Shown here one piece after another: positions 1 through 35,786 of a stretch of 35,786 bases of DNA. The notes beneath the pieces were generated by a model. That model was not told the origin of the DNA and ran no database searches. It was given only the letters and a program-made list of their open reading frames with translations. Position 1 is the stretch's first letter; each line of letters starts with the position of its first letter. A program made the position numbers and the translations under genes. The stretch lies in contig JAILDQ010000212.1 of the NCBI GenBank assembly GCA_024689365.1, positions 1 through 35,786 of the forward strand. Reading direction: 5' to 3'. This DNA is from Treponema sp. GTDB lineage: Bacteria > Spirochaetota > Spirochaetia > Treponematales > Treponemataceae.

Positions 1-1100
1 GGATGGGCTTTTTTGATTTTTTGTTTTGGCGCGGAATCTTTTCGCAAAAGCTGTTCTATGCGGACTGGATTTTTTTCATTTAAAATATCTTGGTAGGCTT
101 TGTCCAAGGCCGCGATTTTTTTGTTTGCCAGCTCGATTTCCGTCTTCAGCTCTTCGGCGCCGCTCACTTCCTTTTTGTACAAATCATAGTAATAGGCGGC
201 GTTTGCTTGCGCGGATTTTTTTGGGTCGATTTTTATTTGGATTTTTTTTCCGTTTTGATAGTCCTCGCATTCCAAAAAGTTTGAGCCGTTTTGAATCAAA
301 TGCGCGTTTGACAAAATCAAGTCGCCCCAATGCTTTTTTTGTCCTGCGTTTTCAAAATCCGCCTTTTTCTTTTCCAAGCGCTCCAAGGCCGCGGTTTGCT
401 TTGACCGTCTGCTTTGATACCAAGCCTTTGCCTTTTCCAAAAGCGCGTCGCGTGAAAGGGCGGAAGCGCTTTCGCTGTAAAACCAATCCACTTTTTGGTT
501 GAAAGAGAGGGGGAGCCAGTCTGGATGCTTTTCTTTTATCTCTTCTTGAACTTCCAAAAAATCTCGGACAGGAAATTTTTCCTCGCTTTTTATTTGGGCT
601 GATTTTTCCTCTTCCGATTTTTTTTGAGCCTTGCTCCAAATTTCTTCTTCGTTAAAAACGCCGCCGGTGACTTCGCCCTTTTGCGGCCGCCTAAACATTG
701 TGTCCAAAATATTGTTTTCTTTGTCGCATAAAATTATGTTGGCCGCGGCGCTCCACAAGCGGACGAACATGTTGAATTCCTCGTCGCCGTGGACGAGTTC
801 CATTTTTACAATTCTTTCAAGCGCCATTTGCTTGCAAGAAAGAATTTTTGCGCCGCGAATCTTTGACTTTAGGAATTCCATGAAGCGAAGGGGCTTTTCG
901 TTTTTGGGAATCTTTCTTTTTGTTTCGTTTATTCTGGTGGCTCCATTGGCCGCGCAAACTACAATCGTTTTTGGCGTTCCTTCCTTGTATGTGTAAAAGG
1001 CGATAGTGTCAAAGCCCGGCTGTATTATGTCTTGAATGAAGCTTCCGTCTAAATTGAGTTCGTTTAGAATTGCGTTTATTTCGTTGCAGTTAAGTGACAT
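1..1100 (-). CDS. NFACT family protein (RqcH/Rqc2-like), 3' end cut by window edge
   Basis: Reading the minus strand from the ATG at 1100 gives 366 codons with no stop, so the C-terminus lies outside the window. The start MSLNCNEINAILNEL, the stretch GFDTIAFYTYKEGTPKTIVV and the segment FVRLWSAAANIILCD match the NFACT-N domain, whose members usually show a variant of 'RLxGRxSNIILxD'. A charged, probably coiled-coil region follows from about residue 190. Family knowledge: NFACT proteins bind stalled 50S-peptidyl-tRNA complexes and add C-terminal tails in ribosome quality control (RqcH, Rqc2); older names are FbpA or fibronectin-binding protein. The NFACT-R domain expected at the C-terminus is not visible. 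The start follows a TTGAAA-17-TAAAAT promoter by only 7 bases and has no Shine-Dalgarno. Family call fairly secure; the exact role is inferred. Confidence 0.82.
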   Translation of the reverse strand, partial: MSLNCNEINAILNELNLDGSFIQDIIQPGFDTIAFYTYKEGTPKTIVVCAANGATRINETKRKIPKNEKPLRFMEFLKSKIRGAKILSCKQMALERIVKMELVHGDEEFNMFVRLWSAAANIILCDKENNILDTMFRRPQKGEVTGGVFNEEEIWSKAQKKSEEEKSAQIKSEEKFPVRDFLEVQEEIKEKHPDWLPLSFNQKVDWFYSESASALSRDALLEKAKAWYQSRRSKQTAALERLEKKKADFENAGQKKHWGDLILSNAHLIQNGSNFLECEDYQNGKKIQIKIDPKKSAQANAAYYYDLYKKEVSGAEELKTEIELANKKIAALDKAYQDILNEKNPVRIEQLLRKDSAPKQKIKKAH

Positions 1101-1107
1101 TGAAAAG

Positions 1108-1136
1108 ATTTTACAACAGGAAAAAGATTCTTTCAA
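1108..1136 (-). promoter_or_regulatory. Sigma-70-type promoter of the NFACT gene
   Basis: On the minus strand TTGAAA (1136-1131) and TAAAAT (1113-1108) are separated by 17 bases. The -10 box ends 7 bases before the ATG at 1100, so transcription should begin at or next to the start codon. Confidence 0.65.
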
Positions 1137-1163
1137 TATCTCTTTTTGACGGCGGAAAAAACA

Positions 1164-1192
1164 TTGAAAAAAACTTATGCGCGCGCTAAAAT
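1164..1192 (+). promoter_or_regulatory. Sigma-70-type promoter of the TIGR03546/TIGR03545 pair
   Basis: TTGAAA (1164-1169), 17 bases, TAAAAT (1187-1192), with GCGC directly before the -10. It leaves a leader of about 35 bases that contains the Shine-Dalgarno CGGAGGAAAG before the ATG at 1235. Confidence 0.65.
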
Positions 1193-1234
1193 ATTTCTAT
1201 TATTTAATGCTGATGTAAAGATTCGGAGGAAAGA

Positions 1235-1750
1235 ATGTTAAATTGGATTTCGGGCCTTTTTAAGGCGCTTAACGCAAATCAGAATCCTGCTGAAATCGCC
1301 CACGCTTTGGCGCTTGGCGTAATGTTGGGCTTCATGCCAAAGAACAACGCTCTTTGGTATTTGATTTTAGTCTTCTTCTTCTTTGTGAGAATCAACAAGC
1401 CGACTTACTTGCTGACCCTTTTGGTCGTCTCGTATTTTTCTTGGATGCTCGATCCCTTGTTCAGCTCAATCGGCTACACGGTTTTGACTTACAAGCCTCT
1501 TGAAGGAATTTTCGGCTTTTTGGTAGACGTTCCTTTTGTGGGCTTTACAAAGTTCAACAACACAATAGTAATGGGAAGCTTTTTGTTCAGCCTCGCGCTT
1601 TACATTCCCGTTTTTTTCTTTGGAGTTTTCTTCGTGAAGATTTGGCGTACAAAAATCGCGCCCGGTTTCATCAAGTCGCCGCTTTACAAGGCCGTTCAGA
1701 ATTTGCCGGTCATTGGAAAAATTTTCGAAGCCTTTGAGGAGAAGTTTTAA
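1235..1750 (+). CDS. TIGR03546 family membrane protein
   Basis: A 171-residue protein with three or four hydrophobic segments (about residues 38-50, 56-72, 108-130 and 88-100) and the N-terminal stretch NPAEIAHALALGVMLGFMPK, typical of TIGR03546 and reminiscent of DUF2062 membrane proteins. The family has no established function; its members are usually encoded next to TIGR03545, exactly as here (2-base gap to the next ATG). The start is supported by the Shine-Dalgarno CGGAGGAAAG 5 bases upstream and by a TTGAAA-17-TAAAAT promoter. The pair is known from diderm bacteria, and a shared envelope task is the natural inference, but nothing in the sequence proves it. Confidence 0.85.
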   Translation: MLNWISGLFKALNANQNPAEIAHALALGVMLGFMPKNNALWYLILVFFFFVRINKPTYLLTLLVVSYFSWMLDPLFSSIGYTVLTYKPLEGIFGFLVDVPFVGFTKFNNTIVMGSFLFSLALYIPVFFFGVFFVKIWRTKIAPGFIKSPLYKAVQNLPVIGKIFEAFEEKF

Positions 1751-1752
1751 TT

Positions 1753-4092
1753 ATGGCAAAGATTACAGATAAAGACACAGAGAAAAAGACTGGCGCTAAG
1801 GCTCCAGCCGCAAAAAAAAGCGCGGCTCCCGCTTCAAAGGCAAAGGCTCCTGCAAAAAAGCCTGCCGCGACAGAAAAGACCCCCGCAAAAAAAACGGAGC
1901 CCGCTCAGACTCAGGCAAAGGCTCCTTCCGCAAAAAGTGAAAAGCCCAAGAAGGCTCCAAAACTTTTTCCCGCGAAAAAATTGCCTGGCTTGCTAAAAAA
2001 GGCTTACCGCGCGGACAAAATAGAAAAGATTCTTTACAAAAAGATATACATTTCAAGCGACAAGGAATTGGTCAAGTCTTTTTTTGTGGACAATCCTGAA
2101 AAGCCTGGAACAGTTCGCATTCCGCTTGACAAAATGATTGCCAAGCCTGATTTTACCCGCTTAAAGGCCATAGCCAAAGACATTAAGAAAAACAAGGGGT
2201 CCTTCAAACTTGTTCCCTTTGTCGCCGTTGCCGCTTTTATCGCGCTTGTGGTTTTCGCTTTCATCACCTTTAAGAATCCCATCGCCAAAAAGGGAATGAT
2301 AATTGGAATGCAAAAGGTCTTTGGCGCTCGAACAGACATCGCCCGCGTTAACGTTGAGCTTTTAAAGGCCACGATTACCGTGAACGGCCTTCAGCAAGCA
2401 AACGCCAACGAGCCGATGAAAAACCTTTTTCAAATCGACAAGACGGAAATTAAATTCAATTTGACAGAAGCCCTTCGCGGAAAATTCGACGCGCAAAACA
2501 TTGAAGTGACGGGCCTTCAGATTGGAACAGATAGAAGTTATTCCGGCGAGCTTCCCGAAGCGGAGAAGGCCAGCAATCCTTACGTTGAGAAATTCACGGC
2601 GGCCGCAACGCAAAAAAAAGAAGCCGCGATTTCCGCCGCCAAAGATTCTATCGAAGCGGCCTTTGCGGAATACAATCCCGAGAACATGATTAAAAACGTT
2701 CAGGACAACTTGAAGTCTCCGGCGCTCGCAAAAGAGGTTCAGGCTAAGGTTGAGGCTTCCGTTGAAAAGTGGAAGAACAAGCCGGCCGAAGTCGAAGCGC
2801 AAGTAAAGGATTTTTCTGACAGCGTGAACACTCTTGTCAACAAGGATTGGTCAAACGTAAACGATCCGATTGCGATTAAGAACGCCATCACCGACATCAC
2901 CAACGCTTTGCAAAAAAGCAAGAGCGTGACCAATTCGGTAAAGGGAATCGCCAACGACATCAAGGCGGACGGAAACGCCGTTCGTCAAATTTCAAGCCAA
3001 GTGCAAGAGGCGATCAAGGCTGACACGGAATTGGTGAACAAGCAGTTGAAGAAGATCACTTCGTTCAACATGGACACAGGAACTCAGATTTTGAGCAACG
3101 CCTTCAACAGCGCCCTTTACGCAATTTGCGGAGACTATTATCCTTACGTTTCAAAAGCGATTGACGCGGCTATGAAGGCCAAGCAGTCCGCTTCGAGCGA
3201 TCCCAAGGAAACTCAGAAGAAGGCCGCCGAAACTCAAAAGAGGCACGAGCGCCTTCCCGGAATTGACGTTTGGTACAAGAACGACAATGTGCCGCGCTTT
3301 TTGATAGAAAAAATTTCTTTCTCCGGTTTGGGAGTTTCCGCCCAAGGCTTTGAGATTTCAAACGACATGGACAAGCGCGGCTCTCCCGCAACCCTTACCG
3401 GTTCTTACCAAGAGGGCGACAGGCGAACCCACAAGGCAAAGCTTGTGGTTGACGCAAGAAGCAAAACGAACAATCCTCTCGTCGGCGCCGAATACACGGG
3501 AAACAATTATCCTTTTGGATTTGAAAGCCCTTACTTGAACCTCGCCTCAAACACAACTTTGACCGCCACAGGAACGATGGATTTGACAGGAGCCGTTTCC
3601 ATTGGCGCCAAGTTCAACATGAAGGCGATGCAGTTGACCGCCGATGAATTTGAGCCTGCAATCGCTTACCGCTTTTATTCAAGCGCCCTCAGCGCGATAA
3701 ACAATTTGACCCTTGGCGCTCAAATCGGAATTGACGCGCAAAGAAACCTTTCTCTAAAAATCGATTCAGACTTGGACAAGCAGTTCAACACGATTTTGAG
3801 AAACGTGGTCAACAAGGAATTGGGAGCTTTGATGAACGAAGCCAAAAAGCAAATCACCGAAAAGCTTGGCGAGCAAACCGGCGGCGTTACAGACAAAATT
3901 TCCCAATTCATCAATTTGGAAAACGGAATCAACGCCCAAAGCTTGAACATGGACGCGCTCAACAAAGAGCTTAACGCCAAAAAGGCTGAGCTGCAAAAGC
4001 AGCTTCAAGATCAAGCGGCCGGAGCCATTGGCGGAGCCGCCGGCAACGCCGCTGGAGAAGCTATTGGCGGCGCTTTGAAGAAACTTTTCTAA
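1753..4092 (+). CDS. TIGR03545 family protein with K/A/P-rich cytoplasmic tail and one membrane anchor
   Basis: A 779-residue protein. Residues 1-75 are almost entirely Lys, Ala, Pro, Ser and Thr, with recurring AKAPAKK-type motifs. A hydrophilic segment follows, then one membrane helix at about 153-173 (LVPFVAVAAFIALVVFAFITF). The remainder is predicted to be periplasmic: a beta-rich, AsmA/DUF748-like section at about 190-255, long helices at 270-480, a second beta-rich section at 500-640 (GYLGxx-free, with many short strands), and an Ala/Gly-rich end. It matches TIGR03545, the usual partner of TIGR03546. An AsmA-like envelope-spanning or lipid-handling role is inference. The Lys-rich tail resembles histone H1 tails and could contact nucleic acid or acidic lipid. 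Shine-Dalgarno GAGGAG lies in the end of the upstream gene. Confidence 0.82.
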   Translation: MAKITDKDTEKKTGAKAPAAKKSAAPASKAKAPAKKPAATEKTPAKKTEPAQTQAKAPSAKSEKPKKAPKLFPAKKLPGLLKKAYRADKIEKILYKKIYISSDKELVKSFFVDNPEKPGTVRIPLDKMIAKPDFTRLKAIAKDIKKNKGSFKLVPFVAVAAFIALVVFAFITFKNPIAKKGMIIGMQKVFGARTDIARVNVELLKATITVNGLQQANANEPMKNLFQIDKTEIKFNLTEALRGKFDAQNIEVTGLQIGTDRSYSGELPEAEKASNPYVEKFTAAATQKKEAAISAAKDSIEAAFAEYNPENMIKNVQDNLKSPALAKEVQAKVEASVEKWKNKPAEVEAQVKDFSDSVNTLVNKDWSNVNDPIAIKNAITDITNALQKSKSVTNSVKGIANDIKADGNAVRQISSQVQEAIKADTELVNKQLKKITSFNMDTGTQILSNAFNSALYAICGDYYPYVSKAIDAAMKAKQSASSDPKETQKKAAETQKRHERLPGIDVWYKNDNVPRFLIEKISFSGLGVSAQGFEISNDMDKRGSPATLTGSYQEGDRRTHKAKLVVDARSKTNNPLVGAEYTGNNYPFGFESPYLNLASNTTLTATGTMDLTGAVSIGAKFNMKAMQLTADEFEPAIAYRFYSSALSAINNLTLGAQIGIDAQRNLSLKIDSDLDKQFNTILRNVVNKELGALMNEAKKQITEKLGEQTGGVTDKISQFINLENGINAQSLNMDALNKELNAKKAELQKQLQDQAAGAIGGAAGNAAGEAIGGALKKLF

Positions 4093-4102
4093 AAAAAAAT
4101 TG

Positions 4103-4137
4103 CAAGAGACTCTTGTTTTTAAGGCAAGGGTCTCTTG
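4103..4137 (+). terminator. Hairpin after TIGR03545
   Basis: A 13-base-pair stem with one G-U pair: CAAGAGACTCTTG (4103-4115) against CAAGGGTCTCTTG (4125-4137), loop of 9 bases. It lacks a downstream T tract, so it may terminate weakly or protect the 3' end. Its right arm overlaps the -35 of the symporter promoter. Confidence 0.5.
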
Positions 4138-4164
4138 TATAATCTATCCCATTGGCGCTAAAAT
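4135..4164 (+). promoter_or_regulatory. Promoter of the sodium:solute symporter
   Basis: TTGTAT (4135-4140), 18 bases, TAAAAT (4159-4164) preceded by GGCGC. The -10 box ends 8 bases before the ATG at 4173. A second TATAAT at 4138-4143 could serve the upstream in-frame ATG at 4152. Confidence 0.5.
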
Positions 4165-4172
4165 GCGCTATT

Positions 4173-5732
4173 ATGCTAATCAAACTTTTTTTAATCCTAG
4201 TTTTTTTCGCCGTTTTTGTTTTTGTTGGAATTAAGTGCCGCGCGGCAAGTTCCAGCGTCAACGGTTATGTTTTGGGCGGCCGCAAAGTCGGCCCGTGGCT
4301 TACCGCTTTTGCTTACGGAACTTCGTATTTTTCCGCGGTAATTTTTGTCGGCTACGCAGGCCAGTTTGGCTGGAACTTTGGCGTGGCTTCAACTTGGATT
4401 GGCTTGGGAAACGCCTTTATCGGCTCTCTTTTGGCTTGGGCCATTTTGGGACGACGAACAAGAATCATGACGAGGTTTTTGGATTCAAAGACAATGCCTG
4501 ATTTTTTCGGACGCCGCTTTGAGTCAAACGGAATAAAGGTCGCTTCAAGCGCGATAACTTTTTTGTTTTTGATTCCTTACACAGCCTCTTTGTTCAACGG
4601 ACTTTCCCGCTTGTTTAAAATGGCCTTTAACGTTGACTACGCGGTTTGCGTTGTAGTCATGGCCTTGTTGACGGCGGTTTACGTAATCGCCGGCGGTTAC
4701 ATGGCGACTGCGGTAAACGACTTTATTCAAGGTTTGGTAATGCTTGTAGGAATCGTCGCCGTCGTTCTTTCGGTGCTTTCGCAAAACGGCGGCTTTATGC
4801 AAAGCCTCAATCTTATGAGCCAAATAGAGTCTCCGGTTATGAAGGGCGCCTACGTTTCTTTCTTTGGGCCGGATCCCCTTTACCTTCTTTTTGTAGTTTT
4901 GCTCACTTCGCTTGGAACTTGGGGCCTTCCGCAAATGGTTGGAAAATTCTACGCGATTAAAAATGAAGAGTCGATTAAAATCGGAACCGTGATTTCCACA
5001 GCCTTTGCCGTTGTGGTTGCCGGCGGCTGCTATTTCTTGGGCGGCTTTGGACGTTTGTTCGCCACTCCTGAATCAGTCAAGGCGCAAGGCTTTGACTCGA
5101 TCGTTCCGAACATGCTTTCAAATTTGGGCGACGTTTTGATTGGCGTAGTCTTGATTTTGGTTTTGTCGGCTTCAATGTCAACGCTTTCTTCACTCGCCTT
5201 GACTTCAAGCTCAACTTTGACCTTGGACTTTATCGGCGCCTTGAAAAAGAAGAAAAATTCAGAAAAGCAAAACATGCTTATGATGCGCCTTTTTGTAGCC
5301 TTCTTCATAATTGTTTCTGCCGCAATCGCGATTGTGCAGGCCAAGAGCCGCGTCACTTTCATCGCGCAGTTGATGGGCGTAAGCTGGGGCGCTTTGAGCG
5401 GAGCCTTCCTGGCCCCCTTCCTTTACGGCTTGTATTGGAAAAAGACCAGCAAGGCCGCGGTTTGCGCTTCCTTCTGCTTTGGAACTATTGTCGAAATAAT
5501 CCAGCTTTTCAAGTCTTTGGGAATGATAAAAATGAGCGGAGACTTCTTGAACTTCGTGTTCAGGAATTCCCTTTATTCCGGCGTCTTCTGCATGCTTGGC
5601 GGCCTTGTGATTGTTCCCCTTGTCAGCGCGTTGACCCAAGGCTCAAAGCCAAAGGACGTTGACCAAATGTTCACTTGCTACGACAAGCAAGTTATGGTTC
5701 CGGCTAGAGAAATCCTTACCGAAGACAAGTAA
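4173..5732 (+). CDS. Sodium:solute symporter (SSS/SLC5 family)
   Basis: A 519-residue protein with about 13 hydrophobic segments spread over its length and the SSS N-terminal signature: a first helix, then YVLGGRKVGPWLTAFAYGTSYFSA, where the GGR and the small-residue-rich second helix form the Na+ and substrate site in this family. Family knowledge: it imports a small solute (proline, pantothenate, sugar, nucleoside or carboxylate) with Na+. The substrate cannot be read from the sequence; proline- or pantothenate-type members are the closest in feel. The start at 4173 was chosen because it places a GCGC-TAAAAT box 8 bases upstream; an alternative ATG at 4152 adds seven residues. Neither has a Shine-Dalgarno. 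It is a single-gene unit between two hairpins. Confidence 0.88.
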   Translation: MLIKLFLILVFFAVFVFVGIKCRAASSSVNGYVLGGRKVGPWLTAFAYGTSYFSAVIFVGYAGQFGWNFGVASTWIGLGNAFIGSLLAWAILGRRTRIMTRFLDSKTMPDFFGRRFESNGIKVASSAITFLFLIPYTASLFNGLSRLFKMAFNVDYAVCVVVMALLTAVYVIAGGYMATAVNDFIQGLVMLVGIVAVVLSVLSQNGGFMQSLNLMSQIESPVMKGAYVSFFGPDPLYLLFVVLLTSLGTWGLPQMVGKFYAIKNEESIKIGTVISTAFAVVVAGGCYFLGGFGRLFATPESVKAQGFDSIVPNMLSNLGDVLIGVVLILVLSASMSTLSSLALTSSSTLTLDFIGALKKKKNSEKQNMLMMRLFVAFFIIVSAAIAIVQAKSRVTFIAQLMGVSWGALSGAFLAPFLYGLYWKKTSKAAVCASFCFGTIVEIIQLFKSLGMIKMSGDFLNFVFRNSLYSGVFCMLGGLVIVPLVSALTQGSKPKDVDQMFTCYDKQVMVPAREILTEDK

Positions 5733-5750
5733 TAAAAATATTTTGTAAAA

Positions 5751-5787
5751 TCGGCCTTTCAAGCCCATTCGCGGCTTTTAAGGCCGA
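5751..5787 (+). terminator. Terminator-like hairpin after the symporter
   Basis: TCGGCCTT (5751-5758) pairs with AAGGCCGA (5780-5787); inside it AAGCC (5761-5765) pairs with GGCTT, loop CATTCGC. The stem is strong but only a short mixed T stretch follows. Confidence 0.6.
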
Positions 5788-5828
5788 AATTCCTTTAAAA
5801 AAATCCTGAAAAATTTCTTTCTTTTTCC

Positions 5829-5855
5829 TTAACTTTTTTTTTCAAAAACCGATAA
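5829..5855 (+). promoter_or_regulatory. Sigma-28 (FliA-type) promoter of fliS
   Basis: TTAA (5829-5832), 15 bases, ACCGATAA (5848-5855). The sigma-28 consensus is TAAA-N15-GCCGATAA. The spacer begins with C followed by nine T. The position, about 45 bases before the fliS ATG, and the flagellar function of the gene both support the call. Confidence 0.78.
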
Positions 5856-5898
5856 TCTTAGCGATGTAGTATCCGAACTTACGGGAGGCGAACAATTT

Positions 5899-6339
5899 AT
5901 GATGTATAATCAGGCTTACAACGCTTACAAAAAGGCTAGTGTCAAGACCGCAAGCCAAGCGGAACTCGTTGTTCTTCTTTATGAGGGAGCCGTGAAGAAA
6001 CTCACTTCCGCGTCTTCAAAATTTACGCCAGACGGAAAACTGCCAGTCGCAAATATAGAGGCTTTCAGCGCGGACGTTTTGCGCGCTCAGGAAATCATCA
6101 CGGAACTTCAGGTTTCCCTCGACATGGATAAAGGCGGAGAAATCGCAAGAAATTTGATGTCCTTGTATCTTTTCTTCAACGACCAGCTTAGAAGCGCGAA
6201 CATTTCAAAGAACAAGGATAAAATCGATTCAGTTTTAAATATGATGAGCCAGTTGACTGACTCATGGCGCCAAGCTGCGGAAACCTCAAACGGCAGCGTT
6301 TCCACTCAAAGCCAGCCGGCGTTGAACATTGAGGGGTGA
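5899..6339 (+). CDS. fliS: Flagellar export chaperone FliS
   Basis: A 146-residue, mostly helical protein. The start MMYNQAYNAYKKASVKTASQAELVVLLYEGAVKKL is the FliS N-terminal pattern (YxxxxxxTAsp..LvlmLYdgA). Residues 80-125 (ARNLMSLYLFFNDQL) match its third and fourth helices, where the family motif is 'LxxLYxYmxxrL'. Family knowledge: FliS binds the C-terminus of newly made flagellin in the cytoplasm and delivers it to the export gate. The Shine-Dalgarno GGGAGG lies about 11 bases before the first ATG; the adjacent second ATG would be better spaced by three bases less of protein. A sigma-28 promoter precedes it, as expected for a late flagellar gene. It is followed after 4 bases by the flgN-like gene. 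Confidence 0.9.
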   Translation: MMYNQAYNAYKKASVKTASQAELVVLLYEGAVKKLTSASSKFTPDGKLPVANIEAFSADVLRAQEIITELQVSLDMDKGGEIARNLMSLYLFFNDQLRSANISKNKDKIDSVLNMMSQLTDSWRQAAETSNGSVSTQSQPALNIEG

Positions 6340-6343
6340 CTTT

Positions 6344-6814
6344 ATGGAAGAGATTACAAAAGAAGAGCTTGAAGAGCGCGTGGCCTTGCTGAAAAAATTC
6401 CGCAGCTTGCTCCAACAGCAGCGCGACAAATTCCGCGAGTACCTCAATGTTTTGGAAAAGCAAGAAACTTCAATCACTACAGAAAACGCCGACGCTCTTT
6501 TGGCCCACACAGAGCTTGAGCAACAGGTTGTTTCAAACATAATGAACTTGCAAAAGGTCATCGTGCCGATGTCCGACTTGTACAAGGCCCGCTCTGGCGA
6601 AGAAAAGGAAGAGTCGATTACGGCCCTTCAAAACGATTTGTCCAGCTTGCAGAATCAAGTTCTCGCGCAAAACAAAAAGAACCGCGACTTGCTCAGAAGC
6701 CACATCGACAGCATAAGGACTCAAATCGCGTCTTTCAGAAATCCCTACAAGAGCCGCCGTTCAGTTTACGCCGAAAAGAATTCCACTGGCTCAATGGTCG
6801 CGGTGGAAGCGTAA
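6344..6814 (+). CDS. FlgN-like flagellar chaperone
   Basis: A 156-residue, entirely helical, Glu/Gln/Leu-rich protein predicted to form long coiled coils. Its pattern (LLKKFRSLLQQQRDKFREYL, then a heptad region, then LLRSHIDSIRTQIASFRNPY) fits the FlgN family, whose members chaperone the hook-filament junction proteins FlgK and FlgL. FlgN is poorly conserved, so the call leans on size, helix pattern and the immediate fliS neighbour. The start at 6344 is preferred over an upstream in-frame ATG at 6329 because GAGGGG at the end of fliS is then a correctly spaced Shine-Dalgarno. It is expected to be co-transcribed from the sigma-28 promoter. The C-terminus ends in a basic and then flexible tail. 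Confidence 0.72.
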   Translation: MEEITKEELEERVALLKKFRSLLQQQRDKFREYLNVLEKQETSITTENADALLAHTELEQQVVSNIMNLQKVIVPMSDLYKARSGEEKEESITALQNDLSSLQNQVLAQNKKNRDLLRSHIDSIRTQIASFRNPYKSRRSVYAEKNSTGSMVAVEA

Positions 6815-6857
6815 AAGCGGCAAAAATTATAGGATGAAAGCCTAAAAGCGTTTGTTA

Positions 6858-6909
6858 GCCGCATAAGCGGCAACATTCGCGCTCGCATCCAAACTCGCGC
6901 GAACAGCCG
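6858..6909 (+). repeat. Dispersed two-hairpin repeat, copy A
   Basis: Fifty-two bases, 49 of them identical to the reverse complement of 29133-29184. Hairpin 1 is GCCGC-ATAA-GCGGC; hairpin 2 is TTCGCGC...GCGCGAA. It lies between the flgN-like stop codon and the terminator, so it would be transcribed as 3' untranslated RNA. Confidence 0.8.
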
Positions 6910-6959
6910 TACGTCTTAAACGTTGTTTCGAGCGGATTTTTCAATCGAACGCTCGGAGG

Positions 6960-6984
6960 AAGCCCGCGGATGCGGGCTTTTTTT
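6960..6984 (+). terminator. Rho-independent terminator of the fliS-flgN unit
   Basis: AAGCCCGC (6960-6967), loop GGAT, GCGGGCTT (6972-6979), followed directly by T5 and then G. It is a textbook intrinsic terminator. Confidence 0.85.
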
Positions 6985-7000
6985 GTCGGGCGAGAAATTC

Positions 7001-7029
7001 TTGAATTTTTTGTTTTGGCGCGCTATAAT
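7001..7029 (+). promoter_or_regulatory. Strong sigma-70 promoter of the purine permease
   Basis: TTGAAT (7001-7006), 17 bases, TATAAT (7024-7029) preceded by GCGC. It leaves a leader of about 24 bases with the Shine-Dalgarno AAAGGAG. There is no room for a purine riboswitch. Confidence 0.75.
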
Positions 7030-7059
7030 GTTTTATCTTTATCAAAAAGGAGAAACATT

Positions 7060-8370
7060 ATGGAAAAGTTCTTTCAGCTAAAAGAAAGAAACAGTACCGT
7101 TAGCAAGGAAGTTGTTGGCGGCATTACAACCTTCTTGGCCATGGCTTACATCTTGGCCGTTAACCCAGGAATCTTGAGCGAATCTGGATTGCCTTGGGGC
7201 GGAGTGTTCACCGCGACTGCAATTTCCGCCGCGATCGCTACATTGGTAATGGCCTTGCTAGCCAACTTGCCGGTTGCCTTGGCCCCTGGCTTGGGTCTCA
7301 ACGCTTTCTTCACTTACAGCGTTGTTTTGGGAATGGGCTGCTCTTACCAGTTGGCATTGACAGCTGTTTTGCTTGAAGGAATTTTGTTCATTGTTTTGAG
7401 CCTTTGCGGAGTTCGCGAAGCAATCGTTAAGTCAATTCCTGACGGAGTGAAGAAAGCCGTCGCGGTCGGAATCGGTTTGTTCATCGCGATTATCGGCTTG
7501 GTAAACGCCGGAATCTGTTCAACAAAAACAGGAACATTCATCGGCTTTGTAAACTTTGCCGGCGACAACCACTCGGCCATCGTAGCCGTTCTTGGCCTTA
7601 TCATTACAATCATCCTTTACACCCTTAACGTAAAGGGCTCAATCTTGATTGGAATCGTAATCACAACAATCATCGGAATCCCATTCGGCGTTACGACTGT
7701 TCCGGAAAACTTCAAGCCATTCTCAACTCCGGAAGCTCCTGTAATGTTCGCCTTTGACTTTGGCGGAATCGGAAAAGATATCGGAAAGTTCTTCGTAATC
7801 TTCTTCACATTCTTGTTCACAGATATGTTTGACACAATCGGAACTTTGCTTGGCGTTGCCGAACAAGGAAATCTCAAGGACGAAAACGGCGACATCAAGA
7901 ACGCCAAGGGCGCTTTGCTTGCCGACGCTGTTGGAACCGTTGCCGGCGCCTGCTTGGGAACTTCTACAGTAACTTCATTCGTTGAGTCTTCATCTGGCGT
8001 TGCCGCCGGAGCCCGCACTGGTTTGGCCAGCGTTGTTACAGCCATCTTCTTCTTGCTCGCCCTTTTCTTGAGCCCGCTCTTTGGACTTATTCCTTCCGCC
8101 GCCACAGCTCCCGCTTTGATCTTCGTCGGATATCTTATGATGAAGAGCGTTGTCGGAATCAAGTTTGACGATCCTACAGAAGGAATCCCGGCGTTCATCA
8201 CAATCATGACAATGCCTTTTGCCTACTCAATTTCAAAGGGAATTATGTTCGGAATCATCACTTACGTAATTGCCAAAGTTGCCGGAAAGAAAGCCAAGGA
8301 AATCCCCGTTGTTACTTGGATCTTGGCCGTTGTATTCCTTGCCGACCTTATTTTCGAAGCGTGCAAATAA
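7060..8370 (+). CDS. NCS2 family purine permease (AzgA/PbuG type)
   Basis: A 436-residue protein with about 12 to 14 membrane segments. Hallmarks of the AzgA/PbuG subgroup are present: VVGGITTFLAMAYILAVNP near the N-terminus, LAPGLGLNAFFTYSVVLGMG at about residues 70-90, FTFLFTDMFDTIGTLLGVA in helix 8, and GTSTVTSFVESSSGVAAGAR in helix 10, which holds binding-site residues in the family. Family knowledge: proton-coupled uptake of hypoxanthine, guanine or adenine. The start is the ATG at 7060 after AAAGGAG; an upstream in-frame ATG at 6970 lies in the preceding terminator and before the promoter, so it is excluded. A bidirectional terminator follows. Codon choice is strongly biased, suggesting high expression. 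Confidence 0.92.
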   Translation: MEKFFQLKERNSTVSKEVVGGITTFLAMAYILAVNPGILSESGLPWGGVFTATAISAAIATLVMALLANLPVALAPGLGLNAFFTYSVVLGMGCSYQLALTAVLLEGILFIVLSLCGVREAIVKSIPDGVKKAVAVGIGLFIAIIGLVNAGICSTKTGTFIGFVNFAGDNHSAIVAVLGLIITIILYTLNVKGSILIGIVITTIIGIPFGVTTVPENFKPFSTPEAPVMFAFDFGGIGKDIGKFFVIFFTFLFTDMFDTIGTLLGVAEQGNLKDENGDIKNAKGALLADAVGTVAGACLGTSTVTSFVESSSGVAAGARTGLASVVTAIFFLLALFLSPLFGLIPSAATAPALIFVGYLMMKSVVGIKFDDPTEGIPAFITIMTMPFAYSISKGIMFGIITYVIAKVAGKKAKEIPVVTWILAVVFLADLIFEACK

Positions 8371-8410
8371 GCGGCGAGATTTAAGTTTTGTAAGACCTTA
8401 AGCGGTTGGC

Positions 8411-8439
8411 GCCGCATGAGCGGCAACAATCGCGCTCGC
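8411..8439 (+). repeat. Dispersed two-hairpin repeat, partial copy B
   Basis: GCCGCATGAGCGGCAACAAT and the following GCGCTCGC match copy A with two changes; after 8439 the copies diverge, but a new hairpin (CTCGC-TGCCAA-GCGAG) occupies the place of hairpin 2. Like copy A it lies between a stop codon and a terminator. Confidence 0.6.
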
Positions 8440-8463
8440 TGCCAAGCGAGATTTAAGGCATGA

Positions 8464-8490
8464 AAAAGCCCCGCGATTTGCGGGGCTTTT
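8464..8490. terminator. Bidirectional rho-independent terminator
   Basis: AAAAGCCCCGC (8464-8474), loop GATTT, GCGGGGCTTTT (8480-8490). The A run on one side and T run on the other let it end both the permease transcript and the converging lspA transcript. Confidence 0.88.
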
Positions 8491-8510
8491 CTTTTGGCAC
8501 GTGGCCAGAA

Positions 8511-8858
8511 TTATTTTCCGGAATAGAAATCAACGACGTCGTCTGGAACAGAGTCTTTGATTTTTGTGTTTAGGACAAGCGCCTTGCAAATCTTTCGGCT
8601 GGCAAACCAAGCCAAAAGAATTCCGCCTAGAATGGCGAATGGCGAAACGCTTTTCATTATTGTCGCTTCTGCCTTTATCACGCGGCCAAAGAAAAAAGCC
8701 GCTCCAAGTTCAAGCGCGATTACAAAAATAAAGCCCAAGATTAAAAGAATCACGGCTCCAAGCATTTGAACCCAAAATGCGTTGCGGCGTTTTTGGCTTT
8801 CAGTCAACGGAGCTTTTTGGTCGGGCGCCTGAATGTTTTTTAAATCTTCTTCAGTCAT
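8511..8858 (-). CDS. Hypothetical two-helix membrane protein downstream of lspA
   Basis: A 115-residue protein that I do not recognise. A hydrophilic N-terminus of about 28 residues (TEEDLKNIQAPDQKAPLTES) precedes two membrane helices at about 29-57 (MLGAVILLILGFIFVIALELGAAFFFG) and 68-86 (SPFAILGGILLAWFASRKI), then a short soluble tail. Its ATG overlaps the end of lspA by 8 bases, so translation is probably coupled and the two share a promoter. The family cannot be named from sequence; the operon position suggests an inner-membrane protein but does not give a role. Confidence 0.75.
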   Translation of the reverse strand: MTEEDLKNIQAPDQKAPLTESQKRRNAFWVQMLGAVILLILGFIFVIALELGAAFFFGRVIKAEATIMKSVSPFAILGGILLAWFASRKICKALVLNTKIKDSVPDDVVDFYSGK

Positions 8859-9372
8859 TTTTTTTCACGTCCTTTACGCTAAGAATGAATGAGACAATCA
8901 AAATGATTCCGCAAACTACAATCGCGGCGTCGGCCACGTTGAAGGTGGGCCAGCGGTCAAGGCCAAAGATTCCAAAGAATTTCACGTCGATGAAGTCTAC
9001 GACTCCGCTGCTTCTGAATATTCTGTCGATGATGTTTCCGACGCCGCCGCCAACAATGCCGCAAATGCACCATCTTTGCAAGGCGTTGAATTCGTTATTC
9101 CTAAAGTAAACGCCGATGACAACGCCGATTATGACTAGAGGCATAAGGGAGAACAAAAGGCTTCTGAAAGTTTGCGAAAGGCTTGAGCCCAAGCTAAAGG
9201 CCACGCCCTTGTTCACAACGTGAATGATTCGCAAAAGGTCTCCGCCGATTGTCCAACCGATTGTGTAGGGCGGAATGCAATTTACGATTATCGCTTTTGT
9301 GATTTGGTCCGCCAATATTACGGCAATCGCCAAAGTAAAGGGGATGAGTTTTTCTTTTAAGCTTTTTTCCAT
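8851..9372 (-). CDS. lspA: Lipoprotein signal peptidase (signal peptidase II)
   Basis: A 173-residue protein with four membrane helices. The family motifs are all present: ADQITKAII at residues 21-29, GVAFSL at 56-61, GGGVGNIIDRIFR at 108-120, VVDFIDV at 124-130 with the first catalytic Asp (D126), and FNVADAAI at 144-151 with the second (D148). It cleaves the signal peptide of prolipoproteins after lipid attachment in the inner membrane; the window encodes at least two likely substrates (at 25664 and 28654). The start follows a TTGAAC-17-TATACT promoter by 9 bases and has no Shine-Dalgarno. Confidence 0.96.
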   Translation of the reverse strand: MEKSLKEKLIPFTLAIAVILADQITKAIIVNCIPPYTIGWTIGGDLLRIIHVVNKGVAFSLGSSLSQTFRSLLFSLMPLVIIGVVIGVYFRNNEFNALQRWCICGIVGGGVGNIIDRIFRSSGVVDFIDVKFFGIFGLDRWPTFNVADAAIVVCGIILIVSFILSVKDVKKND

Positions 9373-9381
9373 AGTTCAAAA

Positions 9382-9410
9382 AGTATATAGGAAAAGGGAA
9401 TTTTGTTCAA
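9382..9410 (-). promoter_or_regulatory. Sigma-70-type promoter of lspA
   Basis: Minus strand TTGAAC (9410-9405), 17 bases, TATACT (9387-9382), then 9 bases to the lspA ATG. The predicted transcript begins about 2 bases before the start codon. Confidence 0.68.
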
Positions 9411-10015
9411 TTAAAAAAAACGCCGCGTACGAAAATTTCAAGGCCTATGAAAATCAAAATCGTTCCGCCAAGAATTTGCGCTCGCGACGACAATTTTTGT
9501 GACGCCGCTTTTCCAATCAACAAGCCTGTCATGCAAATGCCAAAGGTTACGGCCGCGATTATCAGCGACGCGACAATCGCCATGCAAAGGCCGTATTCTG
9601 CGATTGTAAAGCCAACGCTCAGGGCGTCTATGGAAGTCGCGATTCCTTGAATCAGCAAGGCTCCAAAGGCAAGCGAACGAGCGCTTTCATTTTGCGTTTC
9701 GCCGCAATTCTTTTCTTTTGACTGAATCGATTCGACAATCATTTTTACGCCGATGAAAAGCAAGAGAATCAGCGCTATCCACGGAATGAATTTTTGAAAG
9801 GCTTTGAAAGTTTCGGCGACCCAATGAACGCAAAGCCAGCCAATCATCGGCATCATGAACTGGAAGAAAGCGTAAACGCCCGCTATCAAGCATTGCCTTT
9901 GCGGCTTCATGTTTGGTTCGGAAAGGGCGTTCACTATGGAAACGGAAAACGCGTCCATGGCAAGTCCTATTCCCAGTAAAGCGGAGTTTGCGAAGAAAAT
10001 AAAGTTCCAGTCCAT
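9407..10015 (-). CDS. mntP: Putative manganese efflux pump MntP
   Basis: A 202-residue protein with six predicted membrane helices arranged as two similar halves. Both family motifs are present: GLAMDAFSVSI near residue 17 and GIATSIDALSVGF near residue 124, each with the Asp thought to bind Mn2+. Family knowledge: MntP exports Mn2+ and relieves manganese toxicity. No yybP-ykoY Mn2+ riboswitch fits upstream. A TAGAAT box (10027-10022) sits only 6 bases before the ATG; no convincing -35 and no Shine-Dalgarno are visible. The gene tail overlaps the -35 region of lspA, so the two minus-strand genes are transcribed separately or by read-through. Confidence 0.92.
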   Translation of the reverse strand: MDWNFIFFANSALLGIGLAMDAFSVSIVNALSEPNMKPQRQCLIAGVYAFFQFMMPMIGWLCVHWVAETFKAFQKFIPWIALILLLFIGVKMIVESIQSKEKNCGETQNESARSLAFGALLIQGIATSIDALSVGFTIAEYGLCMAIVASLIIAAVTFGICMTGLLIGKAASQKLSSRAQILGGTILIFIGLEIFVRGVFFN

Positions 10016-10108
10016 AAAAGCATTCTAGCGTTTTTTTGTAAGTTAGTCATAGACAACTGGCAATAAAATCTTTGATTGTTGTTGAATGAGCGCTTTAAAA
10101 CTTGTCGC

Positions 10109-10137
10109 TTGTATCGGTTATTTTATTGCGCTATAAT
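10109..10137 (+). promoter_or_regulatory. Probable promoter of tcdA
   Basis: A perfect TATAAT (10132-10137) preceded by GCGC, with a weak -35 TTGTAT (10109-10114) at 17 bases. The leader would be about 10 bases long. Confidence 0.55.
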
Positions 10138-10153
10138 TTTTCAAGGCAAAAAA

Positions 10154-10849
10154 ATGGAAGACCAATTTTCAAGAACCCGCCTTTTGTTGGGCGAAGAAAA
10201 AATGCAAAGGCTCTTTAACGCAAGCGTCGCTGTTTTTGGAATCGGCGGCGTTGGAGGCTACGTAGTTGAAGCGCTTGCAAGAAGCGGCGTGGGCTCTTTT
10301 TTGCTGGTGGACAAAGACCTTGTGAGCCTTACGAACATCAACAGGCAAATAATCGCCACTCACGCAAGCCTAGGCCGGCCTAAAGTTCAGGTGATGAAAG
10401 AAAGGATTCTTGACATAAATCCCGCCGCCATAGTTGAGGCGAGGGAATGCTTTTTCCTTCCGGAAAATTCGAGCGCCTTTGACTTTTCAAAATATTCTTA
10501 TGTAGTTGACGCGGTTGATACGGTCAGCGCGAAATTGGAAATCATAAGCCAAGCGAAAAAGGCTGGCGTTCCTGTAATAAGCTCGATGGGCGCCGGGAAC
10601 AAGCTTGACCCGACAAAATTTCTTGTGGCCGACATTTACCAAACAAGCGTTTGTCCTTTGGCCAGAGTGATGCGGCGGGAATGCAAAAAGCGGGGCATAA
10701 AGGATTTGAAAGTCGTTTATTCAACCGAGCAAGCGGCAAAGGCCTTTTCGTCCGAGGAAGAAAGAAGCCCCGCGAGCGCGGCTTTTGTTCCGTCTGTCGC
10801 AGGGCTTGTGATAGCGAGCCAAGTTGTAAAAGATTTGACAAAAGATTAG
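10154..10849 (+). CDS. tcdA: tRNA threonylcarbamoyladenosine dehydratase (TcdA/YgdL, ThiF-fold)
   Basis: A 231-residue E1-like protein. Residues 29-35 (GIGGVGG) form the nucleotide-binding loop, followed by the acidic residue D53 (LLVDKDLV), and the NINRQ motif at 61-65. VDAVDT near residue 120 and SSMGAGNKLDP near 150 are typical of the TcdA branch. Family knowledge: it uses ATP to cyclise t6A to ct6A at position 37 of ANN-decoding tRNAs. The start at 10154 was preferred to the upstream ATG at 10076, which lies before the TATAAT box. An AAGG stretch 9 bases upstream is a weak Shine-Dalgarno. The 3' end overlaps the converging DJ-1 gene by 4 bases. Confidence 0.88.
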   Translation: MEDQFSRTRLLLGEEKMQRLFNASVAVFGIGGVGGYVVEALARSGVGSFLLVDKDLVSLTNINRQIIATHASLGRPKVQVMKERILDINPAAIVEARECFFLPENSSAFDFSKYSYVVDAVDTVSAKLEIISQAKKAGVPVISSMGAGNKLDPTKFLVADIYQTSVCPLARVMRRECKKRGIKDLKVVYSTEQAAKAFSSEEERSPASAAFVPSVAGLVIASQVVKDLTKD

Positions 10850-11466
10850 CGCTGGACGCTTGCGGCCTTAATCTTTTGAGCCGTTTCCTTTCCGCACAGT
10901 TTTTCAACAATCGCCATGGCGAACTCTTCCGCCGCTCCAGGGCCGCGGCCGGTGATTACGTTTTGGTCAACAACAAAGGCCTTGTCCGCCAACAAGTTTG
11001 AGCCTTTCATGCATTGGTCGGCCTTGTCTTTGCCCTTGCAATATTCGGCCAAGTTTTGGTCCATTCCAGGATAGCAAGTGTAGTTCTTGCCAGCCAAGAT
11101 TCCAGTCTGCGCAAGAACCACGACCGGCGCCGCGCAAATGGCGCAAACCAATTTCTTTTCGTCAAACATTTTTTTGATAAAGTCCAAGGCTAGGGCGCAG
11201 GCTCCTACGTTTGAGGCGCCGGGCATTCCGCCAGGAACAAAAACCGCGTCGGGCAAATCCGAAGCGCATTGGCTTGCAAAATCGTCAAACGTAAGGTCCG
11301 CCTGAACGCTGATTCCGTGGGCGCCTTGAACGAGCAGGTCAGCCTTGTTGTCAACAGGAATCGCCGCGAGCTGAACTTGAACGCCCGCCCTGCGCAAATA
11401 ATCAATCGGCGTTATCGCCTCAATTTCTTCAAAGCCCTTGGCTAAAAAAACAACCGCTTTTGCCAT
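10846..11466 (-). CDS. DJ-1/PfpI family protein (DJ-1/YajL subgroup)
   Basis: A 206-residue protein with the DJ-1 fold. FEEIEAITPID at 12-22 contains the conserved Glu (E14), VFVPGGMPGASN follows at about 75-86, and VCAICAAP at 107-114 holds the nucleophilic Cys at the elbow (C111). Family knowledge: members have glyoxalase III or protein-repair activity, or act as redox-responsive chaperones; the precise reaction is debated. A 14-residue stretch around 138-152 (AEYCKGKDKADQCMKG) with two additional Cys is longer than I expect in YajL. A strong Shine-Dalgarno AAGGAGG precedes the ATG. It is divergent from the response regulator gene. Confidence 0.9.
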   Translation of the reverse strand: MAKAVVFLAKGFEEIEAITPIDYLRRAGVQVQLAAIPVDNKADLLVQGAHGISVQADLTFDDFASQCASDLPDAVFVPGGMPGASNVGACALALDFIKKMFDEKKLVCAICAAPVVVLAQTGILAGKNYTCYPGMDQNLAEYCKGKDKADQCMKGSNLLADKAFVVDQNVITGRGPGAAEEFAMAIVEKLCGKETAQKIKAASVQR

Positions 11467-11502
11467 AATATTCCTCCTTGATAATAAATGCGAATTTCAG
11501 TA

Positions 11503-11531
11503 TTGAAATTATAGCCGTTTAGCGTTAAAAT
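11503..11531 (+). promoter_or_regulatory. Sigma-70-type promoter of the signalling operon
   Basis: TTGAAA (11503-11508), 17 bases, TAAAAT (11526-11531) preceded by GCG. The -10 box ends 8 bases before the ATG at 11540, with no Shine-Dalgarno. Confidence 0.7.
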
Positions 11532-11539
11532 ATCTATAT

Positions 11540-12805
11540 ATGGAACCAAACGCCAGACAAAAACAAGTTTTAATCATAAACGCCGCTCCCATGTTCAGGG
11601 AATTTTTAAAGGAAAAACTTTCTTCAGAAAATGTAAGCGTGGAAATTTCAGACAGCCGTTTGGATTCCTTTTCAAAAGTTGTCCGCATTTTGCCTGATTT
11701 GATTATCATCGACATCGAGTCTTCCTTTGACGAAGTGATGGATTTGCTTGAGCGAAAAATGTCGGATCCAAACGCAAAAAGAATTCCTGTGATAATTTCA
11801 GGTCCGGTTATGGACCGCGCGCAAATATCTTCGCTCGTTCAATTTGGCGTTGTAAAGTATTTTTCAAAGCCGATTAAGTTTGACATTTTCTTTGAGGCAA
11901 TCGGAAAAATAATTCGCGTAAACCTTTCGATGGACACAACGCCGTGCGTTCTGGAGATTCACCACAACGGAAACATTATTTTTGTGGAAATAGCGCAAGG
12001 CTTGAACCGCGAAAAAATTTCCTTGCTAAAATATCGAATTACCGAAATGATTGACAACTACAAGATTAGAGAGCCAAAGATGATTGTCATGATGACAAAC
12101 TTGCAGCTTTCTTTTGTAGACGGAATAAACGTTGAGCTTTTGCTTGACACGGTTACCGCCGACGAGCGCATTCAGCATAGAAACATAAAGATTCTTTCGC
12201 TGGACAATTTCATGGACGAGTTCATTGACGGACACGTTGAATATGTTGGCGTAAAAGTAATCAAAGACTTGACTTCCGCGCTTGGCTCTTTGGTTGGAAA
12301 AAACAATTCAAATGACGAAGCCACTGACATCATCGCAAACAGCATTCTTGCCGGAGACGACAGCGACGCCGACGGAATGGTTGACATACGCTTTGGCGCT
12401 GACGGCGCGGACGGCGACGAGTTGAACACGGAAGGAAGCCTTTTGAACATCGCCATTGTAGACGATGATGAAGTTGTCAGAAGAATCCTTTCGCAGTCCT
12501 TTGTCGCTCTTGGAATCACAACCGAAACCTTTGACAGCGGCGCCAAGTTCGCGCAAGCGATTCAAACAAAAAATTACGACCTTGCCGTTCTTGACATTTT
12601 CATGCAAGGAGTTTCGGGCTACGACATTCTAAAGCAGTTGCGCGGAAGGGAAAGGCCGATTCCTGTAATTGTTTACTCCCAAGCGGTTCAAAGGGAATAC
12701 GTCATTCAAGCGCTCAGCCTTGGCGCCAAGGGCTATCTTGCAAAACCGCAAAAGCCGGAAGTGATTCTAAGAAAGGCTATGGAAATTTTGCATGAACGAA
12801 TCTGA
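11540..12805 (+). CDS. Response regulator with REC-like, STAS-like and REC domains
   Basis: A 421-residue soluble protein in three parts. Residues 8-127 have a receiver-like pattern with the phosphoacceptor position kept (D58 in LIIIDIE) and the SKP lysine (K110), but the acidic pair is replaced (INAAP at 13-17), so it is probably not phosphorylated normally. Residues 137-245 look like a STAS/anti-sigma-antagonist domain: strand, long helix, then IVMMTNLQLSFVDGINVELL, with Gly where Ser is usually phosphorylated. An Asp-rich linker (259-297) follows. Residues 301-421 are a complete receiver: DDD 308-310, D352, S380, K402. There is no DNA-binding domain. Its stop overlaps the kinase start by 14 bases, so the two are almost certainly partners. 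The STAS assignment is the least certain part. Confidence 0.82.
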   Translation: MEPNARQKQVLIINAAPMFREFLKEKLSSENVSVEISDSRLDSFSKVVRILPDLIIIDIESSFDEVMDLLERKMSDPNAKRIPVIISGPVMDRAQISSLVQFGVVKYFSKPIKFDIFFEAIGKIIRVNLSMDTTPCVLEIHHNGNIIFVEIAQGLNREKISLLKYRITEMIDNYKIREPKMIVMMTNLQLSFVDGINVELLLDTVTADERIQHRNIKILSLDNFMDEFIDGHVEYVGVKVIKDLTSALGSLVGKNNSNDEATDIIANSILAGDDSDADGMVDIRFGADGADGDELNTEGSLLNIAIVDDDEVVRRILSQSFVALGITTETFDSGAKFAQAIQTKNYDLAVLDIFMQGVSGYDILKQLRGRERPIPVIVYSQAVQREYVIQALSLGAKGYLAKPQKPEVILRKAMEILHERI

Positions 12806-14807
12806 CGCTCCTCTTGAAGCGATAGCCACTGGAAGCCGTTTTCTTTCCAGCACAGTTCACGAAATGCGAACGCCAATTCAAACCATCGTGGGCTCGCTTG
12901 AACTTTTAAAAATGACGAAGCTCGACAAGGAGCAGTTGGAGTACGTCCACCAAATGCAAGTGGGCGCCGAAACCTTGTTGGCGCTCGCAAACGACATTCT
13001 TGACTTTTCAAAAATCCGCTCGCAAAATTTTCAGCTTGAAAGCATAGAGTTCAACTTGATTGACGTGGTTGAGCGCGTTTTGGATTCAATAAGCGCGGAA
13101 GCCTTTAACAAAGGCCTTGAAGTTGTAAGCGACTTTTATCCTTCGGTTCCAAAATACATTGTCGGAGATCCGACCCGCTTGCAGCAAATTCTTTTGAACA
13201 TAGTCAAGAACGCCACAAAGTTTACGGAAAAGGGATACATTCACACAATAGTTGAGCGCGACGATAACGGCTCAATCTTGTTTAAGGTGGAAGACACCGG
13301 CATCGGAATTTCAAAGTCCGCAAGCAAAAAACTTTTTACCGACTTCTATCAGGCTGACACCTCCACCACCAGAAAATACGGCGGAACGGGTTTGGGACTT
13401 TCTATTTGCAAGGCGCTTGTGGCCGCGATGAAAGGAAAAATCGGCGTAAACCAAAATCCAACCGGCGGCTCAGTCTTTTGGTTTTCAATTCCTTGCGTGG
13501 AGGCGAAAAACAAAAACGCCTCTTTGGAAAATTTCAAGCGAATTCGCTATCCAGAAAACACTCGCGCGCTTTTGGTTGACGATAATTTTTTGGCGCGAAA
13601 ATCTTTTGAGTCAAAAGTAAAGGATTTTGGCTTGTCCAACGTTTCTCTGGCCCAAAGCGGTTCCGAGGCTTTGGATATGATGAAGGCCGCCGCCGCTCAA
13701 GGCAATCCTTTTACGATTGTTTTTATCGACATGATTATGCCGAAGATGGACGGTTGGCGCCTTGCGAGCGAAATAAATTCCGATAAAAAAATCAACGACG
13801 CAAAACTTTACTTAATCGTTCCTGAAGGCCAGTTGCGGCAAGACGCAAAAATGCGAATGCTCAACTGGTTCAACGGATACATTTACAAGCCAATCAGAAC
13901 GCATAAATTGTTTGAATTGCTGAACATGGCTTTTGCCGTTCCTATTGAACTAAAGGGCGACGAAAGGGGCGATGGAGCTTCTGCAAAAGAAGAGGAAAAA
14001 ATCGCGAAAGGCGTTTTGGTGCTTGTCGCCGAAGACCATCCTGTCAACAGAAAGCTTATCGTCGCCTTCCTGAAAAAAATGGGCGCCCAAGTTTTGGAAG
14101 CCGAAGACGGAAAGAGCGCCGTTCGCCTCGCCAAAGAAAACCCAAAGACGGACATTGTCTTTATGGACTTGCAGATGCCTGTCATGAACGGCTTGGACGC
14201 AACAAAGGCTTTGAGGAAAAACCGTTACAACGGCGTAGTTGTCGCGTGCACGGCCAACCACACAAAAGAAGACTTTAAGGTTTACAAGGCCGCCGGAATG
14301 AACGACCTTTTGGGAAAGCCTTACAAGAGCGACGACTTGAAGAAAATAATCGCAAAATGGAAAAGCTCTTTTGCGGCCAATTTAAAGGCTGGACAAAGCG
14401 AGTCCGCTTCAAAGGCGAAGAAAGAAAAAGTTGTTTGGGACTCGGTGGATTTTGAAGACACAATTTCAGGCGACTATGAATTGGGCGAACAGCTTATCGC
14501 GGACTTTTCAGAGCAAAGCAAAAAATTGATAGGGGAAATCCCAGCCTTGATAAAGAAAAAGGATTACGTTGGACTCCGGCAAATTGGCCACACCTTGAAG
14601 GGAAGCGGCGCGACGATTTCGGCCCTCTCAATTTCATATTACGGCGGAGCCTTGAACAGGGCGGCTCATGAAAAGGATTCAAAAAAATTGAACGAGGCTT
14701 ACAAACGCCTCAGCGATGACTTGAAGGAATTCAACAGTCAATCGGAAGCTTGGAAAAAGGAGCGCGGTCTTGAAGACGAATTATCATACACACACGACTT
14801 TTTGTGA
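12792..14807 (+). CDS. Soluble hybrid histidine kinase (HisKA-HATPase-REC-REC-HPt)
   Basis: A 671-residue protein with no membrane segment and almost nothing before the kinase core. The HisKA phosphoacceptor is H23 (TVHEMRTP). The ATPase domain has N140 (NIVKNATKF), DTGIGIS at 168-174 and GGTGLGLS at 197-204. REC1 (257-385) has DD 263-264, D313 and K366, but lacks the Thr/Ser switch (LIVPEG). REC2 (407-525) is complete: E414/D415, D459, T487, K509. The C-terminal HPt domain has H600 in GHTLKGSG. Family knowledge: such proteins run a His-Asp-His-Asp relay. Because it has no sensor domain, input probably comes from another protein; the overlapping upstream regulator is the obvious candidate for input or output. 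The start overlaps that gene. Confidence 0.92.
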   Translation: MNESDAPLEAIATGSRFLSSTVHEMRTPIQTIVGSLELLKMTKLDKEQLEYVHQMQVGAETLLALANDILDFSKIRSQNFQLESIEFNLIDVVERVLDSISAEAFNKGLEVVSDFYPSVPKYIVGDPTRLQQILLNIVKNATKFTEKGYIHTIVERDDNGSILFKVEDTGIGISKSASKKLFTDFYQADTSTTRKYGGTGLGLSICKALVAAMKGKIGVNQNPTGGSVFWFSIPCVEAKNKNASLENFKRIRYPENTRALLVDDNFLARKSFESKVKDFGLSNVSLAQSGSEALDMMKAAAAQGNPFTIVFIDMIMPKMDGWRLASEINSDKKINDAKLYLIVPEGQLRQDAKMRMLNWFNGYIYKPIRTHKLFELLNMAFAVPIELKGDERGDGASAKEEEKIAKGVLVLVAEDHPVNRKLIVAFLKKMGAQVLEAEDGKSAVRLAKENPKTDIVFMDLQMPVMNGLDATKALRKNRYNGVVVACTANHTKEDFKVYKAAGMNDLLGKPYKSDDLKKIIAKWKSSFAANLKAGQSESASKAKKEKVVWDSVDFEDTISGDYELGEQLIADFSEQSKKLIGEIPALIKKKDYVGLRQIGHTLKGSGATISALSISYYGGALNRAAHEKDSKKLNEAYKRLSDDLKEFNSQSEAWKKERGLEDELSYTHDFL

Positions 14808-15621
14808 CGGAAAAAACACGCCTGAAGAAATGATTCTTGGCGCGATTGAAAGAAATTTTTCCATACTTGGATTTTCTTCCCACAGCATGTATCCGCATTC
14901 TTCGGATTGGCACATGGCGGTTTTAAATCACAAAAATTATTTTGAAAGCGTTCGCGAACTTGCGAAAAAATATTCGGACAAAATAAAAATTTACGCGGGC
15001 CTTGAAGCCGATTACATTCCTGAATTTTGCTGCGACTTTAAATGGCAGTACAGGGATTTTTCTCCGGATTATCTTATTGGCTCTGTTCATTATTTGACAA
15101 ACAAAAAAGGTTTCTTTACCGTTGACGACAAGCTTGAAAATGTAAAGGAAGGCTTGGAGCGCCTTTATTCAAATGACGGAAAAAAAGCGGTTTGCGAATA
15201 CTTTGACCGCCAGCGGCAAATGCTTTTGAGCCAAAAGATTTTGATTTTAGGCCACGCTGACTTGATTAGAATCAGAAACGAACATTTGAAATTTTTTGAC
15301 GAAGGCGATTCCTGGTATAAAAAAGAGTTGAAGGCCACCGCAAAGGCGGCTGCAAAGGCTGGCGTGATTGTTGAGATAAACACTGGCGGGCTTGCTCGCA
15401 AAAACATTGACGACGTTTATCCCAGCGCTGAATTTTTGGATTATTTTAGGCAAGAAGGCTGCCCCGTCACTTTTTCTAGCGACGCGCACGCTGTTCAAAA
15501 TCTTGACTTTGCTTTTGACCGCGCGGAACTTGCGGCGGTCAGAGCTGGCTATACCGAAGCCGCCTATTTTGAAGACGGCCAAATTAAGTTCCGCCCCTTG
15601 GACGGAAGACTAAAATACTAG
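14770..15621 (+). CDS. PHP-domain phosphoesterase (histidinol-phosphatase HisK/HisJ-like)
   Basis: A 283-residue protein with the PHP metal-binding motifs in order: YHTHTTFCDG (5-14), GFSSHSMYPH (34-43), GLEADYIP (about 77-84), GSVHYL (about 98), GHADLI (about 160) and SSDAHAV near the C-terminus. It fits the histidinol-phosphatase branch, which makes histidinol in histidine synthesis; a different phosphoester substrate is possible because no other his gene is nearby. The start is TTG at 14770, supported by AAGGAG at 14757-14762 with 7-base spacing. It overlaps the end of the kinase gene by 38 bases, which implies coupled expression with the signalling pair. The stop codon shares CTAG with the stop of the converging zinc-finger gene. 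Confidence 0.85.
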   Translation: MKTNYHTHTTFCDGKNTPEEMILGAIERNFSILGFSSHSMYPHSSDWHMAVLNHKNYFESVRELAKKYSDKIKIYAGLEADYIPEFCCDFKWQYRDFSPDYLIGSVHYLTNKKGFFTVDDKLENVKEGLERLYSNDGKKAVCEYFDRQRQMLLSQKILILGHADLIRIRNEHLKFFDEGDSWYKKELKATAKAAAKAGVIVEINTGGLARKNIDDVYPSAEFLDYFRQEGCPVTFSSDAHAVQNLDFAFDRAELAAVRAGYTEAAYFEDGQIKFRPLDGRLKY

Positions 15622-15971
15622 CGGCGCTTTTCAGCCTGTGACGCGCAGTTGATGCACATAAAGGCGTAGGGAAGCGCTTCCAATCTTGCTTCAGGAATGG
15701 GCTTTCCGCATTTGAGGCAGAGGCCGTATTTTCCTTGCTGAATGCGAAGAAGCGCGTTGTTGATTAGCGTAAGGCGGTTTGCGTCCTGCGCTCCAAGAGA
15801 ATCCAACATGTTGCGGTCAACAGCGTCGCTGGCCACGTCGATTTCATCTCCTGACTCGACTTTGGAAACCAAGTCCTTAAATTCGTTATTCTGAGCGGCA
15901 AGCGCGTCCAAAATCAAGTTTCTTTGTTCAATCAATTTTTCTTTCATTTTTTTAATGAATGACTGTCTCAA
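15618..15971 (-). CDS. DksA/TraR family C4 zinc-finger regulator
   Basis: A 117-residue protein. Residues 1-75 form a coiled-coil hairpin whose tip carries DEIDVA (42-47), matching the DxxDxA motif with which DksA reaches into the RNA polymerase secondary channel. The C-terminal part has the four zinc cysteines in CLKCGK (about 90-95) and CINC (about 109-112). Family knowledge: such proteins change promoter open-complex stability, often together with ppGpp. The start is TTG at 15971, supported by AAGGGG 7 bases upstream; an in-frame ATG at 15947 lacks any Shine-Dalgarno. It is divergent from infA, and the two promoter regions overlap between 15972 and 16061. Confidence 0.88.
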   Translation of the reverse strand: MRQSFIKKMKEKLIEQRNLILDALAAQNNEFKDLVSKVESGDEIDVASDAVDRNMLDSLGAQDANRLTLINNALLRIQQGKYGLCLKCGKPIPEARLEALPYAFMCINCASQAEKRR

Positions 15972-15984
15972 AATTTTCCCCTTG

Positions 15985-16017
15985 TTGACAAAAACGATTA
16001 TTTTAAGATACTATAAT
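15985..16017 (+). promoter_or_regulatory. Promoter region of infA
   Basis: TTGACA (15985-15990) followed by overlapping -10 candidates GATACT (16007-16012, 16-base spacer) and TATAAT (16012-16017, 21-base spacer). A minus-strand TATTAT for the divergent DksA-like gene overlaps the same stretch. Confidence 0.6.
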
Positions 16018-16061
16018 ACCACATCTTGAAAAAAAATCAAGTGTTTTTTTGAGGAGGAATC

Positions 16062-16280
16062 GTGGCAAAAGAAGAAGCGATTGAAGTTGAAGGATTGGTA
16101 AAAGAAGCTTTGCCAAACACAATGTTTCGCGTTGAATTAAAAAACGGACACATCATTATGGCGCATCTTTCGGGAAAAATGAGAAAGCATTACATTAGAA
16201 TCGTTCCCGGCGACAATGTTAAGGTTGCGCTCTCTCCCTACGATTTGGACAAGGGAAGAATCATTTTCAGACAGAGATAG
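16062..16280 (+). CDS. infA: Translation initiation factor IF-1
   Basis: Seventy-two residues, the standard length, forming one OB-fold S1-type domain: [19 protein letters not shown], then [20 protein letters not shown] and [17 protein letters not shown] with the ending KGRIIFR. These are near-invariant IF-1 stretches. IF-1 occupies the A site of the 30S subunit during initiation. The start codon is GTG at 16062, with a strong Shine-Dalgarno GAGGAGG 4 bases upstream. It is a single-gene unit; a weak GCGC-rich inverted repeat follows the stop codon, but I cannot call a terminator with confidence. Confidence 0.97.
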
Positions 16281-16327
16281 TTTGACAATCGCGCAAGAGC
16301 TTTATGCGAAGCGCGCTTTAACTGTTC

Positions 16328-16909
16328 CTATTTTTTCTTTGGACTGAAGAGGGCTTTGAGCGCCCTGCCGGCTCCGCTGACGCCGTTTACAATCGCCGCC
16401 AAGCTTAGTATCGGTCCGATTGGGAAAATGTACAAAGAAAAAGACAAAGACCAAAAGCCTATCAATATTTGAATTATTTTCCAAATCAACTGGCTAAAAG
16501 CGGCTCCTCGAGAGAGGGGCTCTTGGTCTTGACTGTTTGAATAATAATATCTGCGGCTGGAATTGCTGTAATTGGCCCATTCTCTAAAGGGGTCGTAACT
16601 TTCGTTTGAATAGCCTTGCTCTCCAAAAGGATTGTAATATCCCCAAGAGCCGTAATTTTGTTGGTATGAATTTTGACTTGCGCCGGCCGAACCAAATGGG
16701 TCAAAGCCGCCCGCGTCGTATTGCGCCCTTTTTGTGGAATCGCTCAAAACGGAATACGCTTCGCTTATTTGCTTGAATTTTTCTTCAGCGTCTTTGTCGC
16801 CAGGATTTCTGTCCGGGTGGTATTTAAATGCGAGGTTTCTGTAAGCTTTTTTTATTTCGTCTTCGCTAGCGTTTTTGTTCACGCCGAGTCGGGCGTAATA
16901 ATCTTCCAT
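16328..16909 (-). CDS. Membrane-anchored J-domain protein
   Basis: A 193-residue protein. Residues 4-66 are a J domain with the HPD motif ([10 protein letters not shown]), which stimulates DnaK ATPase. Residues 67-130 are low complexity, rich in Tyr, Asn, Ser, Gly and Gln, with two DPF/NPFG motifs resembling a G/F linker. Two hydrophobic segments follow (about 138-165 and 167-180), so the protein is probably anchored with its J domain in the cytoplasm, and it ends in a basic tail. It lacks the zinc and substrate-binding domains of true DnaJ. It is the last gene of the Bat-type operon, 18 bases after Smr, and also has its own TTGCCG-17-TATATT promoter, whose -10 is 6 bases before the ATG. Confidence 0.85.
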
Positions 16910-16915
16910 ATTTAT

Positions 16916-16944
16916 AATATAATAAATTTAAGGGCGAACGGCAA
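16916..16944 (-). promoter_or_regulatory. Internal promoter of the J-domain gene
   Basis: Minus strand TTGCCG (16944-16939), 17 bases, TATATT (16921-16916), then 6 bases to the ATG at 16909. The -35 lies inside the end of the Smr gene. There is no Shine-Dalgarno. Confidence 0.45.
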
Positions 16945-17323
16945 CCCATGTGGCGCCGCTTCCGCCTTGGCTTTTGTCTGCCTTTCCGCTGGCTCCCAAG
17001 CGTTGGTCGTATTCAATGAATTTTTTGACAACGCTTCCTAAGACTCCTTCGCTGTCCGCTGAATGCAAGCCTTTTCCGTGAATGATTAAAATTTTTTGAA
17101 GGCCCCTTCGTTTTGCGTTTGCGACAAAATCGTTGAGGGCATTCCATGCCTCTTCTTGAGTCAAGCCGTGAAGGTCAAGCGTGTCTTGCGGCGCCAAGTT
17201 TTTGACGTAAGATGAGCTTCTCATCTTTTTTTTTACCGCGGCTTTTTCGGCGGCCGCGTCCTTGTCAACCACTTGACCTTTGTTTGAGGATTCCCATTGC
17301 GCGAGAATTTCGCCGAAGTTCAT
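16928..17323 (-). CDS. Smr-domain protein
   Basis: A 131-residue protein. After a charged N-terminus of about 45 residues comes an Smr domain: DTLDLHGLTQEEAWNAL (about 48-64), IIHGKGLHS (about 79-87), and the ending GATWVAVRP. The LDxHG and HGxG motifs are those associated with nuclease or nucleic-acid-binding activity in Smr proteins (the MutS2 C-terminal family); recent work links the fold to ribosome rescue endonucleases. The specific substrate here is unknown. Its ATG overlaps the stop codon of the upstream batD gene (ATGA), so it is translationally coupled to the Bat operon. Confidence 0.85.
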   Translation of the reverse strand: MNFGEILAQWESSNKGQVVDKDAAAEKAAVKKKMRSSSYVKNLAPQDTLDLHGLTQEEAWNALNDFVANAKRRGLQKILIIHGKGLHSADSEGVLGSVVKKFIEYDQRLGASGKADKSQGGSGATWVAVRP

Positions 17324-18738
17324 TTTATTGCCGCCAAATTTTCTTTTCTAATCCAGCCGCCGTTTTCGTTGTAAACGATGTAATACCAATCTTTGACTTC
17401 TTCTTTTATGAGGACGCGGCTTCCTCCGCTTACCGCGGTTTTTGTCATCGCGGACTCTTCAGGAACGGGGCTTATTTCGCCGCCGACAATGATTCCGTGT
17501 TTTTTTATAAGAACGTTCGCGTCTATTGATGTGACAAAAATAAAGGCGATTGCGGCGATTCCCGCCATCGCGGCCTCAAAGCGTTTTTTCAACAAAAATA
17601 AAATTATGCCAAGAGCCGCCAATATTCCAGTCGTTCCAAGCAAAATAAAAAAGATGGGAAGCAAGGGCTCGTTTTCAGATTTCTGCAAGCCTATCTTTTC
17701 TTCAGCCGCGATTCTTTGCGCTCTGATTTTCCTTGCGTTGATAAATGACCTGCGCTCTTGGGAGCGAAGCCTTGCGATTTCGGCGCAGTCAAAGGGCGAT
17801 ATTTCTTTGTCTTGCTGTTCTTTGTTGCCGGACGTTTCTTCCGCCCAAGCGTAGGCGTAAACCGAGTCTTGCTCGCTTGTTTTCATGTCTTGCTTGTCTG
17901 CCTTGCTTTTGTTTTGCGGCGTGATGGTGACCAGGCATTCTGGAGTTGTCAAGTAAATCGAACGGCCTGAATACGCTGTGGCCATCATTCTAATTTCAGG
18001 CAGAGATGTTTGTCCGCTGGCAAACGGCGTCCATTCAAAATCCGCCACGGGAACTTTTTTTGTTGAAAAGTCCGAAGCCCGCTCTGAAGACTTTTCGATG
18101 TTGTAGCGCTTGGTTTCGATGAAGATTGAGTCTTTTGGAATGCTCCATGCGAATTGCTGCGCTTGAATCGCGTATTGCAAGTAAAGCGTGAAGCGTGCCG
18201 TTTTATTGCTTTCCAATGAAATCGTCGGAATCTTTTTTGTCTCTTCGCCGATGACTTCTCCGCTGTCAAAAACCAAAGTCATGCGGGGCAAAATCGTGCG
18301 CGGGTTTTCGTAAACCTCGACTGTTTTAAAATTGATTGAATAGCGGCGGCCTTTTACATAAATGATGAGAGGCGGCAAGGTGAGCGAGCCGGTTTTTCTA
18401 AAGGTGAACCAAAGGTCGATTTCCGCGCCCATGCTTCCGTCTTGCGAAAAATAATCTCCTCTTTTTGAAGAGTTGAAAACAATTCCTTCCGGAAAATTTG
18501 GAAGCTCGGTCTGAACGTCGCTTGGCAAAATGTTTGGAATCTTAAGAATGAACTGCGCTTCCTTGTTTGTGAAAAAAATGTCGTCCTTTGGAAGAATCAT
18601 CAATTTTTCAGCGTCATCTCTTGTAAAGGAATTTTTTTGCTCCGCTTGAGAAAATGAACTGTTGGCGCAAATCAGCCAAAGCGCCGCTAGTAGTCCAAGG
18701 ACGAATCGCTTTTTTGTTCTTTTTGATTGTTTTTCCAT
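17320..18738 (-). CDS. BatD-like protein with C-terminal SH3-type domain
   Basis: A 472-residue protein. It has a signal peptide (residues 1-32: basic start, LGLLAALWLICANSSFSQA), then beta-rich periplasmic domains at about 40-270 typical of BatD, with the pattern 'FxxTGSLTLPPLxIYxxG'. A linker with RSQERRSF-type charged helices leads to two membrane helices at about 360-385 and 392-412. The protein ends in an SH3b-like domain (about 425-472, RVLIKEEVKDWYYIVYNENG and GWIRKENLAAI). Bat proteins are membrane complexes linked to aerotolerance and stress in spirochaetes and Bacteroides; the biochemical role is unknown. The ATG lies 52 bases inside batB, an unusually long overlap, and only a distant GGGAG precedes it. 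No later start would retain the signal peptide. Confidence 0.8.
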   Translation of the reverse strand: MEKQSKRTKKRFVLGLLAALWLICANSSFSQAEQKNSFTRDDAEKLMILPKDDIFFTNKEAQFILKIPNILPSDVQTELPNFPEGIVFNSSKRGDYFSQDGSMGAEIDLWFTFRKTGSLTLPPLIIYVKGRRYSINFKTVEVYENPRTILPRMTLVFDSGEVIGEETKKIPTISLESNKTARFTLYLQYAIQAQQFAWSIPKDSIFIETKRYNIEKSSERASDFSTKKVPVADFEWTPFASGQTSLPEIRMMATAYSGRSIYLTTPECLVTITPQNKSKADKQDMKTSEQDSVYAYAWAEETSGNKEQQDKEISPFDCAEIARLRSQERRSFINARKIRAQRIAAEEKIGLQKSENEPLLPIFFILLGTTGILAALGIILFLLKKRFEAAMAGIAAIAFIFVTSIDANVLIKKHGIIVGGEISPVPEESAMTKTAVSGGSRVLIKEEVKDWYYIVYNENGGWIRKENLAAIK

Positions 18739-20315
18739 TGTTGTTGGTCTTTCTCCCGAATTCTATTAAAGACAGATTTTTGCAAGTCTGATTCTTCTTG
18801 CGACATTTCGTCCGCGCCAATCATTTGCCTTTCGCTTTCATGGGCCCGTTGAACTTGCTGGCTTCTTGAAAGCTCTAGGTTGACCTTTGCCTTTACGTTT
18901 GTTGGGTCTATCAAAAGCGCGTTCTTAAAAAGCTCCACGGCCTTTTTGTAGTCGCCTTCGCGCTGGGCGATTATTCCTGAATTGTAAAAAGAAGCGAAGC
19001 GGATTTTATCTGGCGCGTTTCCCGACAAAGCGTTGATTTTTTCCATCGCCGCCTTGTTTTCGTTTTGCATCAAGTAAGTCGCTGAAAGTCCGTAAAGGGC
19101 GTATTGCTTTATCAATTGATTGTCGTTGGCTTCTGCGTCCGTAAGGCATTGTGAAAAGCCTGCCACCGCTTCGGTGTATTTTTTTTGGTTCCAGTTCCAA
19201 ACCGCGCCCAAGATTTTTTTTGACTCGTTGAATTCGTTTGAGCATGAAACAAAGTTCATCGCAATCAGAGAAATCGCGAGGGCTTCTTTAGCGCCCTTTA
19301 AAGAAAATTCGCTTGCAAAAAAGCTTAGGGCAAAAAGAATGATTCCGAGCGTTATGAACAGCTTGTGGTGGTCGACTGTTTGGACTTCATACGCCATTGT
19401 CGTGGAATCTCCGTCTCCTGAAAAGGCGCTTGTCGTTGAAAGAATTTTTCGGGCGGAACCAATTTCAGTCGCGTCGACGAATTTCACCGAAGCGCTTTTT
19501 ATGAATCTAAAGCCTTGTCCGCCCAAATTCTTTTTGTTCGCCTCGTTAACGGCTTCCTTGATTTTTTGCGAGCGCAAGGCGGTCTTTACAGGAGTCTTTC
19601 CGTCGCCGGAAATTATTTCAATTTCCCGCTCTTCGCCAAAGCCGATAATGACTACGTTCGCGCCTCTTCTCAAGGCTGAGCGCAAGGCGTTCTGCAAGGA
19701 GTTGTCGGTTTCTTCGCCGTCGGTGAAAAGCCAAATTACCGGCGCCTTTGAAATTGTTTGCGGAAAAGATTTTAGAGCCTCGTTGATTCCTTCGCCCAAG
19801 CCGCTTCCTGCGGAAGTCATCATTTTGGGCGAAAGGTTTCGCAAGAGCGCCCGTATGCTTTCGTTGTCTTCTGTCAAGGGAACCGCAATCGCCGCTCCGC
19901 CTTTTGCCAAAACGGCGCTGGATGGGATGCCTTCCGTTTTGTCGAGCAAGTTTGACGCGAATGACGCGGCGGCTTCCAGGCGCGTCAAATTGTTTGGACA
20001 GTCCCTTGCCGTCATGCTGTAAGAAATGTCAAAAACGTATGCAATCGCGTTTCCGTTTTTTTGCGTTGGCGTTGAAACTGTTTCCCAAGAAAAGCCCGCA
20101 AGCGCAAAAATCATCATGCACCAGGCGGACACTCTTAAAACTATTCTGGTTATGACGCGCTTTTTAATGTTTATGAATTCCTGCGACCTTCTTCTTTTGC
20201 TGCTTTTGTAAAGCGCCGTAAAAGTTTTTTTGTAAATGAAGGCGCAATAAATCAAGGCTGGAATGATGAATGGAATTCCGTATAAAGCCCAAGGGCGTTC
20301 AATGCTAAAATTCAT
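18687..20315 (-). CDS. BatB-like von Willebrand A protein fused to TPRs (BatB-BatC)
   Basis: A 542-residue protein. Two N-terminal membrane helices (about 12-30 and 57-77) are followed by a VWA domain at 88-275 with the metal-site motif DISYS (96-100) and the TDGEE loop. Further membrane segments at about 320-340 and 346-362 precede a lipobox-like FVSCS. From about 380 to 510 there are TPR-type helices (YALYGLSATYLMQNENKAAM, FYNSGIIAQREGDYKKAVEL), and the end is hydrophilic and Gln/Lys-rich. In other bacteria the TPR protein BatC is separate, so this is a fusion. It overlaps batA by 4 bases and batD by 52. Confidence 0.85.
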   Translation of the reverse strand: MNFSIERPWALYGIPFIIPALIYCAFIYKKTFTALYKSSKRRRSQEFINIKKRVITRIVLRVSAWCMMIFALAGFSWETVSTPTQKNGNAIAYVFDISYSMTARDCPNNLTRLEAAASFASNLLDKTEGIPSSAVLAKGGAAIAVPLTEDNESIRALLRNLSPKMMTSAGSGLGEGINEALKSFPQTISKAPVIWLFTDGEETDNSLQNALRSALRRGANVVIIGFGEEREIEIISGDGKTPVKTALRSQKIKEAVNEANKKNLGGQGFRFIKSASVKFVDATEIGSARKILSTTSAFSGDGDSTTMAYEVQTVDHHKLFITLGIILFALSFFASEFSLKGAKEALAISLIAMNFVSCSNEFNESKKILGAVWNWNQKKYTEAVAGFSQCLTDAEANDNQLIKQYALYGLSATYLMQNENKAAMEKINALSGNAPDKIRFASFYNSGIIAQREGDYKKAVELFKNALLIDPTNVKAKVNLELSRSQQVQRAHESERQMIGADEMSQEESDLQKSVFNRIREKDQQQWKNNQKEQKSDSSLDY

Positions 20316-21316
20316 ACAAACTCCTTAAGCAAAAATCTTCTTATTAACCAAGCCAATGTAAAGGCAATTACAGCGGCCAAAAGAAATTCGTCGTAATAAA
20401 AGGTGTTGACGTTTCTAAGATAATAGTTTTGGGCGACGGTTTGCCTTTTTGTTATTGCGGATAGGGCGACGGAAAAAGCCTGAATGTTTTCCACTCCGTA
20501 GTAGCGGCCGCCAGAACCAAGCGCTAGTTTTTCCAAGGGAGCGCTGTCGAACGTGGAATCCAAGTAGCCCGTGTATTCTTTTCCTGTGTATGGATCTTTG
20601 TAGTCAAGAGGAACTGAACCTCGGGTTCCTATTCCAACCGCGTATATGATGATTTTATTTTCAATTGCAAGCCGGGCCGCGGTTTCTGGATGAATCTCTC
20701 CGGCATTGTTCTCGCCGTCTGTGATTAAAATTATGCACTTGCTTGGAGCCTTTGAATTTGAAAGGTGGAAGATTGCTGAACTCAATCCTGTTCCAATCGC
20801 GGTTCCTTCTCCCAACTCTCCAAGCTTGAGGGACATCAAGCGGCTTTTGAAAAATTCCAAGTCCGATGTCGGCGGCACAAGAAGAGCGGCTTCGTTTCCC
20901 ATCGCCACAAGGCCGTATTCCGCGCCTGTGTTGTTTTGAACCAAAGTTTGGGCCGCTTGCCTAGCCGCGTCAATTCTAAGCATTCCTCCGATGTCTCGGG
21001 CGGCCATTGAAGGGCTTGTGTCCACAACAAAAACGATGTCGGTTCCCCTGGTTGTGTAGACCCTTTCTTGCGTGTGCGCGACGGGGTCGGCAAATGCGAT
21101 TACGATGAATAAAAACGCCGTAAAGACCAAAATCGCCGAAAATGCCGACGTGAAATTCAAGAGCTTGTCGTTCCAAGAAAAAACGAAGCCGTCCCAGTCG
21201 GCGAAAGTAATCGGAAAGCTTATGCGCTGCAACAAGCCGATTTTTCTAAACACAAAAAAAACGGGAATCGCCAATAAAAGGAAAAAGGCGGCTGGATTCA
21301 TAAAGCTAAAGGACAT
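20312..21316 (-). CDS. BatA-like von Willebrand A membrane protein
   Basis: A 334-residue protein with the standard BatA layout: a hydrophobic N-terminus (about 8-24), a second membrane helix at about 57-77, a VWA domain at 92-295 with the intact metal-ion site DTSPS (99-103) and ITDGENNAG, and a C-terminal membrane helix (about 311-327). VWA domains of this type are periplasmic or cytoplasmic protein-binding modules and are typically handled by MoxR AAA+ ATPases, encoded three genes upstream. The ATG overlaps the upstream gene by 11 bases. An alternative in-frame ATG five codons later (MNPAAFF) is possible. Confidence 0.88.
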   Translation of the reverse strand: MSFSFMNPAAFFLLLAIPVFFVFRKIGLLQRISFPITFADWDGFVFSWNDKLLNFTSAFSAILVFTAFLFIVIAFADPVAHTQERVYTTRGTDIVFVVDTSPSMAARDIGGMLRIDAARQAAQTLVQNNTGAEYGLVAMGNEAALLVPPTSDLEFFKSRLMSLKLGELGEGTAIGTGLSSAIFHLSNSKAPSKCIILITDGENNAGEIHPETAARLAIENKIIIYAVGIGTRGSVPLDYKDPYTGKEYTGYLDSTFDSAPLEKLALGSGGRYYGVENIQAFSVALSAITKRQTVAQNYYLRNVNTFYYDEFLLAAVIAFTLAWLIRRFLLKEFV

Positions 21317-22382
21317 TCAATTCCTCCTCGGACTCTCCGTCGCTTTCAAAAACTGCGATTGCCTTTAAAACCATGTCGCTCAACGACTTTCGTTCCGCCG
21401 CCGCGAGCTTGGCTTGGTGTTCGGCTGGAGGATACAATTGGGATTCAATCGAATCGTGCGCGTATCTTATGTAGTCTGTTCTGATGAACATTGAGGTCAA
21501 ATCTTCCACGCTGTTGTCGATTACCGGCGGAATTTCGCCAAGACAAATTTTCATGAAGGCTTCCCTGATTCCTCTGGCGGATGCGGAAGCGAAGGGGTAG
21601 TTGAATCTAAAGGCCAAGTAAGTTCTTGTGATGTTTTGCATGGCCGCGCAAAATTCTATGTCGTTGAGCTTTTTGTTTTTTAGAAGCTTTTTTATTTTCT
21701 TTACTGCGATTGCTGAATTGCGCCTGTAGGCGCGCGAAATCTTCATATGGTTGAACCAGCGCCTGATGTCGCCAAATTTTATCAAGGCCCTTAAAAGCAA
21801 GGCAAAGAAAATTATGGCGCCCAAAACAATCGCGAAAATAACGTAAGTGGTTCCTGGAATTATGAAGGGCGGCGACGGCGGCTGCATTTCGCGCAAGTTC
21901 GTCTTTTCTACAATTGATTTTATTTCTATCGGGTCGAACAATATCGAATAAGAAATGTTTTTGTTTTTGTCCTTTTCGTTGAGGTTTAAAACCGAGAACA
22001 AGTCGAAGGGCGGAAACTCAATTGTTCCGGAGCGCCAAGGAATGAAATGAACGCTTATGACGTATTCCATATCGTTGCGGGTAAAATACGCCTTTTTAAT
22101 CGTTATGGAGTCGTAGAGTTTTCTAAAGGGAAATTTTGCGGCGTTGATTTCCTCTTCCATGACCAATTCGGCGTTTGGAAAAAAGTCAACGGCGCTTCTG
22201 AATGAATAGCGCAGTTCCGCCTCGTCGCCTACATAAACTTCCAGCGGCAAGAGAGTCTGCGACAATTCCGAAGCGTTCGCCGAAACCGTGTCAGGCATGT
22301 TTTGGGCAAAGGCAGCGGCAAGGCTCGCAAGCGCAAAAGCGAAAAGACTTTTTTTCAGGCTTTTTTTCAGGCTTTTTTTCAT
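21306..22382 (-). CDS. BatD-like/DUF4381-like membrane protein of the Bat operon
   Basis: A 358-residue protein. The N-terminus is a signal peptide with three repeats of KKSL before the hydrophobic core. A periplasmic beta-rich domain follows (about 38-165: LPLEVYVGDEAELRYSF ... FIPWRSGTIEFPPFDLF), similar in pattern to one repeat of BatD. A membrane helix at about 180-205 leads to a cytoplasmic helical part (210-350). I cannot name the family firmly; position and architecture resemble the DUF4381 proteins found in MoxR-VWA operons. The start at 22382 overlaps the DUF58 stop (ATGA) and has GAGGG upstream. An ORF extending to 22520 exists but is antisense-free shadow of DUF58 coding sequence in another frame and is rejected. 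Confidence 0.72.
   Translation of the reverse strand: MKKSLKKSLKKSLFAFALASLAAAFAQNMPDTVSANASELSQTLLPLEVYVGDEAELRYSFRSAVDFFPNAELVMEEEINAAKFPFRKLYDSITIKKAYFTRNDMEYVISVHFIPWRSGTIEFPPFDLFSVLNLNEKDKNKNISYSILFDPIEIKSIVEKTNLREMQPPSPPFIIPGTTYVIFAIVLGAIIFFALLLRALIKFGDIRRWFNHMKISRAYRRNSAIAVKKIKKLLKNKKLNDIEFCAAMQNITRTYLAFRFNYPFASASARGIREAFMKICLGEIPPVIDNSVEDLTSMFIRTDYIRYAHDSIESQLYPPAEHQAKLAAAERKSLSDMVLKAIAVFESDGESEEELNVL
22348..22382 (-). repeat. Three 12-base tandem repeats at the start of a signal peptide
   Basis: Units starting at 22348, 22360 and 22372 share CTTTTTTTCAGG on the plus strand, the last one diverging at its end. They encode KKSL three times in frame. Copy-number change would keep the reading frame. 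Confidence 0.8.
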
Positions 22383-23269
22383 GCGATTTCCCTCTGAGAA
22401 AAGAAGGTTAAAAGCGCGCTCAAAGAGTCTTCGCTGGTTGAGATTGAAAGCGGAATTCCTCCGCGGCGCAAAACGCTGTCGGTCCATCGTTTGCTTCTCA
22501 TCGCGGCGTCTTCCCGCCATTCGCTTCTAAATGTTTTTGACATTGTAGGGAAAAGGCGGCGTATTCCTCTTTCGGGGTCTCTTACCATAACGGAACCGAT
22601 TTCCGGAAGGGAAGAGTCTATGCTGTCTGTGATTCTGACCGCTACAACGTCGTGACGCGCGGCAAGGTGGGCAAAGGAATCTTCCCAGCCGCCAGCCCTA
22701 AAGTCGGACAATACAAAAACCAACGAGCGTTTCTTTAGCAATTTTCCGGCTCCGCTAAGTGAAGCCGCAAGCGCCGTTCCTTTTGAGCGATCGGGCATTT
22801 CGTCAAGGCGCGATAGCAAGAGCAAAGTCTGGTTGGCCGAGCTTTTGGGCTTGATTGCAAATTCTATTTGTCCGGAAAAAAGAACCGCGCCGACTGGATT
22901 GGAATTTCGTTCGGCGCTAAAGGTCAATAAGGCCGCGATTTCCGTGGCGCTTTCCAAGCGGGTTTTGCTTTTTGAGCCTTCTTGCATCGAAACAGAGCGG
23001 TCCACGATTAAAAAGATTTGCAGCTCGCGCTCTTCTTCAAAAATCTTTACAAAGGGCTTCGCGCTGCGGGCGGTGACATTCCAGTCAATCGTTCTTACGT
23101 CGTCGCCGCGCAAGTATTCCCGGACGCCGGCAAATTCAATGCCTTGTCCGTGATACAAAGAGCGGAAGGCTCCGTTTTGCATCGCAGAGGCTAGAGAAGT
23201 TGTTGTGATTCTAAGCGCCGCGGCCCTTTTGATTAAAGACTCGCGGTCTGTAAGCAATTTTTCCGCCAT
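22379..23269 (-). CDS. DUF58 domain protein of the Bat/MoxR operon
   Basis: A 296-residue soluble protein. The DUF58 signature is complete: GQGIEFAGVREYLRGDDVR (about 42-60) followed directly by TIDWNVTARS. The region from about 85 to 240 has a degenerate VWA fold (LIVDRSVSMQEG with DxSxS kept, then LVFVLSDFRAGG). Family knowledge: DUF58 proteins sit between MoxR and VWA genes and are thought to be adaptors or clients of the MoxR ATPase. There is no membrane segment. It starts 15 bases after moxR and overlaps the next gene by 4 bases. Confidence 0.9.
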   Translation of the reverse strand: MAEKLLTDRESLIKRAAALRITTTSLASAMQNGAFRSLYHGQGIEFAGVREYLRGDDVRTIDWNVTARSAKPFVKIFEEERELQIFLIVDRSVSMQEGSKSKTRLESATEIAALLTFSAERNSNPVGAVLFSGQIEFAIKPKSSANQTLLLLSRLDEMPDRSKGTALAASLSGAGKLLKKRSLVFVLSDFRAGGWEDSFAHLAARHDVVAVRITDSIDSSLPEIGSVMVRDPERGIRRLFPTMSKTFRSEWREDAAMRSKRWTDSVLRRGGIPLSISTSEDSLSALLTFFSQREIA

Positions 23270-23284
23270 TTTCAGTCCAAGTTA

Positions 23285-24277
23285 TTACGGAAGCGGAGTC
23301 AATTCCAAAATCTTTTCTATAATGTCGTCCGCGGTAACGTTTGACGCGGCCGCTTCGTATGACAAAACCAAACGGTGCCTTAAGACGTTTTTAGCCACGG
23401 CCTTGATGTCGTCTGGCAAAACAAAGGAACGGCCGCTAAAGAGGGCCTGGACTTTGGCGCATTGAAGCAAGGCGATTCCCGCTCGCGGCGAGGCTCCGTA
23501 GCTTATGTATTTTGAAATGTCGTTTTTGCCTATGGCCATTGAATTTGCGGGGCGGGTGACGTTCACGATCGAAACGATGTATTCAATCACTTTTTCGTCG
23601 CAAACGATTCGTTCCAAAAGGCTTCTGCATTTTTTAAGCGTTTGTTGGCTGAAAACCTTGTTGACAGGAACCAAGGCCGCGTTGCCGCAAGTTTTTACGA
23701 TTTCAATCTCTTCGGAAACCGTCGGGTAGGGAACCACGATTTTCATCAAAAAGCGGTCCAATTCGGCTTCCGGCAAATTGTAAGTTCCTTCTTGCTCAAT
23801 CGGGTTTTGGGTCGCCAATACAAAGAAGGGGTCGGGCAGCTTGTAAGTCGTGTCGCCAATCGTAACTTGGCGCTCCGCCATGGATTCCAGCAAGGCGCTC
23901 TGGACTTTTGCCGGCGCTCGGTTTATTTCGTCCGCGAAAACGACGTTTGTAAAAACCGGTCCCTTGTGAACGCTAAAACGCCCGGAATTTTGTTCGTAAA
24001 TCAAAGTTCCGGTCAAGTCGGCGGGAAGCAAGTCTGGCGTAAACTGAATGCGCTTGAAGTCCAAGCCTGAAAGCTCGGCGAACGTTCTTACCGCCAAAGT
24101 TTTCGCAAGGCCAGGAACGCCTTCGAGCAATACGTGGCCGCCTGCGACCATGGCCATAAGAATTCCGTCAATGACTTGGTTTTGGCCAACCAAACGCTTG
24201 GCGGCCTCTTCGCGGCAATTTTCAGCAATTTCGCGGCATTCTTTTAGATCCGCTTCGTTGATTTCCATTTTTTCCAT
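23285..24277 (-). CDS. MoxR family AAA+ ATPase
   Basis: A 330-residue ATPase. Walker A is GVPGLAKT (53-60), Walker B VVFADE (112-117) with the INRAPAKVQSALLE signature after it, and sensor 1 lies in LATQNPIEQEGTYNLPEAELDRF (154-176), a hallmark of MoxR. The C-terminal lid contains GASPRAG and LPDDIKAVA. Family knowledge: MoxR ATPases act as chaperones that mature or remodel VWA-domain complexes, here presumably BatA and BatB. It is the first gene of an eight-gene operon reaching down to 16328. A GGAG stretch 9 bases upstream supports the ATG at 24277, with a second ATG three codons in. Its promoter was not resolved. Confidence 0.93.
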   Translation of the reverse strand: MEKMEINEADLKECREIAENCREEAAKRLVGQNQVIDGILMAMVAGGHVLLEGVPGLAKTLAVRTFAELSGLDFKRIQFTPDLLPADLTGTLIYEQNSGRFSVHKGPVFTNVVFADEINRAPAKVQSALLESMAERQVTIGDTTYKLPDPFFVLATQNPIEQEGTYNLPEAELDRFLMKIVVPYPTVSEEIEIVKTCGNAALVPVNKVFSQQTLKKCRSLLERIVCDEKVIEYIVSIVNVTRPANSMAIGKNDISKYISYGASPRAGIALLQCAKVQALFSGRSFVLPDDIKAVAKNVLRHRLVLSYEAAASNVTADDIIEKILELTPLP

Positions 24278-24308
24278 AAGGGCAACTCCAGTTAATCGGC
24301 ATATTGAA

Positions 24309-24324
24309 ATGAATATTTATTCAT
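24309..24324. promoter_or_regulatory. Palindrome between divergent moxR and aminotransferase genes
   Basis: ATGAATA-TT-TATTCAT is a perfect inverted repeat with 7-base arms, about 30 bases upstream of moxR and upstream of the aminotransferase -35. Operator function is inference. Confidence 0.35.
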
Positions 24325-24343
24325 ACTTTTTGCATACTTATTC

Positions 24344-24373
24344 TTGACATTTATGTTGCGTTTAGCGTATTAT
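24344..24373 (+). promoter_or_regulatory. Sigma-70-type promoter of the aminotransferase
   Basis: Consensus TTGACA (24344-24349), 18 bases, TATTAT (24368-24373) preceded by GCG, then 8 bases to the ATG at 24382. An overlapping TATATT begins at 24371. Confidence 0.68.
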
Positions 24374-24381
24374 ATTATATC

Positions 24382-25674
24382 ATGTTGAACCCTTTAGCAC
24401 AAGAATTAAATGAAATTTTAAAGAACACAAGCGCGGCTTCCTTGTTCTCGGATTTTGGCGAGCGGATTTATTTTCCGAACGGAATCATTGCCCAAAGCGG
24501 CGAGGCCAAGAAATTTGGCTACACCGCGAACGGAACTATCGGAACGACGATAATTGACGGAAGACCCGCCATGTTGGACGCGATCCACAGGCACGTTCCG
24601 GAATTTTCCAGCTCCTCTTTGGTCGGCTACGCTCCGACTGCGGGAAATCCTGAATTGCGCGAAGCCTGGCGCCAGGACATGATTAGAAAAAATCCTTCGC
24701 TTGAAGACAAAGACTTCTCCCAGCCGGTTTTGGTTCCCGGCTTGACCGCGGGAATTTCTTACGTGGCCGACTTGTTCTTGGATTCAACAAAGGCTCTTTT
24801 GGCGGCCGACCCAAGTTGGGACAATTACGCCTTGATTGCGGAAGCCCGACGCAACGCTCCTTTCCATCAATTCAAGATGTTCAACGATGGAAAATTCGAC
24901 TTTGATTCTTTTGAAAAGGCTCTTAGAAAGGAATGCGAATCCGGCAGCGCCCGCCTTTTGCTCAACTTTCCTCAAAATCCTTCAGGATATTCTCCGACCC
25001 GCGAAGAGGCAAAAAAAATCGTCGCCTTGCTAAAGGAACTTGCCGAAAGCGGAAAGAAGATTCTTGCCATAAGCGACGACGCGTATTTTGGCTTGAACTA
25101 CGAGGACTCGATTGAGCCTCAGTCCCTTTTTGCCTACACTTGCGACTTGCATCCGAACATTTTGGCCGTGAAAATTGACGGTCCCACAAAAGAGGATTTT
25201 GTTTGGGGCTTTAGAGCCGGCTTTGTGACTTTTGGCTGCAAGGGCTGGACAAAAGAACAGTATCAAGCTTTGGTCACAAAATTGATGGGAACGATCCGCT
25301 CTTCAGTAAGCTGCTCGTCAACTCCGCCCCAGTCATTCTTGCTAAAAGCGATGACGGAAGAGTCCGATGAATTTGAAGAGCAAAAAATCGAATACAGAAA
25401 CATTCTTGAAAAAAGATACAAGAAAGTCCGCGCTTTTGTCGACAGCCATTCGTCAAAAGTCGTGGAGCCCCTTCCTTTTAATTCAGGCTATTTCATGAGC
25501 TTTGACGTAAAGGGAAAGAACGCCGAGGAATTGCGCCAAAAGCTTTTGCGCGAATACGGAATTGGAACCGTTTCGATTGACAGCCACACTTTGCGCGTTG
25601 CCTTTAGCTCTCTTGAGGCGGAACAAATTGACGAAGTTTATGCGACGATTTACAAAGCTGCGGATGAAATCTAA
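24382..25674 (+). CDS. Class I/II aminotransferase (PLP-dependent)
   Basis: A 430-residue fold-type I PLP enzyme. GYAPTAGNPELREAWR (about 74-89) is the substrate-side glycine region, LLNFPQNPSGYSPTREE (about 193-209) contains the NPxG motif, ISDDAYFGL (about 230-238) holds the Asp that pairs with the PLP pyridine nitrogen, and VKIDGPTKEDFVWGFRAGF (about 255-273) includes the probable Schiff-base Lys in PTKE and the phosphate-binding Arg. The C-terminus ends with a small domain and SHTLRVAFSS, containing the carboxylate-binding Arg. The donor and acceptor cannot be read. It has no Shine-Dalgarno and a near-leaderless promoter. It overlaps the downstream lipoprotein gene by 11 bases. Confidence 0.88.
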   Translation: MLNPLAQELNEILKNTSAASLFSDFGERIYFPNGIIAQSGEAKKFGYTANGTIGTTIIDGRPAMLDAIHRHVPEFSSSSLVGYAPTAGNPELREAWRQDMIRKNPSLEDKDFSQPVLVPGLTAGISYVADLFLDSTKALLAADPSWDNYALIAEARRNAPFHQFKMFNDGKFDFDSFEKALRKECESGSARLLLNFPQNPSGYSPTREEAKKIVALLKELAESGKKILAISDDAYFGLNYEDSIEPQSLFAYTCDLHPNILAVKIDGPTKEDFVWGFRAGFVTFGCKGWTKEQYQALVTKLMGTIRSSVSCSSTPPQSFLLKAMTEESDEFEEQKIEYRNILEKRYKKVRAFVDSHSSKVVEPLPFNSGYFMSFDVKGKNAEELRQKLLREYGIGTVSIDSHTLRVAFSSLEAEQIDEVYATIYKAADEI

Positions 25675-26914
25675 TTTGCTCTTTGGCCTTGCCATAGGCC
25701 TTTTGCTTGTTTCCTGCGCTCAAAAAGAAAGCCGCCTTTTGTTGGAGACGAACAACGCGGAATTCGCTTCTTGCGCCGAGCTTTTTAACGCAAGCCAAGA
25801 CGAGGTTAAGGTCATCGTTCACTACAAGGACGAGCTGATTAAAAATTTAGGGGCGGACAAGGATTCTCCGATGCCGGACCTTTTGGCCGGCAGCTACCTT
25901 CAGTCAGGAATCGAAAAAAAATATTTCGCGAACATTTCCTCGTTGATAAAAGAAAAAGGCCCGCTTGACAAAGACGCCTTTTATCCAAGCCTTTTGCAAA
26001 GCGGCCGCCTTAATGAAAAGCAGTTTTTGCTTCCGGTAAGCTTTAATTTGCCGGCGCTTGTTTTTTATTCCGCAAATTCCGAAAGCTTGCAAAACGCCGC
26101 GATGCTTTCCTTTGACGACATAAAGGACTTTTCAAAAAAATTCAACTCGCAAAACAAAGAGGGCGTTTACACTTCTATGGGCTTTGGCCCCCTTTGGTCG
26201 ATGGACTTTTTGTATTTGGTCTTTAAGGACAACGGAGTTTTTTTCAATCCAAACGCCGATTCAATCGTTTACACTGAAAACGCCTTTAACAAAAGCGTTG
26301 AATATGTTCGCGACTGGATAGAAGAAATTAACGGCGGCGCAAAAAACGAACAAGACTTTGCCTTTAAGTATTTGTACATGCCCTTTTACAATCAGGCGCA
26401 GAGCGGCCGCTGCCTTTTTTCATACGCTTCGAGCAGGCAAATATTGTCGCTTTCAAAAGACCAAATTCAAAGTTTGGATTTCCGCTGGATTTGCAACAAC
26501 AATAAAATTCAAATTGAAGACGACTATGTAAGCATTGGAATTTTGGCCAAGAGCAAAAACAAAGCGGCCGCAAAAAAATTCATCGTTTGGCTTATGGGCG
26601 AATATTCACAAAAGCAAATATTGGACAGAAAGGCACAAATGAATCTTTCTACCGATGCCTTTGGAATTGCCGGCGGCTTTTCTTCTCTGCAAAACGTTAC
26701 AGAGCGCCTCTTTCCGCTTTACTACCGCTTTTTGCTTTCCAACACGCCGGTGGCCGACCGCTTGAGCGCGCCGCAAAATTTTCCGAGCGATTGGGCAAAG
26801 ATAAAGGAAATTGCGGTTGAGCCTTTTATTTTGGATTCTTGTTCCAGAGACGATGAAAAAATTAAAAGCTTAAACGAACGTTACGCGGATTTCTTGGCTT
26901 CCCAGGAAAAGTAA
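25664..26914 (+). CDS. Extracellular solute-binding lipoprotein (family 1-like)
   Basis: A 416-residue protein with a lipoprotein signal peptide: MKSNLLFGLAIGLLLVSC, lipid Cys at position 18. The mature part has the two-lobe pattern of family 1 solute-binding proteins, including LLPVSFNLPALVFYSAN (about 115-131), SFDDIKDFSKKF, SMGFGPLWSMDFLYLVF and GRCLFSYAS, plus a late helix AAKKFIVWLMGE. Such proteins usually bind sugars or oligosaccharides for an ABC importer. No permease or ATPase is nearby, so it is an orphan. The start at 25664 was chosen for the signal peptide; longer in-frame starts lie inside the aminotransferase gene. It is probably coupled to that gene. Confidence 0.78.
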   Translation: MKSNLLFGLAIGLLLVSCAQKESRLLLETNNAEFASCAELFNASQDEVKVIVHYKDELIKNLGADKDSPMPDLLAGSYLQSGIEKKYFANISSLIKEKGPLDKDAFYPSLLQSGRLNEKQFLLPVSFNLPALVFYSANSESLQNAAMLSFDDIKDFSKKFNSQNKEGVYTSMGFGPLWSMDFLYLVFKDNGVFFNPNADSIVYTENAFNKSVEYVRDWIEEINGGAKNEQDFAFKYLYMPFYNQAQSGRCLFSYASSRQILSLSKDQIQSLDFRWICNNNKIQIEDDYVSIGILAKSKNKAAAKKFIVWLMGEYSQKQILDRKAQMNLSTDAFGIAGGFSSLQNVTERLFPLYYRFLLSNTPVADRLSAPQNFPSDWAKIKEIAVEPFILDSCSRDDEKIKSLNERYADFLASQEK

Positions 26915-26916
26915 AA

Positions 26917-27303
26917 TCAGGCTTGAATTGAAAGGAGCGCTCCGGCTTCGGGCTTTGCTCCGTTCAGCATGAATTGGGCTTGGCTTGCTTGAACCGCTTG
27001 GGCGATTTGCTTTTGATAGTTTTGAATCAAAGCGTCGGCTTGCGCTTCGGTGATTTTTACGTTTTTTGACGGCGTGTTTTGAACGCCCTTTATTCTGCTT
27101 AAATTTTCAATCAAAGAATTTAAAATCTGAATCTTGGAAATGGAAACGCCGCTTTGTCCTTTTGGCGCCGCTATTCCGGAAATGTGATTGAACTGAGCGT
27201 AAATTACAGCGGACGGGCTTACAGGCACAAAGAGTTTTCCGCTTGCTCCGCTTGACGAGACGTGGTAAGTGTATGGGTTCAAATTTGTAATATTTGAAAT
27301 CAT
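26917..27303 (-). CDS. Conserved-looking protein of unknown function, sigma-28 controlled
   Basis: A 128-residue soluble protein that I do not recognise with certainty. It has no signal peptide or membrane segment. The N-terminus is Ser/Gly/Tyr-rich (NLNPYTYHVSSSGASGK), followed by VPVSPSAVIYAQFNHISG and helical stretches (SKIQILNSLIENLSRI, ITEAQADALIQNYQKQ, AQAVQASQAQFML). The ATG follows CGGAG by 9 bases. The key clue is upstream: a near-consensus sigma-28 promoter at 27324-27350, which places it in the flagellar or chemotaxis regulon. It converges on the solute-binding gene with a gap of 2 bases between stop codons. A flagellar or motility-related role is inference from the promoter. Confidence 0.72.
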   Translation of the reverse strand: MISNITNLNPYTYHVSSSGASGKLFVPVSPSAVIYAQFNHISGIAAPKGQSGVSISKIQILNSLIENLSRIKGVQNTPSKNVKITEAQADALIQNYQKQIAQAVQASQAQFMLNGAKPEAGALLSIQA

Positions 27304-27323
27304 CTTTTTTCGCTCCGTTTAAA

Positions 27324-27350
27324 TTATCGGAAAACGAAAAAAAAACTTTA
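27324..27350 (-). promoter_or_regulatory. Sigma-28 promoter of the 128-residue unknown protein
   Basis: Minus strand TAAA (27350-27347), 15 bases, TCCGATAA (27331-27324). This matches TAAA-N15-GCCGATAA at all but one position. The spacer begins with G and nine T, nearly the same as in the fliS promoter. Confidence 0.8.
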
Positions 27351-27367
27351 TAGGCGTGACTTTAAAT

Positions 27368-27396
27368 AAAAAAAAGGCTCGAGCTTGTCGAGCCTT
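27368..27396 (-). terminator. Rho-independent terminator of the small RNA unit
   Basis: Minus strand AAGGCTCGA, loop CAAGC, TCGAGCCTT, then six T. The stem is 9 perfect base pairs (27396-27388 with 27382-27374). It lies between the RNA unit and the sigma-28 promoter of the next gene. Confidence 0.85.
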
Positions 27397-27578
27397 ATAT
27401 GTTCTTCTATTACGACGCTGAAATATTCAGCGGAAGAACGGTATTAGTTTCTGCATAACCGCAGATGGTATGTTGTCTACTGTTTTATAGCCCCAGTCAG
27501 GCTTGCTCTCTTTGTCGGAAATTGCATAACGCCTCCTGTCGCGCGGGCGGTTAAAGTCCTCATCTCTTTCCTGCCCAC
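27368..27578 (-). ncRNA. Candidate structured small RNA of unknown class
   Basis: A transcription unit of about 210 bases with its own promoter (TTGCAT-16-TATCAT, 27612-27585) and terminator. The 3' half folds well: GTTCTTC (27439-27433) pairs with GAAGAAC (27407-27401), and inside it CGCTGAA (27432-27426) pairs with TTCAGCG (27422-27416), leaving an 8-base bulge. The 5' half has three GGA motifs (around 27570, 27560 and 27537). It does not show tmRNA, RNase P, SRP or 6S hallmarks that I can recognise. Two small ORFs compete: 28 codons at 27563-27477 with a fair Shine-Dalgarno, and a 61-codon frame at 27612-27427 whose possible starts lie upstream of the predicted transcript start. Confidence 0.5.
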
Positions 27579-27584
27579 GATTTA

Positions 27585-27612
27585 ATGATAGCATAGATTC
27601 TGAATAATGCAA
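27585..27612 (-). promoter_or_regulatory. Promoter of the small RNA unit
   Basis: Minus strand TTGCAT (27612-27607), 16 bases, TATCAT (27590-27585). The predicted first base is near 27578. Confidence 0.5.
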
Positions 27613-27624
27613 GTTTTTTTTAAT

Positions 27625-27640
27625 GAAAAAAGCGCTTTTT
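27625..27640. terminator. Weak A/T-flanked hairpin after the nuclease gene
   Basis: AAAAAAGCGCTTTTTT is a perfect 16-base palindrome with T and A runs on both sides. It could end the minus-strand nuclease transcript, but the GC core is only four bases. Confidence 0.35.
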
Positions 27641-27682
27641 TTTGCCCTTTTTTTTGATTGTTGAAATTTTCAAACAAGCCCC

Positions 27683-28654
27683 TTAAAGCTCAATCGTGCA
27701 AGCGATGGGAAGGTGGTCGGACCAACCGTTAAGGGAATAAATTCTAAAAGGCTTTGGCCTTCCGTCGTCGTATGACCATTCTCCTGTTCGCGGAGAAAAA
27801 TCTTGCACTTGCAAATTTCCGCAAGAAAAAAAATGGTCGATTCTTTCCCATTTGTCTTTGTAATTGTAGCTTCCCAAGGGGCCGTCAAATTCCAGCCAAG
27901 GCGAGTAGAGCGAAACTTTTTTCCCCGAATAGCCGGACGTCAACTCAACGCAGGCGGGCGAAGAAATTGTAAATTCCTTGATGTCTTGGTTAAAGTCTCC
28001 GGCGCAAAGAATCGCGGCGCTTGAATCGCCTTCTTGCGCTTGAATAATTTTTTGCGTCAAAAGGCTTTCTTGCCACTTGCGCCAAACGCTTGTGTCTTCC
28101 GCGCCCGCCTTGGACTTCCAATGGTTTACAAAAATTTTTAGGGGCTTTGGCTCAAGCAAGTCAACTTCAATGATGGGCCTCATTGAAGGCGAAGGGCCTT
28201 TTTCGCTTTGAATGTCCAAGGAATGCGATTTTATTCCTTTTATTTCATAACGCGATAGAAGGGCGCAGCCAATCGACGACTTTTCTTTTTTTGAAAAGCA
28301 AGCGTATTTGTAAACCTTCGCGGGATTCCAATTGTTTCCGGCCAAGGCGTTAGAAATGTCGTAAACGATTCCGATGTTTTCTATTTCTTCCAAAATCACA
28401 AGGTCGCCGTCAAGCTCGTTGATGGCCTTGCAGAGCTTTTGCAGGCGCTCTTTGTAAGCGTCTTCATTCCATTTTTTTGACTTGATGAAATTTGAGTATT
28501 CGATTCCGTCCTTGTTTCCGTCAAAAAAAGTTTGCGCGTTCCAGTTAACGACTTTTAGCGAAATCTTTTTTTTCCCGGAATTTTGGCAAGCCGCAAGGAC
28601 AAGGCTTGCGAATAAAAGCGCCGCAGCCGCCGCCTTTCTTTTTAATCCTTTCAT
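27683..28654 (-). CDS. Endonuclease/exonuclease/phosphatase-fold lipoprotein
   Basis: A 323-residue protein with a lipoprotein signal peptide (KRKAAAAALLFASLVLAAC, lipid Cys at 22). The EEP fold motifs are in order: VVNWNAQTFF (about 35-44), ILEEIENIG (about 86-94) with the metal-binding Glu, VNHWKSKAG (about 175-183), CAGDFNQD (about 218-225) and the C-terminal GWSDHLPIACTIEL with the catalytic SDHLP. It is therefore a probably Mg2+-dependent, surface- or periplasm-anchored nuclease or phosphodiesterase. Substrate cannot be read; DNA scavenging would fit with the purine permease, as inference. The Shine-Dalgarno GAGAGG supports the ATG at 28654. It is a single-gene unit upstream of a repeat island. 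Confidence 0.88.
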   Translation of the reverse strand: MKGLKRKAAAAALLFASLVLAACQNSGKKKISLKVVNWNAQTFFDGNKDGIEYSNFIKSKKWNEDAYKERLQKLCKAINELDGDLVILEEIENIGIVYDISNALAGNNWNPAKVYKYACFSKKEKSSIGCALLSRYEIKGIKSHSLDIQSEKGPSPSMRPIIEVDLLEPKPLKIFVNHWKSKAGAEDTSVWRKWQESLLTQKIIQAQEGDSSAAILCAGDFNQDIKEFTISSPACVELTSGYSGKKVSLYSPWLEFDGPLGSYNYKDKWERIDHFFSCGNLQVQDFSPRTGEWSYDDGRPKPFRIYSLNGWSDHLPIACTIEL

Positions 28655-28772
28655 TTTTCCTCTCTTGCGAAAAGCCGCGTTTTTTTTGCCTTCCGCCCGT
28701 CACATATAAGATACAAATTTTTATTAAAAAATGCGCCTTAAGTCGCAAAAAAAACAAAAATAATTTCCGCTC

Positions 28773-28863
28773 CAAAGCGAAAGCGCGGCGAAGCGAAGAC
28801 GGGAGGCTCCGTCTCTTTTTTTCCGTCGCTGGGACCCGCAATTTTAGCCCGCTTTTTTACTTT
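28773..28863 (+). repeat. 91-base direct repeat, copy 1, with terminator-like hairpin
   Basis: Matches 28996-29087 with about ten differences and one T insertion. Inside it GACGG...CCGTC (28798-28813) is followed by TCT7, resembling a plus-strand intrinsic terminator. Confidence 0.8.
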
Positions 28864-28995
28864 CAAATCATTCTAATTAAAAAAAATAAACGGGCAAAAT
28901 AAAAGGCGGGACGCAGGAAAAAAAGAGTGGAAGGACCCGTCAGCAAGCAAGCGAGCGGCGGCGCTCGAAAGAGCGCAAGTGAATGATTTCCATTT

Positions 28996-29087
28996 CAAAG
29001 CGAAAGCGCTGCGAAGCGAAGACGGGAGGCTCCGTCTCTTTTTTTTCGTCGCTGGGACCCGCCATTACAAGCCCGCTTTTTTACTTT
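28996..29087 (+). repeat. 91-base direct repeat, copy 2, with terminator-like hairpin
   Basis: Second copy, offset 223-224 bases. The hairpin GACGG...CCGTC (29021-29036) and T tract are conserved although no plus-strand gene lies upstream. Confidence 0.8.
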
Positions 29088-29092
29088 TTTTA

Positions 29093-29340
29093 AACGATTG
29101 ACCTCGCCGCTAGTTCAGGTAAAAAAATACCTCGGCTGTTTGCGCGAGTTAGGATGCGAGCGCAAATGTTGCCGCTTATGCGGCGTCTAGCAATTATGGT
29201 TTTGCTAACGATTGACCTCGCCGCTAGTTCGGGTAAAAAAATACGCCGGCTGTTTGCGCGAGTTGGGATGCGAGCGCAAATGTTGCCGCTTATGCGGCGT
29301 CTAACAATTATGGTTTTGCTAACGATTGACCTCGCCGCTA
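29093..29340 (+). repeat. 114-base tandem repeat, 2.2 copies
   Basis: Copies begin with AACGATTGACC at 29093, 29207 and 29321, spacing exactly 114. The two full copies differ at only a few positions; the third is cut after 20 bases, just before the purH-like gene. Each unit contains the 52-base dispersed repeat in reverse orientation (29133-29184 and 29247-29298). Confidence 0.9.
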
Positions 29341-29354
29341 ATTTTCATTAAATT
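29326..29354 (+). promoter_or_regulatory. Promoter of the purH-like gene built on a repeat end
   Basis: TTGACC (29326-29331) lies in the third, partial tandem-repeat copy; after 17 bases comes TAAATT (29349-29354), outside the repeat. The ATG follows after 7 bases with no Shine-Dalgarno. Confidence 0.6.
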
Positions 29355-29361
29355 ATCTTTT

Positions 29362-30534
29362 ATGAAAGAACTTGAACTTAAATACGGATGCAATCCAAAC
29401 CAAAAGCCCGCTCGGGTTTTCGTTGAGTCTGGCGATTTGCCTATAACTGTTGTGAACGGCCGTCCTGGCTACATCAATTTGCTTGACGCCTTGAACGGCT
29501 GGCAGCTTGTAAAGGAATTAAAGGAAGCCACTGGACTTCCAGCCGCCGCTTCATTCAAGCACGTTTCACCGGCAGGCGCCGCTGTAGGGCTTCCTCTTAG
29601 CGACACTCTCAAAGAGATTTACTTTACCGACGACGTTGAGCTTACGCCTCTTGCCTCTGCCTATGCCCGCGCTCGCGGCGCCGACAGAATGTCAAGCTTT
29701 GGAGACTTCATTTCCCTTAGCGACAAATGCGACAAGGCCACCGCGCTTTTGATTAAAAAAGAAGTTTCTGACGGAATCATCGCGCCAGGCTATGACGACG
29801 ACGCTTTGGAAATTTTAAAGGCCAAGAAAAAGGGCGGTTATTGCGTGATTCAAATTGACCCAAATTATCTTCCGCCTGAGCTTGAAAAAAAGCAAGTTTT
29901 TGGAGTCACCTTTGAGCAGGGCCACAACTTCATCAAGTTGGACGAAGAATGCTTGAAGAACGTTGTCACAAAGAAAAAGGATTTTACAAGCGAGCAAAAG
30001 CGCGACTTGATTATTTCTTTGATTGTGTTGAAGTACACCCAGTCAAACAGCGTTTGCTACGTAAAGGACGGACAGGCGATTGGAATCGGCGCGGGCCAGC
30101 AAAGCCGCGTTCACTGCACGCGCTTGGCGGGCGACAAGGCTGACAAGTGGTGGCTAAGGCAAAGCCCGAAAGTTTTGGGCCTTAAATTTGTTCCAAACAT
30201 TAAGAGAGCCGACCGCGACAACGCGATTGACGTTTACACCGGAAACGAGTATATGGACGTTCTTGCCGAAGGAAAATGGCAGAACATTTTTGCCGAAAAG
30301 CCCAGCGTCTTTACCGAGCAAGAAAAGGCTGAATGGATTTCAAAAAATAAAGACGTCGCTGTTGGAAGCGACGCCTTCTTTCCCTTTAGCGACAACGTTG
30401 AGCGAGCCTATAAGAGCGGCGTGAATGTAATCGCGCAGCCAGGCGGCTCTGTTCGCGACGACGCGGTGATTGATTCCTGCGACGACCACGGAATTGCCAT
30501 GGCCTTTACAGGAATCCGTTTGTTCCACCACTAA
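29362..30534 (+). CDS. Standalone AICAR transformylase (PurH C-terminal type)
   Basis: A 390-residue protein equal to the formyltransferase half of PurH. It starts LELKYGCNPNQKPARVF, then VNGRPGYINLLDALNGWQLV, AAASFKHVSPAGAAVG (the catalytic Lys-His region), ARGADRMSSFGDFISLSD, IGIGAGQQSRVHCTRLAGDK, and ends in DAFFPFSDNVERAYKSGV and QPGGSVRDD. It transfers formyl from 10-formyl-THF to AICAR in purine synthesis. The IMP cyclohydrolase domain that normally precedes it is absent, so another protein must close the ring. The start at 29362 is preferred to 29326 because the promoter -35 lies there. No Shine-Dalgarno. Confidence 0.9.
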   Translation: MKELELKYGCNPNQKPARVFVESGDLPITVVNGRPGYINLLDALNGWQLVKELKEATGLPAAASFKHVSPAGAAVGLPLSDTLKEIYFTDDVELTPLASAYARARGADRMSSFGDFISLSDKCDKATALLIKKEVSDGIIAPGYDDDALEILKAKKKGGYCVIQIDPNYLPPELEKKQVFGVTFEQGHNFIKLDEECLKNVVTKKKDFTSEQKRDLIISLIVLKYTQSNSVCYVKDGQAIGIGAGQQSRVHCTRLAGDKADKWWLRQSPKVLGLKFVPNIKRADRDNAIDVYTGNEYMDVLAEGKWQNIFAEKPSVFTEQEKAEWISKNKDVAVGSDAFFPFSDNVERAYKSGVNVIAQPGGSVRDDAVIDSCDDHGIAMAFTGIRLFHH

Positions 30535-30558
30535 TCGTTTTGGCTTTTTGTCTGGCGA

Positions 30559-31143
30559 CTATTCTTCTTTGTTGCCGGACAAAAAGTTGTTGAGCGCGTT
30601 TGTCAATCCTTGCGCTCCTTCTTGAATCTTTCCAGTGACAGTGTTTGTAGTTTCGTTAACTTTTTCGTCAACCTTTGATTTTGCCGTGTCCTTAACATTG
30701 TTGGCGGCTGTGTTGACCGAGTCCTTTACGGAATTGACTGCGTTTGAGCCGGTTTCTTTTAGGGCTCCTCCAATGCTGTTGGCGGCGTCGCCCAACGCCT
30801 TGCCTGTTTGGCTTGCTTTTTCAGATCCGTTTTTAACAGCGGTTGAAGAAGCGGCGGCAGCCTTGATTTTTGCGTAGGCTGAATTGTAGCGGCCCGTAAG
30901 GCGCCAATCGCTAAAGCGCTGGGTTGTTGTAAGCGTGACTGTTTTTCTCAACGCGTCGATTTCAACTTTTTGAGCCGCGATTGAAGCCGCTTTTGAACCG
31001 TCTTTGTTTTTGGCGCAAGCTTCGGCGCTTGTTACAAGAGTCGTAAATTTGGAAAGATAATTCGCCGCGGCGCTGTCGGCAAAAGCCAAGGCTCCAAATG
31101 CCAAGATTGCAAACACTGTCGCGATTTTTTTTAGATTTTTCAT
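30559..31143 (-). CDS. Exported LEA/apolipoprotein-like helical protein
   Basis: A 194-residue protein with a clear signal peptide (MKNLKKIATVFAILAFGALAFA, cleavage near ADS). The first half of the mature protein is helical around a conserved-looking RFSDWRLTGRYN. The second half (about 110-180) is made of roughly 11-residue amphipathic repeats rich in Ala, Asn, Thr, Lys and Val (such as SVKDSVNTAANNVKDTAKSK), typical of LEA-like or apolipoprotein-like sequences that fold on membranes or on drying. No family can be named. The start is ATG 31143, 7 bases after AAGGAG; a TTG two codons upstream overlaps the site. It is a single gene converging on purH. Confidence 0.72.
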   Translation of the reverse strand: MKNLKKIATVFAILAFGALAFADSAAANYLSKFTTLVTSAEACAKNKDGSKAASIAAQKVEIDALRKTVTLTTTQRFSDWRLTGRYNSAYAKIKAAAASSTAVKNGSEKASQTGKALGDAANSIGGALKETGSNAVNSVKDSVNTAANNVKDTAKSKVDEKVNETTNTVTGKIQEGAQGLTNALNNFLSGNKEE

Positions 31144-31278
31144 AGACAAACTCCTTGCTGAAAAATTATTTCAGTATTATTGCGCTTTTATAAAAGAATT
31201 TCAATTGAAAAAATCAAAAGACTTTTCTGTGAACGAAAGCTTGCAAAAATTGCTGGATGCGCGAGGGTGGGTGGAGAC

Positions 31279-31310
31279 AAAAAAAATCAGCCTGAAAGTT
31301 TTCAGGCTGA
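31279..31310 (-). terminator. Rho-independent terminator of the ABC operon
   Basis: TCAGCCTGAAA-GT-TTTCAGGCTGA (31287-31310) is a perfect 11-base-pair stem, followed on the minus strand by eight T. Its right arm is repeated at about 31330-31342. Confidence 0.88.
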
Positions 31311-31348
31311 CGTGGTTGCTTGAAAGTTTTTTCAGGCTGACGAAAATG

Positions 31349-31927
31349 TTATATTTCTTTTTGCTCGGAACTTTTGTCCTCGGGCTTGCTTTCGGCCGCT
31401 TCCTCTTCTTTTGGGGGAGTTGGCTTTAGGGATTCCAAATCAAATTCCCAAGTGGAGCGAAGCCTTCCGCTGGCCAAGAAAATTTCTTTTTTGCCTTCGA
31501 CTTGAATGTAAGACTGGCTTCCGCTTGAACTGTCTTTTCCTATTGAAAACGAAATCAAGTTTTTGTCCTTTTCTTTCGCTTGAACGACAATCGCCTTGTC
31601 AAGGCCGTAGCGCTCCAAAGAGGCTTCTGACGCAGATTTGCTTGTTACGCCCAAAGTCTTCAAGGGAGTGAAAGATTTTTGCAAGGCGGCGACTTTGTTC
31701 GAGTCTAGCGCCTCGCCGCCGCAAAACCATGTGTCTCCGTTTTTTTGCAAAACAATTTTGTTGCCTGAATTTTCGATTGAGATAAAGTCGGGCTCGCCCT
31801 TGAACTTGAATGTCTTTTGCGGCGACTTCAAGCCAAGCAAAAATTGAACGACGCAAATGACCGCAAGCGCCGCGGCGACGCAAGCCAATATTTTAGTTCG
31901 TTTGGAAATCTTAAAATCAACGTTCAT
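31349..31927 (-). CDS. DUF4340-type membrane-anchored protein of the ABC operon
   Basis: A 192-residue protein with one N-terminal membrane helix (about 10-30, ILACVAAALAVICVVQFLLGL) and a beta-rich outer domain with the DUF4340 pattern: ISIENSGNKIVLQKNGDTWFC, then SLERYGLDKAIVVQA and the ending WEFDLESLKP. The last 25 residues are Glu/Lys/Pro-rich. DUF4340 genes are common next to GldG-type ABC components, as here. The start at 31927 is preferred because AAGGA is then 8 bases upstream; an ATG at 31936, overlapping the upstream stop codon, is the alternative. The transcript ends in the 31287-31310 terminator. Confidence 0.78.
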   Translation of the reverse strand: MNVDFKISKRTKILACVAAALAVICVVQFLLGLKSPQKTFKFKGEPDFISIENSGNKIVLQKNGDTWFCGGEALDSNKVAALQKSFTPLKTLGVTSKSASEASLERYGLDKAIVVQAKEKDKNLISFSIGKDSSSGSQSYIQVEGKKEIFLASGRLRSTWEFDLESLKPTPPKEEEAAESKPEDKSSEQKEI

Positions 31928-31928
31928 T

Positions 31929-34733
31929 TTATTCATCCTTCTTTGCAGCTTTTGAATTTTTTTGAATCTCGCGCTCGTCGTTTGGATTGTACTTTGCGCG
32001 AATCTCGCTTCTTCTTACGCTTCTAAGGCGCCAAACAAGCAAGCCTGAAAGCGCCACTAATATGGCAAGGCCAAATTGGTTGAAGAGCTTGAAAATTGTT
32101 GCGAGAGCGGCGTTTTTGTTTTCAATCAAGTTTCCTGAAACGCCCTTTGTTCGCATCTCGCAGTAATCTTCTTCGCCGTTCAAGTAGTCAACGCTGTTTC
32201 GCATGAAGTAAGACATCGGCTCTCTTCCGCCTTCGTCAATCAATTGCTGTGTAGTCACTTGCGAAGAGTTTATCAAAATGATTTTGGCGTTTTGAATTCC
32301 CTTGTCCAAATATTCGCTCGCGCTGATGGCGTCAGTTTTGGCGCCTTCTTCAAGTCCTTCTTTGGATTCGCTTTCGTCTTTTTCTTCAGGAATGCCGGCA
32401 AAGGCGCTCTTGAATTTTCCTTCGACCAAAACGGCAAGGTTTTTCTGGCTCATCGTTGACCTGTCTTCCGGCGGAAGAATGTATCCTGGATACAAGATTA
32501 TGTTTTCGCTTACTGTCCAAGCTTCGTCTGACGAACGGGCCAAAACTGTTGTCTTTGCCTCTTTGTTCTTTTGCGCTTCGCTGATGTCGATTGAACCGTT
32601 CTGCAAGAAAATCATTTGCGGAATGTATTTTGTTATCGGATTCTTTTTGTCAAGCTGTTTTTGCGCAAGAAGGGGAGCCCAATTCATTTTCATCGCGTTG
32701 GCGCGTCCCTGGTTTTGAATGAAACAATTTTCGTCCATTACAAAATTCGCTTCGGGAACAATTCCATAAGAAGAAAGAATTTTCTCAAGGCCTGTTTCAG
32801 GTTTTGAATATGATGGCATCGAGGAACCGCCGCCAGACTCTTGAAGCGAGTCCAAGCAGAACAAAACGTTTCCGCCCTTCATTATGAATTGGTCAAGCTT
32901 TCTGAGCTCCTTGTCGCTGAACTTTGTTTTTGGTCCGTTAACAATCGCGCACTTTATGTTAAGGGGAATGTCGTCTTGGCTAAGATTGATTTCCTTGAAA
33001 GTGTAAATGTCGTTCAAAACGTTTCTGAAAGTTTCAGCGGTGAGTTGGTTTTGGCTGTAAGGATTTCCGTTCAAGGCAAGCTCGTCGTGGCCTGTGATGT
33101 AGGCGATTTCGACTGTTCTTGCAAGAAGGCTTTCTATTGAAGATGAAACGCTTTCTTGCAAATTGTCGGCGCCTGCCAAACGCCAGCCAAAAAAGTTTTG
33201 AAGCTTTAAAGGAATGTTTCTGAATTCTCCGTCCAATTCCAAAACAAGGCCCAAGGCTGTGACTTTCTTTTCTTGCGTGTTCGGGTCGTCGTAGTTTACG
33301 GTTTGAATTCCGTACTTTTCGCCAAGGGCGAGCGCTTCTTGTCCAACGGCGTTTTTAACGACAAAGTTTATTTGGCCGTTGTATTTTTTGTTCAATTCGC
33401 TTGCGGTGTTTTTTACGTGGTCTTCAATTTTGTCCAAGCCGGCGATTCCAAAATCCTTTAATTCGCTTGCGGGATACAAAATCAAGTTGAGGCCGCCGTT
33501 CAAAGCCGCCAATGCGTCGTTGGTGGAAATCATTTTTGACATCGCTGTTGTCAATGTGTATTCCAAGCCCGCGGTTGAATTGATTGAGTCAAAGGTCTTT
33601 ACGTTGTCGCCGTAAACAATCGCGGCGCTCATCCAAACCGCTTTGGCGCTCACTTCCGTCGTCTCCACTTTTTGAACTTGCGTTTGTGAAAGTCCGTATG
33701 AGTTTGCCGCTTCTTGGCTTTCCTCTTTGTTCATGTCGTAGAATTTGTAGTTGAAATTTTTGTTGCCCGCGTTTTTATATTCAAGCAAAATGTCGCGAAG
33801 GTATTGGTCTACGTTGTTGTAAGGAGCCGGCAAGTCGCTTGAAAAGAAAACGTTCACGTTAAGGGGCTCTTGCAAATTCTGGACCAATTCCTTGCTGGCC
33901 TTTGAAAGCGAGAACATTTTTTGCTCTGTCAAGTCGCATCTAAAGAAAGCCTTGCTTCCAGCCATGTTCGCAAGAATCAAAATTACGATTGACAAAATCA
34001 AGTCAACGGAATTTTCTTTTGTCCAATTTATGACGAATCTCTTGATTGTAAAAAGCAAGAAAATCGCGGTCAAGGCGACAAAGTAAAGAATGTCCCTTGA
34101 ATCAACGATTCCTCTGGCGATGGCCTGAAAGTGCGTGGAAACGCTCAGCCAAGAAAGAAAGCGGACCAAGGGCGACGGAAGGAAAACCAAAACGCCGCCC
34201 ATAAGGGTCAGCGTAAAGCTGATGGCGAGCGCGGTGAAAAAAGCGATGATTTGGTTCTTTGTCGCGGCGCTCGAAAAAATTCCAATCGCTGAATACGTGG
34301 CGCACAAAAAGAGCGCTCCGATGTAGCCGCCCAAAAGAGGGCCCGCGTCCGGCTTTCCAAAAACAAGGCAAGTGATTGCGTAAAAAAGCGTCGGCAAAAG
34401 CATCGCCGCGCTTGTGATGAAAGCCGCCAAATACTTTCCGATTGTGACTTGCGCTTCCGTTACGGGAAGAGTCATCAAAGTTTCAAAACTTCCTGACCGC
34501 AATTCCTCGCTAAAAAGCCGCATCGTCAGCGCCGGTATAAAAAGGCTCAAGAGAATTGGAAGCAAGCCAAAGAAATTTCTTAAGTCAGCCCTTCCGTTCA
34601 AAAAGAAAGTTGAAAAGAAAAGGATTCCCGAAAAAATCAAGAAAAGGCCCGTAACGATATAGGCCGCCGGATTTGTAAAATAAGCGCAAAGCTCGCGCCT
34701 TGTTATGATAAAAATTGAATTTTGCTTTTTCAT
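31929..34733 (-). CDS. Fused GldF-GldG type ABC transporter permease and auxiliary domain
   Basis: A 934-residue protein. Residues 1-235 are an ABC-2 permease with six membrane helices and the pattern LRSGSFETLMTLPVTEAQVTIGKYLAAF, typical of GldF-like permeases. From about 255 on comes a GldG-like (ABC_transp_aux) protein: a membrane anchor, CDLTEQKMFSLSKASKEL, a long periplasmic section (about 275-880) including YITGHDELALNG and GGNVLFCLDSL, and a final membrane helix at about 888-908. GldF and GldG are separate in Bacteroidetes gliding bacteria; the fusion is seen in other phyla. Substrate unknown. It starts 1 base after the gldA-like stop (TAAGATG) and has a 934-residue length with no interruption. 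Confidence 0.88.
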   Translation of the reverse strand: MKKQNSIFIITRRELCAYFTNPAAYIVTGLFLIFSGILFFSTFFLNGRADLRNFFGLLPILLSLFIPALTMRLFSEELRSGSFETLMTLPVTEAQVTIGKYLAAFITSAAMLLPTLFYAITCLVFGKPDAGPLLGGYIGALFLCATYSAIGIFSSAATKNQIIAFFTALAISFTLTLMGGVLVFLPSPLVRFLSWLSVSTHFQAIARGIVDSRDILYFVALTAIFLLFTIKRFVINWTKENSVDLILSIVILILANMAGSKAFFRCDLTEQKMFSLSKASKELVQNLQEPLNVNVFFSSDLPAPYNNVDQYLRDILLEYKNAGNKNFNYKFYDMNKEESQEAANSYGLSQTQVQKVETTEVSAKAVWMSAAIVYGDNVKTFDSINSTAGLEYTLTTAMSKMISTNDALAALNGGLNLILYPASELKDFGIAGLDKIEDHVKNTASELNKKYNGQINFVVKNAVGQEALALGEKYGIQTVNYDDPNTQEKKVTALGLVLELDGEFRNIPLKLQNFFGWRLAGADNLQESVSSSIESLLARTVEIAYITGHDELALNGNPYSQNQLTAETFRNVLNDIYTFKEINLSQDDIPLNIKCAIVNGPKTKFSDKELRKLDQFIMKGGNVLFCLDSLQESGGGSSMPSYSKPETGLEKILSSYGIVPEANFVMDENCFIQNQGRANAMKMNWAPLLAQKQLDKKNPITKYIPQMIFLQNGSIDISEAQKNKEAKTTVLARSSDEAWTVSENIILYPGYILPPEDRSTMSQKNLAVLVEGKFKSAFAGIPEEKDESESKEGLEEGAKTDAISASEYLDKGIQNAKIILINSSQVTTQQLIDEGGREPMSYFMRNSVDYLNGEEDYCEMRTKGVSGNLIENKNAALATIFKLFNQFGLAILVALSGLLVWRLRSVRRSEIRAKYNPNDEREIQKNSKAAKKDE

Positions 34734-34734
34734 C

Positions 34735-35685
34735 TTATTTTTCTTCCTTGCCTTGCGTCAACGTGTGGAAGACGTCTTCAAGGCTGTTTTTCTGAACGCC
34801 CATTTCGTAGATTGTCCAAGAGTTTTTGACGGCGGCCTGGAAAATCTCTTTTCTGGCCTCAACTCCTTCCTGCACTGAAAGGCGAACCGAGCAAAGCTTT
34901 CGTTCGCCCTTGATTTTTTCGCATTCCGTTTTGGCAAGTCCAGAAACTCCTTCAATCTTGGAAAGCGCTTTTTGAACGTCGGTGAAATTCGCGCCGCCGA
35001 GGGTCAAGTTTAGGGCGATGGAATTTCCAAAGCGCTCCCTAAGCTCGTTGGTCGGGCTGTCGGCCACCAATTTTCCTTTTGAAATGATGATTACGCGCGG
35101 ACAAAGGGTTTCAACCTCGCCCAAAATGTGGGTGGAAATTATTACGGTTCTTGTCTTTCCGATTTCTTTTATGAGGGCTCGCACGTCTTCGATTTGGTTC
35201 GGGTCAAGGCCGCTGGTCGGTTCGTCCAAAACCAAAATCTCAGGGTCGTTCATAAGCGCGTGGGCCAAGCCGACTCTTTGCCTGTAGCCGCGGGAAAGTT
35301 CCGAAATGTTTTTGTGCATTACTTCCTTTAAGCCGCAAGTTTGGCAGAGAAGGGGAACTTTTTGACTAGCGTCAACGTTTTGCATTTGGGCAACATAGTT
35401 CAAATAATCTTCAACTATCATGTCCGAGTACAAGGGCGCGCTTTCTGGCATGTAACCGATTTTGCTTTTCGCTTCCACCGGATTTTCGCTGATGTCCTTG
35501 CCGTCAATAATTACGCTTCCTGAGCTCGCTCCCAAAAAGCCGCAAATCATGCGCATGGTCGTTGTTTTGCCCGCGCCGTTTGGTCCAAGCAAGCCTACAA
35601 TTTGTCCTGTGGGAATTGAAAAGCTTACGTCGTCAACAGCCCGAAAGCTTCCGAACTGGCGCGAAAGGTGAGACACTTCAATCAT
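34735..35685 (-). CDS. GldA-type ABC transporter ATP-binding protein
   Basis: A 316-residue ATPase. Walker A is GPNGAGKTT (34-42), the Q-loop region is IGYMPESAPLY, the signature is LSRGYRQRVGLA (about 128-139; the usual SGG is SRG), Walker B is ILVLDEPTSGLD (about 150-161), and the H-loop is STHIL. The C-terminal 90 residues form the extra domain seen in GldA/DrrA-like ATPases. It pairs with the downstream GldF-GldG permease. The Shine-Dalgarno GGAG lies 10 bases upstream and a sigma-70-type promoter at 35719-35747. The likely role is export or envelope remodelling, not gliding. Confidence 0.92.
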   Translation of the reverse strand: MIEVSHLSRQFGSFRAVDDVSFSIPTGQIVGLLGPNGAGKTTTMRMICGFLGASSGSVIIDGKDISENPVEAKSKIGYMPESAPLYSDMIVEDYLNYVAQMQNVDASQKVPLLCQTCGLKEVMHKNISELSRGYRQRVGLAHALMNDPEILVLDEPTSGLDPNQIEDVRALIKEIGKTRTVIISTHILGEVETLCPRVIIISKGKLVADSPTNELRERFGNSIALNLTLGGANFTDVQKALSKIEGVSGLAKTECEKIKGERKLCSVRLSVQEGVEARKEIFQAAVKNSWTIYEMGVQKNSLEDVFHTLTQGKEEK

Positions 35686-35718
35686 TTTTTATTGCTCCAT
35701 AAGAAAAATTATGGTTCT

Positions 35719-35747
35719 ATTTTAATGCTTTTTCCCTGTGAGCGCAA
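35719..35747 (-). promoter_or_regulatory. Promoter of the ABC operon
   Basis: Minus strand TTGCGC (35747-35742), 17 bases, TAAAAT (35724-35719). The leader of about 28 bases contains GGAG. Beyond it, up to the window edge, nothing else can be called. Confidence 0.55.
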
Positions 35748-35786
35748 TATCCTTTGGATGGCGAATTTTCCGCTTGTCATCGCCAT

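Follow-up and report, generated by a model that had tools for sequence, protein, structure and literature searches.

Spirochaete motility depends centrally on periplasmic flagella, whose parts list is incomplete. In other bacteria, the flagellar apparatus exports FlgM. Among spirochaetes, a promoter of the type described below has been mapped for flaB2 of Treponema denticola and assigned to sigma-28 (PMC9481697), and Borrelia has been reported to lack this sigma factor (PMC11607428). Here we present evidence that places an undescribed protein family in the flagellar regulon of treponemes and their relatives; the kind of gene, a late sigma-28-dependent flagellar one, is already known, and T. 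denticola is a tractable relative for direct tests.

The window, that is, the whole stretch of 35,786 nucleotides analysed, contains the gene and the associated elements listed below.

26917-27303, minus strand: gene for a 128-residue protein without assigned function, stop codon included (open reading frame; orthologues in relatives)
27313-27316, minus strand: Shine-Dalgarno GGAG, 9 nt 5' of the ATG (from the sequence)
27324-27350, minus strand: predicted sigma-28 promoter, with -35 TAAA at 27350-27347, a 15-nt spacer and -10 TCCGATAA at 27331-27324 (from the sequence; conserved before orthologues)
27374-27396, minus strand: intrinsic terminator directly upstream of the promoter (from the sequence)

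The minus-strand bases 27350-27324 read TAAA-GTTTTTTTTTCGTTT-TCCGATAA, and the 20 nt from the -10 box to the ATG at 27303 include the GGAG. The preliminary description had located this motif 21-47 bases before the ATG, one mismatch from the sigma-28 consensus and with a Shine-Dalgarno in place; it named no strand, and on the minus strand the distances are exact. The single mismatch to TAAA-N15-GCCGATAA falls on the first base of the -10 box, a G that is replaced here by T, the commonest base (66%) at this position in the aligned promoters of the clade. The terminator (27396-27374) is predicted to be strong and to shield the gene from transcription entering from upstream; between the terminator and the ATG, we found no sigma-70-like site. 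Downstream, the neighbouring gene is convergent, with 2 bases between the two stop codons. Given the terminator on one side and the convergent gene on the other, the 128-residue gene appears to be a one-gene unit that relies on the sigma-28 promoter.

Just upstream, at 27366-27585 on the minus strand, lies a conserved element of about 200 nt, which appears to be non-coding and has a terminator of its own. A small apparent open reading frame at this site (27427-27612) is interrupted by in-frame stops in close relatives, and no Rfam match reaches the gathering score. By DNA similarity, the element was detected in 30 of the 98 relatives, of which almost all belong to the same genus, and a genome can carry as many as four copies. 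The element carries several GGA motifs, and a CsrA-binding small RNA would be one guess as to its identity.

The preliminary description had proposed looking for the motif before orthologues as a check on the promoter, and had named a lack of conservation there as a refutation; the claim survives this test. We scanned the 130 bp preceding 169 distinct orthologues from the class Spirochaetia with the textbook pattern (TAAA, a spacer of 14-16, then the bases CCGATAA; 11 fixed bases), after dropping near-identical upstream regions from the counts. With two or fewer mismatches allowed, the motif was present before 148 of the 169 orthologues (88%), compared with 84 of 1455 neighbouring genes at the same loci (6%) and 7% of shuffles; with at most one mismatch, the counts were 84 of 169 and 12 of 1455 (0.8%), respectively, and 0.6% for shuffled sequences. 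The odds ratio of orthologues to neighbouring genes exceeds 100, the p-values for enrichment being descriptive only because the orthologue sequences share ancestry. Among these promoters, a spacer of 15 predominates, and the -10 box mostly ends 10-50 bp from the ATG. Conservation in the alignment is concentrated in both boxes, with weaker preferences in the flanks and at the start of the spacer, most of which is unconserved. The motif is also kept in distant families of the class, several members of which have no mismatch at the 11 scored bases, and a minority have no visible motif; outgroup orthologues that do carry it are only about 20-35% identical. In the positive control, the same scan found the motif at 33 of 33 flgM loci, including flgM of this genome, and the two flagellin genes read in this genome have the motif with one mismatch.

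The pattern alone proves little, since genome-wide it yields 16 matches, several of them inside genes, against 8 for a reversed control; the match before the 128-residue gene gains its significance from conservation before the orthologues. Sigma-28 control of the gene is thus highly probable judging from sequence, and the claim of sigma-28 dependence in the preliminary description gains support both from this conservation and from a distribution, described below, that follows flagellin plus FliA. Regarding other matches in this genome, a perfect sigma-28 promoter, TAAA-N16-GCCGATAA, lies 68 bp upstream of the ATG of flgM (L185/L304, G000:C247). Further sigma-28-like matches stand shortly before open reading frames of 488, 177 and 257 residues (L174, G000:C20; L182, G000:C184; and L187, G000:C272, respectively), which may be additional members of the regulon.

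The genome of the window encodes FliA above the family cut-off (G000:C111:16280-16957), along with FlgM as a separate gene. Orthologues of the 128-residue gene were detected in named Treponema genomes and in 80 of 98 relatives: 80 of the 90 flagellin-positive relatives have the gene, and none of the 8 flagellin-negative ones, which also lack FliF and FlgM above the cut-off. We extended the search to a phylum sample of 295 genomes, which are at least 90% complete with the exception of the genome that contains the window. The family is present in 98 of these, all flagellin-positive and all of one class, where they account for 98 of the 113 sampled Spirochaetia outside Borreliaceae that possess flagellin. 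The 15 flagellated class members without the gene all encode FliA, so flagella can be built without the gene, which makes it an accessory factor. The family was not found in any of the 30 flagellin-negative genomes, although these fall in few lineages and may represent only a few independent losses. It was likewise missing from all 36 genomes of Borreliaceae, which are flagellated and have no sigma-28; this family is presumably f7 of the sample, three genomes of which were tested and gave no FliA above the cut-off. Because Borreliaceae and some flagellated relatives do without it, the gene cannot encode a core part of periplasmic flagella. In one genome (G218; family f10, genus g44), no flagellin was found and the 128-residue gene is absent, whereas FliA is kept at full score; hence, the distribution of the gene tracks that of the flagellum in addition to that of FliA. 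In G218, FliA may serve another job. A profile widened with the outgroup sequences detected no convincing homologue outside the class; its two weak, partial matches (E 3e-4 and 2e-3), which lie within longer open reading frames of flagellin-negative genomes, were judged spurious.

The orthologue in G138, a single contig of 1,139,633 bases that we take to be T. pallidum, is preceded by TAAG-N16-GCCGATAG and followed by two same-strand genes that look like outer-membrane barrels. TP0698 has been described as an 8-stranded barrel (PMC8407342). From the gene order near this barrel and its mass of 14.2 kDa, the G138 orthologue is probably TP0700, the locus tag being deduced on these grounds. TP0700, which is uncharacterised and has a mass of 14 kDa, belongs to the 50 most abundant proteins of T. 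pallidum, with an NSAF of 8.0 compared to 7.5 for TP0663 (FlaA) and 7.0 for the flagellin TP0792, and no function is reported for it in that study (PMC5015957).

None of the neighbours of the 128-residue gene is flagellar, and the downstream partners of its orthologues vary between lineages; synteny accordingly was of no help as a guide to function. In two distant loci (L288 and L298), the gene stands beside DksA/TraR, Smr and Bat genes, and in the window these genes are likewise no more than 12 kb away from it (15618-27303). This neighbourhood of DksA/TraR, Smr-domain and Bat-operon genes thus seems old, being found here and in distant class members, and has no evident flagellar link. Elsewhere in the window, at 5899-6814 on the plus strand, fliS and an overlapping FlgN-like gene (Pfam E 2.4e-5, below the curated cut-off) make up a small, apparent pair of flagellar chaperone genes.

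The protein was said in the preliminary description to have no recognisable domain, and our searches agree: there was no match near the cut-off in Pfam, none in NCBIfam or in a sequence search of the PDB, and none in a fold search with the first AlphaFold model. A PHROG match (E 5.5e-4) covers the helical region only and is not credible. The conserved core comprises a VPV strand, an IYxxFxHVxG segment and GVxIxKLxILxxLI, which leads into the first helix; a second helix follows around DALI, and the C-terminus mostly ends in Ala. Two AlphaFold models, both of low confidence, give the same topology of a strand, a short helix, a strand and two long helices. The protein shows no signal-peptide-like or membrane segment.

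Cys is absent from 162 and Trp from 165 of the 169 orthologues, compared to 31% and 27%, respectively, of 128-residue windows drawn from conserved neighbouring proteins. Relative to neighbouring proteins, the two residues are depleted approximately 30- to 60-fold. The orthologues are also enriched in Ser and Gln and have no hydrophobic segment. With few Cys and Trp and an abundance of Ser, Gln, Asn and Ala, they resemble known flagellar type III export substrates in composition. This suggests export by the flagellar type III apparatus; the low Cys and Trp content is consistent with such export and suggestive of it, not proof, given that other soluble proteins can share it.

Taken together, the co-occurrence with flagellin and FliA and the composition resembling that of an exported flagellar substrate bear out the suggestion of the preliminary description that this is a candidate motility factor, and a flagellar or motility role is very probable. 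We propose that the 128-residue gene belongs to the late (class III) genes of the flagellar regulon controlled by FliA and FlgM, and that FliA RNA polymerase transcribes its one-gene unit after completion of the hook-basal body and departure of FlgM from the cell. The product is most likely a small, soluble protein without Cys or Trp, in which a disordered N-terminus precedes two long C-terminal helices. It would then be exported into the periplasm by the flagellar type III apparatus and serve the periplasmic filament there, either as an accessory component or as an assembly factor. The parts of this proposal differ in strength: the promoter and its conservation, the co-occurrence with flagellin and FliA and the composition are observed in the sequences, and FliA dependence itself, export, location and exact role are inferred from them. 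As a whole, taken broadly to mean regulon membership together with export and an accessory role in the flagellum, the proposal has a slightly better than even chance of being correct; for export by the flagellar apparatus the chances appear evenly balanced, and the specific role in the filament or its assembly is a tentative assignment.

The alternatives concern the promoter, the process and the location of the protein. A promoter match arising by chance in AT-rich sequence would fit the genome-wide counts of 16 against 8 for the reversed control and the occurrence of several matches within genes, but is extremely improbable considering the class-wide conservation before orthologues, at an odds ratio above 100 relative to neighbouring genes, and the persistence of the motif before outgroup orthologues of only about 20-35% identity. 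A genuine regulon member could instead serve a co-regulated process outside the flagellum, for example signalling in chemotaxis or remodelling of the envelope in cells that swim. The non-flagellar neighbours and the two barrel-like genes that follow on the same strand in G138 are compatible with this, yet the downstream partners change from lineage to lineage and the gene is missing in every sampled flagellin-less genome, including G218 with its FliA, which makes such a role improbable.

Somewhat unlikely, although less so, is a flagellar helper that stays in the cytosol, where it would either chaperone a substrate exported late or add a second regulator to the FliA/FlgM loop. Chaperones and regulators are both found among the class III genes of other bacteria, and a small, helical, soluble protein with a sigma-28 promoter would suit either function. 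However, a sequence nearly devoid of Cys and Trp is more in keeping with export, and the protein matches none of the FliS, FlgN, FliT and FlgM families, nor the FlgM profile; moreover, the window already holds fliS and the FlgN-like gene, and FlgM is encoded elsewhere in the genome. The identification of the protein as FliS, FlgN or FliT itself was rejected on the same grounds.

Returning to the exported accessory protein, the family occurs in most class members with flagella and sigma-28 and is absent from Borrelia, a point on which the two best-studied flagellar systems of spirochaetes differ. That it is an abundant filament accessory or assembly protein, exported by the type III apparatus in T. 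pallidum and most treponemes and absent from Borrelia, is possible though doubtful; if true, this difference would be a real one.

Among the described systems, FlgV (BB0268), a basal-body protein of spirochaetes and other bacteria, has its gene within the flagellar superoperon and occurs in Borrelia, whereas the 128-residue gene is an orphan unit absent from Borreliaceae. The FlaB flagellins (PF00669), exemplified by the sigma-28-controlled flaB2 of T. denticola, resemble the family in being late flagellar gene products behind a sigma-28-type promoter, poor in Cys and rich in Ser, Gln, Asn and Ala. However, the family is half as long and shows no homology to them, with no family or profile match that would make it a flagellin, and flagellins, which build the core of the filament, occur in every flagellated species, unlike the 128-residue gene. 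Identity with FlgM (PF04316), the anti-sigma-28 factor, was rejected as well, FlgM being a separate gene with neither sequence nor profile similarity to the family; nonetheless, FlgM is, like the family, small and nearly free of Cys and Trp, and in these genomes is preceded by the same sigma-28 promoter.
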